Assembly: GCF_002813755.1 (NCBI RefSeq)
Contig: NZ_CP018061.1
Span: 676,501-740,500 of the forward strand
Reading direction: 5' to 3'
Source of the DNA: Enterococcus mundtii
GTDB taxonomy: Bacteria > Bacillota > Bacilli > Lactobacillales > Enterococcaceae
Length of the DNA: 64,000 nt
Of the stretch, positions 1 through 64,000 are shown piece after piece. Each line of letters starts with the position of its first letter. The stretch's first letter is position 1. The translations under genes were made by a program, and so were the position numbers. The notes beneath the pieces were generated by a model. That model ran no database searches. It was not told the origin of the DNA and was given only the letters and a program-made list of their open reading frames with translations.

Positions 1-406
1 GGAAGGAGTGCCCGTTAAGGATGGAACCACATTAAATTGGGGCGAACCTTACTCTTATGATAATGAACGATCAAAAAATAATGACTTATTTACAGTATCA
101 GATGATACTAAAACATTAACTATTTTAAAAGATTGTACGCTTCAATTCATTGGCAAATTTACTTGTCAGACTAATCATGCTGATTATTACGCCTACTTAG
201 GTATGCGAGTTAATGGAGAAGATGATTGGCGTGCAGCTGGAATCGGAGGGAATTTGAACTGGCGTAACGATGTTGGCTGGATAATGGTAAGAGAATTTAA
301 AACTGGGGATGAAGTGACCTTAGTGACAGGAACTAATTATTCCACTGATTCGGTAAACGCATGGGGTGTGGATCAAGTATATATAAAAGAAGTAATCAGA
401 GCATAA
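1..406 (+). CDS. Phage tail/baseplate-type protein, C-terminal part (5' end outside window)
   Basis: The reading frame is open from the window edge, so this is probably the last 135 or so residues of a longer protein. A GTG at position 8 exists, but the purine run touches it directly, which makes it a poor start. The visible part is rich in Asn, Asp, Tyr and Trp with alternating hydrophobics (for example GNLNWRNDVGWIM and VTLVTGTNYSTDS), like the beta-rich C-terminal domains of phage receptor-binding or baseplate proteins. Its position just before XhlA, holin and endolysin fits the late tail module of a siphovirus prophage. The exact family is not recognised; a tail role is inferred from context. 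Confidence 0.6.
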   Translation, partial: EGVPVKDGTTLNWGEPYSYDNERSKNNDLFTVSDDTKTLTILKDCTLQFIGKFTCQTNHADYYAYLGMRVNGEDDWRAAGIGGNLNWRNDVGWIMVREFKTGDEVTLVTGTNYSTDSVNAWGVDQVYIKEVIRA

Positions 407-456
407 GAAGATATGATGACTTAGTTAGAGCAAAAAGAGATATAAATAAAGGTCAG

Positions 457-482
457 AGCGCGTATTTTATAGGCGCTTTTTT
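457..482 (+). terminator. Hairpin terminator after the tail gene
   Basis: AGCGC (457-461) pairs with GCGCT (473-477) across an 11-nt loop and is followed by a run of six T. It lies between the tail gene and the XhlA-like gene, so it may only attenuate read-through into the lysis genes. Confidence 0.6.
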
Positions 483-505
483 GTCTATGAAGGTAGGTGA
501 ATAGG

Positions 506-757
506 TTGTCCAATCAAGAAGAAACGATGTGGGTTGAAGTTCTACAACGTTTAGCAAGAATCGAAGAGAATACAAAACATCTTGATACAGTTACGGAAAA
601 TGCTAGACAGGCGTTATCCATAGCGAAAGAAAATGAAAAAGCGATTCGAGAAATCAAAGAAAGTCAACGGAGGGCTTGGCGTACGATTGCTGGTATGTTG
701 AGTTCTGTTGGTGCTTCACTCATTGTGTATTTGGTGACTAAATTTTTGGGAGGTTAA
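506..757 (+). CDS. XhlA-like phage membrane protein
   Basis: A protein of 83 residues with a charged helical N-terminal two thirds (EVLQRLARIEENTKHLDTVTEN, heptad-like, probably coiled coil) and one C-terminal membrane segment (about residues 63-81) ending in GG. This is the plan of the XhlA family found next to holins in Gram-positive phages, where it is thought to help the holin. The TTG at 506 is preferred because AAGGTAGGTG lies about 7 nt upstream; a GTG at 497 falls inside that site. It ends 3 bp before the holin gene, so the two are co-translated. Confidence 0.65.
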   Translation: MSNQEETMWVEVLQRLARIEENTKHLDTVTENARQALSIAKENEKAIREIKESQRRAWRTIAGMLSSVGASLIVYLVTKFLGG

Positions 758-760
758 GAG

Positions 761-958
761 ATGATTTTACCTGACAAGTATTACAACAAAATCAAATGGG
801 CAGTACTTACTGTTTTACCAGCTGCCTCAATGTTAGTGACTACACTAGGGAAAGCTTATGGATGGGAAGGAACAGATTTAGCTGTTTTTACGATAAATTC
901 CATTACAACATTTTTAGGTGTAGTAACTGGTGTTTCAGCGTATAACTCAAAAAAATAG
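761..958 (+). CDS. Small phage holin
   Basis: A 65-residue protein with two hydrophobic segments (about residues 12-30 and 40-58) separated by GKAYGWEGTD, and a short basic C-terminus ending in KK. Size, topology and position between the XhlA-like protein and the endolysin identify it as the holin that perforates or depolarises the membrane at the end of the lytic cycle. GGGAGG lies just upstream, overlapping the stop of the previous gene. The precise holin family is uncertain. Confidence 0.75.
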   Translation: MILPDKYYNKIKWAVLTVLPAASMLVTTLGKAYGWEGTDLAVFTINSITTFLGVVTGVSAYNSKK

Positions 959-968
959 GAGGAATAAG

Positions 969-2231
969 ATGAAAAAGAAGATTTTTGTAGGAGCTCTTGT
1001 AGCTCTTTTTTTGTTGCCTGTGAATGTCTTTGCTGCCAAAGGAGACCAAGGTGTCGATTGGGCGATTTATCAAGGAGAAACAGGACGTTTTGGTTACGAT
1101 AGCGATAAATTTGTAATCGCTCAAATTGGTGGCTACAATGCGAATGGATTGTATACTCAATGGACTTATCCCACTCAAGTAGCTTCAGCAATTGCACAAG
1201 GGAAAAGGGCGCATACTTATATCTGGTATGATACCTATGGAAACATGGATATCGCTAAACAGACAATGGATTATTTCTTGCCTAAGATTCAAACACCGAA
1301 AGGATCAATTGTAGCCTTAGATTTTGAACATGGAGCAATCAATGACAAGAAAGCCAATACTGATACGATTCTTTATGGAATGCGTAGAATCAAAGAAGCT
1401 GGGTACACACCAATGTACTACTCCTATAAACCTTTCACGCTTCAATATGTCGATTATCAACGGATTCTAAAAGAATTCCCTAATTCTCTATGGATTGCGG
1501 CATATGCGTCTAATTCTGTGACGAATACTCCAAATTATAACTACTTCCCAACAATGGATGGAGTGGCAATTTGGCAGTTTACTTCGAACTATATTGCAGG
1601 GGGCTTGGATGGAAATGTCGATTTAACAGGAGTCACTGATAATGGTTATACTAATTCAGATAAACCACAAACAGAAACGCCAGCAATCAATGCAGGTGAA
1701 GAAACAAGTGAAACACCAAAATCAGAGATCAAAGTTGGCGATACAGTTAAGGTGAATTTCTCAGCTAATCAGTGGGTGACTGGCGAGACTATCCCACAAT
1801 GGGTGAAAGGTGAAAGCTACAAGGTTCGACAAGTAGATGGGAATAAAATCTTGCTTGCTGATATTCTTTCTTGGATCGATAAATCTAATGTGGAACTTTT
1901 ACCAGATTCCACGACTGTTGCACAACAACCCTCAACTACAACGCACATTGTACAATACGGAGAAACCTTGTCATCAATCGCCACTCAGTATGGCACAACG
2001 TACCAAGCTTTAGCTTCCTTGAATGGATTAAGTAATCCAAACATGATTTATGCTGGTCAAGTGTTAAAAGTAAGTGGCGCAGTAAGCACTACTAGAACAT
2101 ATACGGTCCAATATGGCGATAATCTTTCGTCAATTGCGACTAAGCTAGGAACAACCTACCAATCACTAGCACAACAAAATGGATTATCAAATCCTAATCT
2201 AATTTATCCAGGACAAGTATTAAACTATTAA
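969..2231 (+). CDS. Secreted phage endolysin: GH25 muramidase with two LysM domains
   Basis: A 420-residue peptidoglycan hydrolase. Residues 1-22 form a signal peptide (KKK, hydrophobic core, NVFA then A). Residues about 25-225 are a glycoside hydrolase family 25 lysozyme domain: QGVDWAIYQ carries the N-terminal catalytic-type Asp30 and ALDFEHG carries the Asp-x-Glu pair; GVAIWQFTS is the usual late strand. An SH3-like segment follows (about 245-310), then two LysM wall-binding repeats (about 322-366 and 375-420). AGGAGGAATAAG precedes ATG 969; a longer frame from 930 overlaps the holin and lacks a site. The signal peptide implies Sec export rather than passage through holin pores alone. Confidence 0.88.
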   Translation: MKKKIFVGALVALFLLPVNVFAAKGDQGVDWAIYQGETGRFGYDSDKFVIAQIGGYNANGLYTQWTYPTQVASAIAQGKRAHTYIWYDTYGNMDIAKQTMDYFLPKIQTPKGSIVALDFEHGAINDKKANTDTILYGMRRIKEAGYTPMYYSYKPFTLQYVDYQRILKEFPNSLWIAAYASNSVTNTPNYNYFPTMDGVAIWQFTSNYIAGGLDGNVDLTGVTDNGYTNSDKPQTETPAINAGEETSETPKSEIKVGDTVKVNFSANQWVTGETIPQWVKGESYKVRQVDGNKILLADILSWIDKSNVELLPDSTTVAQQPSTTTHIVQYGETLSSIATQYGTTYQALASLNGLSNPNMIYAGQVLKVSGAVSTTRTYTVQYGDNLSSIATKLGTTYQSLAQQNGLSNPNLIYPGQVLNY

Positions 2232-2236
2232 AAATA

Positions 2237-2256
2237 GCCCCTCGATTTCGAGGGGC
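2237..2256. terminator. Convergent terminator between endolysin and the SOS gene
   Basis: GCCCCTCG (2237-2244) and CGAGGGGC (2249-2256) form a perfect 8-bp stem with an ATTT loop. On the reverse strand it is followed by TATTTTT, so it ends the reverse-strand gene well and probably also stops the endolysin transcript. Confidence 0.75.
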
Positions 2257-2270
2257 AGTACATAAATTAA

Positions 2271-2579
2271 TTAATAGCTTAAACCTATTTCTTCAGGATT
2301 TATAAACAAACTTTTTTTAAAATTATATCTTTGATGTTCAACTCTAGTGTTGGGAACATCGGTAATGATATCAAATAAGAAATAAACATTAGACTTAGTT
2401 TTAGATTTTGAAGCCGGTAGAGTAAAATAGTTTTTGTCAGATTCATATAAGTGAATCAACAACTTGTTTTCAATCAAGCAAAATTCAATATTATTATTCC
2501 AATACTTATAAAGTTCTCTTTCAAATTTCTTTTTTGGATCATAGCTAATCCAAAGTAGCCTATTTTTATATAGAATCAT
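2271..2579 (-). CDS. SOS-regulated hypothetical protein at the prophage edge
   Basis: A 102-residue protein of unknown function (MILYKNRLLWISYDPKKKF onward), rich in Lys, Tyr and Asn, with no membrane segment or signal peptide and no family I recognise. The start at 2579 is fixed by GGGGGAG six bases upstream and because a longer in-frame ATG at 2621 lies upstream of the promoter's -10 box. It is alone on the reverse strand between the endolysin and the chromosomal mpt locus, where temperate phages often keep genes expressed from the prophage. Its promoter carries a near-consensus LexA/DinR operator, so it should be induced by DNA damage. A YolD-like identity was considered but the sequence does not obviously fit. 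Confidence 0.65.
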   Translation of the reverse strand: MILYKNRLLWISYDPKKKFERELYKYWNNNIEFCLIENKLLIHLYESDKNYFTLPASKSKTKSNVYFLFDIITDVPNTRVEHQRYNFKKSLFINPEEIGLSY

Positions 2580-2600
2580 AAGAATCTCCCCCACTTGTGA

Positions 2601-2629
2601 ATTATACGAACGAATGTTCATTCTGTAAA
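2601..2629 (-). promoter_or_regulatory. SOS promoter with LexA/DinR box
   Basis: Read on the reverse strand: TTTACA (2624-2629), a 17-bp spacer, TATAAT (2601-2606). The spacer contains TGAACATTCGTTCG (2607-2620), which differs from the Gram-positive LexA consensus CGAACRNRYGTTYG at one end position only. LexA bound here would cover the spacer between -35 and -10. Confidence 0.82.
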
Positions 2630-2639
2630 TATGGAGTGA

Positions 2640-3188
2640 AGATAATCGACTTTGACTATACTTTGATTGTATTTATAGAAGAAAACTGCAAAAAGCTGAC
2701 AAAAGCATATTACCAAAATTCCTTATAAATTATGCAATAAAAAACGTAGCAGAGTGTCGATGATAATCAAACACCAAGTGTCTGTTTATCCAGTAGCTCA
2801 AGAAGCTTAATGAACAGTTGGCTCTATTCCTTGCCTAGCGAGGGATAGAGTTTTTTCATTTTTTCTGAATCACTAATGATTTCCGGCTCAAACAGAGTCA
2901 GGCTTTTTTTGCGTTGGGAGAATGACTGGCTGTAAAAATAGTTGGTTTACTATTTTCGCTAGTTCTAACTGGAAAAGATATCCCGCAAAGTAAAAAAGAG
3001 GTAATCGTTTTCTGTTATCTGAAAAAATAGTATACGTTTAGACTTGTCTAAATTGCTTAATAAATAAACAACAAATGTTCTTTTTTGTTTTAAGCGTATC
3101 TTGTTTTCTTTTTGATATAAATAGTTGACGAATAGTGATTAAATCAATAGTATTAGGTTTTAAGGACAAGAGAAGAGGGGCGAAAATA
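2640..3188. other. Intergenic region containing the presumed prophage/chromosome junction
   Basis: About 550 bp of AT-rich sequence without a convincing gene. It holds one clear terminator (2822-2856) and otherwise only short imperfect repeats. Because phage lysis genes lie to the left and the chromosomal mpt locus to the right, the right attachment site should be in or close to this stretch. No tRNA or tmRNA end is visible to mark it, and the matching left end is outside the window, so the core cannot be located. Confidence 0.45.
2822..2856 (+). terminator. Rho-independent terminator
   Basis: CTCTATTCC (2822-2830) pairs with GGGATAGAG (2842-2850) with one T.G pair, followed by six T. No gene is seen directly upstream, so it may end a host transcript now interrupted by the prophage. 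Confidence 0.65.
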
Positions 3189-6044
3189 TTGGCAAAACGA
3201 ATTGACCGAATTTATACGTATGTCAAAGAAAAGACCGCTCATTTATCTATAGAAGAAAATGATCAAGGTGTAACGACCCAAGAGATTGCGGAAGTTTTGG
3301 GTATCCAGCGTACTAATAGCAGTAAAGATCTCAACAAATTGGTGCGTGAAGGAAAGTTGAAGAAAACCGATGGTCGTCCGGTTCGGTATGTCTATCAAGA
3401 AAGTCCAATCATTGAAAAGCCATTATCCAAATACGTACCTAGTTATAAAGAAGAATTGACTCACGTGAAAAAACCGAGTCTTCAAGTAGATACGAAAGAT
3501 ATTTTTGCCAAAATCATTGGAGCGAATGGTAGTATGAAAAACTCAGTGGAACAAGCAAAAGCCGCCATTTTGTATCCTCCCAGAGGGTTGAACTGTTTGA
3601 TCACTGGACCGACTGGTTCTGGAAAGACTTATTTTGCTCATGCGATGTTTCATTTTGCTAAAACCAACCATGTGGTGGAAGAAGATACAGAGTTGATCGT
3701 CTTTAACTGTGCGGACTATGCTAATAACCCTGAATTACTGATGAGTCATCTTTTCGGGTATGTCAAAGGTGCGTTTACAGGTGCGGAAGAAGAGAAAATG
3801 GGAATCATTGATCAAGCGGACGGCGGGATGCTTTTCTTGGATGAAATTCATCGACTCCCACCTGAAGGACAAGAAATGATTTTTTATTTTATGGACCATG
3901 GTACCTATAGCCGATTGGGTGAAACAACGAAATCTCATGAAGCGAATGTTCGGATCGTCGGTGCAACGACTGAAGATCCAGGTTCGGCACTACTTGAGAC
4001 ATTTGTGCGCCGTATTCCGATCAATATCAAGTTACCTGCTTTTGATCGACGTCCAGCGAATGAAAAAATCGATTTAGTCAAGATCATGATTGCTCACGAA
4101 GCGAATCGTACGCAAAGAAAAATTTCTTTAACAGAAGATGTTGTGAAAGCGCTAATAGGCAGTGTTACTTATGGAAACATTGGACAGTTGAAGTCGAATA
4201 TCCAATTGGTATGTGCGCGAGGATTTCTAAACCATATGAACAAACCTGAAATATCGATTACGATCGATGATTTAACTGAAGGGATTCGTAGTGGGTTGAT
4301 TCAACTAGCAAGTAATCGAAAAGAGATGGCAGAGTTATCCAAGATACTTGATCCTAAAATCACCGTTTTTCCGAACGATGATGTGATGCAGTTGCAGGCA
4401 GACTCTTATGAGTTGCCTTATAATCTTTACGACATTATTGGTGATAAAGCTGCTTTGCTCAAGTCAGATGGCTTGGACCAAGAAGCAATCAATCATTTTA
4501 TCTCAACAGATATCAATATCCATTTAAAGTCATTCTATAAAGATCACGGTTTTTCATTTAATGCAGATAATAAGTTGGCGGAATTTGTCGATCCTAAAAT
4601 CATTGAAGTAACGAATCAGATTTATCTCATGGTGAAGCAATCTTTGCCATACGAGTTTCAACAAAATTTTATTTATGCGATGAGTCTGCATATCAGTTCT
4701 TTTCTAAAACGAATCCATTTAGGAGAAGAACGGCATACGAATGATAATATCCGAGAAATGGCCATTGATTTTCCTGAGGAATACGCACTGGCGAAAGAAG
4801 TACGGCAACATATCGAAATGTATTTCCAAGTGGAAATCCCAGAAAGTGAAGATTACTATTTAACTGTATTGCTTGTTTCATTACGAGCCAATCAAGCAAG
4901 TGGTCGAATCGGGGTCGTTGTGGCTGCACATGGCAATAGTACCGCAAGCAGTATGGTGCAAGTGGTTCAACAGTTGCTAGATGCGGATAACGTCCGGGCG
5001 GTGGATATGCCACTAGACATGGACCCGAAAACTGCTTTAAGTCGGATTGAGCGGAGTGTGCAAGAAGTAGATGAGGGAAGTGGTACGATTCTTCTGGTGG
5101 ACATGGGTTCGCTTGCGTCTTTCAATGCTCAGATACAGCAAGATACGGGTATCCCTGTCCGAACAGTCGATATGGTCACGACTTCTTTAGTTTTAGAAAC
5201 AGTACGTAAAGTGTCGGTGCTGGGAACAGATCTTGACTTGCTTTATGAATCCTTGAAGAATTTCCGAGGGTATGCTGAAGTCTCAAGTGGAAATGTTGCA
5301 GAAGCGGACGACAAGCAACGAAAAGCCGTAGTGGCCATCTGTGCCTCAGGAGAGGGAACAGCACAGCGAATCAAATCGTTGATCGAGCGTGCAGTCAGTA
5401 AAAGACAAGAAGCTCAATTGGAAGTGATTGCTTTGTCTATCGTCGATTTGAAAACTAAGCTACCAAAGATCCAAAAAAATTACCAAATCATTGCGACGAC
5501 TGGGATCACGGACCCGCATATCGATGCACCATTCATTCCTTTGGAAAGATTTATTGATCAAAACATTGAGGTGATTTTAGATCAATTACTGTTAGAGTCA
5601 GAGTTAGATGAAACCGAAGATGTTTTATTAAATGAAGAAACAGCCAAAAGTACATGTGTGTCATTTATCGCAGATAATTTTACATTTATCAATGGAGAAA
5701 AGTTAATCGATCCTCTATGGAAATTTGCAGATGGGTTAATGGATTCAGCAAGCATTGATGTAAAAGAATACGGATTTATGATCAACCTTGTTCTACATGC
5801 GGCGGGAATGATTGAACGTGTCATCTTAAATGAACCGCTCTCTTTAGAAAATCAAGATAATCGTTCGATTAAAAACGATCCGCTCTATGTTAAAATTGTT
5901 AAGCCACTAAATGATTTAGAAGAAAAGATCAAAGTCAAGTTTCCGTTAGAAGAAGTGTATTATCTATTGAAAATGATCACTAACCATTTAGAGAAAAAAG
6001 AATACACTAATGAAGATATACACAAAAACGATACACTAAAATAG
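3189..6044 (+). CDS. mptR: Sigma-54-dependent LevR-type activator of the mannose PTS operon
   Basis: A 951-residue regulator in LevR order: N-terminal winged helix (about 1-70, TTQEIAEVLGIQRTNSSKDL), AAA+ sigma-54 activation domain (about 105-345) with Walker A GPTGSGKT, the sigma-54 contact loop GAFTGA and LDEIHR, a PTS regulation domain (PRD) with His in YAMSLHISS, an EIIA-Man-like domain with VAAHGNST, an EIIB-like segment with ICASGEGTA, and a second PRD with LVLHAAG. Phosphorylation of these sites by HPr and by the PTS itself would tune activity. TTG 3189 has AGAGGGG upstream; an ATG at 3135 has no good site. It lies directly before a -24/-12 promoter and the mpt operon, as in E. faecalis. 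High confidence. Confidence 0.9.
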   Translation: MAKRIDRIYTYVKEKTAHLSIEENDQGVTTQEIAEVLGIQRTNSSKDLNKLVREGKLKKTDGRPVRYVYQESPIIEKPLSKYVPSYKEELTHVKKPSLQVDTKDIFAKIIGANGSMKNSVEQAKAAILYPPRGLNCLITGPTGSGKTYFAHAMFHFAKTNHVVEEDTELIVFNCADYANNPELLMSHLFGYVKGAFTGAEEEKMGIIDQADGGMLFLDEIHRLPPEGQEMIFYFMDHGTYSRLGETTKSHEANVRIVGATTEDPGSALLETFVRRIPINIKLPAFDRRPANEKIDLVKIMIAHEANRTQRKISLTEDVVKALIGSVTYGNIGQLKSNIQLVCARGFLNHMNKPEISITIDDLTEGIRSGLIQLASNRKEMAELSKILDPKITVFPNDDVMQLQADSYELPYNLYDIIGDKAALLKSDGLDQEAINHFISTDINIHLKSFYKDHGFSFNADNKLAEFVDPKIIEVTNQIYLMVKQSLPYEFQQNFIYAMSLHISSFLKRIHLGEERHTNDNIREMAIDFPEEYALAKEVRQHIEMYFQVEIPESEDYYLTVLLVSLRANQASGRIGVVVAAHGNSTASSMVQVVQQLLDADNVRAVDMPLDMDPKTALSRIERSVQEVDEGSGTILLVDMGSLASFNAQIQQDTGIPVRTVDMVTTSLVLETVRKVSVLGTDLDLLYESLKNFRGYAEVSSGNVAEADDKQRKAVVAICASGEGTAQRIKSLIERAVSKRQEAQLEVIALSIVDLKTKLPKIQKNYQIIATTGITDPHIDAPFIPLERFIDQNIEVILDQLLLESELDETEDVLLNEETAKSTCVSFIADNFTFINGEKLIDPLWKFADGLMDSASIDVKEYGFMINLVLHAAGMIERVILNEPLSLENQDNRSIKNDPLYVKIVKPLNDLEEKIKVKFPLEEVYYLLKMITNHLEKKEYTNEDIHKNDTLK

Positions 6045-6062
6045 TGTGTCGTTTTTGTGTAT
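6018..6062. promoter_or_regulatory. 21-bp palindrome, candidate MptR enhancer and/or terminator
   Basis: Arms 6018-6038 and 6042-6062 are complementary except for one T.G pair, around an AAA centre at 6040. The mptR stop codon (6042-6044) is inside the right arm. It contains half-sites ACACTA/TAGTGT. Its centre is 67 bp before the GG of the -24 element, the same distance as in the second sigma-54 module at 50683. Enhancer function is inferred; as RNA it could also end the mptR transcript. Confidence 0.6.
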
Positions 6063-6104
6063 TGTATAAGAAACCATTAAATAAAGCAGTGTATCTTTTA
6101 AAAG

Positions 6105-6120
6105 TTGGCACGGTTCTTGC
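6105..6120 (+). promoter_or_regulatory. Sigma-54 (-24/-12) promoter of mptBACD
   Basis: TTGGCACGGTTCTTGC matches the sigma-54 consensus, with GG at 6107-6108 and GC at 6119-6120 separated by exactly 10 bp. It is the only such site between mptR and mptB and makes the operon dependent on RpoN and MptR. Confidence 0.92.
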
Positions 6121-6207
6121 TTTTAATAAAGTGTGCTTAACGGAAATTCTTCCGACAGAAGTGGGGAGATGTTTTGAGTAGTGATTTAATAAAAAGGAGA
6201 TTTACGA

Positions 6208-6699
6208 ATGGATATTCGATTAGCACGTATAGATGATCGTTTGATCCATGGGCAAGTTGCAACTGTCTGGTCTAAATTGACTGGCGTTGAACGTATCATC
6301 GTCATAAGTGACGTAGTAGCGAAAGACAAGTTAAGAAAGTTTCTTTTAAAAGAAGCTGCTCCACCAGGGATCATGGCAAATGTCATCACTGTTGAAAAGA
6401 TGATCCAGATCTTTGAGAGTGGACTCTTAGCGCGAACGAAAGTGATGCTTTTATTTACTAATCCTAAAGACGTTGAGAAAATTGTCCGAAGTGGTGTCCG
6501 AATTGATTCTCTAAATATCGGGGGAATGAGTTTTTCTGAAGGGAAGACCATGATCACAAATTTTGTGTCCGTCGATCAACGAGATATCGAAGCCTTTCAT
6601 TTTTTGGATGGTCAAGGTGTGGAGTTGGAGATTCGGAAGGTGCCTGCTGATCGGAAAATCTTTTTAATGGAATTACTGACCAAAGCCAAGAAAGCATAA
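6208..6699 (+). CDS. mptB: Mannose-family PTS EIIB, stand-alone
   Basis: A 163-residue EIIB of the mannose family. The phosphorylated residue is His14 in ARIDDRLIHGQVAT, the family signature; VISDVVAKD and AAPPGI are further conserved blocks. It repeats the function of the EIIB half of the following gene, from which it differs clearly in sequence. AAAAGGAG precedes ATG 6208. It is first in the operon, about 90 bp after the sigma-54 promoter, as in E. faecalis mptBACD. Why a second EIIB is kept is not evident from sequence; it may pass phosphate to MptR or modulate transport. Confidence 0.88.
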   Translation: MDIRLARIDDRLIHGQVATVWSKLTGVERIIVISDVVAKDKLRKFLLKEAAPPGIMANVITVEKMIQIFESGLLARTKVMLLFTNPKDVEKIVRSGVRIDSLNIGGMSFSEGKTMITNFVSVDQRDIEAFHFLDGQGVELEIRKVPADRKIFLMELLTKAKKA

Positions 6700-6799
6700 A
6701 ATTGTTGTTGCGTAACGGTCAAATGTATCTGTTGTCAAAGGCAAGCACTTATTTTTATTTTTGATTTTGTTACAACAAAAAGAAGTAGGAGGTATAAAT

Positions 6800-7771
6800 A
6801 TGGTAGGGATTATCCTAGCAAGTCATGGGCAATTTGCTGAAGGAATCTTACAGTCGGGTTCAATGATCTTTGGCGAACAAGAAAACGTCAAAGCTGTTGT
6901 TTTACAACCGAGTGAAGGTCCAGATGACTTGAGAGCCAAATTAGAAGAAGCAGTCGCTTCCTTCGATAACCAAGACGAAGTCTTATTCTTAGTTGATTTA
7001 TGGGGCGGAACACCGTTCAATCAATCAAACACATTATTTGAAGAACACAAAGATAAGTGGGCAATCGTAAGTGGTTTGAACTTGCCTATGCTGATCGAAG
7101 CATATGCTTCACGTTTTTCAATGGAATCAGCACATGAAATTGCTGCTCATATCATTGAAACAGCAAAAGAAGGCGTGAAAGTCAAACCGGAAGAATTAGA
7201 ACCAGTAGTAGAAACAAAAGCTGCGGCACAAGAAGCTGCACCTTCAGGAACACCTGGTAAGTTCACTTATGTTTTAGCACGTATTGATTCACGTTTGTTG
7301 CATGGACAAGTAGCAACTGCTTGGACAAAAACAACAAATCCAACACGGATCATCGTTGTATCTGATGCTGTAGCAAAAGATGAGTTACGCAAAAAATTGA
7401 TTCAACAAGCTGCGCCTCCTGGTGTAAAAGCACACGTTGTACCAGTTGAACAAATGATCAAACTTGCAAAAGATGATCAACATTTTGGCGGCCAACGCGC
7501 ATTGCTATTGTTTGAAAATCCTCAAGATGTCGTACGTGCAGTTGAAGGTGGCGTACCATTAGAAACAGTGAACGTCGGATCAATGGCGCATTCTCCAGGT
7601 AAAGTACAACCAAATAAAGTACTTGCTTTCAGTCAAGACGATATTGATTCATTCAATAAATTGAAAGAATCTGGCGTGAAATTCGATGTACGTAAAGTAC
7701 CGAATGACTCTAAAGGAAACATGGATGAAATTTTGAAAAAAGCGCAAGATGAATTAAAAAATCGTGCTTAA
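6800..7771 (+). CDS. mptA: Mannose/glucose PTS EIIAB
   Basis: A 323-residue two-domain phosphocarrier. EIIA occupies about residues 1-125 with active His9 in ILASHGQFAEG and LVDLWGGTPFN; an Ala/Glu/Pro-rich linker spans about 128-153; EIIB follows with active His168 in ARIDSRLLHGQVAT. Phosphate passes from HPr to His9, then His168, then sugar entering through MptC/MptD. ATG 6800 follows GTAGGAGG; a longer frame from 6761 has no site. It lies 100 bp after mptB and 32 bp before mptC. This is the main glucose uptake route in enterococci and a driver of carbon catabolite control. Confidence 0.93.
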   Translation: MVGIILASHGQFAEGILQSGSMIFGEQENVKAVVLQPSEGPDDLRAKLEEAVASFDNQDEVLFLVDLWGGTPFNQSNTLFEEHKDKWAIVSGLNLPMLIEAYASRFSMESAHEIAAHIIETAKEGVKVKPEELEPVVETKAAAQEAAPSGTPGKFTYVLARIDSRLLHGQVATAWTKTTNPTRIIVVSDAVAKDELRKKLIQQAAPPGVKAHVVPVEQMIKLAKDDQHFGGQRALLLFENPQDVVRAVEGGVPLETVNVGSMAHSPGKVQPNKVLAFSQDDIDSFNKLKESGVKFDVRKVPNDSKGNMDEILKKAQDELKNRA

Positions 7772-7803
7772 TTAATTATCAGAAAAAATGGAGGATTACT
7801 ATC

Positions 7804-8610
7804 ATGGATTTAAATATTATTCAAGTGATCTTAGTCATCATCGTTGCATTTTTAGCTGGTATGGAAGGAATTCTTGATGAATTTCAATTCCATCAACCAG
7901 TTGTTGCATGTACGTTGATCGGCTTAGTAACTGGAAATCTAGTTCCTTGTCTTATCTTGGGTGGTACATTACAAATGATCGCTTTAGGTTGGGCAAATAT
8001 CGGTGCCGCTGTCGCTCCCGATGCTGCATTGGCATCTGTTGCATCTGCAATTATTTTAGTTTTAGGTGGTCAAGGTTCAGCCGGCGTTTCTTCAGCAATC
8101 GCGATTGCTGTGCCACTTGCTGTTGCTGGTTTATTATTAACAATCATTTGTCGTACGATTGCGACAGCGTTTGTTCATTTGATGGATGCTGCTGCAAAAG
8201 ATGGTAACTTTAGAAAAGTTGAATTATGGCATATCGTTGCTATCTGTATGCAAGGTGTTCGTATTGCGATCCCTGCTGGTTTGATCTTAGCAATCGGTGA
8301 AGGTCCAGTAAGAAGCTTACTTGAATCTATGCCTGTTTGGTTGACAGACGGTTTAGCTATCGGTGGTGGAATGGTCGTTGCTGTAGGTTACGCGATGGTT
8401 ATCAACATGATGGCTACAAAAGAAGTATGGCCATTCTTTGCAATCGGTTTTGTATTGGCAACTGTATCAGAAATCACTCTTATCGGTCTAGGCGCAATCG
8501 GTATTGCTTTAGCTCTTATTTACTTGGCACTTTCTAAACAAGGTGGTTCAGGTAACGGCGGAAGCTCAAATACTGGTGACCCACTAGGCGATATCATCGA
8601 TAACTATTAA
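7804..8610 (+). CDS. mptC: Mannose/glucose PTS EIIC permease
   Basis: A 268-residue polytopic membrane protein, mostly hydrophobic with Gly/Ala-rich helices (VIIVAFLAGMEGILDEFQFHQPVVA at the start is typical of mannose-family EIIC). With MptD it forms the sugar channel. In Listeria, lactococci and enterococci this EIIC/EIID pair is also the receptor of class IIa bacteriocins; that is family knowledge, not seen here. The C-terminal tail is Gly/Ser/Asn-rich (GGSGNGGSSNTGDP). ATG 7804 follows GGAGG. It precedes mptD by 16 bp. Confidence 0.92.
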   Translation: MDLNIIQVILVIIVAFLAGMEGILDEFQFHQPVVACTLIGLVTGNLVPCLILGGTLQMIALGWANIGAAVAPDAALASVASAIILVLGGQGSAGVSSAIAIAVPLAVAGLLLTIICRTIATAFVHLMDAAAKDGNFRKVELWHIVAICMQGVRIAIPAGLILAIGEGPVRSLLESMPVWLTDGLAIGGGMVVAVGYAMVINMMATKEVWPFFAIGFVLATVSEITLIGLGAIGIALALIYLALSKQGGSGNGGSSNTGDPLGDIIDNY

Positions 8611-8626
8611 AGGAGGCGTTCACGAA

Positions 8627-9541
8627 ATGGCAGAAGAAAGAATTCAATTATCTAAAAAAGATCGTATTTCTGTTTGGTTGCGTTCGACTTTCCTTCAAGG
8701 ATCATGGAACTACGAACGTATGCAAAATGGTGGTTGGGCATTCTCAATGATCCCAGCGATCAAAAAATTATATAAAACAAAAGAAGACCGTGCGGCTGCG
8801 TTGACTCGTCATTTAGAGTTCTTCAACACTCACCCATATGTTGCTTCACCAATTCTAGGGGTGACTCTTGCACTGGAAGAAGAACGTGCAAATGGCGCAC
8901 CTGTTGATGACGTTGCGATTCAAGGGGTTAAGGTTGGTATGATGGGACCTTTAGCTGGTATCGGTGATCCAGTCTTCTGGTTTACAGTAAGACCGATCCT
9001 TGGAGCTCTAGCTGCTTCTCTAGCGATGGCTGGAAATATCTTAGGCCCAATCATTTATTTCGTCGCTTGGAATATCATCCGTATGGCATTTATGTGGTAC
9101 ACACAAGAATTCGGCTATAAAGCGGGTTCTAAAATCACAGAAGATTTATCTGGTGGTTTGTTGCAAGACATTACTAAAGGTGCTTCTATCTTAGGTATGT
9201 TCATCTTAGGTTCATTAGTTAACCGTTGGGTATCAATTGGCTTTGCGCCAGTAGTATCAAGCGTTAAACTTGACGAAGGTGCTTACATTGATTGGAGTAG
9301 TTTACCTGCAGGTGCGGAAGGTATCAAGAGTGCGTTGGAACAACAAGCAGCTGGACTTTCTCTATCTGACTACAAAGTAACAACATTACAAGACAACTTA
9401 GATAGCTTGATCCCTGGATTAGCTGCGTTGTTACTAACATTGTTCTGTATGTGGTTACTGAAGAAAAAAGTTTCACCAATCGTTATCATTCTTGGATTAT
9501 TCGTAGTGGGTATTGTTTTCCACTTGATCGGATTAATGTAA
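8627..9541 (+). CDS. mptD: Mannose/glucose PTS EIID permease
   Basis: A 304-residue EIID membrane protein. The N-terminal part is cytosolic (RISVWLRSTFLQGSWNYERMQNGGWAFSMIPAIKKLY, a family hallmark), followed by hydrophobic segments including GMMGPLAGIGDPVFWFTVRPI and a C-terminal pair of helices. It partners MptC in translocation. The region around residues 205-255 (VVSSVKLDEGAYIDWSSLPAG) is the variable extra loop that affects class IIa bacteriocin sensitivity in related systems. AGGAGG precedes ATG 8627. It is the last operon gene before a strong terminator. Confidence 0.92.
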   Translation: MAEERIQLSKKDRISVWLRSTFLQGSWNYERMQNGGWAFSMIPAIKKLYKTKEDRAAALTRHLEFFNTHPYVASPILGVTLALEEERANGAPVDDVAIQGVKVGMMGPLAGIGDPVFWFTVRPILGALAASLAMAGNILGPIIYFVAWNIIRMAFMWYTQEFGYKAGSKITEDLSGGLLQDITKGASILGMFILGSLVNRWVSIGFAPVVSSVKLDEGAYIDWSSLPAGAEGIKSALEQQAAGLSLSDYKVTTLQDNLDSLIPGLAALLLTLFCMWLLKKKVSPIVIILGLFVVGIVFHLIGLM

Positions 9542-9565
9542 TCTAAGGCAATAAAAGACTAAATA

Positions 9566-9609
9566 AGCTGTGACAGAAATCGATCATTGATTTTTGTTGC
9601 AGCTTTTTT
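9566..9609 (+). terminator. Terminator after mptD
   Basis: AGCTG (9566-9570) pairs with CAGCT (9599-9603), with an inner CAGAAATC/GATTTTTG pairing, and six T follow. ManO downstream would then need read-through or its own promoter. Confidence 0.75.
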
Positions 9610-9856
9610 CATAGAATGCGACGAGACTTTACTTCATCTCTCTTCTGATCAAATGGTGGACGATTGTGGAGAACCGTTTGTTAGAGGTAGTATCTATGCT
9701 CGAAAAGGCATACTATTTATGATAAGATGTCTTTGATATAGAAGTAAAAAACGCGAAATTAAGAGTAAGGCTAAACTGAACGAATAGCCAAATCATTGAA
9801 ACGGTACGACTTTTGATTACCGTAACTTTAGATTGATTAGAAATGGAGTGCTTGAA

Positions 9857-10231
9857 ATGGTACAATCGCTGAACACAAAAGTTGACTTAACGATGAATGC
9901 GACATCTTATCTAGGTGTGGCAGAATATGGGAAGATCATGATTGGTGACAAAGGTTTTGAATTTTATAATGATCGTGATGCGCGGAAATTCGTCCAGATT
10001 CCATGGGAAGAGGTGGATGTCGTGATTGCCTCGGTGATGTTCAAAGGAAAATGGATTCCACGTTTTGCGATTCGCACAAAGAAAAACGGAACCTATTCAT
10101 TTTCTGCAAAACATCCCAAGGAAGTTTTGCGAGCAATCCGTAAGTATGTTGACCCAAGTCACATGGTTCGCTCTTTAAGTTTGATCGACGTAGTCAAGCG
10201 AGGCGTAATCGGTATTTTCAAGCGTAAATGA
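9857..10231 (+). CDS. manO: ManO, DUF956 family regulator-like protein
   Basis: A 124-residue soluble protein of the DUF956/ManO family (VDLTMNATSYLGVAEYGKIMIGDKGFEFYN, IPWEEVDVVIASV, FAIRTKKNGTYSFS), found almost only beside mannose PTS operons and proposed to modulate their expression. ATG 9857 follows GGAGTG; an in-frame ATT-type extension to 9833 lacks a site. It is 316 bp after mptD, beyond a terminator, in the position seen in E. faecalis. The molecular role is not settled. Confidence 0.85.
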   Translation: MVQSLNTKVDLTMNATSYLGVAEYGKIMIGDKGFEFYNDRDARKFVQIPWEEVDVVIASVMFKGKWIPRFAIRTKKNGTYSFSAKHPKEVLRAIRKYVDPSHMVRSLSLIDVVKRGVIGIFKRK

Positions 10232-10252
10232 TTTGTAGCTAGCCCTCATCGT

Positions 10253-10282
10253 TTGCTTGCTATTTATTTCTTATGATAAAAT
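10253..10282 (+). promoter_or_regulatory. Promoter of the GlsB-like gene
   Basis: TTGCTT (10253-10258), 18-bp spacer, TAAAAT (10277-10282) preceded by TGA, an extended -10. The start codon is 27 bp further on. Confidence 0.5.
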
Positions 10283-10308
10283 TAAAGAGTAAAGAGGGAG
10301 GTTATACG

Positions 10309-10554
10309 ATGAGTTGGTTATGGACATTGATTGTTGGTGCAATCATTGGAGCGATTGCTGGAGCAATCACAAGTAAAGGAAATTCAATGGGATGCATCAC
10401 AAATATTATTGCTGGTTTGATTGGTTCAACGATCGGTCAAGCGATTTTTGGAAACTGGGGACCAAGCGCTGCTGGTATGGCACTTATTCCATCTATTTTA
10501 GGGGCAGTGATCTTAGTTGCAGTTGTCTCATTTTTCTTTGGTAAAAGATCTTAG
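10309..10554 (+). CDS. GlsB/YeaQ/YmgE-family stress membrane protein
   Basis: An 81-residue very hydrophobic protein with three Gly/Ala-rich helices: WTLIVGAIIGAIAGAI, IIAGLIGSTIGQAIFG and a C-terminal ILGAVILVAVVSFFFG. This is the GlsB/YeaQ/YmgE (transglycosylase-associated) family, associated with general stress in enterococci, where glsB adjoins gls24. Here no gls24 is beside it. ATG 10309 follows GAGGGAGG. It appears monocistronic, with its own promoter and terminator. Mechanism is unknown. Confidence 0.85.
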   Translation: MSWLWTLIVGAIIGAIAGAITSKGNSMGCITNIIAGLIGSTIGQAIFGNWGPSAAGMALIPSILGAVILVAVVSFFFGKRS

Positions 10555-10566
10555 AAATGAAAGTCT

Positions 10567-10609
10567 AAAGCGTTTTGACTTGGGTGGAAAGCTCAAGCCA
10601 AAACGCTTT
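10567..10609 (+). terminator. Hairpin terminator after the GlsB-like gene
   Basis: AAAGCGTTTTG (10567 onward) pairs with CAAAACGCTTT ending at 10609, with an inner CTTG/CAAG stem. The T-run is interrupted (TTTGTTCGTTTC). Confidence 0.65.
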
Positions 10610-10665
10610 GTTCGTTTCTATTGAAGGAATTTATCTTTCCTATGCCTTTAAAAAAGAAAGTTTGC

Positions 10666-10671
10666 TATAAT
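10666..10671 (+). promoter_or_regulatory. Extended -10 promoter of the Xaa-Pro peptidase
   Basis: TATAAT preceded by TGC gives an extended -10 (TGCTATAAT), 36 bp before the start codon. A -35 (TGCCTT, 17 bp upstream) is weak, as usual for extended -10 promoters. Confidence 0.6.
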
Positions 10672-10706
10672 GGTAAAAAGAGTGCAAAGAAAGAAGGAAT
10701 TTACAC

Positions 10707-11771
10707 ATGATGTTACGAGTAGAAAAGTTACGCAAAAAAATGCGAGAAGCGAATCTAGATTCATTTTTAGTGACAAGTCCTTACAATCTCCGCTATTTGA
10801 CTAATTTTACAGGAACCACTGGGTTAGCGGTCATCACATTAGAGAAAGCTTTCTTTATTACGGACTTCCGTTATACAGAACAAGCAGCTGCGCAAGCGCA
10901 AGGTTTTGAGATCATCAAAAATGTTGCACCAATTTTTGAGGAAGTCGCTGATTTGACTCGAAAAGAAGGATTGAAGAATCTAGCGTTTGAAGAACGCACA
11001 GTTTCATTTTTAGAGTATTCAGTATTGGAAGAATTACTTGATGCAGAGTTGATCCCAGTTTCTGATATGATCGAAGAATTGCGTGAAGTAAAAGATGCGG
11101 ACGAACTAGCGGTTATTGAAAAAGCTTGTAGCATCGCTGATATGGCTTATGATCATATCCTTAAAATGATCCAACCAGGGATGACAGAGATCGAGGTCGC
11201 GAATCAATTAGATTTCTATATGCGTTCACTAGGTGCATCAGGTGTGTCTTTTGAAACCATCGTGGCAAGTGGTGTTCGTTCAGCAATGCCACACGGAGTG
11301 GCTAGCCAAAAGATCATTGAACAAGGGGATTTGATCACGATCGATTTTGGTTGCTACTATGAAGGATACGTTTCTGACATGACACGTACGTTTGCAATCG
11401 GCGATCCAGGAGAACAATTGAAAGAAATCTATCAAATAGTTTTAGATGCCCAATTGGCAGTTCTAGAAGCGGCTAAACCTGGAGTGACAGGTATCCAACT
11501 TGATGCAGTAGCAAGAGACTACATCAGCAAATACGGTTATGGGGAAGCATTTGGGCATTCCACTGGCCATGGTATCGGCTTAGAGATCCATGAAGGTCCT
11601 AATGTATCTGCGCGAGCAGAGAAACCATTTGTTGTGGGTAATGTCATTACAGATGAACCAGGAATCTACTTACCAGGAATCGGTGGTGTCCGGATCGAAG
11701 ATGACTTATTGATCACTGCTGAAGGAAACCGGGTATTGACTCACTCACCAAAAGAATTGATTATTTTATGA
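10707..11771 (+). CDS. pepP: Xaa-Pro aminopeptidase/dipeptidase, M24 family
   Basis: A 354-residue cytosolic metallopeptidase that splits X-Pro bonds in peptides. The N-terminal creatinase-like domain spans about 1-125; the pita-bread catalytic domain follows with metal ligands Asp in TIDFGCYYEGYVSDMTRTF, His in GHSTGHGIGLEIHE, and Glu in TDEPGIYLPG and VRIEDD. Length is normal for the short M24B type. Two ATGs stand in tandem (10707 and 10710); AAGGAATTT lies upstream. It opens the run leading to nusB, folD and recN. In many Firmicutes efp follows this gene, but not here. Confidence 0.88.
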   Translation: MMLRVEKLRKKMREANLDSFLVTSPYNLRYLTNFTGTTGLAVITLEKAFFITDFRYTEQAAAQAQGFEIIKNVAPIFEEVADLTRKEGLKNLAFEERTVSFLEYSVLEELLDAELIPVSDMIEELREVKDADELAVIEKACSIADMAYDHILKMIQPGMTEIEVANQLDFYMRSLGASGVSFETIVASGVRSAMPHGVASQKIIEQGDLITIDFGCYYEGYVSDMTRTFAIGDPGEQLKEIYQIVLDAQLAVLEAAKPGVTGIQLDAVARDYISKYGYGEAFGHSTGHGIGLEIHEGPNVSARAEKPFVVGNVITDEPGIYLPGIGGVRIEDDLLITAEGNRVLTHSPKELIIL

Positions 11772-11928
11772 TAATCAGCGTTTTTCAACAAATGTAAATG
11801 TCGAAACTCAGACTTTGTTATAGAAAATGGGCTCATTTAATGATACACTATAAGAGAAATCAAGCGATTGTAAACGGCGCGTTTTTTCACGCATGACTGA
11901 TTTACAGGCGACAGTTTTCCTAGGTACA

Positions 11929-11962
11929 TGACATCGCTTTTGAAGTGAAAGATGTACGTAGG
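11929..11962 (+). other. Leader hairpin before the Asp23-nusB genes
   Basis: CCTAGGTACAT (11929-11939) and ATGTACGTAGG (11952-11962) form an 11-bp stem with one mismatch; the following AAAAGGAGG is the ribosome binding site of the Asp23-family gene. No T-run follows, so this may be a 5' leader structure or protein site rather than a terminator. Confidence 0.4.
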
Positions 11963-11983
11963 CAAAAGGAGGAATAAATAAAA

Positions 11984-12409
11984 ATGGCAGACGAAAAAAA
12001 CTTAGTCTTACATGCTAATCAAGATTTAGGAGAAATCGTGATTGCACCAGAAGTGATCGAAGTCATTATCGGTATTGCAGCTTCTAAAGTCGAAGGGGTC
12101 TACGGAATGCGTGGGACTTTTGCTAGCAATGTCACAGAATTGCTAGGTCGCGCAGCGCATGGTAAAGGTGTATATTTAGTCAATGACGAAGAAGGTTTGA
12201 AAGTTGACTTATATTGTTATTTAGAATATGGCGTATCAGTACCAAAAGTAGCGATGGAAATGCAGGATCGTGTTCACCAAGAAGTACTGTTCATGACCGA
12301 CATTGCATTAGCTGAAGTCAATATCCATGTCGTAGCAGTTGTACCAGAAAAATTGGAACAACCAGCAATCGATGAACTTTTTGAGGACGAAGAGGAAGAA
12401 AATGAATAA
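11984..12409 (+). CDS. Asp23/Gls24-family envelope stress protein (YqhY type)
   Basis: A 141-residue protein of the Asp23 (DUF322) family: GEIVIAPEVIEVIIGIAASKVEGVYGMRGTF and VPKVAMEMQDRVHQEVLFMTDIALAEVNIHVVAV are the two conserved blocks, with an acidic tail of Asp/Glu. The position directly before nusB marks it as the YqhY-type member, linked in Bacillus to fatty acid synthesis control (acetyl-CoA carboxylase). AAAAGGAGG precedes ATG 11984. Its last 8 bp overlap nusB, so translation is coupled. Confidence 0.88.
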   Translation: MADEKNLVLHANQDLGEIVIAPEVIEVIIGIAASKVEGVYGMRGTFASNVTELLGRAAHGKGVYLVNDEEGLKVDLYCYLEYGVSVPKVAMEMQDRVHQEVLFMTDIALAEVNIHVVAVVPEKLEQPAIDELFEDEEEENE

Positions 12410-12851
12410 AGAGTTATCAAGACACGAGATCCGCGAGATGGCATTACAGGCATTGTTCCCATTAGATTTTAACACTGATCTGACAAAAGAAGATGCAATT
12501 TTCAATGCGATCGAGTTGGACCATCAAGAGATGATCAATGAAGAGCAATCAGAATTTGTTCCAGTATATCTAGACACACTAGTTGGTGGCGTCTGTGCAA
12601 AAAAAGCATCGTTAGACACGATCATCGAAAAGCATTTAAAAAATAATTGGCGGATCAACCGCATTTCCAAAATGGATCTGATTATTTTAAGAATCGCGAT
12701 TTTCGAAATGATGTACGTGGATGACGTGCCTGCAACTGTTGCATTGAATGAAGCAATCGAGTTAGCTAAAACATTCAGTGACGACCGTTCACGTAAATTT
12801 GTAAATGGTATGTTATCGAATGTGTTAAAAGAATTAGAAGCTGGGGCGTAA
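12402..12851 (+). CDS. nusB: Transcription antitermination factor NusB
   Basis: A 149-residue all-helical RNA-binding protein that joins NusE (S10) on boxA for antitermination of rRNA operons. Conserved blocks are SRHEIREMALQALF at the N-terminus, NWRINRISKMDLIILRIAIFEMMYVDDVPATVALNEAIELAKTFSDDRSRKFVNGMLSNV at the C-terminus. ATG 12402 overlaps the Asp23-family stop and has GAGGAAG upstream; the longer frame starting at 12339 lies inside the previous gene and is rejected. Confidence 0.93.
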   Translation: MNKELSRHEIREMALQALFPLDFNTDLTKEDAIFNAIELDHQEMINEEQSEFVPVYLDTLVGGVCAKKASLDTIIEKHLKNNWRINRISKMDLIILRIAIFEMMYVDDVPATVALNEAIELAKTFSDDRSRKFVNGMLSNVLKELEAGA

Positions 12852-12911
12852 GTCCTAGCTTTTTTCTATGATAGTTAGTAAATCTGGTTATGTTACAAGT
12901 GGTTTATATGG

Positions 12912-12917
12912 TAGAAT
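12912..12917 (+). promoter_or_regulatory. Extended -10 promoter of folD
   Basis: TAGAAT preceded by TGG, with TTATGT 18 bp upstream as a weak -35; it lies 29 bp before the folD start, in a 94-bp gap after nusB. Confidence 0.45.
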
Positions 12918-12945
12918 GAAAGCAAAAATATCTGGGAGTGATCGT

Positions 12946-13800
12946 ATGTCAGAATTGATGAATGGAAAAGAATTAGCAGAAAAAATGCAAGCAGAACTTG
13001 CGTTAAAAGTAAAAGAGCTTAACGAACGACAGATCAATCCCGGATTAGTTGTTTTATTAGTTGGAGAAAATCCAGCAAGTCAAGTCTATGTTCGTAACAA
13101 AGAACGAGTTGCGAATCAATTAGGTATTTATTCAAAAGTAGAGCGTTATAGTCAAACAATCTCCGAAGATGAGCTTCTAAATGAAATTGAAAAATATAAC
13201 AAGGATCCACGGTTCCATGGAATCCTTGTACAATTGCCTTTACCAAAACATATTGATGAAGAGAAAGTGTTATTAGCAATCGATCCTAAAAAAGATGTTG
13301 ATGGCTTCCATCCATTGAATCTAGGACGTTTATTTGCAGGGAATCCTGATAAGATCCCTTGTACGCCTTATGGAATCATGAAGATGTTTGAGGCATATGA
13401 TATTGATTTGACTGGCAAGCGTGCAGTAGTGATCGGTCGCAGTAATATTGTCGGTAAACCCATGGCGCAACTTTTGTTGATGGCTGATGCGACGGTCACC
13501 ATTGCTCATTCAAAAACGAAAGACCTTGCAGCGTTAACTCGTGAAGCAGACATACTCGTAGTGGCTATTGGGCGTGGCCATTTTGTGACAAAAGACTTTG
13601 TCAAACCAGGGGCGGTAGTTGTCGATGTGGGGATGAATCGTGATGAGAATGGAAAACTGATCGGCGATGTCAAATTTGATGAAGTCGCTCCTCTTGCAAG
13701 CTATATCACGCCTGTCCCTAAAGGAGTAGGTCCAATGACGATCACGATGTTGATGGCACAAACGGTCCAATCAGCTGAAGCAGAGCGAGGAGAGTTATGA
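12946..13800 (+). CDS. folD: Bifunctional methylenetetrahydrofolate dehydrogenase/cyclohydrolase
   Basis: A 284-residue enzyme interconverting methylene-, methenyl- and 10-formyl-tetrahydrofolate with NADP. Signature blocks: [14 protein letters not shown] (catalytic Lys region), [26 protein letters not shown], the Rossmann site [17 protein letters not shown], and [15 protein letters not shown] at the end. ATG 12946 has GGGAGTG upstream; ATG 12958 is an alternative. The frame upstream to 12868 contains the promoter and is not coding. It overlaps xseA by 4 bp. Confidence 0.94.
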
Positions 13801-15137
13801 CGCAAGAATATTTAACAGTTACCACCTTAACCAAATATTTAAAACGAAAATTTGAAGCAGACCCATATCTGGAAAGAGTTTATCTAACTGGTGAAATCTC
13901 AAATTTCCGTATGCGAGCGAATGCGCATCAATATTTCAGTTTAAAAGATGATCACGCAAAAATCTCTGCGATCATGTTCAAAGGTGCTTTCCAAAAGTTA
14001 CGTTTTCAACCAAAAGAGGGCATGAAAGTGTTGGTGATTGGTCGGATCTCCCTTTACGAAGCCAGCGGTTCTTATCAAATTTACGTGGAACATATGGAGC
14101 CAGATGGTGTTGGTGCGTTATACCAAGAGCTAGAAGAACGAAAAGAAAAATTGATGAAAGAAGGTCTATTTGCTGGACCTAAAATGGCATTGCCGAGATT
14201 TCCAAAACGCATCGCCGTTTTAACAAGTCCTAGTGGTGCGGTCATTCGTGATATTATCACGACGGTCAAACGCCGTTACCCAATCGCGCAACTTGTTTTG
14301 TTCCCAACTGTTGTGCAAGGAAACCAAGCAGCAGATGATGTCGTCCGCAATATCCAACGCGTTGAAGCGTTAGGAAATTTTGATACAATGATCATCGGAC
14401 GTGGTGGTGGTTCGATCGAGGATCTTTGGCCTTTCAACGAAGAACGGGTGGCTCGTGCGATTTATCAAGCAAAAACACCGAGCATCTCTTCTGTCGGTCA
14501 TGAGACAGATACGACGATTGCTGACTTAGTGGCTGATGTTCGAGCAGCGACACCGACAGCAGCAGCTGAGTTGGCTGTTCCAGTATTATCGGAAGAGTTG
14601 ATGCGGATCAAGGAAAGACAAGCCCGCTTAGAGCAAGGGTTTTTACGCCAGATCCAACGAAAACAAGAGCGGTTTGCCCGCTCAAGACAATCCTATGTCT
14701 TTCGCCAACCTGAACGTCTCTACGAGGGACAAACGATCAAACTAGATCAATTGCGGCAACGCTTGTATCAAGCAACGCAACAAATTTACCATGCAAAAGA
14801 AAAACAAACCATGACCTTAAGTCATCAGTTGCAACAAGTTGCACCCATTTATCGAGTGAAATCAGCCAAGCAAGAAACAAGCTACTTAGAAAAACGACTA
14901 GAAGAAAAAATGTACCAATATATGCAACAACAGCAACAAAAGTTTCAACAGACGGTTCAATCACTTGATTTACTTAGTCCTTTAAAAATCATGGGTAGAG
15001 GGTATAGTTACACCACGTTGCATGATCAAGTGGCAAAAAGTGTCGATGAGATCCAAGTCGGTGATGAGTTAGTCATTCATTATGCAGATGGACAGGTCAA
15101 AGGTAAAGTGGAACAGATCAAAAAGGAGACAGAATAA
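13797..15137 (+). CDS. xseA: Exodeoxyribonuclease VII large subunit
   Basis: A 446-residue catalytic subunit degrading single-stranded DNA with XseB. An N-terminal OB fold ([23 protein letters not shown]) is followed by the nuclease domain ([58 protein letters not shown]) and a long Gln/Lys-rich coiled coil (about 275-390). ATG 13797 overlaps the folD stop as ATGA. xseB follows 1 bp after its stop. Confidence 0.94.
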
Positions 15138-15138
15138 G

Positions 15139-15366
15139 ATGGCAAATCCAACATTTGAAGAATCATTGCAAGAATTAGAAAAAATCGTCATGCAATTAGA
15201 GCAAGGAGATGTTCCTTTAGAATCAGCGTTAGATGCGTTTAAAAGAGGGATGGAATTAAGTAAGCAATGTCAAGATACTCTTTCTAAAGCAGAAGAAACC
15301 CTCACAAAAATGATGACTGAGACGAATGAAGAGATCACTTTTGACGAGAAAGAGGGGACACAATGA
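15139..15366 (+). CDS. xseB: Exodeoxyribonuclease VII small subunit
   Basis: A 75-residue helical protein (FEESLQELEKIVMQLEQGDVPLESALDAFKRGMELSKQCQDTLSKAE), the standard XseB hairpin that binds the XseA coiled coil. AAAAGGAGAC lies before ATG 15139; the frame reaching back to 15082 runs inside xseA. Its stop overlaps the ispA start as ATGA, coupling repair and isoprenoid genes in one transcript. Confidence 0.93.
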   Translation: MANPTFEESLQELEKIVMQLEQGDVPLESALDAFKRGMELSKQCQDTLSKAEETLTKMMTETNEEITFDEKEGTQ

Positions 15367-16250
15367 ATCTAACCGATTTTTCTGCGACTCACCTTCCTTT
15401 GGTAGAAGAAGAAATGGTTTCTTTCATTACGGAATATACTTCGGATGAACGCTTAAAAGAAAGTATGATCTATTCGATCCATGCAGGAGGGAAAAGAATC
15501 CGTCCACTTGCTTTATTAGCAACCGTGGCTTCTTTTGATGCCAAGATCGATACTTCAGCTTATCAAGTGGCAGCAGCATTAGAGATGATCCATACGTATT
15601 CATTGATCCATGATGATCTTCCAGCAATGGATAACGACGACCTGCGTCGAGGAAAACCAACCAATCATAAAGTCTATGGGGAGGCAATCGCAATTTTAGC
15701 AGGGGATGGATTATTGACGGGTGCCTTCCAGTTGATCAGCATGACCCACTTAGCGAACTCACCAAAATTGTTATTATTGCAACAATTGGCTGTTAGTGCT
15801 GGGACACAAGGCATGGTTGCAGGACAAGCGGCAGATATCCAAGGAGAAACGAAAGATTTGACGCTAGAAGAACTAGCATTGATCCATGAACGAAAGACTG
15901 GACGTTTGATACGTTATGCTTTGCTAGCAGGTGGGATTTTAGCAGAACAACCAGAAGAAGTTTTGTTACAATTGCAACAAATTGCCGCTCATCTTGGGTT
16001 AGCTTTTCAGATCCGTGATGATTTATTGGATGTGACTAGTACGACAGAAGCATTAGGAAAAACAGCTGGCAAGGATGAACGAGCGGATAAAAATACGTAT
16101 CCACGCTTATTAGGGATCGAGCAGACAAGAGCTGCGTTACAACGAGAAATCCATTCCGCCAATAGGATCATTGCCGAGTTAGAACAAGAAGTTTGTTCAT
16201 TTGATGGAGAGAGTCTTCGTCAGTTGGTCAAACGATTTGATGAGAAGTGA
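15363..16250 (+). CDS. ispA: Farnesyl diphosphate synthase (short-chain polyprenyl synthase)
   Basis: A 295-residue trans-prenyltransferase condensing IPP with DMAPP/GPP to make FPP, precursor of undecaprenyl phosphate for the wall genes further right. The first Asp-rich motif is HDDLPAMDNDDLRRGKPTNH and the second QIRDDLLDVTS; GGKRIRPLALLA and AGDGLLTGAF are also typical. ATG 15363 overlaps the xseB stop. The position between xseB and tlyA is the usual Firmicute order. Confidence 0.92.
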   Translation: MNLTDFSATHLPLVEEEMVSFITEYTSDERLKESMIYSIHAGGKRIRPLALLATVASFDAKIDTSAYQVAAALEMIHTYSLIHDDLPAMDNDDLRRGKPTNHKVYGEAIAILAGDGLLTGAFQLISMTHLANSPKLLLLQQLAVSAGTQGMVAGQAADIQGETKDLTLEELALIHERKTGRLIRYALLAGGILAEQPEEVLLQLQQIAAHLGLAFQIRDDLLDVTSTTEALGKTAGKDERADKNTYPRLLGIEQTRAALQREIHSANRIIAELEQEVCSFDGESLRQLVKRFDEK

Positions 16251-16258
16251 GGAAGAGG

Positions 16259-17080
16259 ATGGAAAAAGAACGAGTAGATGTATTAGCCGTCAAACAAGGG
16301 CTATTTGAAACAAGGGAACAAGCAAAACGTTCCGTGATGGCAGGATTGATCTATAATGAGAAAAATGAACGTTTTGATAAACCAGGAGAAAAAATCCCCG
16401 TTAGTAGTGAATTAAAAGTCAAAGGTAAAAAATTGCCGTATGTTTCTCGTGGTGGGTTGAAACTAGAAAAAGCATTAAAACAATTTGATCTAACAGTCAA
16501 AGATAAAGTATTGCTTGATATTGGGGCATCCACAGGAGGGTTTACCGATGCTGCCTTACAAAATGGAGCAAAAATGAGCTATGCCTTAGATGTAGGCTAC
16601 AATCAGTTAGCATGGAAAATCAGACAAGATCCAAAAGTGGTCGTGATGGAACGTGTCAACTTTCGTTATGCAAAACCTGAAGACTTTGATCAAGGTGTGC
16701 CAGAAGTCGCTGTCATTGATGTATCATTCATTTCTTTGAAGCTGATGCTACCGCCATTACATGCAATTTTGAAACCAGAGGGTGAAGTAATTGCATTGAT
16801 CAAACCACAATTTGAAGCAGGTAGAGAAGCGGTCGGTAAAAATGGTATTGTTCGAGAAGCGACAACCCATCAACAAGTCATCGAACAAATTTTGACTTTT
16901 GCCACAGAGCAAGGGTTTGATGTATTAGATCTAAGTTACTCTCCTATTACAGGTGGAGAGGGAAATATTGAATTTTTAGCGCACTTAAAAAAAGTATCAG
17001 ATAAAGGAACGATCTATGCGAACGTTGATCCAGCTCACATCGTTGAAATGGCTCATGAACAATTCACGCATAAGCGGTAG
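16259..17080 (+). CDS. tlyA: TlyA-type rRNA 2'-O-methyltransferase
   Basis: A 273-residue protein with an N-terminal S4 RNA-binding domain (KERVDVLAVKQGLFETREQAKRSVMAGLIY) and an FtsJ/RrmJ-like SAM methyltransferase domain (LLDIGASTGGFTDAALQNGA, ALDVGYNQLAWKI, VIDVSFISLKLML, ALIKPQFEAGR). Relatives methylate rRNA and were once called hemolysins. ATG 16259 has GAGGA at a normal distance; the GTG at 16247 overlaps ispA's stop and is less likely. It ends the xse-ispA run; argR follows after 99 bp. Confidence 0.9.
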   Translation: MEKERVDVLAVKQGLFETREQAKRSVMAGLIYNEKNERFDKPGEKIPVSSELKVKGKKLPYVSRGGLKLEKALKQFDLTVKDKVLLDIGASTGGFTDAALQNGAKMSYALDVGYNQLAWKIRQDPKVVVMERVNFRYAKPEDFDQGVPEVAVIDVSFISLKLMLPPLHAILKPEGEVIALIKPQFEAGREAVGKNGIVREATTHQQVIEQILTFATEQGFDVLDLSYSPITGGEGNIEFLAHLKKVSDKGTIYANVDPAHIVEMAHEQFTHKR

Positions 17081-17179
17081 TCTAGAAATTGACAAAAAAG
17101 ACTATGAGTTCTTCTTTATTAAGCGCTTAAAATAAGCTATCATTGAAAGAAGAAGGATTGGTGAAGGAGCGGATTGAGC

Positions 17180-17629
17180 ATGAGAAAAAAAGATCGACAT
17201 CGTTTGATTACTCGATTACTAAATGAACAAGATATACGTAAACAAGAAGAATTTGTTGAAATATTAAAAAATAAAGGGATTTCTGTTACACAAGCAACGA
17301 TCTCAAGAGATATCAAAGAGCTTAAATTGATCAAAGTTCCCGCAGTTGATGGTGGCTATCGCTATAGTCTGCCTGCTGAAACAAGTGAAGATGTGAGCAC
17401 AAAGCTAGAAAAACTATTGAAGGACGCATTTGTAGCAGTTGACCAGATGGAAAAATTTGTTATTTTAAAGACTTTACCGGGCAATGCTTCTGCAGCTGCA
17501 AATTTAATCGATAAACGTTACAAAAAAGAATTGTTCTCGATCATCAACGATGATGACAATGTGTTGATGATCACACGATTGGAAGAAGATGCTGTTCAAT
17601 TAAAGAAAGATTTTCTGCATTACCTTTAA
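17180..17629 (+). CDS. argR: Arginine repressor ArgR/AhrC
   Basis: A 149-residue ArgR-family regulator. The N-terminal winged helix (RHRLITRLLNEQDIRKQEEFVEILKNKGISVTQATISRDIKELKLIK) binds ARG boxes and the C-terminal domain (LKTLPGNASAAANLIDKR, IINDDDNVLMITR) binds arginine and forms hexamers. ATG 17180 has AAGGAG at 10 nt; a TTG at 17174 is too close to it. The position before recN is the ancestral AhrC position; enterococci often carry further paralogues elsewhere. Confidence 0.9.
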   Translation: MRKKDRHRLITRLLNEQDIRKQEEFVEILKNKGISVTQATISRDIKELKLIKVPAVDGGYRYSLPAETSEDVSTKLEKLLKDAFVAVDQMEKFVILKTLPGNASAAANLIDKRYKKELFSIINDDDNVLMITRLEEDAVQLKKDFLHYL

Positions 17630-17646
17630 TCTAAGGAGTGATTGCA

Positions 17647-19326
17647 ATGCTACAAGAAATCAGTATCACCAATTTTGCGATTATTCCTGAATTGCGTTTG
17701 TCGTTTCATGAAGGAATGACAGCATTAACAGGAGAAACCGGAGCCGGTAAGTCAATTATTATTGATGCTTTGGGCTTATTAGCAGGTGGTCGTGGATCAA
17801 GTGATTATATTCGTCAAGGTGCCGATAAATGTATTCTGGAAGGGTTATTTGAGTGGCCTAAACAAGAAGGTTTTGAAGCGCTGATGGAAGAGTTAGGGAT
17901 CGAGTCTGATGGCTCGAATCTGATCGTCCGTCGAGATATGTCTTTAGCAGGTAAGAATGTTTGTCGAGTCAATGGACATATCGTGACATTAGCGAATTTG
18001 CGACGAGTTGGCAGTTATTTAGTGGATATCCAAGGTCAAAATGAGCATCAGGAATTATTACAACCTGAGTCACATCTTGTGTTACTTGATCGTTTTGGGG
18101 ACTCGACATTCCAACAGAAAAAAAGAGCGTACCAAGAAGCTTATCAAGCGTATCGTGAACTTGAAAGAAAAGTACGTAAGATCCAACAAAACGAAAAAAA
18201 TTATGTCCAACGTATTGATATGTTGAATTTCCAACAAGAAGAAATCGCAGCCGCTCAATTAGAAGTTGGTGAAGAAGAAAAACTTCGAGAAGAGCGCGAT
18301 AAATTAAGTAATTATCAAAAAATCGTCGATGGTTTAGCTACTGCTTATGGGGCGCTTAGTGAAGGTGAACAAAGCAGTCTTGATGGGGTGGGAATGGCTG
18401 TTTCCGAGATCCAAAGTATTGCCCATCTTGATTCAGAGTATGAAGCAATTTTTGATAATATCCAGAGTGCCTATTATTTATTGCAAGATGCAGTAGGGGA
18501 TATGAGCAGGCAAATCGATCTGCTTGAACTGGATGAGAATCGTTTGGAAGAAGTGACGCAACGCATGGAAACGATTCGTCAATTGAAGCGTAAATATGGC
18601 GATTCAGTTGAAGCCATCTTAGCCTACTATGAAGAAATCACAGAAGAATTGGATTCATCGGATTTTACAGAAAGTCAACTTGATAAAATGAAGAATGAAC
18701 TGACCCAAAAAGAAGAGTGGGCGTTTCAATGTGCAGAAGAACTCCATCAAGCAAGAAAAGCGATCGCAAGTGACTTAGAACAGTCGATTCTGCGCGAATT
18801 AAAGAGTCTTTATATGGAAAACACCGAATTTGAAGTTCGTTTTTCAACGCAAGCAAATGGACGCTTAGATGAGCAAGGTTTTGATATTGTCGAATTTTAT
18901 ATTACGACAAATCCAGGAGAACCATTGAAGCCACTAGTCAAGGTAGCATCAGGTGGAGAATTGTCACGAGTATTACTTGCTCTGAAAACCATTTTTTCTT
19001 CTGAACAAGGTGTGACTAGTATCATTTTTGACGAAGTTGATACTGGTGTTAGTGGCAGAGTGGCACAAGCCATTGCGGATAAGATATTGAAAATATCCAA
19101 GTATTCCCAAGTACTTTGTATCACGCATCTCCCTCAAGTGGCTGCTGTAGCGGATTATCAATATTACATTGTAAAAAAAGTCGTCGGCGGAAGAACACAA
19201 ACATCCGTCTCCGAATTAGCCGCAGCTGAAAGAGAAAATGAAATCGCACGAATGTTAGCGGGGAGTGAAATCACGCCTTTAACGATCGAACACGCCAAAG
19301 AGTTGTTACGTTTGGCGAAAAAATAA
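17647..19326 (+). CDS. recN: DNA repair ATPase RecN
   Basis: A 559-residue SMC-like ATPase acting early in double-strand break repair. Walker A is GETGAGKSIIIDALGLL near the N-terminus; the ABC signature (VASGGELSRVLLAL) and Walker B (SIIFDEVDTGVSGRVAQAI) are near the C-terminus, with coiled coils between (about 160-375). ATG 17647 has AAGGAG at 8 nt; the GTG at 17638 is inside that site. It closes the housekeeping run and is followed by a strong terminator. Confidence 0.95.
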   Translation: MLQEISITNFAIIPELRLSFHEGMTALTGETGAGKSIIIDALGLLAGGRGSSDYIRQGADKCILEGLFEWPKQEGFEALMEELGIESDGSNLIVRRDMSLAGKNVCRVNGHIVTLANLRRVGSYLVDIQGQNEHQELLQPESHLVLLDRFGDSTFQQKKRAYQEAYQAYRELERKVRKIQQNEKNYVQRIDMLNFQQEEIAAAQLEVGEEEKLREERDKLSNYQKIVDGLATAYGALSEGEQSSLDGVGMAVSEIQSIAHLDSEYEAIFDNIQSAYYLLQDAVGDMSRQIDLLELDENRLEEVTQRMETIRQLKRKYGDSVEAILAYYEEITEELDSSDFTESQLDKMKNELTQKEEWAFQCAEELHQARKAIASDLEQSILRELKSLYMENTEFEVRFSTQANGRLDEQGFDIVEFYITTNPGEPLKPLVKVASGGELSRVLLALKTIFSSEQGVTSIIFDEVDTGVSGRVAQAIADKILKISKYSQVLCITHLPQVAAVADYQYYIVKKVVGGRTQTSVSELAAAERENEIARMLAGSEITPLTIEHAKELLRLAKK

Positions 19327-19336
19327 ATAGAAAATA

Positions 19337-19378
19337 AAAATCACCCTTTGCCTACATTGGCTAGGGTGATTTTATTTT
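19337..19378. terminator. Terminator after recN
   Basis: AAAATCACCCT (19337-19347) and AGGGTGATTTT (19363-19373) pair, with an inner GCC/GGC stem, and T-rich tails lie on both strands. Confidence 0.88.
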
Positions 19379-20182
19379 GCTTTTTTAGGGAATAGAGGTA
19401 AAAAAACAGTTGAAATCTTTCCCAACAGAAAAAATAATTGGTTATTTTTATATTGTATTTTATTATACTTTTTTTATGATTTTGAGAATGAGATTTTTAA
19501 ATCCAAAAGCTGTCGATAGTCAATCAATAGTTAATCCGCTTACAAAGGTATATTTTTTTAATCATAAAAAATTTTGGTCAATGATGAAAAGATAAATTCA
19601 GTAGTAATGTTTTCCCAGTTTTTGATTATGTTTGAAAAAAAAGCACTACACATAAATTAGTTTAAACGTATGATTATTGAAAATAATTCTTTTTTGAACG
19701 CTAAGAACAGATACTTGAGGTTAGTAGGAAAATGATGTCATAAATAGTCTAAAGTATTTCTGTAAATAAACAAGAAATATTATCTGTGTAACTACCACGG
19801 ATAAAAGATAGGTTTGTAAGAATGTAATAGATCAGTAAATGAATAATACGAATATTCTTAGATCAATAAAAGCTATCATTGATTCGCTTAAAGTATTGTA
19901 TTAAAAGTATCGTCATATCGTCTATGTAAATGATTCGTTTCCGCTGGTGATTTATTTGTTATAGAAATAGCAAACTCAATGATTATTGTTCGTTGTTTTT
20001 GTCCCAATGGTGGTTACGTCGTATTTTTACTCATAGAGAATACCTACAAGAAAGGGAGGAGGGGACAATTCATCTAAAAATTTTTTGTAAATGGGTGATT
20101 TAGGAACGTACACTTTTAGAAGTTTTTCTAAGAAAAAGGAATGGAACAAAACAAATACATAAAAATGCGAGGAGTGTAAGAT
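19379..20182. other. AT-rich gene-poor region
   Basis: About 800 bp, markedly richer in A and T than the flanking housekeeping genes. The only open frames (61 residues at 19410, 77 residues in reverse at 20260) lack ribosome binding sites and plausible composition. I see no tRNA, CRISPR, insertion sequence or clear riboswitch. Short inverted repeats such as TTAGAA/TTCTAA near 20117-20132 are weak. Together with the next gene it looks like an accessory insertion between recN and the DUF4044/corA genes. Confidence 0.5.
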
Positions 20183-22126
20183 ATGCCAGGAATTGATTTC
20201 AGAGAAACAGGTGGAAAGTTCATTAATCGAATGCATGACGCTAATAAGACAAATACTCAAAAAGATCTGAATAGATTAGCTATTCGCATGGGGAATGAAT
20301 CCCTAAATGTGAGAGCAAACCCAATTGTTACTTATCTTTATTATTCGACAGGTATTCTTCAAAATACAACACTACAGCCGATTAATCAAAGGAATGATCG
20401 AGTTGCAGGAAATGCGCGCACCTCATTTGGAGAAAGAAATCAAGAAAGTCCTTCGTATGATTTAAATACTAGAGCAAATGCAACTCAAAGCTATCGTAAT
20501 GTAGTACAGAGAATTCCTCAAGTCAGTATAGATCAAAACGTTCTAGCATCAAATGGGCTAGCTAATGTGACAGGTACGGTTCCTAAACATTTTAATAGTG
20601 AGTACGTTCCTAAAAAGGCATTGAAATTTAAACGTAAAGAATCTAGTGAACATAAGGGCAATACATCTCGCAATACAAGTGATGTATTGCAACAATCCCT
20701 AAATGGAAGTAGACAGATCAATCCAAGACATCGCCGTGCGCTCTCCAAGGAAGCCTCCTATTTAATTAAGAAAGGCACAAGTGAGCTACATGATCAGAGA
20801 GTAAAAATTCTGAATAGTATTCAAAAAGATGAAATGTTTAAGTCTGAAGTAAGATCATCCAACCATGAGCAGACATCCCAAACAAAAGACAATGAGCTAA
20901 CGAATAATGGGATGACTTCCTGGCATGAAGAAAAGTTTCACTTGTCACAGGAAGATGTAGATGCAATTAAGAAAGATGCAAGTGGACTACATGATCAGAT
21001 AGTAAATCATACAAGTAGAATTCAAAAAGATGAGACTTCTTTTGTTTATGAAATCCCTAAGTTTGAAGCAAGACCATCCAAGCTAGATCAGGGAACAGAC
21101 TCACGTAATCGAACAACCAATATGGAAAATCAGGAAATTTTAAAGGGATTTTTGGATGGATTACAAAAAGCCTATTCATCGCAAATAAAAGATAGTCCAA
21201 ATTCAGATTTTAGATTGCGAGAAGAAAATGAGCCAACAAGCACTGGAATAGCGTCCTGGCAAAAAGGAAAGAATCACTTGTCACAGGAAGGTGTAGATAC
21301 AACTCAGAAATCGACGATTGAACTACAGGATAAGGCAATGCAAAGTTTGAAGAGTATTCAAAATGATCACATATCTAAGTTTGAAGCAAGACCATCCAAG
21401 CGAAATCAGGGAACAGACTCACGTAATCGGACAACCTATATGGAAAATCAGGGAATGACAAAGAAATTTGTAGAAGGTTTACAGCAAGCCTCTTCATCCC
21501 AAACAAAAGATGATCCGAATTCAGAGGTCAGTTTTACAACGCATGGAGGAAAAGAAGTTGACACAGTTAAACTGCGCAATCTCAATGATAATCCTGTATT
21601 TGAAGCAAAAAATGTAAGAGGTGAAAACGAAGAAAGCTTGACACACGGTGTAGGAGAAAGTCTAAACAAGTTCGGAGAGCAAGCACAGCTCTATCGTTCT
21701 AAGGCTACAATATATCAACAGGCGATTCCTACGCAACCGTCGCAAAATAAATCACAGGATCTGTATAACAGCTTGGCGAATCAAAAAACTATTGATTTAA
21801 AAGATACGCCGACAGGTGAATATATTTTAAAAATGATAGAATCATCGGATGGACAGAATTTTCCCGCAGAATTGAAGGATTTTTTGAAAGATTTACAGCA
21901 AGCTCCTTCATCCCAGACCAAAGACAGTCCAACTTCAGATTTTAGATTGAGAGAAGAACAGGCGAATCAGTCTACACAGTCAGTGACCAGATTTCAAAAT
22001 GAAAATAAGAAAAGTTTTGCGATGCTAACAAGTGATGCGAGAGTAAAAAGCCAACATAAAAATATATCGAATCAAGCAAGCCAGCAACCAAGAACAAACA
22101 AAAAAGAGGTCAGTTTAAGTATGTAG
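20183..22126 (+). CDS. Large repetitive protein of unknown function
   Basis: A 647-residue protein that I do not recognise. It is very rich in Ser, Asn, Gln, Lys and Asp, with no signal peptide, membrane segment, LPxTG or Cys cluster, and is probably largely disordered or loosely helical. An N-terminal part (1-185) is non-repetitive. Degenerate repeats of 70-110 residues follow, beginning near 187, 254 and 365, with a partial copy near 560. Each has LSxE......K....L.D.......SIQKDE, then KFEARPSK..QGTDSRNRTT.MENQ and SSQTKDSPNSDFRLREE. GAGGAGTG lies before ATG 20183. It stands alone between an AT-rich gap and a terminator, which suggests horizontal acquisition. Function is unknown. Confidence 0.75.
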   Translation: MPGIDFRETGGKFINRMHDANKTNTQKDLNRLAIRMGNESLNVRANPIVTYLYYSTGILQNTTLQPINQRNDRVAGNARTSFGERNQESPSYDLNTRANATQSYRNVVQRIPQVSIDQNVLASNGLANVTGTVPKHFNSEYVPKKALKFKRKESSEHKGNTSRNTSDVLQQSLNGSRQINPRHRRALSKEASYLIKKGTSELHDQRVKILNSIQKDEMFKSEVRSSNHEQTSQTKDNELTNNGMTSWHEEKFHLSQEDVDAIKKDASGLHDQIVNHTSRIQKDETSFVYEIPKFEARPSKLDQGTDSRNRTTNMENQEILKGFLDGLQKAYSSQIKDSPNSDFRLREENEPTSTGIASWQKGKNHLSQEGVDTTQKSTIELQDKAMQSLKSIQNDHISKFEARPSKRNQGTDSRNRTTYMENQGMTKKFVEGLQQASSSQTKDDPNSEVSFTTHGGKEVDTVKLRNLNDNPVFEAKNVRGENEESLTHGVGESLNKFGEQAQLYRSKATIYQQAIPTQPSQNKSQDLYNSLANQKTIDLKDTPTGEYILKMIESSDGQNFPAELKDFLKDLQQAPSSQTKDSPTSDFRLREEQANQSTQSVTRFQNENKKSFAMLTSDARVKSQHKNISNQASQQPRTNKKEVSLSM

Positions 22127-22170
22127 TAACCAATGTGACAGACTCTTGATGATAATAGCTAATAACAGGA

Positions 22171-22206
22171 AATGGAGGTTGCGCCAAATTTGGCGCAACC
22201 TCCATT
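22171..22206. terminator. Perfect 18-bp palindrome, convergent terminator
   Basis: AATGGAGGTTGCGCCAAA (22171-22188) is followed directly by its exact reverse complement (22189-22206), then ATTTTT on the plus strand. It separates the repetitive protein gene from the reverse-strand DUF4044 gene and could end both. Confidence 0.8.
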
Positions 22207-22210
22207 ATTT

Positions 22211-22327
22211 TTACATGACACTGATTACAGCAGTTAGAACGACTGAGCCGATTGTCAAAATCAACATTGTCCAAATCACTAATTTTGTGACTTTCGCAAA
22301 AGTGCTTGTTTGTTTTTTTTCTCGCAT
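22211..22327 (-). CDS. DUF4044-type small membrane protein
   Basis: A 38-residue protein: basic N-terminus MREKKQTSTFAKVTKL followed by one membrane helix VIWTMLILTIGSVVLTAVISVM. This matches the DUF4044 plan of very short proteins found widely in lactic acid bacteria, often near cell-division or transport genes. GAGG lies 8 nt before its ATG (22327). It is between a palindromic terminator and corA on the same strand. Function is unknown; the reading is confident because of the ribosome site, family-like sequence and clean stop. Confidence 0.8.
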   Translation of the reverse strand: MREKKQTSTFAKVTKLVIWTMLILTIGSVVLTAVISVM

Positions 22328-22398
22328 CGTGATTACCTCGATTTATTATTGTTAACTTGATTTTACATGCTTTTCACTGATTCTACAAGAGGGCATCT

Positions 22399-23355
22399 CT
22401 ATAAAAACTTACCTTTTTTCAAATAATAAGTAGTCAGAAGTGAAATGATCACGGTCAATAGTATCAACCAAAGAAAAGCATCATCCCTTTCGGCAATTGG
22501 TAGTTTAATATTCATACCATAAATACTTCCAATGATTGTTGGAATCGTTAGGATAATCGTTAAAGAAGTTAAAATTTTCATAATATTGTTCAAGTTGTTT
22601 GAAATGATGGCAGAAAAAGTTTGGTTCATCTGTTCGACAAGCTTCAAGCGGATACGAGCGGTGGTCTTTGCTTGTTCTGTTTCGATGATCACGTCTCTGA
22701 GGTGATTCATCATCGCGTGATTATTTTTTACCGATTGGTTCTCGGCTAATTGTTGCAACGCTTCAAGATTCGAGGCAGTCGCTTCTTTGAAATAAACCAA
22801 GCTTTTTTGGATATCCATGATTTGATACAATTGTTTATTCTCAGTTGAAACTTTTAGTTGTGTCTCCAACAAATCACATTGTGCAAGTAAGGTAGAGAGA
22901 TAAGTGTTATAGGACTGAGTGATCTGCCAAAGTAACTGCATAAAAATATTTAGAGTTGTCGAAAGATCGTTTCTTTGAAACGTTTGATGAAAGACTTTTT
23001 TCAAAAAAAGTGGTTCGTGATTCGTAATTGTGATAAGCTTCTTTTTGGGCGTGAGAATAATCGAAAACGGATAAGTATCTACTTGGAAATATCCGCTAGG
23101 ACTAGTTTTTGGAAAAGGGTATTGCAATAATACCAATGCTGGTTTTGTAAGCTTTTCTTGATTAAATTCTTCTACCCGGGAGTTTTCTGCATCGTCTAAG
23201 ACAGACGTGAGGTAATCTTTAGGTATTTGGAACTGTTTGATCAATTGATTGATTTCTTCTTCTGTTGGTCGCTCGACACAATACCAAATGGTTTCAGCCG
23301 TTTCTTCCATTGAATCAACCAATTTCTGGTCTTCAAGTGTGAAATACTTTATCAT
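22399..23355 (-). CDS. CorA-family divalent cation transporter
   Basis: A 318-residue CorA-type magnesium/cobalt channel. A long cytosolic N-terminal domain, rich in helices (residues about 1-255), leads into two C-terminal membrane helices with the selectivity motif GMN in SIYGMNIKLP between them, and a basic KKGK tail. GAGGAGG precedes ATG 23355; a frame extending to 23370 begins inside that site. It is on the reverse strand with DUF4044 downstream, opposite to the division cluster. Confidence 0.87.
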   Translation of the reverse strand: MIKYFTLEDQKLVDSMEETAETIWYCVERPTEEEINQLIKQFQIPKDYLTSVLDDAENSRVEEFNQEKLTKPALVLLQYPFPKTSPSGYFQVDTYPFSIILTPKKKLITITNHEPLFLKKVFHQTFQRNDLSTTLNIFMQLLWQITQSYNTYLSTLLAQCDLLETQLKVSTENKQLYQIMDIQKSLVYFKEATASNLEALQQLAENQSVKNNHAMMNHLRDVIIETEQAKTTARIRLKLVEQMNQTFSAIISNNLNNIMKILTSLTIILTIPTIIGSIYGMNIKLPIAERDDAFLWLILLTVIISLLTTYYLKKGKFL

Positions 23356-23564
23356 TGGGAACCTCCTCAATACTTCTTTCTTCTATTATAACCAATTCTT
23401 GAAAAGAACACATTGAAAGAGACTACCCACTGATTATCAATCTTGATTTGTCAAAAAACGGCTGCAACAAAATAATAAAACAGTATAAATTTAAACTAAA
23501 TGAAATCGTTGTGTAAACTAAATCACGTATACTGAACGCAACGATAAAAAAGGAGATTTGTCGA

Positions 23565-23933
23565 ATGGGCAGTTTTTCACCACTTGTATTGTTTTGGTAC
23601 ATCTTTCCGGCAATCGTGATTTTTGGTTGTCAATTTCTAGTAAAAATATTTGCATTGACTCGTCGTTTCAAAGTCAAAGCACCTGATTTAGCCGTTCCTT
23701 TTTTGTGGGGAGGCATCCACGCATTGTCTCGTAATACCGCTACGTCTTCATTTTTGCCCTTTTTATTGATCACCATCCTTTTAATGGCAATCTGTATCGC
23801 GATATTCCAAGCTTATTACTATGACGAACTTGTGTATTCACGTTATTTCAAAATGACTTGGCGTCTTACTTTTTTGGTGACCTTAGTCATGTATCTCGTT
23901 TTGATCGTCCTAAACATCCTTTCGTTTCTCTAA
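23565..23933 (+). CDS. DUF3397 membrane protein
   Basis: A 122-residue membrane protein with four predicted helices (LVLFWYIFPAIVIFGCQFLV; a short segment near 50-60; FLPFLLITILLMAICIAIF; LTFLVTLVMYLVLIVLNIL). This is the DUF3397 family, commonly encoded just upstream of mraZ in lactic acid bacteria. AAAAAGGAG precedes ATG 23565. A terminator separates it from mraZ. Function unknown. Confidence 0.8.
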   Translation: MGSFSPLVLFWYIFPAIVIFGCQFLVKIFALTRRFKVKAPDLAVPFLWGGIHALSRNTATSSFLPFLLITILLMAICIAIFQAYYYDELVYSRYFKMTWRLTFLVTLVMYLVLIVLNILSFL

Positions 23934-23945
23934 TATGGCGCAATC

Positions 23946-23990
23946 AGGCTGTTAAAAGACTTTAAAAAATCTTTTAGCAGCCTTATTGTT
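23946..23990 (+). terminator. Terminator before the division cluster
   Basis: AGGCTG and TAAAAGA pair with TCTTTTA and CAGCCT (23946 to 23984) around an A/T loop, followed by TATTGTT. It isolates the mraZ operon from upstream transcription. Confidence 0.7.
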
Positions 23991-24039
23991 AAAATTTTTT
24001 TTACTAATCAAAAAGTTATTCTCAGATTTCCCATAAAAG

Positions 24040-24085
24040 GTGGTAGAAAGTGGGGGATTGTGGTAGACTGATTTTAGTTAGTGGA
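24040..24085 (+). promoter_or_regulatory. MraZ operator repeats
   Basis: GTGG occurs at 24040, 24050 and 24060, exactly 10 bp apart (GTGGTAGAAA, GTGGGGGATT, GTGGTAGACT), with another at 24081. MraZ is known to bind tandem TGGG-type boxes with 10-bp period ahead of its own operon. The boxes lie 20-65 bp before the mraZ start, fitting autoregulation. Confidence 0.75.
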
Positions 24086-24103
24086 GGATTGGGGGTAGTT
24101 TCG

Positions 24104-24535
24104 ATGTTAATGGGCGAATTTCGGCATAATATTGATGCAAAAGGTCGCTTGATCGTGCCTTCAAAACTGCGCGAAGAATTAGGCGAACAATTCGTGTTGA
24201 CTCGTGGATTAGATGGCTGTCTTTTTGGCTATCCGATGAGCGAATGGAACGAATTAGAGTCGAAACTCAATGATATGCCCCTAGCAAAGAAAGACGCTAG
24301 AACCTTTGTCCGTTTTTTCTACTCAGCAGCTACAGAATGTGAGTTGGACAAACAAGGACGTATCAACATCCCTAATACATTAAGAAACTACGCAACAATA
24401 ACGAAAGAGTGTGTCATTGTTGGTGTGTCAAACCGAATCGAAATTTGGGATGAAGCCAAATGGCAAGAATTTTCAGAAGCTGCGGAAGAAAACTTTGATG
24501 AAATCGCTGAAAATATGATCGATTTCGGATTATAA
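24104..24535 (+). CDS. mraZ: Transcriptional regulator MraZ
   Basis: A 143-residue AbrB-like protein with two SpoVT-type folds ([24 protein letters not shown] and [22 protein letters not shown]). It regulates the division and wall cluster it heads. ATG 24104 has GGGGGTAG upstream; MLMGEF is the normal N-terminus, so the frame running back to 24050, which crosses the operator repeats, is not coding. rsmH follows after 21 bp. Confidence 0.93.
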
Positions 24536-24556
24536 GAAATAGGAAGAGGCTGACCA

Positions 24557-25516
24557 ATGACTGAAACATTTCAACACTATACAGTCATGTTAAAAGAAAC
24601 GGTAGATGGACTTGCAATCAAACCGAACGGAATTTATGTGGACTGTACACTCGGCGGAGCCGGGCATAGCGAATACTTATTAAGCCAACTGAATACAGAG
24701 GGTCATCTTTATGCGTTTGATCAAGATCAAATAGCAATCGATCACGCAAAAATACGTTTGGCTGAGTATGTCGAAAAAGGTATGGTCACTTTTATCAAAG
24801 CAAATTTCCGTGAGCTTGAAGAGCGCTTGACTGAATACGTACCTAAGGTCGATGGGATACTTTACGACTTAGGCGTGTCTTCGCCACAATTAGACGAAGC
24901 AGAACGTGGATTCAGTTATCATCAAGATGCGCCTTTGGATATGCGAATGGATCAATCGGCACATTTGTCAGCGTATCATGTGATCAACGAATATCCTTAC
25001 AATGAATTAGTAAAGATTTTCTTTCGTTATGGAGAAGAAAAGTTTTCAAAACAAATTGCCAGAGAAATTGAACGGGTGAGAAAAGATCATCCGATTGAAA
25101 CAACCGGGGAATTAGTAGAAATCATCAAACAGGTGATTCCTGCCCCAGCAAGACGAAAAGGCGGTCATCCTGCAAAACGCATTTTTCAAGCTGTGCGAAT
25201 TGCAGTCAATGATGAGCTAGGTGCGGAGGAAGCCTCTTTAGAGCAAGCAATCCGCTTATTGAAGGTCGGTGGCCGGATCAGTGTGATCACTTTCCACTCA
25301 TTAGAAGATCGGATCGTCAAAAACATGTTCAAAGAATATAGTACGGTCAAAGATTTACCACCAGGGTTGCCGATCGTACCTGATGAGTTCCAACCTGAAT
25401 TAAAAGTGATAACGAGAAAACCGATGTTGCCATCTGAAGAAGAATTGGCAGAAAACAATCGTTCTCGTAGTGCAAAATTGCGTATCGCTGAAAAAATACG
25501 AGAGAAAGAGGAGTAG
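24557..25516 (+). CDS. rsmH: 16S rRNA (cytosine1402-N4)-methyltransferase
   Basis: A 319-residue SAM-dependent enzyme that methylates C1402 in the ribosomal P site. Motifs: [29 protein letters not shown] (SAM loop), [34 protein letters not shown], and [32 protein letters not shown] precedes ATG 24557. It is second in the dcw cluster, with ftsL starting 4 bp after its stop. Confidence 0.95.
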
Positions 25517-25520
25517 AAGA

Positions 25521-25919
25521 ATGGCAGAACTAAAGAAAGTCCAACAATATCCATATGATTTACAAGAAATTGAACTACCAGAGCAACCTCTGCCAGATTC
25601 ACCCTCAGAGAAAGAAATCGTTCTTCCTCAATCTCCAGCAAAACGCTTGAAGCAAATCTCTATTTTTGAAAAGCTTGCAGTAGTGTGTATTGCTTTTTCT
25701 GTCATCGCACTTTGCGTATTAACAGTGATGTTACGAACCAATATCAGTGGTATGGAAAAGCAAATCGGTGCGCTACAGGTTGAATATAATGAAAAAAATC
25801 AAGAAAAAATCAGTTTGGAACAAGAGAAAAGTGAACTTTCTCGTACCGAGCGTGTTAAAAAAATCGCAGAAGAAAAAGGGTTGTCAATCAATGACGACAA
25901 TTTAAGGAAAGTGAAGTAA
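25521..25919 (+). CDS. ftsL: Cell division protein FtsL
   Basis: A 132-residue bitopic protein: cytosolic N-terminus of about 50 residues, one membrane helix (about 56-78, LAVVCIAFSVIALCVLTVML), and an external coiled coil (SGMEKQIGALQVEYNEKNQEKISLEQEKSEL). It forms the FtsL/DivIC/DivIB complex at the septum. ATG 25521 follows GAGGAG; the frame back to 25470 lies in rsmH. Its stop abuts the PBP start. Confidence 0.88.
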   Translation: MAELKKVQQYPYDLQEIELPEQPLPDSPSEKEIVLPQSPAKRLKQISIFEKLAVVCIAFSVIALCVLTVMLRTNISGMEKQIGALQVEYNEKNQEKISLEQEKSELSRTERVKKIAEEKGLSINDDNLRKVK

Positions 25920-28112
25920 ATGAGTCTTAAAAATAAATTCCGGCGGTTTATGGAAAAGAAAAATCTAAATCCGATGAACAATCGCAAAAAAGTAGGTATC
26001 ATTTTATTTGCTACGAGTATTGGATTGTTCTTTTTATTTGCCGTTCGTTTTGCATACATCGTGATCGGTGGACATGTGGCTGGCACATCACTAGAAGAAA
26101 AAACGAACCAGCTTTATCAAGGTAGTGAAGAGGTCAAGGCAAAACGAGGCACGATTTTTGATCGTAATGGGGTGGCACTAGCAGAAGATGCCACGTCTTA
26201 CTCGATCAAAGCGATTCTTTCCGAAACATACACGACTGGAAATAAAAAATTATATGCACAAGAAAAAGATTTCGATACACTTGCGGATATTATCAGTAAA
26301 AACCTTTCAATGGAAAAAAGTAAAGCCTTGAAGGTGCTACGTGATGGAGCCGAGCAAAATCTCTACCAAGTAGAGTTTGGGAATTATGGACGTAATATCA
26401 CCCAAGAAACGAAACAAAACATCGAAGCAGAGATGAAAGCAGCTGATGTGACTGGGCTTTATTTCGATAACCATCCTGCACGTATGTATCCTAGTGGGGT
26501 ATTTTCTTCCCATTTTATTGGCTATGCGGTACCGGATGAAGAAGAAAATGGTTTAGTTGGCCGACTTGGGATCGAATCTGCTTATAATGATATTTTGAGT
26601 GGACAAAACGGAAAGATCTACTATCAAAAAGATAATTTCCAAAACCCATTACCAGGTACTGTAGCAGAAGAAGAAAAGGCAACAGACGGTAAAGATGTGT
26701 ATACGACCCTTGATAGTCGTCTGCAAAGTTACTTAGAAACATTGATGGATCAAGTCAATGAAGAATACCAACCTGAAGAATTGACTGCGATATTGATGGA
26801 AGCTAAAACAGGCGAGATCACTGCGATGAGCCAACGCCCGACATTCAATCCTGAGACGATGGAAGGGTTGACTGGTGAAGATGCTGTGTGGCGTAACATC
26901 CTTGTACAAGATTCTTATGAACCAGGCTCAACGATCAAAGTCTTCACGACAGCAGCAGCGATCGAAGAAGGTAAATTTGATGAAAATGAATCTTTCCTAT
27001 CCGGACAGATCAAAGTGGCTGATGCCACGATCAATGACCATGACTTTGGTAAAAAAGGAATACTGACCATGCGTCAAGCTCTTTCATGGTCTAGTAACGT
27101 GGGAATGGTAATGCTGGAACAACGTTTAGGTGGCAAGTGGTATAACTATTTGCAAAAACTAGGATTTGGGCAAAGTACTCACTCTGGGTTGGATGATGAA
27201 GTTGCGGGTGCTTTACCCACTGCTAATATCGTTGACCAAGCGATGAGTGCGTATGGCCAAGCGATTGGTGTCACGAATTTCCAAATGATGAAAGCTTTCA
27301 GCGCGATCGCCAACAACGGGACGATGATCCAACCACGTTATATTAGTAAGATCGTTGATCCAAATACTGGAGAAGAAGTTTCTACTGAAACGGAAGTGTT
27401 AGGACAGCCATTTTCGAAAGAAACGACAGAAAAAGTTCGTGAGTATATGCGTGATGTCATAGAAAATGAAAATTACGGGAGTGCTTACGGAGTATATAAT
27501 GTTCCGGGATACAATATTGCAGCTAAAACAGGAACAGCCCAGATTGCTTCTGATACAGGAGGTTATCTAACAGGTGATACCGCGTATTTGTATTCGATCG
27601 TCGAAATGGTACCAGCTGAGGATCCCGAATATGTCCTTTATCTGACAATGAAACATCCTAAGACATATGACCGCACAGCTTTAGCAAAAATTGCGAACCC
27701 ATTACTGAAACGAGCAATGGATTTCAAAGAAGCGGAAACAGCTACGCCAGAAGAGAAAAAGACGGAAAATATCACTGTCTCTGACTATCGAAATTTGAAT
27801 CCTGATATTGCCGCTGCTGATGCACAAAAGAGCGGTTTGCAACCAGTAGTCATCGGCGATGGAGACAAGGTAGAAGCGCAATCCACAGCAAATGGGGATG
27901 AGCTGATATCGGGAGAAAAATTGATTTTATATAGTGGTGGTACTGCATTGATGCCTGATGTGACAGGCTGGTCAAAGGCAGATATCATGAAATTAGGAAA
28001 AATACTTGGTGTCGAAGTGACGTTCCACGGTGATGGTTACTGTACAGAACAAAGCCTCGCACCTTATGAAAAAATATCTGATGAAACATTAAGTTTCCAT
28101 CTAAAAGAATAA
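25920..28112 (+). CDS. pbp2X: Division-specific class B PBP (PBP2x/FtsI type) with PASTA domains
   Basis: A 730-residue septal transpeptidase. Membrane anchor about residues 23-46; pedestal domain to about 270; transpeptidase with SxxK at EPGSTIKVF, SxN at SWSSNVG and KTGT in AAKTGTAQIA; then two PASTA-type repeats at the C-terminus (about 620-730). The natural partner is FtsW, encoded elsewhere. The start directly follows the ftsL stop, so translation is coupled. The motifs are intact, so it should be active and a beta-lactam target. Confidence 0.93.
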   Translation: MSLKNKFRRFMEKKNLNPMNNRKKVGIILFATSIGLFFLFAVRFAYIVIGGHVAGTSLEEKTNQLYQGSEEVKAKRGTIFDRNGVALAEDATSYSIKAILSETYTTGNKKLYAQEKDFDTLADIISKNLSMEKSKALKVLRDGAEQNLYQVEFGNYGRNITQETKQNIEAEMKAADVTGLYFDNHPARMYPSGVFSSHFIGYAVPDEEENGLVGRLGIESAYNDILSGQNGKIYYQKDNFQNPLPGTVAEEEKATDGKDVYTTLDSRLQSYLETLMDQVNEEYQPEELTAILMEAKTGEITAMSQRPTFNPETMEGLTGEDAVWRNILVQDSYEPGSTIKVFTTAAAIEEGKFDENESFLSGQIKVADATINDHDFGKKGILTMRQALSWSSNVGMVMLEQRLGGKWYNYLQKLGFGQSTHSGLDDEVAGALPTANIVDQAMSAYGQAIGVTNFQMMKAFSAIANNGTMIQPRYISKIVDPNTGEEVSTETEVLGQPFSKETTEKVREYMRDVIENENYGSAYGVYNVPGYNIAAKTGTAQIASDTGGYLTGDTAYLYSIVEMVPAEDPEYVLYLTMKHPKTYDRTALAKIANPLLKRAMDFKEAETATPEEKKTENITVSDYRNLNPDIAAADAQKSGLQPVVIGDGDKVEAQSTANGDELISGEKLILYSGGTALMPDVTGWSKADIMKLGKILGVEVTFHGDGYCTEQSLAPYEKISDETLSFHLKE

Positions 28113-28128
28113 TAGGAGAGAAGAGAGC

Positions 28129-29091
28129 ATGGATTTGACACAAACATTAATTCCCATTGCGAGTAGTTGTGCAATGACGATTGCAACAATGCCGTTATTT
28201 ATTGGTTATTTTCAAATGAAAAAACAAGGCCAAGCCATTCGTGAGGAAGGACCTAAATGGCATAATGTAAAAGCCGGAACTCCAACGATGGGGGGATTGG
28301 TGTTTTTAGTCAGTGCGCTCTTGACTGGTATCTGGGTAGGCGCTTGGCAACAACAGTTGACGCCTACTCTTTTCATCCTACTTTTTGTACTTGCCCTATA
28401 TGGAGCAATTGGTTTTTTAGATGATTTCATCAAAATCTTCAAGAAAAGAAATATGGGATTGAACTCAAAGCAAAAATTGATTGGCCAAATTGTTGGGGGA
28501 ATCATCTTTTATCTCGTTTATCGTGGTGAAGGATACCCTGGAACACTGAATTTTTTTGGAATTGATCTTCCATTAAGTTGGTTGTACGGATTATTCGCGA
28601 TTTTCTGGTTAGTTGGCTTTTCCAATGCTGTTAACTTAACAGATGGTATTGATGGCTTAGTAGCTGGATTAGGAAGTATTTCTTTTTTGACCTACGCAGT
28701 TATCGCTTGGCACCAACAGCAGTATGATGTCTTAATTATCTGCTTGAGTGTTTTAGGTGGTTTACTAGGGTTTTTCGTCTATAATCGCAAACCTGCCAAA
28801 ATATTCATGGGGGATGTCGGTTCCTTAGCATTAGGAGGATTATTAGCAGCAATCTCGATCATGCTCAATCAGGAATGGACATTACTATTGATCGGTCTGA
28901 TGTATGTCATCGAAACAGCTAGCGTGATGTTACAAGTATCTTCTTTCAAATTGACTGGTAAAAGAATCTTTAAAATGTCACCAATCCATCATCATTTCGA
29001 GATGAGTGGTTGGTCTGAATGGAAGATAGATACTGTCTTTTGGATAACAAGTGTAATTACTTCGTTGATCACATTGTGGATCGTATGGTAG
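28129..29091 (+). CDS. mraY: Phospho-MurNAc-pentapeptide transferase MraY
   Basis: A 320-residue polytopic enzyme that makes lipid I on undecaprenyl phosphate. Diagnostic blocks: GPKWHNVKAGTPTMGGLVFL, FLDDFIKIFKKRNMGLNSKQKL (catalytic Asp pair), NAVNLTDGIDGLVAGL, FMGDVGSLALGG and the HHHFE motif in SPIHHHFEMSGWSE. About ten membrane helices. AGGAGAGAAG precedes ATG 28129. Length is normal. Confidence 0.95.
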   Translation: MDLTQTLIPIASSCAMTIATMPLFIGYFQMKKQGQAIREEGPKWHNVKAGTPTMGGLVFLVSALLTGIWVGAWQQQLTPTLFILLFVLALYGAIGFLDDFIKIFKKRNMGLNSKQKLIGQIVGGIIFYLVYRGEGYPGTLNFFGIDLPLSWLYGLFAIFWLVGFSNAVNLTDGIDGLVAGLGSISFLTYAVIAWHQQQYDVLIICLSVLGGLLGFFVYNRKPAKIFMGDVGSLALGGLLAAISIMLNQEWTLLLIGLMYVIETASVMLQVSSFKLTGKRIFKMSPIHHHFEMSGWSEWKIDTVFWITSVITSLITLWIVW

Positions 29092-29103
29092 GAGATGACG
29101 AGA

Positions 29104-30474
29104 ATGAAAAAAATAACAACTTATGAAAATAAAAAAGTCCTTGTATTAGGATTAGCAAAAAGTGGATTCAGTGCGGCCAAGTTATTACATGAACTGGGCG
29201 CACTTGTAACCGTTAATGATGGAAAACCGTTTGATGAAAATCCTGAAGCGCAAGAATTACTTTCTTTAGGGATCAAAGTAGTGACTGGTAGTCACCCAAT
29301 TGAATTATTAGATGAAAAATTTTCAATGCTGGTCAAAAATCCAGGTATTCCTTACACACATCCATTCGTTGCAAAAGCTCAAGAAATGGGTATTCCGGTA
29401 ATTACGGAAGTTGAACTGGCTTACGAAGTAGCGGAATGCCCAATTATCGGCATAACAGGCACCAACGGAAAAACGACGACAACAACAATGACTGGGTTAT
29501 TGTTGAATGCGGGGAAATCAGCAGGTATCACTCGTTTAGCTGGTAATATTGGCTATCCTGCAAGTAGTGTGGCACAAGAAGCAAATCCGGAAGACAAGAT
29601 TGTAATGGAACTTTCAAGTTTTCAATTGATGGGGATTACTGATCTTCGTCCCCACATTGCAGTGATCACCAATATCTACGAAGCACATATCGACTATCAT
29701 GGCTCTCGTCCAGCCTACGTCAAAGCTAAATGGCATTTGCAAAAAAACATGACGTCAGAGGATTATCTTGTACTGAATTGGAATCAGAAAGAATTACAGG
29801 AACTAAGTAAAAAAACAAAAGCGAAAGTGTTACCTTTTGCGACAGATCAAGTCTTAGAGACAGGTGCTTATTCTTTTGAGGGAGTTATTTATTACGACAA
29901 AGAAAAAGTCATGGAAATCTCAGAAATAGGTGTTCCAGGAGCACACAATGTCGAAAATGCGTTAGCAGCTATTACTGTTGCAAAACAATATAATGTCTCA
30001 AATGAAGAAATAAAAGAAACATTGAGTCATTTTCATGGCGTACCACATCGTACACAATATGTCGGTGAGGTCCAAGGACGTAAATTTTACAATGATTCGA
30101 AAGCCACAAATATCTTAGCGACCAAGATGGCATTAAGCGGATTTCAACCAGAAAAATTGATTCTGATCGCCGGTGGACTTGATCGGGGCAATAGCTTTGA
30201 TGAACTCATTCCATCACTTGAAGGTGTGAAGGGATTGATCACTTTTGGTGAAACCAAAGAGAAATTGAAGGATGCTGGTGAAAAAGCGGGCATACCAACG
30301 ATCTGCACCGCAGAGTCTGTGGAAGCTGCGGTTCCTGTAGCTTTAGAAAATAGCGAACCAGGAGATGTGGTTTTATTATCACCAGCCAATGCAAGTTGGG
30401 ACCAATATCCTAATTTTGAGATCCGTGGCGATCGCTTTATGGAAGCCGTTAGAAAATTAAAAATAGAAAAGTAG
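29104..30474 (+). CDS. murD: UDP-MurNAc-L-alanine:D-glutamate ligase
   Basis: A 456-residue Mur ligase adding D-Glu to UDP-MurNAc-L-Ala. N-terminal UDP-binding Rossmann domain ([17 protein letters not shown]), ATP-binding P-loop [16 protein letters not shown], central motifs ([20 protein letters not shown]) and the C-terminal domain ([32 protein letters not shown]). ATG 29104 lies 9 nt after AGGAG; ATG 29095 directly abuts the site and is unlikely. It lies between mraY and murG. Confidence 0.94.
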
Positions 30475-30492
30475 AAACGAGCGATAATAACT

Positions 30493-31581
30493 ATGAAAAT
30501 TTTGGTAACAGGTGGAGGAACCGGTGGACATATCTATCCCGCGCTAGCCTTCGTCAATTATGTGAAAACACAAGAGCCGAACGCCGAGTTTATGTATGTA
30601 GGTGCAAAACGTGGTTTGGAAAACAAAATTGTTCCAACCACTGGGATTCCTTTTCATACCTTAGAGATCCAAGGATTTCAGCGAAAGTTTTCACTAGCTA
30701 ATGTCAAAACGATCCAATTATTCTTAAAAAGTATCCATCAAGCGAAAAAAATACTAAAAGAATTTCAGCCAGACATCGTGATCGGAACCGGTGGTTATGT
30801 TTCTGGAGCAGTTGTGTATGCCTCAGCTAAGTTAGGGATTCCGACAATCATCCATGAACAAAATAGTGTGCCGGGGATGACAAATAAATTTTTGAGTCGT
30901 TATGTGGATCGAATCGCGCTTTCTTTTAAAGATGCAGCGACCTTTTTTCCGGAGGACAAATCAGTTTTGATTGGTAACCCGCGAGCACAAGAAGTTGCAG
31001 ATACGATGAAAACAGATATTCTAAAAAAATTTGATCTTGATCCTGAGAAGAAAACAGTCTTGATTTTTGGAGGAAGCCAAGGGGCATTAAAAATCAACCA
31101 AGCTGTTACTTCTTATTTGGATACATTTGAAGCGACGGATTATCAGATCCTTTATGCATCAGGAGAACGTTATTATCAAAGCATTAAGGAAAAGTTAGGA
31201 GAAACAAAAGCAAATATCAGTATTCAACCTTACATCAATGAAATGGCAGCGGTGATGGCGGCAAGTGATCTATTGGTCGGACGAGCAGGGGCAACCTCCA
31301 TTGCTGAGCTGACCGCACTTGGGTTACCTGCGATCCTTATCCCAAGTCCTTATGTGACAAACGATCATCAGACAAAAAACGCGATGAGTCTCGTTCGAGT
31401 TGGGGCGGCTAAGATGATTGCGGATGGAGAGTTGGATGGTGATTCGTTGGGTGCCGCGATAAATGAGATCATGACAGATGAAACACTGCAAAAAAGCATG
31501 TCAACTGCCTCTAAAACATTAGGTATCCCGGATGCGTCTGAGCGCTTGTACCAACTAGCAAAATCGTTAATCATAGAATAA
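30493..31581 (+). CDS. murG: UDP-GlcNAc:lipid I transferase MurG
   Basis: A 362-residue GT28 enzyme converting lipid I to lipid II on the inner membrane face. N-terminal [17 protein letters not shown], then [14 protein letters not shown] and [18 protein letters not shown]-terminal [12 protein letters not shown] and [28 protein letters not shown] bind UDP-GlcNAc. The ribosome binding site before ATG 30493 is weak compared with its neighbours. divIB follows after 14 bp. Confidence 0.94.
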
Positions 31582-31595
31582 GGTGGTGGTCATAG

Positions 31596-32768
31596 ATGAG
31601 TAAGAAAAAAGAAACAAAAAAAATGCCTGAGAAGTCAAACGATGAAAACTCGCTGACACCTTGGCAAATGGCCAACCGAAAATACTTAGAAGAACATAAA
31701 GAAAAAACAGATCATCAGACAGGAACAAGTGAAAAAAGCGAGCATAAAGAAGAACAAAAAGATCCTATTTCTTCTGAAAAAGAAGAATTGCTTGTTGAAG
31801 AAGATGATTTATTAGACTATGAAGAAATCGAACATAAGAAAGACGGGGGACCGTATAATGGTTCGTTTATCGATCGCTTGCCTAATTTAAAAAATTATCG
31901 AAACAAAGTTTTATACAAAAGGCTGAGTTTAATCATTTCCATTCTTTTGATTCCTTTGTTATTTTTGATTTATTACGTTTCCCCGTTGAGCAAATTAGAG
32001 GGTGTTTCTATTTCCGGAAATGAAGTTGTTTCGAAAGAAGAAATATTGAAGGATACGCAATTAGCATTGAATCAACATATTTGGGGACAGTATTGGCAAC
32101 GCCAAAGTTACATCGATCATTTGAAAAAAGAGCAACCTCGAATAAAATCTGCTACGATCGGTTTTAGTAGTGTCAATACATTTGATCTGTCTGTCACTGA
32201 ATATAAAGAGATTGCTTTGATTTTAACGGACGGAAAATATAGCCCTGTGATCGAAGATGGAACAGTGTTGGATGAGACCGTTGAAAGTCCAACAAAAAAT
32301 CTTCCGATCCTAGAAGGATTTACTGACCCAACAAAAATCAAAGATTTAGCAATAGAATATAATAAACTATCTCCAGAGTTACAAAAAGCCATTTCGGAAA
32401 TCAAATATACGCCACGTAATACGAATCAAAATTTGATCCAGCTGAATATGAACGATGGCAATCAAGTGATCGTCAATATTACTAACTTAGCATCACAAAT
32501 GAATTTTTATGCGCAAGTAGCTAGTGAAATGGAAGAAAATGGTGTGATCGATATGGAAGTAGGGATTTTTTCTTACCCTTACTCAAATAATAGCGAAGAA
32601 GCAGAAGAAGGATCAGAAGAAAGTACAGATGAAAGTGCGCAAAGTGCGGATCAAACTTCTACTCCAGAAACAGGCGTTGATGATCCTCAAATAAGTGAGA
32701 ATCAAGACGAAATGAATCCAACGAATGAAAATACGACCCCATCTTCGTCAAGTTTAGATGAAAATTAA
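31596..32768 (+). CDS. divIB: Cell division protein DivIB/FtsQ
   Basis: A 390-residue bitopic divisome protein. A long charged cytosolic N-terminus (about 1-108, Lys/Glu-rich), one membrane helix (about 110-130, LSLIISILLIPLLFLIYYV), a POTRA domain beginning SPLSKLEGVSISGNEVVSKEEIL, a beta domain, and an acidic Ser/Glu/Thr-rich tail (about 325-390). It binds FtsL and DivIC at the septum. It ends the first wall block; 154 bp separate it from ftsA. Confidence 0.88.
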   Translation: MSKKKETKKMPEKSNDENSLTPWQMANRKYLEEHKEKTDHQTGTSEKSEHKEEQKDPISSEKEELLVEEDDLLDYEEIEHKKDGGPYNGSFIDRLPNLKNYRNKVLYKRLSLIISILLIPLLFLIYYVSPLSKLEGVSISGNEVVSKEEILKDTQLALNQHIWGQYWQRQSYIDHLKKEQPRIKSATIGFSSVNTFDLSVTEYKEIALILTDGKYSPVIEDGTVLDETVESPTKNLPILEGFTDPTKIKDLAIEYNKLSPELQKAISEIKYTPRNTNQNLIQLNMNDGNQVIVNITNLASQMNFYAQVASEMEENGVIDMEVGIFSYPYSNNSEEAEEGSEESTDESAQSADQTSTPETGVDDPQISENQDEMNPTNENTTPSSSSLDEN

Positions 32769-32805
32769 GAAAACCACTGTAAAATGTGATAATCTACTTT
32801 CTAAA

Positions 32806-32828
32806 AACTGGTAATTTATGGTAAAATT
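32806..32828 (+). promoter_or_regulatory. Candidate internal promoter before ftsA
   Basis: TAAAAT at 32823-32828 preceded by TGG (extended -10), 17 bp after a weak TTCTAA. It lies in the only sizeable gap of the dcw cluster and would give ftsA-ftsZ separate expression, as is common. Confidence 0.35.
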
Positions 32829-32922
32829 GGAAACAGTGAATATATCTATAAAGTATATTTTTAAAACGGACGTTATTGGTTCGCATGTATATGGAATAGT
32901 TAAGTAGGAGGGAATCCCATTC

Positions 32923-34251
32923 ATGGCAAAAACAGGAATGTACGTAGGCCTTGATATTGGAACGACATCTGTCAAAGTTGTCGTGGCTGAATATATCGAC
33001 AGCCAAATGAATATTATTGGAGTAGGGAACGCAAAATCAGAAGGGATTAACCGAGGCATCATCGTTGATATCGATAAAACAGTACAAGCGATAAAGCGAG
33101 CAGTGCGTCAGGCAGAAGAAAAAGCCGGCATTCAAATCAAAAGTGTAAGCGTGGGTCTACCAGCAAACATGCTTGAAGTAGAAAACTGCCAAGGGATGAT
33201 TGCAGTAAACGGAGATTCAAAAGAAATCACCGATGAAGATGTCCGCAATGTGGCTTCAGCTGCACTGGTTCGTTCAATACCTCCTGAACGTCAAATCGTG
33301 TCAATTTTACCACAGGACTTTACGGTAGATGGATTCGAAGGCATCAAAGATCCTCGTGGGATGATCGGTGTCAGATTAGAAATGTATGGTCTATTATTTA
33401 CAGGACCAAAAACAATCATTCATAACATTCGTAAGTGTGTTGAGAATGCGGGATTGATCGTCAATGAATTAGTGATCACACCTTTAGCGTTGACTGAATC
33501 AATTCTTTCAGATGGAGAAAAAGATTTTGGTACAATCGTTATCGATATGGGTGGTGGACAAACAACAACAGCTGTCATGCATGACAAACAGTTGAAATTC
33601 ACGAGCCTAGATCAAGAAGGTGGCGAATTTGTCACAAAAGATATCTCCATTGTTTTAAATACTTCCTTCAACAATGCAGAAGCATTAAAAATAAATTACG
33701 GGGATGCTTATCCAGAACGTACCTCAGAGCAAGAAGAATTTCCGGTAGATGTGATTGGCCAAACAGAACCTGTTCGAGTCGATGAACATTACCTATCAGA
33801 AGTGATCTCTGCTCGAATGGAACAAATCTTCAATAAAGCAAAAGAAGCATTAGATCAAATCGAAGCATTAGAGCTGCCTGGTGGTATCGTGTTAACTGGT
33901 GGGGCAGCAAGCCTTCCAGGTGTCGTTGATTTGGCACAGGAAATATTTGGCGTAAACGTGAAACTTTATGTACCAAATCAAATGGGTCTAAGAAATCCGG
34001 TATTTACAAACGTGATCAGTATCGTTGATTACTCTGCGAATTTAAGTGAAGTATACCAATTAGCTAAAATCGCTGTTATGGGGGAATCAGCACCTGTTCA
34101 TTATACAACCAATGAGCCGGAAGCTCACACATCTTATGAACAATACGATGTGGCAGAAGAAACAACGTATAACGAAGAACCAGAAGAAAAAAATTCTGGC
34201 GAAAACGTAACAAGTAAAATCAAAGGATTTTTTACCAATATATTTGATTAA
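32923..34251 (+). CDS. ftsA: Cell division protein FtsA
   Basis: A 442-residue actin-like ATPase tethering FtsZ to the membrane. ATPase motifs: YVGLDIGTTSVKVVVAE (phosphate 1), GTIVIDMGGGQTTTAV (phosphate 2) and PGGIVLTGGAASLPGV (adenosine). An acidic linker (about 395-425) leads to a C-terminal amphipathic helix SKIKGFFTNIFD that inserts in the membrane. GTAGGAGGGAA precedes ATG 32923. ftsZ follows after 21 bp. Confidence 0.95.
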   Translation: MAKTGMYVGLDIGTTSVKVVVAEYIDSQMNIIGVGNAKSEGINRGIIVDIDKTVQAIKRAVRQAEEKAGIQIKSVSVGLPANMLEVENCQGMIAVNGDSKEITDEDVRNVASAALVRSIPPERQIVSILPQDFTVDGFEGIKDPRGMIGVRLEMYGLLFTGPKTIIHNIRKCVENAGLIVNELVITPLALTESILSDGEKDFGTIVIDMGGGQTTTAVMHDKQLKFTSLDQEGGEFVTKDISIVLNTSFNNAEALKINYGDAYPERTSEQEEFPVDVIGQTEPVRVDEHYLSEVISARMEQIFNKAKEALDQIEALELPGGIVLTGGAASLPGVVDLAQEIFGVNVKLYVPNQMGLRNPVFTNVISIVDYSANLSEVYQLAKIAVMGESAPVHYTTNEPEAHTSYEQYDVAEETTYNEEPEEKNSGENVTSKIKGFFTNIFD

Positions 34252-34272
34252 TCATCGTGGGAGGAAAAAAAC

Positions 34273-35520
34273 ATGGAATTCTCAATTGATAATAACATCA
34301 ATGACGGCGCAGTCATCAAAGTAATCGGCGTCGGTGGTGGAGGCGGAAACGCTGTAAACCGTATGATTGAAGAAAACGTTAAAGGTGTTGAGTTTATCAC
34401 TGCCAACACAGACGTTCAAGCATTAAAAAATTCAAAAGCTGAAACAGTGATCCAATTAGGCCCTAAATACACACGTGGTTTAGGAGCAGGTTCACAACCA
34501 GAAGTTGGCCAAAAAGCAGCTGAAGAGAGTGAACAATCTTTACGTGAAGCATTAGAAGGCGCAGACATGATCTTCATCACTGCTGGTATGGGTGGTGGAA
34601 CTGGTACTGGTGCTGCACCGATCGTTGCTGGAATTGCTAGAGAATTAGGCGCATTGACAGTAGGTGTTGTCACTCGTCCATTTACATTTGAAGGACCAAA
34701 ACGTGGCCGTTTCGCTGCGGAAGGTATCGCACGTTTGAAAGAAAATGTTGATACATTATTGATTATCTCAAACAACCGTCTTCTTGAAGTCGTTGACAAA
34801 AAGACACCAATGCTTGAAGCATTCCGTGAGGCAGATAATGTCTTACGCCAAGGTGTGCAAGGTATCTCTGATCTAATCACTGCACCAGGTTACGTAAACT
34901 TGGATTTTGCTGATGTAAAAACAGTCATGGCAAACCAAGGTACTGCTTTGATGGGTATCGGAGTAGCAAGCGGTGAAGAACGCGTGATCGAAGCAACGAA
35001 GAAAGCAATCTCTTCTCCATTATTAGAAACATCGATCGATGGGGCAGAACAAGTCCTATTGAACATCACTGGTGGCTTGGATATGACGTTATTCGAAGCA
35101 CAAGATGCTTCAGATATCGTAGCAAATGCAGCAACTGGCGATGTAAATATCATCTTAGGTACATCGATCAATGAAGAAATGGGCGATGAAATCCGTGTAA
35201 CGGTCATTGCTACAGGTATTGATGAAACAAAAAAGGAACGAAAGTCTAGTCGTCCAGCTAGACAAACGTCAACTCAAACGCAATCTTCTGCTCAAAGCAA
35301 TCGACTAGACATGGACCAAGCAAAACCAATTACTGCTGAAGATGAAAGCAGTTTTGGTGATTGGGACATCCGTCGCGAACAAAATGTTCGTCCAAAAGTG
35401 GATGAGTCTAATTACGAAACTATTGAGAAAAAAGAATTTGATACATTCAATCGTGAAGAAACAAAAACAAAAGGTGACGACGAATTGAATACACCGCCGT
35501 TTTTCCGTCGTAAAAAATAA
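34273..35520 (+). CDS. ftsZ: Cell division GTPase FtsZ
   Basis: A 415-residue tubulin homologue forming the Z ring. GTP-binding core: [41 protein letters not shown] (tubulin signature) and the T7 loop region [11 protein letters not shown]. The variable linker (about 320-400) is Gln/Ser/Glu-rich and the C-terminal peptide [11 protein letters not shown] contacts FtsA and SepF. GGGAGG precedes ATG 34273. A high-expression codon pattern is evident. Confidence 0.97.
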
Positions 35521-35535
35521 AAGGAGGAAGAGCAC

Positions 35536-36222
35536 ATGATTGCTGACAACTTGCAGAATATCAAGCAAGACATTCAGGATTCGTGTGCTCTTGTTCATCG
35601 TGACCCGAAAGAAGTGACATTAGTAGCTGTTACAAAATCTGTAGAATCACTCCAAACTGAAGAATTAATCAATGCTGGAGTCACACATTGTGCAGAAAAT
35701 CGTGTCGATAAATTGTTGCAAAAAAAACAAGATTTGCTTAAATATTCTGAAGTGAAGTGGCATTTAATTGGTAATTTACAACGCAGAAAGGTAAAATTGA
35801 TTGTAAATGAAATTGATTACTTTCATGCGTTAGACAGTTTGAAATTAGCAGAAGAAATCCAAAAAAGATTAGAAAAACAATTAGCTTGTTTTGTGGAAGT
35901 CAATGTGTCTGGTGAAGTATCGAAACACGGTATCTCACCAGCGGAGCTTCTACCTTTCTTAGAATCTTTAGCAGCCTATCCAAATATACAGGTAGTGGGA
36001 CTTATGACTATGGCACCGAAGGACGCTTCTGCTGAACAAATTCGTAAAGTGTTTGAAACGCTGAGAGAATTGCGTGATCTTGCCCAATCAAAACAATACA
36101 CACATGCACCATGTACCGAACTGAGCATGGGGATGAGCCAAGATTTTCAACTTGCAATTGAAGAAGGAGCTACATTTATCCGTGTAGGAACAGCGCTATT
36201 CAAAGACGAGGAGGAAGAATAA
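35536..36222 (+). CDS. ylmE: YggS/YlmE-family PLP-binding protein
   Basis: A 228-residue alanine-racemase-fold protein that binds pyridoxal phosphate and affects PLP and amino acid balance. The cofactor Lys is in LVAVTKSVE, and HLIGNLQRRKVK, CFVEVNVSGEVSKHGI, VGLMTMAP and LSMGMSQDFQLAIEEGATFIRVGTALF are family blocks. AAAGGAGGAAG precedes ATG 35536. It sits between ftsZ and sepF as usual; the sepF start shares the last base of its stop. Confidence 0.9.
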   Translation: MIADNLQNIKQDIQDSCALVHRDPKEVTLVAVTKSVESLQTEELINAGVTHCAENRVDKLLQKKQDLLKYSEVKWHLIGNLQRRKVKLIVNEIDYFHALDSLKLAEEIQKRLEKQLACFVEVNVSGEVSKHGISPAELLPFLESLAAYPNIQVVGLMTMAPKDASAEQIRKVFETLRELRDLAQSKQYTHAPCTELSMGMSQDFQLAIEEGATFIRVGTALFKDEEEE

Positions 36223-36821
36223 TGCCACTTTTAAACAGGGGAGCAATTGCTAATTTTTTCGGATTAGCTGATGAAGAAGAGTACGAATACGAAGATTATC
36301 CTGAACAACAACAGGTTGCTAAGCAACCAACTAAATCAAACACACAGTATCAACAACATTCTCCAGCTGTTTCACAGCCGATTGAAAAAAAACAACGCCC
36401 AACGACGACATCTCGTCCGGTTGGTCGTGAGAATGCGCCGACGAACGAAACAAAAAAAGTCATCGAATTACATCAAACTTCTACAAAAAATACGCAAAAA
36501 GACCAACGACAAACGAGACCATCTGTTCAACCTAACACACAGTTAGCAGGAAAAATCACAGTGATGGAACCTCGTGCCTACTCTGAAGCAATGACGATTG
36601 CTAAAAGGATCATTGCGGGAGAAGCAACATTAGTCAACTTTCGGTTAGTAGAAGAAAAGCAGGCTCGACGTATCGTGGATTTCCTAACAGGGACAGTCTA
36701 TGCGTTAGACGGCGATATCAAACGAGTAGGTGATGAGATTTTCCTTTGCACACCAGCTGGTCTGGAAATCGATAGTTCAACGGCTCAATCTTTCGCAGAT
36801 GGAAGTATGTTTGATCTGTAA
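36222..36821 (+). CDS. sepF: Cell division protein SepF
   Basis: A 199-residue FtsZ-binding protein. A short N-terminal amphipathic membrane anchor (MPLLNRGAIANFFGL) is followed by a Gln/Thr-rich linker and the SepF core (about 105-195: KITVMEPRAYSEAMTIAKRI, ATLVNFRLVEEKQARRIVDFLTGTVYALDGDIKRVGDEIFLCTP). It bundles FtsZ polymers. ATG 36222 overlaps the ylmE stop as TAATG. Confidence 0.92.
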   Translation: MPLLNRGAIANFFGLADEEEYEYEDYPEQQQVAKQPTKSNTQYQQHSPAVSQPIEKKQRPTTTSRPVGRENAPTNETKKVIELHQTSTKNTQKDQRQTRPSVQPNTQLAGKITVMEPRAYSEAMTIAKRIIAGEATLVNFRLVEEKQARRIVDFLTGTVYALDGDIKRVGDEIFLCTPAGLEIDSSTAQSFADGSMFDL

Positions 36822-36836
36822 AGAGGAGGAGCAAAC

Positions 36837-37121
36837 ATTTATATTCTTTTTATGTTACTTAATTTAATTTCACGTGCTGCATACTTTTATAGCATGATCC
36901 TAGTAGTCTATGCGTTACTATCTTGGTTTCCAGGAGGGTATCAATCTAGCCTTGGACGTATATTAGCAAAGATTTGTGAACCATATATCAGCCTATTCGA
37001 TCGTTTGCCTTTAAGATTTGGACCAATGGATTTTACTGTCTTAGCATCAATTGTCATTTTAAATCTTGCTGTCCAAGGATTGCAGCATATCGTTTTATGG
37101 ATGATTACGTTCGCTATTTAG
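36837..37121 (+). CDS. ylmG: YggT/YlmG-family membrane protein, probable ATT start
   Basis: A YggT family protein of 94 residues (89 from the first ATG) with two hydrophobic segments: ISRAAYFYSMILVVYALLSWFPGG, then FTVLASIVILNLAVQGLQHIVLW, with the conserved CEPYISLFDRLPLRFGPMDF between. Relatives help distribute nucleoids and division septa. The only ribosome binding site, AGAGGAGGAG at 36822-36831, is 6-7 nt before ATT 36837 but about 21 nt before ATG 36852. No ATG, GTG or TTG lies between them in frame, and starting at ATT restores the N-terminal length usual for the family. I therefore place the start at ATT 36837; ATG 36852 is the fallback. Confidence 0.75.
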   Translation: MYILFMLLNLISRAAYFYSMILVVYALLSWFPGGYQSSLGRILAKICEPYISLFDRLPLRFGPMDFTVLASIVILNLAVQGLQHIVLWMITFAI

Positions 37122-37156
37122 TGTAGAACAACCAGGGATATATAGGAGGGAATCAA

Positions 37157-37939
37157 GTGGATACGAATGTGTATCAGCATTTCCGAGTAGATGAACGTCC
37201 GTTTATTGACTCTGTCGGAGATTGGATCGAACAGGTCCAAAGTCAGTATGCACCTTATCTGACAGAATTTCTTGATCCAAGACAATGTTACATCTTAGAG
37301 ACCTTGATTCGCCAAAATAGTGACTTGCGTTTTCAATTATACGGTGGCTATGAGCAAGCAGAACGAAAAAGATGCTTGATTTTCCCAGACTACTATGAAC
37401 CAGTTGACGATGATTTTGAAATGTCGTTATATGAAATCCATTACCCAAGTAAATTTGCCAGTTTGAGTCATGGAAAGATTTTAGGTACACTAGTTGGCAC
37501 AGGGATTAAACGTTCTTACTTCGGTGATATTATTTCAGATGATGACCGATGGCAAGTTTTCATTGCAGACGAAATCGATCATTTTGTCGTTAATCAAGTG
37601 ACTAAAATCGGGAAAGTGGCTGTTCGCTTAGAGGAGATCAATTACACAGATATGATCTTGCCAAAAGACAGCTGGACTCAAGAAAGAGGTACGGTCAGTT
37701 CACTTAGACTGGATAGTGTGATTTCGGAAATTTATAATATTTCAAGACAGCGTTCAAAGCAGCTGATCGAATCGGGGAAAGTAAAAGTTAATTGGACAGA
37801 AAATACAAAACCGGATTTTTTGCTTGAGTTATTAGATATTGTTTCGATCAGAGGATATGGTAGAATACAAATCCAAGACCTTGAGGGGAAAACAAAGAAA
37901 GACAAGTGCAGGGTGTTGTTTGGTGTATTACGTAAATAA
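37157..37939 (+). CDS. ylmH: YlmH-type S4-domain RNA-binding protein
   Basis: A 260-residue protein. The N-terminal part (DERPFIDSVGDWIEQV, LTEFLDPRQCYILETLI, RKRCLIFPDYYEP) and the C-terminal S4 domain (about 180-245, LRLDSVISEIYNISRQRSKQLIESGKVKVNW) are those of YlmH, which binds tRNA/ribosomes and is implicated in ribosome rescue. GTG 37157 follows AGGAGGGA; no better start exists. It lies between ylmG and divIVA. Confidence 0.88.
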   Translation: MDTNVYQHFRVDERPFIDSVGDWIEQVQSQYAPYLTEFLDPRQCYILETLIRQNSDLRFQLYGGYEQAERKRCLIFPDYYEPVDDDFEMSLYEIHYPSKFASLSHGKILGTLVGTGIKRSYFGDIISDDDRWQVFIADEIDHFVVNQVTKIGKVAVRLEEINYTDMILPKDSWTQERGTVSSLRLDSVISEIYNISRQRSKQLIESGKVKVNWTENTKPDFLLELLDIVSIRGYGRIQIQDLEGKTKKDKCRVLFGVLRK

Positions 37940-37959
37940 AACAAGAAGGTGGTTTACTC

Positions 37960-38667
37960 ATGGCTTTAACTCCATTAGATATTCAAAATAAAACATTCCC
38001 AACAAAAATGCGGGGATATAATCAAGACGAAGTAGATGATTTCTTAGATTTAGTTGTTCGTGATTACGAAGAAGTAACACAAAGAAATCGTGAGTTAGAA
38101 AAAGCAGTGAAGCATTCAGAAGAAAAACTTGAATACTTCAATGAACTGAAAGATGCGTTGAATCAATCGATTATCGTGGCACAAGATACAGCCGACAAAG
38201 TAAAAACAAGCGCAAGTAAAGAATCAGAAGTGATCGTGACTTCTGCACAAAATAAAGCAGACGAAATGGTAGCAAACGCTGAAAAACGCGCACACCAATT
38301 AACAACGGATGCAGAAGAAAAAGCCCGCCGTATCTTGACAGATGCGACTGAAAAAGCAAGACAATTGGCTACAGAAACAGAAGATTTGAAAAAGAAAACA
38401 CGTGTATTCCATCAACGAATCAGCTTGATGTTGGAATCACAACTTGAACAAGTGAAAAGTCCAGAATGGGATGAAATCTTACAACCATTCTCGAGTTATG
38501 TAACAGACAGCCATGAAGTAATCAAAGAAGTTTTGGCAAAACAGCTTGACAATGAAATTGAAAGTGATGTACACTCTGAAACAGGAGTATACGAGTCTCC
38601 AGTGACTGCTTTTGATACGCAAGCAATCGATCTTTCGATCATTCCTGGAGAATACGAAGAAGAGTAG
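37960..38667 (+). CDS. divIVA: Cell division/polarity protein DivIVA
   Basis: A 235-residue coiled-coil protein sensing negative membrane curvature. The N-terminal lipid-binding domain is MALTPLDIQNKTFPTKMRGYNQDEVDDFLD; coiled coils cover about 30-165, including Ala/Glu/Lys-rich heptads (NKADEMVANAEKRAHQLTTD); the tail is acidic. AAGAAGGTGG precedes ATG 37960. It ends the division block. Confidence 0.94.
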   Translation: MALTPLDIQNKTFPTKMRGYNQDEVDDFLDLVVRDYEEVTQRNRELEKAVKHSEEKLEYFNELKDALNQSIIVAQDTADKVKTSASKESEVIVTSAQNKADEMVANAEKRAHQLTTDAEEKARRILTDATEKARQLATETEDLKKKTRVFHQRISLMLESQLEQVKSPEWDEILQPFSSYVTDSHEVIKEVLAKQLDNEIESDVHSETGVYESPVTAFDTQAIDLSIIPGEYEEE

Positions 38668-38689
38668 AACAGAAAAGCATTTTGACATT

Positions 38690-38885
38690 CTTAAAGCGAG
38701 CCAATGACAGTGTAAGATTGGTAAGACCCTGCAAAGTGAAAGATCCTCTACTTGATTTATTTCTGAACGACAGTAAGAAATAGCGGCTGACCTCGTTATC
38801 GGTCTTCGAGAGTTACGATTGTAACTAAATTTGGGTGGTACCACGGCATGTTCGTCCCTAGGATGAACATGCTTTTTTGCGTTCT
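38690..38885 (+). promoter_or_regulatory. T-box riboswitch of ileS
   Basis: A T-box leader: the T-box itself is TGGGTGGTACCACGG (38832-38846), followed by the terminator hairpin GCATGTTC/GAACATGC (38846-38853 and 38865-38872) with six T. The upstream stem I region includes AAGT...ACTT enclosing ATC (38743-38745), a candidate isoleucine specifier. Uncharged tRNA-Ile would stabilise the antiterminator and allow ileS transcription. Confidence 0.88.
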
Positions 38886-38911
38886 GTAAACTATAGTTAA
38901 GGAGTGTTTGT

Positions 38912-41704
38912 ATGAAAATGAAAGAAACCTTGCAACTAGGAAAAACAAGTTTTCCTATGCGTGGGAATTTGCCGAACCGTGAAGGTGAGTGGCAAAAAGA
39001 ATGGGAAGAAAATCAAATCTATCAACAAAGACAAGCGTTGAATGAAGGCAAACCAAGCTTTATTCTTCATGATGGTCCTCCGTATGCAAACGGAAATATC
39101 CATTTAGGGCATTCTTTAAACAAAATTAGTAAAGATATCATCATCCGTTCAAAATCAATGTCTGGTTTTCGTGCGCCGTACGTTCCCGGTTGGGATACGC
39201 ATGGCTTGCCGATTGAGCAAGTCTTGACGAACAAAGGAATCAAAAGAAAAGAAATGACGATGGCTGAATACTTGGAAAAATGTCGTGAATACGCCCTTTC
39301 ACAAGTAGACAAACAACGGGAAGACTTTAAACGTTTAGGTGTTGCTGGTGATTGGGAAAATCCTTATGTCACTTTAGATCCTTCCTATGAAGCTGCACAG
39401 ATCCGTGTGTTTGGTAAAATGGCTGAAAAAGGGTATATCTACAAAGGATTAAAACCAATTTACTGGTCACCATCTAGTGAATCCTCATTAGCTGAAGCTG
39501 AAATTGAATATAAAGATGTCAAATCTCCTTCTATCTATGTCGCTTTCACTGTGAAGGATGGCAAAGGTCTTTTAGAAGAAGATACTGCTTTCGTTATTTG
39601 GACAACGACACCATGGACATTGCCAGCTAACCAAGGGATTGCTGTAAACCCAACATTTACGTATGTCTTAGTAGAAGCTGATGGTCGCAAATTTGTTGTT
39701 GCCAAAGATTTGATGGAAACGGTGCAACAGGCAATTGGCTGGGAAACAGTCGTAGTCTTAAAAGAATTTGCAGGACAAGAGATGGAATACATGACAGCGA
39801 CACATCCATTCTATGATCGTGAATCTTTAGTGATCTTAGGAGATCACGTGACCTTGGATGCAGGTACTGGATTAGTCCACACCGCACCTGGACACGGGGA
39901 AGATGACTATATTGCAGGAAATCGTTACAAATTACCTGTGGTTTCGCCAGTTGATTCTAAAGGTGTATTTACGGATGAAGCACCTGGATTTGAAGGAATC
40001 TTTTATGACAAAGCAAATCCAATGATCACGGATCTATTACAAGAAAAAGGTGCCTTGTTGAAATTGGATTTCTTCACCCATAGTTACCCACATGACTGGC
40101 GTACTAAAAAACCTGTCATTTATCGTGCAACACCACAATGGTTTGCTTCAATCAATGATTTCCGCCAAAATATTCTTGATGAAGTGGAAAAAGTTGATTG
40201 GATCATTCCATGGGGAAAAACACGTCTTTACAATATGGTACGTGATCGCGGCGATTGGGTCATCTCACGCCAACGTGCTTGGGGCGTCCCACTACCAATT
40301 TTTTATGCTGAAAATGGCGAAGCGATCATTACACCTGAGACTATTGAACATGTCGCTGAATTATTTGCGGCCCATGGCTCAATCATTTGGTTTGAAAAAG
40401 AAGCGAAGGACTTACTACCTGAAGGCTTTACGCATCCAGGATCGCCAAATGGCGAATTCACTAAAGAAACAGATATCATGGACGTCTGGTTTGATTCAGG
40501 TTCTTCTCATGAAGCTGTTTTACGTCAACGCCCTGAGTTATCTTTCCCAGCAGATATGTATCTTGAAGGTTCAGATCAATATCGTGGTTGGTTCAATTCA
40601 AGTATCACTACAAGTGTAGCGATCAATGGTGTTGCGCCATACAAATCAGTTTTATCCCAAGGCTTCACGTTAGATGGCGAAGGTCGAAAAATGAGTAAAT
40701 CATTAGGCAATACGATCGTTCCAGATAAAGTGATCAAACAATTTGGTGCGGATATTCTACGTCTATGGGTATCTAGTGTGGACTACGAAGCAGATGTTCG
40801 TGTGTCTATGGATATTTTAGGACAAGTTGCTGAAGTTTATCGGAAAATCCGAAATACGATGCGTTTCCTATTAGCAAATACGGATGATTTTGACCCTAAG
40901 AAAGATGCAGTAGCGTATGAAGATCGTCGTTCAGTTGATAAATATATGACAGTTCGTTTAAATCAAGTCATCAAAGAAATTCGTGAAGAAGGATATGATA
41001 AGTATAACTTTATGCAAATCTATCGCACAGTGATGAATTTCTTAACAGTTGATCTTTCTTCTTTCTATCTTGATTTTGCAAAAGATGTTGTTTATATTGA
41101 AGCAGAAAATGATCATCAACGTCGTTGTATGCAAACTGTTTTTTACGAAACAGCTGTTTCATTAACAAAATTATTGACACCAATCATTCCTCATACAACA
41201 GAGGAAATCTGGTCATTCTTAAAAGAAGAAGAAGCTTATGTTCAATTAAGTGAGCTACCAGGATATGTTGAATATGCGAACCAAGATGAGTTGTTAGATA
41301 CATGGGCGGCCTTCATGGATTTCCGTGATAAAGTCTTAAAAGCACTAGAAGAAGCAAGAAATAGTAAATTGATCGGAAAATCATTAGAAGCAAAATTAAC
41401 GATCTATCCGAATCAACAAGTGAATCAATTATTGACAGCAGTTGCTGCTGACATTCCTCAGTTATTGATCGTCTCACCAGACTACTTTACGATTATGCCA
41501 GAAAACACTGAAGCGCCTGAAAATGCTTTAGTCTTTGATGATGTAGCGATTTTAGTCGAAAAAGCAGAAGGTGAAACGTGTGATCGTTGCCGTCAAATCC
41601 GTAAAGATGTTGGAACTGATGAAAAATTACCACACTTATGCGGACGTTGCGCACAACTTGTTGAAGAATTCTATCCAGAAGCAGTCGCAGAAGGTTTTGA
41701 ATAA
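38912..41704 (+). CDS. ileS: Isoleucyl-tRNA synthetase
   Basis: A 930-residue class I synthetase. HIGH is HLGH in [22 protein letters not shown] is in [11 protein letters not shown]; the editing domain (about 190-400) includes [17 protein letters not shown] and the hydrolytic region [16 protein letters not shown]. The anticodon domain follows and a C-terminal zinc ribbon has CDRC and CGRC. TAAGGAGTG precedes ATG 38912; ATG 38918 is possible. It is controlled by the T-box immediately upstream and closed by a strong terminator. Confidence 0.96.
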
Positions 41705-41714
41705 AAGTTAGTAA

Positions 41715-41750
41715 AAAACAACCAAACACATTTTGTGTTTGGTTGTTTTT
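41715..41750. terminator. Bidirectional terminator between ileS and zwf
   Basis: AAAACAACCAAACACA (41715-41730) pairs perfectly with TGTGTTTGGTTGTTTT (41734-41749); T-tracts lie on both strands for the convergent genes. Confidence 0.9.
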
Positions 41751-41795
41751 ATTACATCAAAGAGTATTTTTAAGCGAATAGCAAATGATTGGTCA

Positions 41796-43316
41796 CTAAT
41801 CCAATTTACCGCGTTCACGGTACCAATGATCTGGTTGCCAGATCCATTCGAAACCGTCTTTTTCTAAAAGCTCGAATGCTGCTTCAGGACCCATAGAACC
41901 AGCTTTATAATTTGGGAAATCTGGTTGTACTTGATCCCAAACTTGGCGGATCACGTCAACGATATGCCAAGATTGTGCGACTTCTTCCCAATGAGAGAAG
42001 TTGGTGCTATCACCGTTCAATGCATCTAACATAAGCTTTTCATACGCTTCAGGACTATTTTCGACCATTTCAGCACTATTGCGATATTCCAGTTTGATTG
42101 GATCGGTGGCGAAGCCTTGACCAACTTTTTTTCCATTTAATGTAAATGAAAAACCTTCTGTTGGTTGAATATAGATAGTCAAAACATTTGGTGGTAACGT
42201 TGGATCATTACAAGGTTCGTCGATCGATGTTTTAAATACATTGACAGGTACTTGTTTAAAGACAATATTGATTCGTGTACCTTTTTCAGTAAGACGTTTC
42301 CCAGTACGTACATAAAACGGTACGCCAGACCAACGGAAATTATCGATCGTAAATTTTCCAGCAACAAATGTTTCAGTTGTCGATTGTGGATCAACGTTGT
42401 CTTCTTCACGGTAGCCTTTGAATGTCTGATCATCTAATTGACCTGCAGCATATTGCCCACGTACAAAATTTTCTAAGACTTCTTTTTTTTCATAAATACG
42501 AATAGCTTTTAACGCTTTGATTTTTTCTGATCTGATTTCTTTTTCGGAAAAGGCAACAGGCGGTTCCATCGCGAGTAATGCTAATACTTGAAGGATATGA
42601 TTTTGGACCATGTCTTTTAACGCACCGCTGTGGTCATAGTAGCCGCCACGATCTTCGACACCTAAACTTTCACCAAAAGTGATCTGGATGTTGTCGATGT
42701 AACGATTGTTCCATTGAGACTCAAAAATATTATTGGCAAAGCGAATCGCAGAGATATTTTGAATCATTTCTTTACCTAAGTAATGGTCGATACGGAAAAT
42801 ATCGTCTTCTGGAAAGGCTTGTCGAATTTTTTCATTCAATTCAAATGCAGAATGGAAATCAGAACCAAAAGGTTTTTCGATAATCAATCGGTTGAAGCCA
42901 GTTTCAGTGATGATTTTCTGAGATTTCAAATGTGAAACGATCGTGCCGAAAAATTGAGGAGCCATAGCTAAATAGTACATTCGATTACCATTCAAGTGGT
43001 ATTTTTCATCTAAACGATCAGATAATTCTTTTAATGTTTGGTAATGAGAAGAATCATTGACATCATGAGATTGATAATAAAAATGGCTAGCAAATCGTTC
43101 GGCTTCTTCGGCAGAAGGATTTAATGTTTCGATTGTTCCTTTAACCACTTCACGATAGTGTTCATCACTCCAAGGACGACGTGCTGTACCGATCACAGCA
43201 AAATGTTCACTCAAGTTACCTTTTTTGTATAAACGAAAAAGTGAAGGATACAATTTACGTTGTGCTAAATCTCCTGTACCGCCAAATATAGTAAATAATA
43301 CGTTTTTTTCATTCAT
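41796..43316 (-). CDS. zwf: Glucose-6-phosphate 1-dehydrogenase
   Basis: A 506-residue NADP-dependent enzyme, first step of the oxidative pentose phosphate pathway. The coenzyme site is FGGTGDLAQRKLYPSLF near the N-terminus; the substrate site RIDHYLGKEMIQN carries the catalytic His region; FYVRTGKRLTEKGT follows. GGAGAT lies before ATG 43316. It starts 17 bp after the DtxR-type gene on the same strand, so the two are probably co-transcribed. The pairing of zwf with this regulator after ileS is also the E. faecalis order. Confidence 0.95.
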   Translation of the reverse strand: MNEKNVLFTIFGGTGDLAQRKLYPSLFRLYKKGNLSEHFAVIGTARRPWSDEHYREVVKGTIETLNPSAEEAERFASHFYYQSHDVNDSSHYQTLKELSDRLDEKYHLNGNRMYYLAMAPQFFGTIVSHLKSQKIITETGFNRLIIEKPFGSDFHSAFELNEKIRQAFPEDDIFRIDHYLGKEMIQNISAIRFANNIFESQWNNRYIDNIQITFGESLGVEDRGGYYDHSGALKDMVQNHILQVLALLAMEPPVAFSEKEIRSEKIKALKAIRIYEKKEVLENFVRGQYAAGQLDDQTFKGYREEDNVDPQSTTETFVAGKFTIDNFRWSGVPFYVRTGKRLTEKGTRINIVFKQVPVNVFKTSIDEPCNDPTLPPNVLTIYIQPTEGFSFTLNGKKVGQGFATDPIKLEYRNSAEMVENSPEAYEKLMLDALNGDSTNFSHWEEVAQSWHIVDVIRQVWDQVQPDFPNYKAGSMGPEAAFELLEKDGFEWIWQPDHWYRERGKLD

Positions 43317-43333
43317 TATTTGGGTAATCTCCT

Positions 43334-43981
43334 TTACAGTTTATCGACAAAAATTGTGCTGGCGGCTTTAAAGCTGACAGGAATTTTTTTGGTTTTATTT
43401 TGGATGGTGATTGGTCCTTCATAGGCCGCTACATCAGTGATTTCATAAGTTTCATCAATATTGACATCGATTGTGACTAAATAGTCTAATAATTCCTTTT
43501 CATCAAGGACACGAGCGATCCGAATTTTTGTACCGACTGGATAGGATTCAAGTGTTTGACGACGCTCTTCATGGACAACCTGTTCTTTTTCAGGAATAAT
43601 GCCTCCGTGAGGACAATGTTTAGGATGATTTAAATAACTTTCTAAATGATCCGCAAGTTGTTCAGAAGTCACATGCTCAAGTACTTCTGCATCGTCATGG
43701 ACTTCATTCCAGTTGTAATCTAAATGTTCGACTAAAAAAACTTCCCATAATCGATGTTTACGTATCAGGCTACTTGCTTTTATCAGTCCACTATCAGTCA
43801 ATTGTACACCTTGGTAAGGAGAGTGTTCGACTAGTTTTTCTTTGACGAGTTTAGAAATCATTTCGCTTACTGAAGCAGGTGACACTGCTAGGCTAGAAAC
43901 GATTTGTTTATTGTTGACTTTAGTTGTGTCACCGCCTAATTCCAGAATGATTTTTAAATAATCTTCTCGGTTTGGTGTCAT
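43334..43981 (-). CDS. DtxR/MntR-family metal-dependent repressor
   Basis: A 215-residue regulator: N-terminal winged helix (NREDYLKIILELGG...NNKQIVSSLAVSPASVSEMISKLVKEKLVEHSPYQGVQLT), a dimerisation/metal domain with His and Glu ligands (HRLWEVFLVEHLDYNWNEVHDDAEVLEHVTS, HPKHCPHGGIIP) and a C-terminal FeoA/SH3-like domain. It should sense Mn(II) or Fe(II). Metal and targets cannot be read from sequence. It is upstream of zwf in one transcription unit. Confidence 0.88.
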   Translation of the reverse strand: MTPNREDYLKIILELGGDTTKVNNKQIVSSLAVSPASVSEMISKLVKEKLVEHSPYQGVQLTDSGLIKASSLIRKHRLWEVFLVEHLDYNWNEVHDDAEVLEHVTSEQLADHLESYLNHPKHCPHGGIIPEKEQVVHEERRQTLESYPVGTKIRIARVLDEKELLDYLVTIDVNIDETYEITDVAAYEGPITIQNKTKKIPVSFKAASTIFVDKL

Positions 43982-44356
43982 ATGCGATCATCCTTTCATG
44001 GTAAGAAACCATCACTTGTAAGTGTAACAAAAAAAACACAAATTGACTATTTTATGAGAAAAAAATAGGACGGAAATGTCGGTTTTTTTTTCGTATTCAA
44101 TCGTTCGTCCATCTTTCCAAGTAGTTGTTTGAGATGTGCAGTGATCAAATAGCCACTAGTTGAAAAGTACTTTGATCTTATCATAGCATAATTTGTTCGA
44201 TCGTTGTGACCTAGAGGAAGTTGCATGGATGAAACTTGTAAAACGAGACAAAGAGTTTAGAAAACAGCAATTTTCTAAACCCTTCGTCTTGTTTTTATAA
44301 AAAAGAAGTACGTTAATGAAGTAATTGGCAGTGTATCATCTACTAAGCTAGGATAA
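43982..44356. other. Intergenic region
   Basis: About 375 bp. The left half should contain the reverse-strand promoter of the DtxR-type gene (AT-rich, with an imperfect CACTTGTAAGTG dyad near 44010-44025). The right half holds the terminator of the DUF4828 gene. I see no gene. Confidence 0.5.
44242..44296 (-). terminator. Terminator of the DUF4828 gene
   Basis: A long imperfect hairpin: ACGAGAC and GTTTAGAAAA (44242-44264) pair with TTTTCTAAAC and GTCTTGT (44271-44292). T-rich stretches lie on both sides. Confidence 0.7.
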
Positions 44357-44701
44357 TCATGATTTTTTTGATAACAAATAAGCGGAATCGTTTGCTTCAT
44401 CGTACAGTAACATGTCGTTGTAAGAAAACGTTAGGTAAAAGCCGTACTGATCTCTAACTATCAATTTTTCGGAAGTAACTTCGACTAATAGTGTTCCTAA
44501 AGAACGGTCATCAAGCCAAAAAGAATAATCAGAATGAATGGTCAGTTCATGGTGTGTTTGGCTGGTATCTGTAAATGACCAAGTTCCACAGTATTTATCC
44601 AGATGATCGACCTGTGCTTCTTTCTTTTTATGATCAAGTACTTTTTTTCCAGCAAGTGTTGCGATACCGGCAAGTAGGATATAGAGGATTCTTTTTTTCA
44701 T
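44357..44701 (-). CDS. DUF4828 protein
   Basis: A 114-residue protein with a basic N-terminus and one N-terminal hydrophobic segment (RILYILLAGIATLAGKKVL), possibly a membrane anchor, then a small beta-rich domain (YCGTWSFTDTSQTHHELTIHSDYSFWLDDRSLGTLLVEVTSEKLIVRDQYGFYLTFSYNDMLLYDEA). This fits the DUF4828 family of lactic acid bacteria. ATG 44701 has AAGGAG at 8 nt; the GTG at 44710 overlaps that site. Function unknown. Confidence 0.75.
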   Translation of the reverse strand: MKKRILYILLAGIATLAGKKVLDHKKKEAQVDHLDKYCGTWSFTDTSQTHHELTIHSDYSFWLDDRSLGTLLVEVTSEKLIVRDQYGFYLTFSYNDMLLYDEANDSAYLLSKKS

Positions 44702-44873
44702 TTTTTCCACTCCTTTGTCTTCATTTATGATAAAAGCATATTTTGCTTATTGTCCCTTTTCTTATAGTTTACTAAAGAACGTGCATGATTTCTCTAAGAC
44801 TTTCGACTGGTTTTTCAAGTGTTTTTAGTAAAAATATGGTAGGATACAGTAGTAGGGAGACAGGTGATCACTA

Positions 44874-45602
44874 TTGGAGTACCAAGATGTTGAAATTGCT
44901 TACTTCATTGAAAGACCAAATCGCTTTATTTCTTTTTGTTTGAACAAAAAAGGAGAAGTAGTCAAAACCCATGTTAAGAATACAGGTAGAGGCAAAGAGT
45001 TATTGCTTCCTGGTGCAGAGGTGGCGTTAGTACACATTCCTGGAACAAAGCGTAAAACTGCGTATGATCTGATTGCTGTTAAAAAAGAGCAGCAGTGGTT
45101 CAATATCGATAGTCAGTTACCAAACCGATTAGCGGTTGATGGGATTTTAGATGGGACGATCCACTTACCAAATTTAAATGGTGATATTGTGTTCTACAAA
45201 CGTGAAGTGACCTTTGGCAAGTCTAAATTCGATATTTATTTAGAAACAAGTTGCGGACAAAAAGCATTTGTAGAAGTCAAAGGGATGACTCTGGAAAACA
45301 AAGCAATAGGTGCTTTTCCCGATGCACCGACCATTCGTGGACTTAAACACGTCAATGAATTGATCCGCGCGCATCAAGAAGGCTATGAGGCCTATATTCT
45401 TTTTATTGCACAATTTGAACACTTGCATCAAGCAACGATCCATGAGCAGATGCAACCAGAATTAGCCACTGCTTTTCGTTTGGCTCAGCAAGCAGGTGTT
45501 CAAGTAATCGTATATAATTGTCAAGTAACAGAAAAACAAGTGGTATTGAAACAAGCAATCCCATTTGACCTAAATACAGTTTTTGAAGATCCTAATTTAT
45601 AG
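44874..45602 (+). CDS. sfsA: SfsA-family DNA-binding/nuclease-like protein
   Basis: A 242-residue SfsA protein, named for sugar fermentation stimulation in E. coli. Family blocks are ERPNRFISFCLNKKGEVVKTHVKNTGRGKELLLPGAEVAL, FGKSKFDIYLE, AFVEVKGMTLE (a PD-(D/E)xK-like Glu-x-Lys) and FPDAPTIRGLKHVNEL. The start is TTG 44874, with AGGTGAT at 6 nt; no ATG or GTG gives a full N-terminus. An oxidoreductase gene follows after 15 bp. Confidence 0.88.
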   Translation: MEYQDVEIAYFIERPNRFISFCLNKKGEVVKTHVKNTGRGKELLLPGAEVALVHIPGTKRKTAYDLIAVKKEQQWFNIDSQLPNRLAVDGILDGTIHLPNLNGDIVFYKREVTFGKSKFDIYLETSCGQKAFVEVKGMTLENKAIGAFPDAPTIRGLKHVNELIRAHQEGYEAYILFIAQFEHLHQATIHEQMQPELATAFRLAQQAGVQVIVYNCQVTEKQVVLKQAIPFDLNTVFEDPNL

Positions 45603-45617
45603 AAAGAAGGCGTAAAG

Positions 45618-46631
45618 ATGATCCATTTAGGTATAATCGGCACAAATTGGATTACCCATCAATTTGTTCAAGCAGCATTAGCGACACGTAAGTATGAATT
45701 AACAGCTGTTTATTCAAGACATTTAGAAAAGGCGCAACAATTTGGCGCAGAATATGAAGGCGATATCGCATTCGCAACAGATTTAACTGTTTTTTTTGAG
45801 TTAGAACATATGGATACCGTCTATATTGCTTCGCCAAACAGTTTGCATTTTCAACATGCGAAGCAAGCAATTTTGGCTGGAAAAAATGTAATTGTAGAAA
45901 AACCGGCATTTAGTACGCCAAAAGAAATGGAAGAAATCATTCATTTAGCCAATCAAGAGAAAGTCTTTTTCTTTGAAGCCGCGCGAAATATCCATGAAGC
46001 TGGGTTTAAAAAAATTGCTGAATTTTTACCTTTGAAAGATGAGATCATTGGCGCGAATTTCAGCTATATGAAATATTCTTCTCGTTATGATCAAGTGTTA
46101 GATGGGGAAGAACCGAATATTTTCTCTCCGCGTTTTTCAGGTGGCGCAATGATGGATCTCGGCGTTTACCTCGTTTATGCAGCTGTAGGTTGGTTTGGCA
46201 AGCCGCAAGAAGTTCATTATTTCCCTAGAAAAATAGCCACAGGCGTTGATGGATTAGGTTGGGGAATTTTAAGATATGCTACTTTTGATGTGGCAATCCA
46301 ACCGGGCAAGATCGGTGATTCGTATCTACCTTCTGAGATTTATTTCAATAGTGGAACAGTGATCATGAATGGCGTCAATGCAATTGAGCAAGCAGAATAC
46401 CATGATCGTAACCACGAACAAATCGAAAAATTAGAGATCGTTGCTTCTGAAAATCCAATGAGTGAAGAGGCAGAAGATTTTGCGAATGTGATCATGAATC
46501 CTAAAGATCCACAATGGGGATTACAGTATGAAGAATGGGTCGAACTTGCACGAAACGTGAATCAAGTCGTTTATGATTTGCGAATCAGTGGAGGGATCGA
46601 ATTCGATGCAGATAAAGAGGGAACTGAGTAA
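45618..46631 (+). CDS. Gfo/Idh/MocA-family oxidoreductase
   Basis: A 337-residue NAD(P)-dependent dehydrogenase. The Rossmann segment begins HLGIIGTNWITHQFVQAAL; the signature VEKPAFSTPKE contains the conserved EKP with its catalytic-type Lys; the C-terminal alpha/beta domain includes GGAMMDLGVYLVYAAVGWFG. Substrate cannot be told. AAGAAGG precedes ATG 45618. The following helicase starts on its stop codon (TAATG). Confidence 0.87.
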   Translation: MIHLGIIGTNWITHQFVQAALATRKYELTAVYSRHLEKAQQFGAEYEGDIAFATDLTVFFELEHMDTVYIASPNSLHFQHAKQAILAGKNVIVEKPAFSTPKEMEEIIHLANQEKVFFFEAARNIHEAGFKKIAEFLPLKDEIIGANFSYMKYSSRYDQVLDGEEPNIFSPRFSGGAMMDLGVYLVYAAVGWFGKPQEVHYFPRKIATGVDGLGWGILRYATFDVAIQPGKIGDSYLPSEIYFNSGTVIMNGVNAIEQAEYHDRNHEQIEKLEIVASENPMSEEAEDFANVIMNPKDPQWGLQYEEWVELARNVNQVVYDLRISGGIEFDADKEGTE

Positions 46632-47908
46632 TGACTGATTTTGTAAAACATTTTCCAACTAATTGGCAAAACAAATGGGAAGAAAAAGGGTTCACTGTCC
46701 CATCGTTTATCCAACAAGAAGTATTCACTGACTTAAAAGAAGGTAAAAGCTTGATTGCTGTTTCTCCAACCGGTTCTGGTAAGACCTTAGCTTATCTATG
46801 GCCCTTGCTATTGAATGTGAAAAAAGGTGAGGCAAGTACTTTGTTGATCCTTGCTTCTTCTCAAGAATTGGCGATCCAAGTTGCAGAGGTCACTAGAGAA
46901 TGGGCAAAAGATTTAGCAATCTCTATCCAATCTGTTGTGGGCGGCGCAAATGTCAAACGCCAAATCGAAGGGCTAAAAAAGAAACCGGAAGTATTGGTAG
47001 GCACACCAGGTCGTGTATTAGAGTTGATGAAACAAAAAAAAATAAAGGCTCATCAAATCAAAACAATCGTATTTGACGAGGCAGATCAACTTTTTGATGA
47101 AGGAAATCGACCATTTATTGATCAAATCGTTCATCAAGCGCCCACGGACTACCAGTTAGCTTTCTTTTCAGCAACAGCCGATCGTTCCATCCAGCAAATC
47201 GAATCATTGACAAAACAATCGCTGAAAGTGGTCGACGTTACAAAAATGGATGATTCAAGGAAAGGACTTAGTCACTATTTTATACGTGTCCCTGCTCGAA
47301 AAACAGAGGACTATCTAAGACGATTAGCGCATGTGGAAGGTTTCCAAGGTCTTGTTTTTTTCAACCAGTTAAGTGAGTTAGGCATGATGGAAGAAAAAAT
47401 GAGTTATCGAGGAATCCGCGTGGCGAGTTTAGCATCTGACCAAAACAAGCTATTACGCAAAGCGGCATTAACTCAATTCAAAGAAGGCAAAATCAGCATG
47501 TTGTTATCAACGGATGTAGCTGCTCGTGGGCTAGATATCGCTGAACTTCCTTATGTTGTCAATGTCGACGTGCCAATGACAGAAGAAACATATTTGCATC
47601 GTGCAGGTAGAACTGGTCGAATGGGGCAACAAGGACAAGTCATCACCTTTGTGAATGAACATACACTAAGAGATTTAAAAAAAATTGCTCGACAAACAGA
47701 AACAGAACTCACTGAATTATTTATTTATGGGGGAGGCTTACAGACAGAAGCCCCTGAAAAAGCCCCAACAAAAATGCTCCCAAAAAAGAAAGAATTAGGA
47801 AAAAAAGAAGCAAGTGAAACAGTAACAAAAAAAGTTGCTTCTTCTCCGAAAACAAAACACAAAAACAAGCATAAAAAAGATAAAAATAAAGGAGCAAGGC
47901 GCAAATAA
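46631..47908 (+). CDS. DEAD-box RNA helicase
   Basis: A 425-residue helicase: motif I SPTGSGKT, motif Ib TPGRVLE, motif II DEAD in IVFDEADQLFDEG, motif III SATAD, and the C-terminal motifs STDVAARGLDIAELP and HRAGRTGRMGQ. A Lys-rich tail (about 380-425) likely binds RNA. Probably a ribosome assembly or cold-shock helicase of the CshB type; the paralogue is uncertain. It overlaps the oxidoreductase stop and ends in its own terminator. Confidence 0.9.
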   Translation: MTDFVKHFPTNWQNKWEEKGFTVPSFIQQEVFTDLKEGKSLIAVSPTGSGKTLAYLWPLLLNVKKGEASTLLILASSQELAIQVAEVTREWAKDLAISIQSVVGGANVKRQIEGLKKKPEVLVGTPGRVLELMKQKKIKAHQIKTIVFDEADQLFDEGNRPFIDQIVHQAPTDYQLAFFSATADRSIQQIESLTKQSLKVVDVTKMDDSRKGLSHYFIRVPARKTEDYLRRLAHVEGFQGLVFFNQLSELGMMEEKMSYRGIRVASLASDQNKLLRKAALTQFKEGKISMLLSTDVAARGLDIAELPYVVNVDVPMTEETYLHRAGRTGRMGQQGQVITFVNEHTLRDLKKIARQTETELTELFIYGGGLQTEAPEKAPTKMLPKKKELGKKEASETVTKKVASSPKTKHKNKHKKDKNKGARRK

Positions 47909-47918
47909 GCGCCTTTTT
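47896..47918 (+). terminator. Terminator overlapping the helicase stop
   Basis: AAGGCGC (47896-47902), loop AAATAA containing the stop codon, GCGCCTT (47909-47915), then T residues. Confidence 0.8.
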
Positions 47919-47970
47919 GTGTTATTATATTGAAAATGGAAACAGGTCGTTTGGTTAAAGGAGAGTTAGC

Positions 47971-50673
47971 ATGAACGAAAGACAGGAAGAAATCTTGGAT
48001 TTACTTACGGAAAATCATAAAGGATTGACAGCAACAGATGTTGCGAAGCAATTAGAGATTGATCGTAGTAATGCAAGCCGTTATCTAAGTGATTTATATA
48101 AAGCGCATTACATCGTGAAAAGCACTGGCAGACCTGTAGTTTATTCTATGCCTCCCAAAAAAACAGCTTCAGATAAAGTTCATGTGGACGCTTCTACACA
48201 AGTCACTTTTGAAACCTTAGTAGGGGAGAATGAATCATTAAAAGTAAGTATCCAACAGGCAAAAGCAGCGATCTTATATCCGCCAAGAGGATTGCATACG
48301 ATTATATTTGGGGAGACAGGAACTGGAAAATCGATGTTTGCTGAATGTATGTACCATTTTGCAATCGATTCGGAAATGCTTTCCCCAGATGCCCCCTTTA
48401 TTTCATTTAATTGTGCGGATTATGCGCAAAACCCACAGTTGTTGTTTGGGCATATCTTCGGAATAAAAAAAGGTGCCTATACAGGTGCAACACAAGATAG
48501 CCAAGGTTTGATGGCTAAAGCAGATGGGGGGATCTTATTTTTAGATGAGATCCATCGCTTACCTCCAGAAGGGCAAGAGATGCTCTTCACGTTTATCGAC
48601 AAAGGGGTTTATCGCCCATTAGGGGAGAGCGCACAAGTCCATGAGGCGTCTGTTCAGATCATTGGAGCAACGACAGAATCATCTGAAAGTTTTTTGACGA
48701 CATTTAACCGCAGGATACCTATGGCAATCACTTTGCCAAATCTTGCCTCTCGTTCATTAGATGAGCGGTATGAAATCATTTCCTTGTTTATCAAGCAAGA
48801 AGCCAATCGCTTGAATCAACGGATCGATATTGAAAAAGAAGCGATTTTAGCTTTTATGCTATACGACGCAGAGGGAAATATCGGGCAAGTAAAACGTGAC
48901 CTGAAATTAGTCTGTGCGAAGTCATTCCTTCATTATCGTATGCACCAAGAAGAAAAATTAGTCATTCGAAAAGAAGAGTTATCCCTGCAAGTCCAAAAAG
49001 GATTATTACGAATCAAAGAAGTCCCTGAACGATTAGATCGCTTCATGGATAGTAAGAGTCAATATTTGACGTTTGAGCCAGGATTCGCTGATGTGGTTTG
49101 GTCTAGGGACCCAGAAAGAAACATGCAAGTGTACAATGACATTGAAGAAAAGGTGATGTCGCTTTCTGAATCGGGTGGCGAAAATATTGATCTTGAAGCG
49201 TTGATCTCGAAAGATGTCGATGCCTATTTTCAAACGTACGTCAAAGAATTGACGAAAAGTACGATTCCTAAAGATTTACTTCCAGAAGACATCTGGCGTT
49301 TGACAAATGAGCTATATGATGTCGCTGAGAAACGATTAGATCGAATCTATAACCAAAAAGCACGCTTTGCGTTTGCCTTACATTTGCAAAGTACATTAGA
49401 TCGTGTCAAAGATGGTCACATGATCGTTCATCCTGACTTGAATAATATACGAAAGAAGTTCAAAAAAGAATTTCAAGTTGCGATCGATTTATCTACGATC
49501 ATTGAAGAAGATCAACAAGTAGAGATCCCATTTGATGAAATTGGTTTTATCAGTATGTTTTTATCGATCAATCTCGGAGAAAGTGAGCCAGTCAAAGAAA
49601 ATAAAGTCGACGTGTTAGTCTTGATGCACGGCCGACAAACTGCTTCAAGTATGTTGGAGATGGCACAAGCTTTACTCGGAACAACGATCGGTCAAGCGTT
49701 CAATATGCCATTAGAGATGGAAGTTCAATCCATGTATGAAGAAGTATTGAAATATGTAAAAAATCGTCAAAGCAATTTAACAAATGGCTTGATTCTACTG
49801 ACTGATATGGGTTCACTGAATACATTCAGCGATTTGATCTATGAAGAGACGGGGATACGTACAAAAGCAATCACAATGACCAGTACCATGATCGTCATCG
49901 AAGCAATCCGGATGGCAAATGTTGGTAGAAGCTTAGAAGATATCTACCAAAGTATCCAAATGTCTTTTGAATCGATTGTCAAAGATCAATTTAAAATCGA
50001 AAAGCAGGAATTGAACGAACGGAAAAAAGCAGTGATCGTAACTTGTTTTACTGGAGAAGGAGTGGCCGCAAAACTGTATCAACGAATCGTACCCGTTATC
50101 AATCAGGATAAAGTTGAAGTGATCCAAATGCAGTTTTTGGAACGTGAATCATTTAAACGCCACATTGATGCGTTATTGGAAGAATATGAGATCAAGGCGA
50201 TTGCCGGAACTGTTGAGGTAGATTATCAAAATATTCCATTCTTCTCTGCCTATGACGTATTCGATGATGAAAAACTCAATACATTGAAACGTATCGCAGA
50301 TGACGAAGTTCCGACAGCAAAAATCGTTGATTCGTTAAAAGACTCATTGAATGCGATATCATCTGTTGAGCGTTTGATCCAAGCTTTGCAAAAAGCGATC
50401 CAACAAATCCAAACAGACTTATCGATCATCGTTGAACCAGGTGTGGATACGGGAATCGTGATTCATGTTGCTTTTTTGATTGATGGTCTGATCAAACATG
50501 AAAAATTACGTACATTTGATGATTTCCCGATTTTTGCAAAAATGTATCGCTTAGAAATGGATATCGTTCGAACGAATTTGATCGGGATCGAACGTAAATA
50601 TGGTGTGAAAATCCCGGAACATGAGATTGCTTTTATCACACAAATGTTTATAGAAAATAAAATAAAAAAATGA
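47971..50673 (+). CDS. celR: Sigma-54-dependent LevR-type activator of the cellobiose-type PTS operon
   Basis: A 900-residue regulator with the same plan as MptR: N-terminal helix-turn-helix (about 1-65), AAA+ domain with GETGTGKS, GAYTGA (Tyr in place of the usual Phe of GAFTGA, a tolerated variant) and LDEIHR, PRD with ALHLQST, EIIA-like domain LVLMHGRQTASS, EIIB-like TCFTGEGVA, and a second PRD with IVIHVAFLIDG. GGAGAG precedes ATG 47971. It immediately precedes a second -24/-12 promoter and a Cel/Lac-family PTS. It corresponds to CelR-type activators of Listeria; the name is by analogy. Confidence 0.87.
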   Translation: MNERQEEILDLLTENHKGLTATDVAKQLEIDRSNASRYLSDLYKAHYIVKSTGRPVVYSMPPKKTASDKVHVDASTQVTFETLVGENESLKVSIQQAKAAILYPPRGLHTIIFGETGTGKSMFAECMYHFAIDSEMLSPDAPFISFNCADYAQNPQLLFGHIFGIKKGAYTGATQDSQGLMAKADGGILFLDEIHRLPPEGQEMLFTFIDKGVYRPLGESAQVHEASVQIIGATTESSESFLTTFNRRIPMAITLPNLASRSLDERYEIISLFIKQEANRLNQRIDIEKEAILAFMLYDAEGNIGQVKRDLKLVCAKSFLHYRMHQEEKLVIRKEELSLQVQKGLLRIKEVPERLDRFMDSKSQYLTFEPGFADVVWSRDPERNMQVYNDIEEKVMSLSESGGENIDLEALISKDVDAYFQTYVKELTKSTIPKDLLPEDIWRLTNELYDVAEKRLDRIYNQKARFAFALHLQSTLDRVKDGHMIVHPDLNNIRKKFKKEFQVAIDLSTIIEEDQQVEIPFDEIGFISMFLSINLGESEPVKENKVDVLVLMHGRQTASSMLEMAQALLGTTIGQAFNMPLEMEVQSMYEEVLKYVKNRQSNLTNGLILLTDMGSLNTFSDLIYEETGIRTKAITMTSTMIVIEAIRMANVGRSLEDIYQSIQMSFESIVKDQFKIEKQELNERKKAVIVTCFTGEGVAAKLYQRIVPVINQDKVEVIQMQFLERESFKRHIDALLEEYEIKAIAGTVEVDYQNIPFFSAYDVFDDEKLNTLKRIADDEVPTAKIVDSLKDSLNAISSVERLIQALQKAIQQIQTDLSIIVEPGVDTGIVIHVAFLIDGLIKHEKLRTFDDFPIFAKMYRLEMDIVRTNLIGIERKYGVKIPEHEIAFITQMFIENKIKK

Positions 50674-50682
50674 TTGAAATTG

Positions 50683-50719
50683 CACAGTGCACACACTAAT
50701 CATTAGTGTGTGCACTGTG
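50683..50719. promoter_or_regulatory. Perfect 18-bp palindrome, candidate CelR enhancer
   Basis: CACAGTGCACACACTAAT (50683-50700), one centre base (50701), then the exact reverse complement (50702-50719). No T-tract follows, so a terminator role is less likely. Its centre is 67 bp before the GG of the -24 element, the same as for the MptR palindrome, and both contain ACACTA half-sites with different central spacing. Confidence 0.68.
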
Positions 50720-50736
50720 TTTGTTTGATCAGCGTT

Positions 50737-50751
50737 ATGAAAACGCTATTT
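50737..50751 (+). promoter_or_regulatory. Candidate cre (CcpA) site
   Basis: ATGAAAACGCTATTT fits the cre consensus WTGNAANCGNWNNCW with one mismatch (T for C near the end). It lies between the palindrome and the -24 box, where CcpA could block activator looping under glucose. Confidence 0.45.
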
Positions 50752-50765
50752 TAGCTATTTAGTGT

Positions 50766-50781
50766 TTGGCATGCTTCTTGC
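50766..50781 (+). promoter_or_regulatory. Sigma-54 (-24/-12) promoter of the cel-type operon
   Basis: TTGGCATGCTTCTTGC with GG at 50768-50769 and GC at 50780-50781, exactly 10 bp between. It lies 44 bp before the EIIB start. Confidence 0.9.
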
Positions 50782-50824
50782 ATTATAGTTATAGTGTAAA
50801 ACCAAATTTAAAGGAGTGGAAAAA

Positions 50825-51142
50825 ATGGAGAAAAAAACAATCATGTTAGTATGTTCTGCAGGAATGAGTACAAGTTTATTAGTAACAAAAATGCAAAAAG
50901 CAGCAGAAGAAAAAGGAATGGAAGCAGATATCTTCGCGGTTTCAGCTTCAGATGCTGACAATAACCTTGAATCAAAAAATGTAGATGTTCTATTATTAGG
51001 TCCACAAGTTCGCTTTATGAAAGCACAATTTGAACAAAAATTAGCGCCAAAAGGAATTCCATTGGATGTTATCAACATGCAAGATTATGGCATGATGAAC
51101 GGTGCAAAAGTACTTGAGCAAGCTGAAAAATTAATGAAATAA
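50825..51142 (+). CDS. celA: Lactose/cellobiose-family PTS EIIB
   Basis: A 105-residue EIIB of the lactose/cellobiose family. The phosphorylated Cys10 is in MLVCSAGMSTSLLVTKM, the family signature; LLGPQVRFMKAQFE follows. It passes phosphate from EIIA to sugar in the EIIC channel. AAAGGAGTGG precedes ATG 50825. First gene of the sigma-54-controlled operon. The symbol is by analogy with EIIB of cellobiose systems. Confidence 0.88.
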   Translation: MEKKTIMLVCSAGMSTSLLVTKMQKAAEEKGMEADIFAVSASDADNNLESKNVDVLLLGPQVRFMKAQFEQKLAPKGIPLDVINMQDYGMMNGAKVLEQAEKLMK

Positions 51143-51168
51143 TCAAACGTGAAGCTGGAGGTAGAATA

Positions 51169-51489
51169 GTGGAAGATCAACAAAATCTAGAAGCCATCAT
51201 GGGATTGATCATGTATGGTGGAAATGCAAAAAGCGATGCAATGGAAGCGATTTCTGCGGCAAAAAAAGGAGATTTTGATTTAGCGGAGCAAAAAATCCGC
51301 GATGCTGAAGCCTCTCTGGTAGAAGCACATCATTCACAAACTCAAATGCTCACGCAAGAAGCACAAGGAAATCATATGCAAGTAACGCTGTTGACTGTGC
51401 ATAGTCAAGATCACTTGATGACATCGATCGCATTTACAGACCTTGCAAAAGAAATCATTGATTTATATCGTAGAACTTACGTTGAATAA
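51169..51489 (+). CDS. Lactose/cellobiose-family PTS EIIA
   Basis: A 106-residue helical EIIA. The active site is His78 in LLTVHSQDHLMTS, with His82 nearby as in lactose EIIA; EAHHSQTQML (residues 52-61) is also conserved. GGAGGTAG precedes the GTG start at 51169. It lies 26 bp after EIIB. It receives phosphate from HPr and may also act on the regulator's PRDs. Confidence 0.88.
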   Translation: MEDQQNLEAIMGLIMYGGNAKSDAMEAISAAKKGDFDLAEQKIRDAEASLVEAHHSQTQMLTQEAQGNHMQVTLLTVHSQDHLMTSIAFTDLAKEIIDLYRRTYVE

Positions 51490-51598
51490 CCAAAACACTT
51501 CTTTTTTGAACGGAAGAAGAAAAAAATTTTTGAACGGATTTTTTTAATTTGGTATAAGGAGTTTTTCTTTATATAAAAACTTATAGGAGGAAGTAATA

Positions 51599-53059
51599 AT
51601 GAATGGATTAACAAGTTGGATGGAAAAATACATCCTTCCAGTTGCCGGAAGAATCGGCGCGCAAAAGCACTTAGTGGCATTGCGTGACGCTTTTATCGGT
51701 ACGATGCCTGCAACAATGGCTGGATCAGTAGCTGTAATGATCAATGCAATTATTCGTGATTTACCACAGCAATTTATTAGTACGTATGCTGACAGCTTAG
51801 CAGCAGACAAAGGTTTTTTTGCCGTATTGAATGTGATCATCGGCATCAATGGGTTCGTCTGGAATGGTACACTAGCAATTGCAGGACTGATTTTTGCCTT
51901 TTCATGGGGATATAATTTAGCCCGTGCTTATGGCGTAAATGACTTAGCAGGAGGGATCGTTGGTTTAGCAACGTTGATCCAAGGAATCGCTTTTGGCCCG
52001 TCGTTATCAGCTGCATTGAATGTCAATGTTCCACAAAATGTGGCAGATGCGATCAATGGATCGGAAATCGGGGCAACGATTGCTGACGGCACTCTATCAG
52101 TTGGTTTATGGGGATGGTTGAAGCTTGATCATTTAAATGGTAACGCCTACTTTACAGTAATGATCATGGGTGCAATCTCTGTTATCATTTTCTGTAAATT
52201 GATGCTTGCTAATATCACGATCAAAATGCCTGACTCAGTACCACCCGCAGTTTCTAAAGCATTTGCAGCAATCCTACCAGCAACGATTTCATTATATGTC
52301 ATCGCTATCATTAATTATGTTGTTGGACGTGTGGCAGATGGTCAACTGATCATTGATTTAGTACAAAAATATATTGCAGAACCTTTCTTGGGCTTATCAC
52401 AAGGTCTTGGTGCTGTATTGATCGTTACGATCTTCGTTCAGATTTTCTGGTTCTTTGGTATCCATGGTCCGAACGTATTAGCACCAGTATTAGAAGGTAT
52501 TTGGGGTCAAGCACAATTGATCAACATCGATATCTTCCAAAAGGGTTACAATGGTAAAACAGGAACACCTGCAGTATTAGATGCGATTGAAGATGGTAAA
52601 GCGTACATGTGGGTACGTGGCTCATTTGATGCTTTTGCATGGTTTGGTGGGTCAGGTGGAACAATCGTTCTATTGATTGCTATCTTACTATTATCAAAAC
52701 GTGCTGACTACTTGACTGTAGCAAAACTATCGATTGGACCTGGTATCTTCAATATCAATGAACCAGTCATGTTTGGTTTACCAATCGTCTTGAATGCAAT
52801 CATGTTTATTCCATTCTTAGTCGCACCAGTTGTTGCGACAACGATTGGTTGGGTGGCAACTTATCTAGGATTAGTCGCACCGGTATCTCAACAAGTGACG
52901 TGGGTCGTTCCACCGTTCTTGCTATCGTTCCTTGCAACAGGAGCAGACTGGCGGGCACCGATCGTTACATTAGTATGTATGGTCGTGACCTTCCTGATTT
53001 GGGCACCATTTGTGATGTCAGCAAATAAAATGGACCCAGCAGCAGGCGAACCGAAATAA
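51599..53059 (+). CDS. Lactose/cellobiose-family PTS EIIC permease
   Basis: A 486-residue membrane protein of about ten helices (WMEKYILPVAGRIGAQKHLVALRDAFIGTMPATMAGSV at the N-terminus; FWFFGIHGPNVLAPVLEGIW; GPGIFNINEPVMFGLPIVLN, with the conserved NEP substrate loop). It is somewhat longer than typical CelB, with an extra segment near residues 125-170. GGAGGAAG precedes ATG 51599. Specificity for cellobiose, chitobiose, lactose or another beta-glucoside cannot be settled from sequence. Confidence 0.88.
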   Translation: MNGLTSWMEKYILPVAGRIGAQKHLVALRDAFIGTMPATMAGSVAVMINAIIRDLPQQFISTYADSLAADKGFFAVLNVIIGINGFVWNGTLAIAGLIFAFSWGYNLARAYGVNDLAGGIVGLATLIQGIAFGPSLSAALNVNVPQNVADAINGSEIGATIADGTLSVGLWGWLKLDHLNGNAYFTVMIMGAISVIIFCKLMLANITIKMPDSVPPAVSKAFAAILPATISLYVIAIINYVVGRVADGQLIIDLVQKYIAEPFLGLSQGLGAVLIVTIFVQIFWFFGIHGPNVLAPVLEGIWGQAQLINIDIFQKGYNGKTGTPAVLDAIEDGKAYMWVRGSFDAFAWFGGSGGTIVLLIAILLLSKRADYLTVAKLSIGPGIFNINEPVMFGLPIVLNAIMFIPFLVAPVVATTIGWVATYLGLVAPVSQQVTWVVPPFLLSFLATGADWRAPIVTLVCMVVTFLIWAPFVMSANKMDPAAGEPK

Positions 53060-53167
53060 ACAGTCGAAGTAGGGGCTATGGGCGATGACGATCAGTCAAA
53101 TCCCTAGCCCTCGCTTCATTCGAGTAAAACTAAAAGTAATCAATAAAAAAAGAAAAGAGGAAAATAA

Positions 53168-53389
53168 ATGATTTCAATCGCTAGTGCTATGCAACAAGAT
53201 GCAATCAAAGAGTTGTTAGAAGGATACAACGAAGAAGGCATGACCTTTACTTTCAAAGAAAAACAAGGAATCAAATTATTCTTTGAAACAAGTGCAGAAG
53301 ATAAAGAAGCAGCTGCCAAAACAGCAAAAGAATTGATCAAAGCCCAACCATGGGGCACAGTATTATATTTCCAAGCAGCAGCAGTCTAA
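53168..53389 (+). CDS. Small hypothetical protein of the PTS operon
   Basis: A 73-residue soluble protein (MISIASAMQQDAIKELLEGYNEEGMTFTFKEKQGIKLFFETSAEDKEAAAKTAKELIKAQPWGTVLYFQAAAV). The alternating strand and helix pattern suggests one small alpha/beta domain. I do not recognise a family. AAAGAGG precedes ATG 53168, 108 bp after EIIC, and the genes beyond are tightly packed, so it is likely part of the PTS operon and may be an accessory of sugar phosphate handling. Confidence 0.7.
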   Translation: MISIASAMQQDAIKELLEGYNEEGMTFTFKEKQGIKLFFETSAEDKEAAAKTAKELIKAQPWGTVLYFQAAAV

Positions 53390-53412
53390 GAAACAAGATA
53401 AGGGTGGTTCAA

Positions 53413-53595
53413 ATGATAAAAAATGGATTGTTTTTGTGTAGTATTGGTTCACTGATCATACTATATAGTTTAAATCCGGGAACGCAACAATATGACATTT
53501 ATAGTATGGTCACTGGATTGTTTTTTGCAGGACTAGGGATTTACTTCTTTTTAAAAGGTAAGAAGAAAGAAGAAGCAAAGGAGAAAAAGAACTAA
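53413..53595 (+). CDS. Small membrane protein of the PTS operon
   Basis: A 60-residue protein with two membrane helices (GLFLCSIGSLIILYSL and VTGLFFAGLGIYFFL) and a charged tail of Lys and Glu. AAGGGTGG precedes ATG 53413. It starts 23 bp after the previous gene and its stop overlaps the DUF3284 start as TAATG. No family recognised. Confidence 0.7.
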   Translation: MIKNGLFLCSIGSLIILYSLNPGTQQYDIYSMVTGLFFAGLGIYFFLKGKKKEEAKEKKN

Positions 53596-54008
53596 TGGAA
53601 ATAATTAAAACACTAAATATTCCGGCATCGTTTTTCTATGATAAAGTGATGGATTCTGTTCTTTTTGATGTCCGCAAAGCCACTGGGAAATCAGTGACAC
53701 GCAAACAATTAAAGAATCTTGAATACGTCAAACAATTCTCTCAAAATAATCGTGCACGCATTATCATTGAGGAAGTCATTGATAACCAATCTTATAAATT
53801 TCGTACCTCAACGACTAAAAATGATTTTGTCGTTCATTATCAAATCAAACCAATTGATGAAAAATCGTGTGAAGTCCACTACACGGAACAAATGGAATCA
53901 CATGGTATGTTGCAGAAAATGAATGATATGATCTTAGGGACGATGTTGATGTATTTTAAAAAGAGACGTTTTAAAAAGATGCTAGGGATGATTGAAGAAT
54001 CCTATTAA
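53595..54008 (+). CDS. DUF3284 protein
   Basis: A 137-residue soluble protein of the DUF3284 family (MEIIKTLNIPASFFYDKVMDSVLFDVRKATGKSVTRKQL, FRTSTTKNDFVVHYQI, MLQKMNDMILGTMLMYFKKRRFKKML), resembling START/SRPBCC-like folds and found repeatedly beside Cel-type PTS operons in lactic acid bacteria. Role unknown. Last gene of the operon, before a terminator. Confidence 0.78.
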   Translation: MEIIKTLNIPASFFYDKVMDSVLFDVRKATGKSVTRKQLKNLEYVKQFSQNNRARIIIEEVIDNQSYKFRTSTTKNDFVVHYQIKPIDEKSCEVHYTEQMESHGMLQKMNDMILGTMLMYFKKRRFKKMLGMIEESY

Positions 54009-54102
54009 AAGAGGATTGTAAATCAAACCGTCAATCCAAGAGGATAACTAATGATCAAAATGAGAATAAGTTGTGGAAACAACGTTTGGATCAAAAAAAC
54101 GA

Positions 54103-54157
54103 AGCGCTAAAAACCAAAATCGTTTGTTCTATTTTGGCTTTTTAGCGCTATTTTTTT
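54103..54157 (+). terminator. Terminator of the cel-type operon
   Basis: AGCGCTAAAAA and CCAAAAT (from 54103) pair with ATTTTGG and TTTTTAGCGCT (to 54150), followed by seven T. Confidence 0.88.
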
Positions 54158-54272
54158 AAATCATTTTTTTGTGGCAGACTACTTTTTGAAAAGGAATGAA
54201 GGTCCGCCTGCTATTCTTATAAAGAAAAAAATAGTACAATTGGTATAGATATTTAAAGGAAGAAGGGGAAGT

Positions 54273-55451
54273 ATGACGAATGTTATAAAAGAATTGGGGA
54301 ACCAAGCACTAGAAGAAATGTACACTTTAGCAACCTATGCTTTTAATTCACAAGATACAGACGAACGACGTGAACGATTTAAAATGATTGTTGAGAATTC
54401 ATGGAACTACGGCTTTTTAGATCCAGAGGGCCATTTGACAAGTCAAGTAATGGCCACACCTTTTTCAGTGAATTTCTATGGAAAAAACTACTTGATGGCT
54501 GGAATCGGCTACGTTGCTTCCTATCCTGAAGCACGAGGACAGGGCGGTATCAATCGTATCATGGAAAAAATCCTTGAAGACTGTCGAGAAAGAAATGTCA
54601 CGCTGTCTTATCTAGCACCATTTTCTTATCCTTTTTATCGTCGCTATGGGTATGAACAATTATTTGACCGGATCAGCTATGAACTGGCGAGTCGTGATTT
54701 CCCAGCAGTAAAGAAAACGACAGGCTTTATGAAACGGACAACCTTTGAGGAATCGGTGGATGCCATACGATCCATTTATACAAGTATGCCGGAGAGTAGC
54801 CGAGGCGGTTTGGTACGAGAAGAATGGTGGTATTCTTACAAGTTCAAGCAACGAAAAGAGAATCATTATGCACTGTATTACGACCGTGAGGGAAATGCTA
54901 CAGGATATGTCGTTTATAAATTAGCCGCCCCTACTTTTGTAGTCGTCGAAATGGGTTATCTAAATCATGAAGCATTGAAAGGCTTGATGCGTTTTATTGG
55001 TTCACATAGTGGCGCATTTGATTCGTTTGAGTATACATGTGGTTTTTCTGGCTATAGCAAAAATTATTTATTGGATAATCCATATGCTAAAACCACGATC
55101 ACACCTTATATGATGGGGAGAATCGTAGATATTGAGAAATTTATGCAGACTTATCCATTCCAACATGCAATCAATTTTTCTATTCAAGTGACGGAAGATC
55201 CGTATGCAAAATGGAACGAAGGATTTTTTGATATTTCTTATGTCGATGGAGTACTTGAGGTGAAGAAAGTCCAACAGACAGAATTACCTGTGGTCAGTGG
55301 AACGATTCAAAGTATGACACAATTATTGTTAGGATATCAAACAGTTGAAGCGCTTGATTTCCATGAAAAAATCAAAGTAGAAGGCGTATTGGTGGCTGAA
55401 CTTAGTCAAGCACTGCCTAGCCAACAACCAATTCTCAATGATTATTTCTGA
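54273..55451 (+). CDS. Eis-family GNAT N-acetyltransferase
   Basis: A 392-residue Eis-like acetyltransferase: N-terminal GNAT fold with acetyl-CoA loop VASYPEARGQGGINRIMEKIL, a second GNAT-like middle domain, and a C-terminal SCP2-like domain (about 285-392). The sequence SYLAPFSYPFYRRYGYE is typical. Family members acetylate aminoglycosides or protein lysines; the substrate here is unknown. GGAAGAAGGGG precedes ATG 54273. A zinc-ribbon gene follows after 34 bp and is probably co-transcribed. Confidence 0.86.
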   Translation: MTNVIKELGNQALEEMYTLATYAFNSQDTDERRERFKMIVENSWNYGFLDPEGHLTSQVMATPFSVNFYGKNYLMAGIGYVASYPEARGQGGINRIMEKILEDCRERNVTLSYLAPFSYPFYRRYGYEQLFDRISYELASRDFPAVKKTTGFMKRTTFEESVDAIRSIYTSMPESSRGGLVREEWWYSYKFKQRKENHYALYYDREGNATGYVVYKLAAPTFVVVEMGYLNHEALKGLMRFIGSHSGAFDSFEYTCGFSGYSKNYLLDNPYAKTTITPYMMGRIVDIEKFMQTYPFQHAINFSIQVTEDPYAKWNEGFFDISYVDGVLEVKKVQQTELPVVSGTIQSMTQLLLGYQTVEALDFHEKIKVEGVLVAELSQALPSQQPILNDYF

Positions 55452-55485
55452 GTGAAGACAATCAGATGATAGGAGGATCATAGAA

Positions 55486-55764
55486 ATGGAAGAAATGACA
55501 TATTGTCAAAGTTGTGGGATGCCACTTGATTCAGTTGAGGTTTTAGGGACAAATAAAAACAATAGCAAGAGTGAAGAATATTGCATTTACTGCTACAAAG
55601 ATGGCGCATTTTTAACTGATTGTACAATGGATGAAATGATTGAAGAGAGTGTCAAGCACATGAGTGAATCAGGCATGCTGAAAGAACAAGGCAAGACAAA
55701 GGAAGAAGCGCGTGAATTCATGCATCACTTTTTCCCAGATTTAAAAAGGTGGAAACATCAATAA
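55486..55764 (+). CDS. Putative zinc-ribbon protein
   Basis: A 92-residue protein with an N-terminal four-Cys zinc ribbon (YCQSCGMPL with Cys7/Cys10 and YCIYCYKDG with Cys33/Cys36) and a helical C-terminal part (DEMIEESVKHMSESGMLKEQGKTKEEAREFMHHFFPDLKRW). The family is widespread and often linked to small-molecule-modifying enzymes; function unknown. GGAGGATC precedes ATG 55486. Confidence 0.82.
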   Translation: MEEMTYCQSCGMPLDSVEVLGTNKNNSKSEEYCIYCYKDGAFLTDCTMDEMIEESVKHMSESGMLKEQGKTKEEAREFMHHFFPDLKRWKHQ

Positions 55765-55940
55765 AGTTTATTCCAATAGCAAAAAATGGATGCTACCTCA
55801 TAATCGAATAAAATGACTTCGCATAATGTATTTGGTAATAAGTTGAAAAATGGAGTTTTACTTTTGTTGCTATTTTTTTAAAAGAGCAGAAATATAATAG
55901 GGGATTGTGACCTATGGCATCTCAGGATTCCTAAAACTAA
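55765..55940. other. Intergenic region before the repeat element
   Basis: AT-rich, no gene or clear terminator. It ends with CTCAGGATTCCT (55921-55932), the left arm of a 12-bp inverted repeat whose other arm is at 56209-56220, enclosing tRNA-Arg. Confidence 0.4.
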
Positions 55941-56033
55941 ATAAACAGTGTTCATAAGAAATAAGCCCGCCCCCCAAAATACAAGAACCAATTTCTGGGG
56001 AGCAGGCTTATTTCTCGGAGCTGAACATCACTA
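55941..56033. repeat. Solitary hairpin element related to the 60107 array
   Basis: Begins ATAAACAGTGTTC (55941), one base different from ATAAACGGTGTTC that opens the array units. GAAATAAGCC (55958-55967) pairs with GGCTTATTTC (56005-56014), with further pairing inside, and AGTGTTC pairs with GAAC further out. GGAGCTGA (56018-56025) also matches array unit 1. On the reverse strand it lies just past the tRNA and could act as its terminator. Confidence 0.6.
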
Positions 56034-56059
56034 TCACAAACTCGTGATAAGTTCTAAGA

Positions 56060-56133
<74 letters not shown>

Positions 56134-56149
56134 AAGCATCAATACTATT

Positions 56150-56178
56150 ATTTTAGCGCTTTGAAGGCATACATGCAA
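56150..56178 (-). promoter_or_regulatory. Promoter of tRNA-Arg
   Basis: Reverse strand: TTGCAT (56173-56178), 17-bp spacer, TAAAAT (56150-56155), placing the transcription start about 10 bp before the tRNA. Confidence 0.65.
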
Positions 56179-56254
56179 GCTGATTTTAGAGCAAAACGTT
56201 TCCAATAAAGGAATCCTGAGTGGTAGAATGATGGTGATAAAGGGGGTTTTGATT

Positions 56255-56419
56255 ATGTCTGATAAGCCAAAAGAAGAAGTAATTGCAGAACGTTTAGATG
56301 AAGCAAAAAGAGAACGTGAAGAAATTACGAAAGAGGCAATCCACAAACACGAAGAAGAAAAACCTGTAGAAAAAGAAAGTCGCAAATTTACGTTTACTAA
56401 AAAAGAAGATTTATTATAA
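56255..56419 (+). CDS. Small charged hypothetical protein
   Basis: A 54-residue, highly charged protein (MSDKPKEEVIAERLDEAKREREEITKEAIHKHEEEKPVEKES then RKFTFTKKEDLL), likely one long helix. No family recognised, though short Lys/Glu proteins of this kind are common in enterococci. AAGGGGG precedes ATG 56255; the frame reaching 56228 lacks a site. A terminator follows. Confidence 0.65.
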   Translation: MSDKPKEEVIAERLDEAKREREEITKEAIHKHEEEKPVEKESRKFTFTKKEDLL

Positions 56420-56436
56420 GCATATCTGTGGAACAA

Positions 56437-56471
56437 CAAAAAAAGATCTGGGAATCTCAGATCTTTTTTTG
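56437..56471. terminator. Convergent terminator
   Basis: CAAAAAAAGATCTG (56437-56450) pairs with CAGATCTTTTTTTG (56458-56471). It serves the small gene on the plus strand and pepS on the reverse strand. Confidence 0.88.
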
Positions 56472-56479
56472 TTTTAGTA

Positions 56480-57712
56480 TTACGCCCAGTCGCCATTTCT
56501 GAAGATCGGTACGCGTGAGCCATCTTCGCGGATGCCATCAATATCCATTTTATCTGAACCAACCATGAAGTCCACGTGCGTCTGGCTTCGATTCAAGCCT
56601 GCAGCTGCCAATTCTTCATCGGTCATTTCTGTTCCACCTTGCACACTAAACGCATAGGCTGAACCAAGTGCTAAATGGTTTGAAGCATTTTCGTCGAATA
56701 ATGTGTTATAGAAGATGATACCAGATTGTGAAATCGGTGAAGGATCAGGAACTAGAGCAACTTCGCCTAAACGACGTGCACCTTCATCGGTATCTAGTAG
56801 TTTTGCTAAGACTTCTTGTCCTTGTTCCGCTGAAAAATCAACGACTTTGCCGTCTTTAAAAGTAAATTTCATTCCAGTAATGGTCGTTCCTGCATAACTT
56901 AAAGGTTTCGTACTTGAGATATATCCATCAACGCGATGACTATCAGGTGCTGTGAAGACTTCTTCTGTTGGCATGTTTGCCATGAATTTTTCATCACGAG
57001 CATTATAGCTTCCAGCGCCTTCCCACAAGTGATTTTTCGGCAAGCCAATTACGATATCTGTCCCTGGGGCAGTATAATGTAAAGCTGTAAATTGTTCCTT
57101 GTTCAATTCTTCTGCTTTTGTCGCTAATTTTTCATCGTGATTTTTCCAAGCAATTACAGGATCAGATTCATAAATGCGTGTCGTTTTGAAAATCTCATCC
57201 CACAATGCGTCGACTTGTTCTTCCTCTGGTAGATCAGGGAATACTTTTGCTGCCCACTGTTTCCCAGCAGCTGCGACAACTGTCCAACTTACTTTGTTTG
57301 ATTGTGTCGCTTTTCTTAGATTCATCAATGCTTTTCCAACTGCTGATTGATAAGTGGCTACACGATCATTGTCGACTCCTGCGAATGCGTCTGGATCAGA
57401 AGAAACAACGCTGATTCTGCTCGCACCTTTTTCAATCCAATCATCTGCTTGATCGATTTTATATTGTGGAACTGTAGTGATTCGATCATCTGCTGCGTGA
57501 GTCAAGAATTCTTTTTGAATGATATCGTCTGTCCATTGAACGATCACCTCATCTGCGCCTAATTGATAAGCCTCTTTCGTGATCAATCGGGCTAATTCCG
57601 CTTGCTCTACATTGATTTGTAAGACTACTGTGTGCCCTTTCGATACATTGACCCCTGTTTCTGCAATTAAACGGGCGTATTTTTTTAAATTAACATTAAA
57701 ATCAGCTAACAT
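56480..57712 (-). CDS. pepS: M29-family aminopeptidase PepS
   Basis: A 410-residue metallo-aminopeptidase of the thermophilic aminopeptidase (M29) family. Metal-ligand regions include NMPTEEVFTAPDSHRVDGYI (Glu and His), ELGEVALVP-like LGEVALVPDPSPIS, and NTLFDENASNHLALGSAY; the C-terminus holds HVDFMVGSDKMDIDGI. It trims peptides in the cytosol. GAGGAGGAA precedes ATG 57712; extra ATGs upstream overlap that site. It is divergent from the TetR gene. Confidence 0.92.
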   Translation of the reverse strand: MLADFNVNLKKYARLIAETGVNVSKGHTVVLQINVEQAELARLITKEAYQLGADEVIVQWTDDIIQKEFLTHAADDRITTVPQYKIDQADDWIEKGASRISVVSSDPDAFAGVDNDRVATYQSAVGKALMNLRKATQSNKVSWTVVAAAGKQWAAKVFPDLPEEEQVDALWDEIFKTTRIYESDPVIAWKNHDEKLATKAEELNKEQFTALHYTAPGTDIVIGLPKNHLWEGAGSYNARDEKFMANMPTEEVFTAPDSHRVDGYISSTKPLSYAGTTITGMKFTFKDGKVVDFSAEQGQEVLAKLLDTDEGARRLGEVALVPDPSPISQSGIIFYNTLFDENASNHLALGSAYAFSVQGGTEMTDEELAAAGLNRSQTHVDFMVGSDKMDIDGIREDGSRVPIFRNGDWA

Positions 57713-57755
57713 AATTAAATTCCTCCTCATCATATTTTTTGTAATTCCTCATTGT

Positions 57756-57784
57756 ATGATAACATTTTATTAGAAGTGAAACAA
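57756..57784 (-). promoter_or_regulatory. Promoter of pepS
   Basis: Reverse strand: TTGTTT (57779-57784), 17-bp spacer, TATCAT (57756-57761), about 44 bp before the start codon. Confidence 0.6.
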
Positions 57785-57889
57785 ATAAACATCTGATAAA
57801 ATAATCATTTGTTTTTAATTAGAAAACAGAAAAAAGCATTGATATCCGAGTATAATGACAGAAAAATTTGTAAAAAATAAAAAAACAAG

Positions 57890-57918
57890 TTTTGCTTATT
57901 GAAAAAAAATGGTACAAT
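57890..57918 (+). promoter_or_regulatory. Promoter of the TetR gene
   Basis: TACAAT (57913-57918) preceded by TGG (extended -10), with TTTTGC 17 bp upstream as a weak -35. The gap of 260 bp shared with pepS is a likely place for a TetR operator, but I see no convincing palindrome. Confidence 0.5.
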
Positions 57919-57972
57919 AGTATTAATCAATGGTGGAAGCGTTATAAAAAATTTCAAGGAGATTAGAAAATT

Positions 57973-58542
57973 ATGGCAAGAAAAAAAACGATAACAAAGG
58001 AGCAGATTTTGGCAGCCGCCTATGAAGTTGCTGCCAATGAAGGATTTTCAAAATTCACTGCGAGAAACATTGCAAATAAAATGAACTGTTCTACTCAACC
58101 AATCTATTTAGAGTTTAAAAATATGGATGATTTGAAACACGCGCTATTTGAGCAAATCTACGATTATCTAAAATACGAAGTCTTTCCTGTAGAACATACC
58201 GGCAATACGATTGTCGATCTAGCGTTGAATTACATCCATTTCGCAAATCGTGAAAAGAAATTATATAGCTCACTTTACTTGGAAGAGTATGGCGGCGGAA
58301 GAGAGATGCAAAATTTCTCCTATAATTACTTTATGGACGTAGTGAAAGAAGATCCAAAATACATGGACTTGTCAGATGATAAACTAGTCTCGCTTCACAA
58401 TGGGACTTGGATCATTGCAACAGGTATCGCAGCTTTGATGTCATCGAATATCATCCATCCGACGGATACACAAATCGAAAAGATGATCCAAGACAGCATC
58501 AATGCCATTTTAAGCTTAAAAGATCCGATTGAAGTAGACTGA
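57973..58542 (+). CDS. TetR-family regulator
   Basis: A 189-residue TetR regulator. The N-terminal DNA-binding domain (TKEQILAAAYEVAANEGFSKFTARNIANKMNCSTQPIYLEFKNMDDLKHAL) is typical; the C-terminal ligand domain is helical and uncharacterised. TTTCAAGGAG precedes ATG 57973. It is divergent from pepS and convergent with the flavodoxin gene. Ligand and targets are unknown. Confidence 0.88.
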   Translation: MARKKTITKEQILAAAYEVAANEGFSKFTARNIANKMNCSTQPIYLEFKNMDDLKHALFEQIYDYLKYEVFPVEHTGNTIVDLALNYIHFANREKKLYSSLYLEEYGGGREMQNFSYNYFMDVVKEDPKYMDLSDDKLVSLHNGTWIIATGIAALMSSNIIHPTDTQIEKMIQDSINAILSLKDPIEVD

Positions 58543-58616
58543 TCTGCTTATTTGAAAAATTGATCGACCCCATTTGATAGTAATGCCTTGATTTACAAAA
58601 CGTAATGCTTCTAAAC

Positions 58617-58652
58617 AAAAAGAAGGATGTGGTAAACACATCCTTCTTTTTG
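58617..58652. terminator. Convergent terminator between tetR and flavodoxin
   Basis: AGAAGGATGTG (58621-58631) pairs with CACATCCTTCT (58637-58647), with A-run and T-run flanks on both strands. Confidence 0.9.
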
Positions 58653-58655
58653 TGA

Positions 58656-59099
58656 TTAAGATAACATGGATACAAGAGATTTTGCGAACGCTTCAAGATT
58701 TTCAATATCTTCTTCCTCAGCGTTTAAATCAACTTTCACACTTTCGGCACCTTTAACAGCACCAGTTTTTGCAAAGGCAGCATCAAAATCGTCCACTGAC
58801 TTACAAAACTCATCATAGAAAGTATCTCCAGATCCACACACTCCGTAGATTTTTCCAGGTAATTCAAGTTCTTGTAAGTCCTCATAGAAATCAACGATTT
58901 CGTCCGGTAGATCACCGTCATCGTATGTATAAGTAGCAACTACGCAAATATCTGCTTCTTGAAAGTCTTCTGCATCTACTTGTGTGCATTCATTGATTTC
59001 AACATCGATATCCATATTTTCCAGAGCCTCTGCAACAATATCGGCGATTTCTTCCGTGTTACCAGTCATACTTGCATAAACGATTTTTGCTAAAGCCAT
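58656..59099 (-). CDS. Flavodoxin
   Basis: A 147-residue acidic short-chain flavodoxin. The FMN phosphate loop is SMTGNTEEIADIV; VATYTYDDGDLPDEI and VCGSGDTFYDEFC are the isoalloxazine-binding loops. It carries single electrons in place of ferredoxin. AGGAGGCG precedes ATG 59099; the longer frame to 59138 lies in the promoter region. Monocistronic. Confidence 0.92.
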   Translation of the reverse strand: MALAKIVYASMTGNTEEIADIVAEALENMDIDVEINECTQVDAEDFQEADICVVATYTYDDGDLPDEIVDFYEDLQELELPGKIYGVCGSGDTFYDEFCKSVDDFDAAFAKTGAVKGAESVKVDLNAEEEDIENLEAFAKSLVSMLS

Positions 59100-59144
59100 A
59101 AGGCGCCTCCTAAATTTTAATGAATAGCATTTCAACAACTACCA

Positions 59145-59150
59145 ATTATA
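59145..59150 (-). promoter_or_regulatory. Extended -10 of the flavodoxin gene
   Basis: Reverse strand TATAAT preceded by TGG (TTGGTATAAT), 45 bp before the start codon. Confidence 0.55.
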
Positions 59151-59199
59151 CCAAAAGTTTGAGAAAAAGGAAGCGAGATTTATAAAGGTACTATGGGAT

Positions 59200-59229
59200 T
59201 TGGCTAAATACTTCCTACTATGTTAAAAT
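59200..59229 (+). promoter_or_regulatory. Promoter of map
   Basis: TTGGCT (59200-59205), 18-bp spacer, TAAAAT (59224-59229) preceded by TGT (extended -10), 32 bp before the start. Confidence 0.55.
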
Positions 59230-59261
59230 AAAAAGGATTTGTAAAAAGGAGACGAGAATAG

Positions 59262-60026
59262 ATGATAACATTAAAATCAGCACGTGAGATCGAAGCAATG
59301 GCAGAGTCTGGTGCATTATTAGCAGATGTCCATAAAAATCTGCGAGACTTCATTAAACCAGGAGTAACTAGTTGGGATATCGAAGTATTTGTGCGTAATT
59401 ATATTGAAAGTCATGGCGGAGTCGCTGCCCAAATTGGATTTGAAGGATACGAATATGCGACATGTATCAGCATCAATGATGAGATCTGTCATGGGTTTCC
59501 CCGAAAAAAACCACTTAAAAGTGGTGACTTAGTGAAAGTAGATATGTGTATCGACTTAAAAGGCGGAATCTCTGATTCTTGTTGGGCATATGTGGTCGGT
59601 GAATCCACACCTGAAATTGATCGATTGATGGAAGTGACAAAAAAAGCACTATATATCGGCATTGAGCAAGCACAAGTTGGTAATCGTATTGGGGATATTG
59701 GTCATGCAATCCAAACGTACGTCGAAGGAGAAAATCTAGGAATCGTACGAGACTTTGTTGGACATGGGGTAGGACCAACGATCCATGAAGAACCAACTAT
59801 TCCTCACTATGGTGAACCTGGCAAAGGGCTAAGATTAAAAGAAGGTATGGTCATTACGATCGAGCCAATGGTCAATACAGGAACATGGAAAATGAAAATG
59901 GACCCAAATGGTTGGACAGCGTATACCAGAGATGGTGGGTTATCTTGCCAATATGAACACACATTGGCTATCACTAAAGATGGTCCAAAAATCTTGACTT
60001 CTCAAGGTGAGGAAGGAACTTATTAA
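59262..60026 (+). CDS. map: Methionine aminopeptidase, type I
   Basis: A 254-residue M24A enzyme removing N-terminal Met. Metal ligands: Asp in VKVDMCIDLKGGISDSCWAYVVG, His in VGHGVGPTIHEEPTIPHYG, Glu in MVITIEPMVNTG and in CQYEHTLAIT. The segment TGTWKMKMDPNGWTAYTRDGGLS is typical of map in this group. AAAAAGGAGAC precedes ATG 59262. It lies before the hairpin array and yihY, as in E. faecalis near the epa locus. Confidence 0.93.
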   Translation: MITLKSAREIEAMAESGALLADVHKNLRDFIKPGVTSWDIEVFVRNYIESHGGVAAQIGFEGYEYATCISINDEICHGFPRKKPLKSGDLVKVDMCIDLKGGISDSCWAYVVGESTPEIDRLMEVTKKALYIGIEQAQVGNRIGDIGHAIQTYVEGENLGIVRDFVGHGVGPTIHEEPTIPHYGEPGKGLRLKEGMVITIEPMVNTGTWKMKMDPNGWTAYTRDGGLSCQYEHTLAITKDGPKILTSQGEEGTY

Positions 60027-60041
60027 GTTCTTCTTTCCGTG

Positions 60042-60092
60042 AACAGTTTTCAAACTGTTTGATTAACTAGAGAAAGTTGTAGATGACTTTCT
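60042..60092 (+). terminator. Hairpins after map
   Basis: Two stems: AACAGTTT/AAACTGTT (60042-60059) and AGAAAGT/ACTTTCT (60071-60092) followed by TCTTC. Likely the map terminator, though T-tracts are short. Confidence 0.5.
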
Positions 60093-60106
60093 TCTTCAAA
60101 TAATGG

Positions 60107-60226
60107 ATAAAAGTTGTAGGAAAGCTAGTAACTAAGATAGTAGGGTGGCAATTGGAAAAATATGTCTATTATTTTCTGGTTTGCCACCCTTTTCCTCAGT
60201 GTTATTAGCTTTTTTTTACAACCTAG
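60107..60226 (+). repeat. Array unit 0 (degenerate opening)
   Basis: Outer stem AAAGCTA with TAGCTTT and TAAC with GTTA; inner stem GGGTGGCAA with TTGCCACCC; apex GGAAAAATATG...TATTTTC. A run of eight T follows the outer stem, so this copy resembles a terminator. Confidence 0.7.
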
Positions 60227-60347
60227 ATAAACGGTGTTCAAAAGCCAGCTCCTTCAATATTAAGGCAAAATTTGAAAAAATATGAAGAGCTATTTTCTCA
60301 AATTCTACCTTAATACTTGGAGCTGACCGGCTTTTTCACACCCTATG
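60227..60347 (+). repeat. Array unit 1
   Basis: Outer AAAGCC/GGCTTT and AGCTCC/GGAGCT, second stem TATTAAGG/CCTTAATA, inner AATTTGA/TCAAATT; four extra bases (GACC) bulge on the 3' side. Confidence 0.8.
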
Positions 60348-60465
60348 ATAAACGGTGTTCAAGAAGCAACACTTCAATAATAAGTAAAAAAAATCCAAAA
60401 TGAAAAAGCCATTTTCGATTTTTCTGCCTTATTACTCAGTGTAGACCGCTTCTTTCACAACCTTG
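60348..60465 (+). repeat. Array unit 2
   Basis: Outer AGAAGC/GCTTCT and ACACT/AGTGT, second stem AATAAG/CTTATT, apex AAAATGAAAAAGCCATTTTC; bulge AGACC on the 3' side. Confidence 0.8.
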
Positions 60466-60585
60466 ATAAACGGTGTACGAAAAGTTGACCTTCAACATTA
60501 AGCTAAAAAATCAAAAAATATGGGGAGCTATTTTCTGATTTTCTATCTTACTGCTCAGGTCAAAGCGCTTTTCTCACAACCTATG
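60466..60585 (+). repeat. Array unit 3
   Basis: Outer GAAAAG/CTTTTC and TTGACCT/AGGTCAA, weaker middle stem, apex AAAATATGGGGAGCTATTTTC. The opener is ATAAACGGTGTACG. Confidence 0.8.
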
Positions 60586-60705
60586 ATAAACGGTGTTCAA
60601 AAGCCAACTCCTACGATATTAAGAGCAACATCGAAAAAATATGAGAAGCTATTTTCTCGATGTTGCTCTTAATACTTGGAGCTAAGCGGCTTTTTCACAA
60701 CCTTG
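60586..60705 (+). repeat. Array unit 4
   Basis: Outer AAAAGCC/GGCTTTT, then TATTAAGAGCAACATCGA pairing perfectly over 18 bp with its complement (60657-60674), apex AAAAATATGAGAAGCTATTTTC. The yihY ribosome binding site (CAGGAG) follows directly. Confidence 0.8.
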
Positions 60706-60719
60706 AACAGGAGATTACT

Positions 60720-61643
60720 ATGAATATTTTGAATAAAATAAAACAACATAAGAATTTAATGCGTTTTATTGAGACGACGCAAAAGAGGATCGTTGATTCT
60801 GAAATGGGAACGACTTCAGTAGTTGTGGCTTATTATTTACTCTTATCTTTGTTTCCATTGATTATTGCGCTTGGAAATATTCTACCGTATCTTCAAATCG
60901 ATCAAGAAACTGTCTTGACTTATATTCGCCAAGTGATTCCTGAAACGATCTATCAGTTTATTGGACCGGCGGTAAAAAATTTGTTGACACAAAGTTCTGG
61001 TAGTTTGTTGTCATTGTCAGCTATTGCAGCTTTATGGTCAGCTAGTCAGAGTATCAATGCATTACAGATTGCCATGAATAAAGCGTATGGAGTTGAAAAT
61101 AGAGAAAATTTCATCATTGTCCGTTTCTTTTCCTTAATAGTTATCATCTTGTTCATGATTGCGATTAGTGGTGTCACTTTAGTACTTGGATTAGGACAAA
61201 TGATTTTAGAGGCGATTCAACCGATCTTTAAAATACCTGTAAACTTTATTGACCAATTCCAAACATTGAAATGGCCGATTACTTTGGTGGCATTATTTGT
61301 GATCATGTTTATGATTTATTGGATTGTACCAAATGCGCAATTGAAATTTAAAGCAGTGATTCCTGGTGCTGTATTTGCAACGACTGGTTGGATGTTGTTG
61401 TCACAAGTTTTTGGGATTTATGCTCGTTATTTTGCAACGCGTGTGAGCGGTTATCAAATCATCGGAAGTTTTATCGTTTTGATGCTTTGGTTAAACTTTG
61501 CTGCGACGATCATTATTCTTGGTGGAATCATCAATGCTGTTGTGCAAGAGTACATAACAGGAAACGAAATAAAAGAACGAAGAAGCATCACATCAACATG
61601 GCTTGGTAAACTAAAAAATAAATTTTCTCAAAAAAAGAATTAG
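60720..61643 (+). CDS. YihY/BrkB-family membrane protein
   Basis: A 307-residue YihY (formerly RNase BN) protein with six membrane helices. Family blocks: SVVVAYYLLLSLFPLIIALGNILPYL, IAALWSASQSINALQIAMNKAYGVENRENFI, AVIPGAVFATTGWMLLSQVFGIYA and GSFIVLMLWLNFAATIIILGGIINAV. Proposed as a lipid or polymer exporter; function is unproven. ACAGGAG precedes ATG 60720; a frame running to 60660 enters the last repeat unit and is rejected. It leads into the epa genes. Confidence 0.88.
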   Translation: MNILNKIKQHKNLMRFIETTQKRIVDSEMGTTSVVVAYYLLLSLFPLIIALGNILPYLQIDQETVLTYIRQVIPETIYQFIGPAVKNLLTQSSGSLLSLSAIAALWSASQSINALQIAMNKAYGVENRENFIIVRFFSLIVIILFMIAISGVTLVLGLGQMILEAIQPIFKIPVNFIDQFQTLKWPITLVALFVIMFMIYWIVPNAQLKFKAVIPGAVFATTGWMLLSQVFGIYARYFATRVSGYQIIGSFIVLMLWLNFAATIIILGGIINAVVQEYITGNEIKERRSITSTWLGKLKNKFSQKKN

Positions 61644-61720
61644 AAACACGAGTTCTTATTGTAAAATAGCGACAGTGTTTTATAATTATTAATGACTCTT
61701 TAAATAAAGTAGGTGCCCGT

Positions 61721-62851
61721 ATGCTGGTTTCTTTTAGTATGGTAATAAGGATTTTTTTGACAATTTTATTGTCTTTGATATTGACCCCCATTTTTAAAAT
61801 AATTTCAGTACAAACTGGGATGGTCGATAAACCGAATGAACGACGAATAAACAAAGTGCCGATGCCTTCAGCTGGTGGCTTACCTATCTTTGTTTCCTTC
61901 GTGATATCTAGTTTGTTTTTGTTCAAAGATATCATCCCTAAATTTTATATTCTACCTATATTATTGGCTGCATCCGTCATCGTGTTGACCGGATTACTTG
62001 ATGATAAATATGAACTTTCACCTAAGCAAAAAAGTATTGGCATTTTATTAGCGGCTTTGATCGTCTATTTCATCGCTGATATCAGAATCGATTCTTTTAC
62101 CTTACCATTCTTAGGTTATATCCAATTAGGTTGGCTTAGTTTTCCTGTTACCATTTTTTGGATTTTTGGGATTACTAATGCAGTCAATTTGATTGATGGT
62201 TTAGATGGCTTAGCAGCAGGGATATCTTTGATTGGCTTGATGACCATTGGTATTATTGGCTACTTTTTTTTACATGCCTCAACAGTATATATACCTATAG
62301 TTATTTTTTGTTTAGTCGCAAGTATCATCGGCTTTTTCCCTTATAATTTTTATCCAGCCAAGATTTATTTAGGAGATACAGGTGCACTTTTCTTAGGCTT
62401 TATGATGGCGGTTTTATCTTTACAAGGATTAAAGAATGTTACGTTTGTTTCATCGATTTCTTTGTTGATCATCATGGGGGTACCTGTTACAGATACTTTT
62501 TTTGCAATCATTCGTAGAAAAGCGAATCGAGTATCATTTTCTACGGCTGATAAGAAGCATTTGCATCATCGATTGCTCGCTTTAGGCTTTACGCATAAAG
62601 GAGCTGTTTTGACGATCTACTCCATTGCTTTGATGTTTTCATTTACTGCAATGATCATGAATTATACGGGAAGCCTTGGAACGATCGCTTTGTTCTTAGT
62701 GATGCTATTTGCTGCTATTTTATTATTTGAATTGATCGGATTGATCAATGAAAAATACCAATTTATTCTAAAAACATTACGGTTTTTAGGGAATAAAGAA
62801 TACCGTACACAAGTGATGCAGAAATACTTTAAGAAATGGAAAAGACCTTAA
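61721..62851 (+). CDS. epaA: EpaA, undecaprenyl-phosphate sugar-1-phosphate transferase (TagO/WecA type)
   Basis: A 376-residue polytopic enzyme that starts polysaccharide synthesis by placing GlcNAc-1-P on undecaprenyl phosphate. Motifs: MVDKPNERRINKVPMPSAGGL, LLDDKYELSPKQKSIG, NAVNLIDGLDGLAAG, YLGDTGALFLGF and the HxHH loop KKHLHHRLLALGF. GTAGGTG precedes ATG 61721. The order map-yihY-epaA-epaB matches the enterococcal polysaccharide antigen locus. Its stop overlaps epaB. Confidence 0.9.
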   Translation: MLVSFSMVIRIFLTILLSLILTPIFKIISVQTGMVDKPNERRINKVPMPSAGGLPIFVSFVISSLFLFKDIIPKFYILPILLAASVIVLTGLLDDKYELSPKQKSIGILLAALIVYFIADIRIDSFTLPFLGYIQLGWLSFPVTIFWIFGITNAVNLIDGLDGLAAGISLIGLMTIGIIGYFFLHASTVYIPIVIFCLVASIIGFFPYNFYPAKIYLGDTGALFLGFMMAVLSLQGLKNVTFVSSISLLIIMGVPVTDTFFAIIRRKANRVSFSTADKKHLHHRLLALGFTHKGAVLTIYSIALMFSFTAMIMNYTGSLGTIALFLVMLFAAILLFELIGLINEKYQFILKTLRFLGNKEYRTQVMQKYFKKWKRP

Positions 62852-63651
62852 TGGAGAACAATAAAAAAATGCCGATTTTAATTAGCATTGTGACAGCAAA
62901 TAGTAAAAAAATATTCCAGACATTAGATACGATCATTGCGACGATCGGTGAAGAACCGGCAATTGAATTTCAAATTTTTGATAATAACTCGACACCTGAA
63001 TACCAAGATCGATTACGCGAATATTTAAAATATCCGTTCGTGAATATTTATTTCAATAATGAAAACCGAGGCTTTGGATTTGGTCATAACCATACCTTGC
63101 TCCAAAGCGCTGCACAATATGCGGTGATTTTTAATCCAGATATCTTAGTTGACGAGCAGACGGTGATCGATCTGGTTGCGCTCTTGGAAACGCATCCTGA
63201 ATGTGCGATGTTGGCACCTAAAATCTTGAATGAAGATGGGACGACTCAATACTTGATTAGACAGCGTTTAGCTCTATTCGACTATGTACTACGTTTCATT
63301 CCTTTCAAATTTGTCAAAAAAATGTTTGATCGGCGCTTGACTCGCTTTGAATGTCGTGATTTACCGGAGGATCGTGATTCTTATGTTCGCATGATTTCTG
63401 GTAGTTTTATGGTAGTAGATGTTGCGAAATTTAAATCAATCAATGGGTTTGATACTCGCTACTTTATGTATTTTGAAGATAATGATCTTTGTTTAAGTTT
63501 TGAAAAAGCAAACGAAAAAATCCTTTATACGCCACGTTACAGTGTCATCCATCTATATGGAAAAGGAGCACATCGTAATTTCAAGCTTTTTCGAATCTTT
63601 TTAAATTCAATGATGAAATTCTTCCATAAGTGGGGGTGGACTTTCTTCTAA
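62851..63651 (+). CDS. epaB: EpaB, GT2 glycosyltransferase (rhamnosyltransferase type)
   Basis: A 266-residue GT2 enzyme: ILISIVTANSKKIFQTLDTII, FDNNSTPEYQDRL, NNENRGFGFGHNHTL, VIFNPDILVD (DxD-like), and MISGSFMVVDVAKFKSINGFDTRYFMYFEDNDLC. The fold and motifs are those of rhamnosyltransferases. ATG 62851 sits on the epaA stop as TAATG; ATG 62836 inside epaA is possible. Transfers an early sugar of the Epa rhamnan backbone by analogy with E. faecalis. Confidence 0.86.
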   Translation: MENNKKMPILISIVTANSKKIFQTLDTIIATIGEEPAIEFQIFDNNSTPEYQDRLREYLKYPFVNIYFNNENRGFGFGHNHTLLQSAAQYAVIFNPDILVDEQTVIDLVALLETHPECAMLAPKILNEDGTTQYLIRQRLALFDYVLRFIPFKFVKKMFDRRLTRFECRDLPEDRDSYVRMISGSFMVVDVAKFKSINGFDTRYFMYFEDNDLCLSFEKANEKILYTPRYSVIHLYGKGAHRNFKLFRIFLNSMMKFFHKWGWTFF

Positions 63652-64000
63652 TGACACCAGAAATAGCAGTAGTGATCGTATTGTATCACCAAAAAATCAG
63701 CCAATCGCCTTCTTACGATTATTTAAAAACAGCTACGCAAGCTGGGACAGTGGAGTTAGTTATTTTTGATAATAGTCCTGTTGCACATGCTGATGTGCTT
63801 TATTCAGAAAAGAATGTCCATTATCATCATGATCCAGCAAATCCAGGCCTAGCGGTTGCTTACAATTATGCAATTGACCACATTTCTGATACGGTACAGA
63901 CACTTATAACATTAGATCAGGACACTCAGTTAGGTACTGATTATTTAGAAACCGTAGCCGAACTCACTTGGACAACAGAACGAGTAGCTGCGGTTCCCTT
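63651..64000 (+). CDS. epaC: EpaC-like GT2 glycosyltransferase, N-terminal part (3' end outside window)
   Basis: Starts at ATG 63651, which overlaps the epaB stop as TAATG, and stays open to the window edge (116 codons). It begins MTPEIAVVIVLYHQ and has FDNSP, NPGLAVAYNYAID and LITLDQDTQLG (the Asp-x-Asp of GT2 enzymes). This is the rhamnosyltransferase pattern and the position of epaC. Confidence 0.82.
   Translation, partial: MTPEIAVVIVLYHQKISQSPSYDYLKTATQAGTVELVIFDNSPVAHADVLYSEKNVHYHHDPANPGLAVAYNYAIDHISDTVQTLITLDQDTQLGTDYLETVAELTWTTERVAAVP

Follow-up and report, generated by a model that had tools for sequence, protein, structure and literature searches.

A tandem hairpin array between map and yihY in Enterococcus mundtii, probably composed of modules of an Efa-1/EFAR-like miniature element

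BOX, RUP, REP/BIME, ERIC and integron attC are dispersed structured palindromes, in places modular or tandem, which are recognised or spread as structures; to our knowledge, none of them replaces the tip of a target hairpin. The EFAR elements of Enterococcus faecalis, which Venditti et al. are said to have described in 2007, are reportedly miniature insertion sequences of 42–650 bp, most of them 170 bp, with two stem-loops. They are said to be built from several sequence types and to insert into stem-loops, whose stem remnants are left at their ends. We know of EFAR in E. faecalis only, and of no account that gives it inverted-repeat ends, IS1272-type replacement or strand asymmetry.

From the same species, Petrillo et al. 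2008 listed Efa-1, an intergenic repeat of 163 bp with 65 (18) copies formed by a pair of adjacent stem-loops (PMC2267715). A larger element, IS1272 of the IS1182 family, is 1,945 bp long, encodes a transposase and has 16-bp inverted repeats at its termini. In S. aureus, it took the place of inverted repeats measuring 24, 30 and 22 bp and left no target duplication; a left-end tandem duplication was present in two copies (PMC5678879). Here we analyse a hairpin array in a stretch of 64,000 nt of E. mundtii DNA (the window). We consider it probable, at about three chances in four, that the array is made up of tandem SLS2 modules from a MITE of the Efa-1/EFAR-like kind, which spread by transposition with hairpin replacement.

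Structure of the five-unit array

The array lies between map and yihY and consists of five tandem units at 60105–60703, each 118–120 nt long and separated by 0–1 nt (Table 1). Each unit folded as one long hairpin, as first described from the sequence for five tandem repeats of about 120 bp. With a few flanking bases included, fold energies of units 1–5 were −43.6, −39.7, −27.7, −28.1 and −44.7 kcal/mol, corresponding to z-scores of −5.5, −7.2, −5.1, −3.4 and −7.4 against dinucleotide shuffles; for each unit, none of 200 shuffles folded as well as the native sequence. Different paired stems are present: AAAAGCC/GGCTTTT in units 2 and 5, AAGAAGC/GCTTCTT in unit 3 and GAAAAG/CTTTTC in unit 4. The initial annotation had given the units a fixed opener and a fixed closer, which is true in part. 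The opener is exact in units 2, 3 and 5 but reads ATAAACGGTGTAC in unit 4, the closer differs in unit 2, which ends CACACCC, and both are divergent in unit 1. This first unit (ATAAAAGTTGTAGG...TTTTACAACC) retains its own end pairing, and the same divergent unit opens the arrays of the relatives G007 and G010.

Table 1. Features of the array region and of a second, degenerate copy in the window (R1, covariance model built from 35 units)
Feature	Position	Strand	Remark
Probable SLS1 remnant of second degenerate copy	55900..55939	+	left end GGGGATTGTGACC...; by eye against other copies
Degenerate, shortened SLS2 module of second copy	55940..56042	+	beside tRNA gene; R1 match 38.2 bits
Upstream neighbour, methionine aminopeptidase-like, map	59262..60026	+	putative name, from reading the protein
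Unit 1, divergent SLS2 module	60105..60223	+	end pairing GTTGTA/TACAAC; R1 match 60106-60224, 40.4 bits
Unit 2, type A SLS2 module	60225..60344	+	R1 model 119.5 bits
Unit 3, type B SLS2 module	60346..60463	+	R1 model 110.9 bits
Unit 4, type C SLS2 module	60464..60582	+	R1 model 116 bits
Unit 5, type A SLS2 module	60584..60703	+	near-perfect inner stem; R1 model 129 bits
Downstream neighbour, yihY-like	60720..61643	+	name from the initial annotation; protein in 15/15 genus genomes

We then scored covariation in an alignment (A2) of 35 divergent units from the window genome and other genomes. At least one change on both sides was found in 34 of 42 pairs, and the covariation score was 0.527 against 0.165 for shuffles, none of 500 of which reached the native value. 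Registers slid by 1 to 3 columns scored at most 0.134, a comparison favouring the true register since the sequences scored were also those used to draw the structure. The earlier proposal of covarying stems under structural constraint is upheld: the array units are real and structurally constrained.

Paired stems could also be maintained with no structural selection at all, through quasi-palindrome correction, in which template switching during replication uses one arm as the template for the other. Copies would have spread by recombination or by a template switch, mediated by microhomology, into other hairpins. Single units with long, perfect and novel stems (e.g. L020:754-872), units whose two arms belong to different types, and GAG/CTC common to the element ends and one of the target sites analysed below (L042) would all suit such a process. 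Between close copies, however, 99 one-sided changes (48 A.C, 20 G.T, 31 transversions) were counted against a single paired change in 72 disjoint pairs of 0.95–0.995 identity; one-sided changes outnumbering paired ones, the arms are not quickly copied. The persistence of conserved asymmetric bulges, the fixed ends of the copies in genome G005, and an excess of A.C over G.T that requires a strand-specific cause all speak against template switching as well, and we hold it to be distinctly improbable.

The complete element and its distribution

A BLAST search of the array against its own genome gave at least 51 matches at no fewer than 40 places (best 40 of 99 candidates scored), a count that takes in the query array and a small number of palindrome matches in antisense. 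In the stretches of this genome examined with the model, the matches formed 39 arrays or single copies, of one, two, three, four and five units in 19, 9, 5, 3 and 3 cases, respectively. The genes on either side, roughly identified by taking whichever open frame within 500 bp was longest, were oriented rev/fwd (10), rev/rev (10), fwd/fwd (9), fwd/rev (7) or none/rev (3); this analysis used 79 of the 131 own-genome model matches, with window, antisense and weak rows set aside.

In many of 20 own-genome copies inspected, the 119-nt hairpin (SLS2) was preceded by a conserved stretch carrying a short hairpin (SLS1). The order is a left end GAGSNTGGGACA... (SLS1), a linker ...ACCGATAAAC and the SLS2 ending ACAACCTC. 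We read the whole as a gene-less complete element of about 170 bp, presumably a MITE with inverted-repeat ends. SLS1 folding was clear at locus L038 and only partial at L042. In a 747-kb E. faecalis record with 10 model matches, one of them the antisense of another, the clearest copies carried an SLS1 of about 42 nt (GAGCGTGGGACAAAAATC...GTCCCACGCTC) followed by a 120-nt SLS2; the two-hairpin fold was obtained for two of the E. faecalis loci (L189 and L193) and for a L. plantarum plasmid locus (L187). Copies in G005 had fixed ends, mostly 170–176 bp apart (query 245-248 to 417-420), with 90–99% identity among the matches listed. Two adjacent stem-loops over some 163–170 bp in an intergenic position, the build of Efa-1/EFAR-like elements, were thus seen in L189, L193, the G005 repeat and those single copies of the window genome that have an upstream hairpin. 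The left end approximates the reverse complement of the right end, near GAGSNTGGGACARAAGT. Among 110 distinct SLS1-motif elements (of 673 pattern-matched units), a mean of 9.7 of 18 end positions were identical, against 5.0 after shuffling; some copies thus lack recognisable ends, 27 of the 110 having at most 7 of 18 positions alike.

The array in the window contains SLS2 modules only, with no clear SLS1, and its outer stem score of 6.5 is not convincing. At 54068–54187, the model also matched the minus strand weakly (28.6 bits); this match coincides with a terminator-like hairpin and is probably due to chance.

The repeat is dispersed in other genomes too: of 105 Enterococcaceae genomes, counting that of the window, 82 had an R1 match (at most the 34 best candidates scored per genome). 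In a phylum-wide draw of 398 genomes, the window genome was the only one with a match, and DNA similarity alone gave matches in 22 of 40 relatives. An exact pattern was present in 103 stretches of named genomes; the 80 listed comprised 75 from Enterococcus or Enterococcaceae MAGs and 5 from Staphylococcus (S. pseudintermedius, S. microti). In S. pseudintermedius (L095:3950-4260, L100, L116, L120), SLS2 lay within a longer, near-identical repeat of about 300 bp with its own upstream hairpin. A search of viral contigs gave no match. In a phage collection, the repeat was found in 107 records named Listeria phage (e.g. OR847731.1, OR846935.1); among the matches listed, all were unannotated contigs called LM 4-11-1 or LM 4-14-1, which may derive from the host or from contamination and not from phage. 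The repeat was also present in plasmid records filed under Klebsiella, E. coli and Pseudomonas (CP069368.1, CP069369.1, OL539428.1, NZ_CP151545.1), in one of them under a feature annotated efrB; these records are possibly mislabelled or contaminated with Enterococcus.

This dispersal bears on the first interpretation of the array, as a structured leader acting in cis or a set of small RNAs that would control yihY and the epa genes. The strong covariation and the position of the array, which ends 16 nt ahead of the yihY start codon, are compatible with it. The position is not conserved, however. Among 15 genus genomes, the map-yihY gap carries the array only in the window genome (5 units) and in G007 and G010 (3 units each), the closest relatives with 99% YihY identity, and in decayed form in G004; in 10 of the 15, the gap measures 23–44 bp and has no array. 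In G002 (L212), it holds about 350 nt of different sequence with hairpins (by eye), so this spot accepts repeats in more than one lineage. The same units at 40 or more genome places, next to genes in all four orientations, likewise argue against a leader. At the gathering score, Rfam returned only a tRNA in the window and no match in six loci; promoter-like matches in 59980–60800 were at chance level (3 versus 2.0 expected), no terminator-like match was found in the same interval, and on the would-be leader strand G.T pairs are rarer than A.C. The array is probably not a control region for its neighbouring genes, and the leader or small-RNA interpretation, as proposed at the outset, is in our judgement most improbable. 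Two further candidates were rejected: at permissive Rfam thresholds the best weak match was an unrelated miRNA model, the weak miRNA matches being generic hairpins, and TIGR-like guide arrays and CRISPR were dropped as the variable parts here are complementary arms and not spacers.

Insertion sites, strand asymmetry and candidate mechanism

Empty sites were found for two loci only, L042 and L041, in each case against the relatives G007 and G010. At L042, the empty site is a plain hairpin (AAAAAATGAGTGTTACTTAAAAGTAGCACTCATTTT in G007, longer in G010). In the window genome (G000), AAAAAATGAG...CTCATTTT is retained and the element replaces the tip. At L041, the empty hairpin (AAAACAACACCTACGAAGAAAACAGTTCTTCATAAGTGTTGTTTT in G007, nearly identical in G010) corresponds to AAAACAAC-element-GTTGTTTT in the window genome. 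Both empty sites are terminator-like hairpins, and at both loci target duplication is absent and the target inverted repeat is replaced. Judged from these two empty sites, the family is mobile.

We further examined the outer stems that such insertions would leave. For all 111 arrays and single copies, the mean score was 5.51 versus 5.46, and scores of at least 8 were obtained in 12 cases versus 7.2 expected, hardly above chance. For 117 unique SLS1-motif copies, a subset chosen by a loose pattern after the all-array result, the mean was 4.12 versus 3.14 (sd 0.11; maximum of 200 permutations, 3.41), clearly above chance. Scores of at least 8 were reached by 13 of the 117 versus 1.4 expected (highest 5.1). 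A few rows of this subset may be chance. Insertion into a stem-loop with stem remnants at the ends, as reported for EFAR, was thus seen at both empty sites and in 13 of 117 outer stems, the test on all 111 being not clear. By eye, several of the best outer stems resemble the A-tract/T-tract bases of terminators.

Mismatches within the stems differed between the strands. On the strand first read, one-sided changes from or to Watson-Crick pairs involved A.C in 176 cases and G.T in 65, counted over 401 distinct units in 149 disjoint close pairs of 85–99.5% identity. The two halves of the count agree: G/A opposite C 92 versus C/T opposite G 42, and T/C opposite A 84 versus A/G opposite T 23. A smaller count on 40 of 84 own-genome units gave 45 A.C versus 13 G.T. 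Since A.C on the strand first read is a G.T wobble on the complementary strand, this suggests, at the level of sequence comparison, that selection acts on the folded complementary (bottom) strand, as DNA or RNA. The A.C/G.T ratio was 2.7 in the true register against 0.83–1.94 in slid registers, and composition may contribute to the asymmetry as slid registers give up to 1.94. The balanced gene orientation in the window genome argues against explaining the asymmetry entirely by a bias of replication or transcription. Pair counts, typing, adjacency and strand fold comparisons used the best 84 of the 131 own-genome rows (83 distinct ones in the first mismatch count). A comparison of fold energies was discarded. 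Of 97 thinned units, 90 folded more strongly as the bottom strand, yet 84 of 97 did so in a reversed-sequence control, as expected since reversal keeps the pairs; the energies are therefore no more informative than the pair counts.

Imperfect hairpins with conserved asymmetric bulges and with strand asymmetry of tolerated mismatches would also be expected if they served as substrate of a single-strand enzyme, either an IS200/IS605-type Y1 transposase, a RAYT or an integron-like recombinase, as for REP and attC; Y1 matches were indeed present in 13 of 15 genus genomes. However, no association with IS200/IS605 (Y1) elements was detected: none of 22 Y1 loci with flanks of about 1.5 kb (22 of 30 fetched) contained an R1 match, so that the hairpins were absent from the ends of these Y1 elements, and two genomes (G008 and G014) had 33 and 34 R1 matches and no Y1 match. 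The inverted-repeat ends fit a DDE transposase better, and the two empty sites show removal of the target hairpin tip, which no Y1, RAYT or integron-like enzyme is known to us to perform. We regard a single-strand enzyme of these kinds as unlikely.

Hairpin-replacing transposition, the reading we prefer, would proceed as follows. A transposase acting in trans on the inverted-repeat ends would put the element in place of the tip of an inverted repeat resembling a terminator, keeping the outer stem of the target and making no target duplication, as in IS1272. Arrays would then lengthen and shorten by gain and loss of SLS2 modules of differing types, and drifting stems would keep their pairing, since the single strand that folds, most likely the complement of the strand first read, must hold its shape. 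We infer transposition as the cause, an IS1182-type (IS1272-like) transposase, by analogy, as the candidate partner, and the folded strand as the putative substrate. The element carries no transposase gene of its own, about 170 bp leaving no room for one. On the genome's own 147-kb second contig, 10 of the 18 frames of 380–640 aa (whole frames within 20-kb pieces) were scanned, and none of these 10 had a DDE-transposase Pfam match. Similarly, no full-length IS with the same ends was seen in the fetched loci, nor any by product names in three annotated plasmid stretches.

More speculatively, the element could move as a folded single bottom strand, SLS1, SLS2 and the host outer stem forming a three-way junction on which a dedicated enzyme would exchange hairpin tips. 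We consider this less likely than not. If true, such tip-for-tip exchange would explain together the strand-specific wobble tolerance, the covarying stems, the terminator targets and the presence of unlike modules in arrays.

Change in array size was seen at several loci. Besides the map-yihY array, of 5, 3 and 3 units in the window genome, G007 and G010, one locus carries two units in the window genome but a single unit in G007, and at another, G007 has a remnant besides four units where G010 has an end remnant only. Neighbours were of like type in 5 of 37 cases versus 12.3 expected (p 0.006), and at identity above 0.85 in 2 of 42 versus 4.4 (p 0.16), a weak tendency. At one locus of the window genome (L034), a C-like SLS2 lies between SLS1 and the other SLS2, where the G007 counterpart (L309) consists of a single unit. 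The comparison suggests that it is on the SLS1 side that unlike modules are added to arrays. Three units (L019:516-634, L028:514-629 and L199:1249-1366) have, by eye, a 5′ arm of one type and a 3′ arm of another, with some stems unpaired; they are probably products of recombination between units via the conserved apex.

Comparison with described elements

We take the family of the window array to be EFAR-like, with the same build and target choice. Filing the array with the Efa-1/EFAR-like kind is the best explanation by analogy, the match being one of build and target description and not of sequence. A repeat like one listed for E. faecalis would then be nearly family-wide (82 of 105 Enterococcaceae) and extend to two Staphylococcus species, and an orphan repeat family would be tied to a transposition mechanism, whose missing enzyme becomes a target that can be searched for. 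More generally, copies within a single genome may covary with no regulatory RNA behind it, since a mobile palindrome produces the same signal, and A.C versus G.T counts between close copies can hint at the strand that keeps the structure.

The initial annotation knew of no described element of this build, but a family of the same two-hairpin build, likened here by description, is in print for E. faecalis as Efa-1 (PMC2267715). The clearest E. faecalis copies of the present family, with an SLS1 of about 42 nt beside a 120-nt SLS2, resemble it by description. Unlike the present family, Efa-1 is listed only for E. faecalis in the available text of that paper, which describes neither tandem SLS2 arrays, nor empty sites, nor covariation. 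In the open-licence literature searched, we found no account of a distribution across the family, of a link to inverted-repeat replacement or of the strand asymmetry.

According to the available text on IS1272 (PMC5678879), this element differs in its transposase gene, which has no counterpart in the element of about 170 bp described here. Both have terminal inverted repeats (here a mean of 9.7 of 18 positions versus 5.0), likened by their presence and not by sequence. In both, finally, an inverted repeat of the target, of 22–30 bp for IS1272, is replaced with no target duplication, as observed here at L041 and L042.
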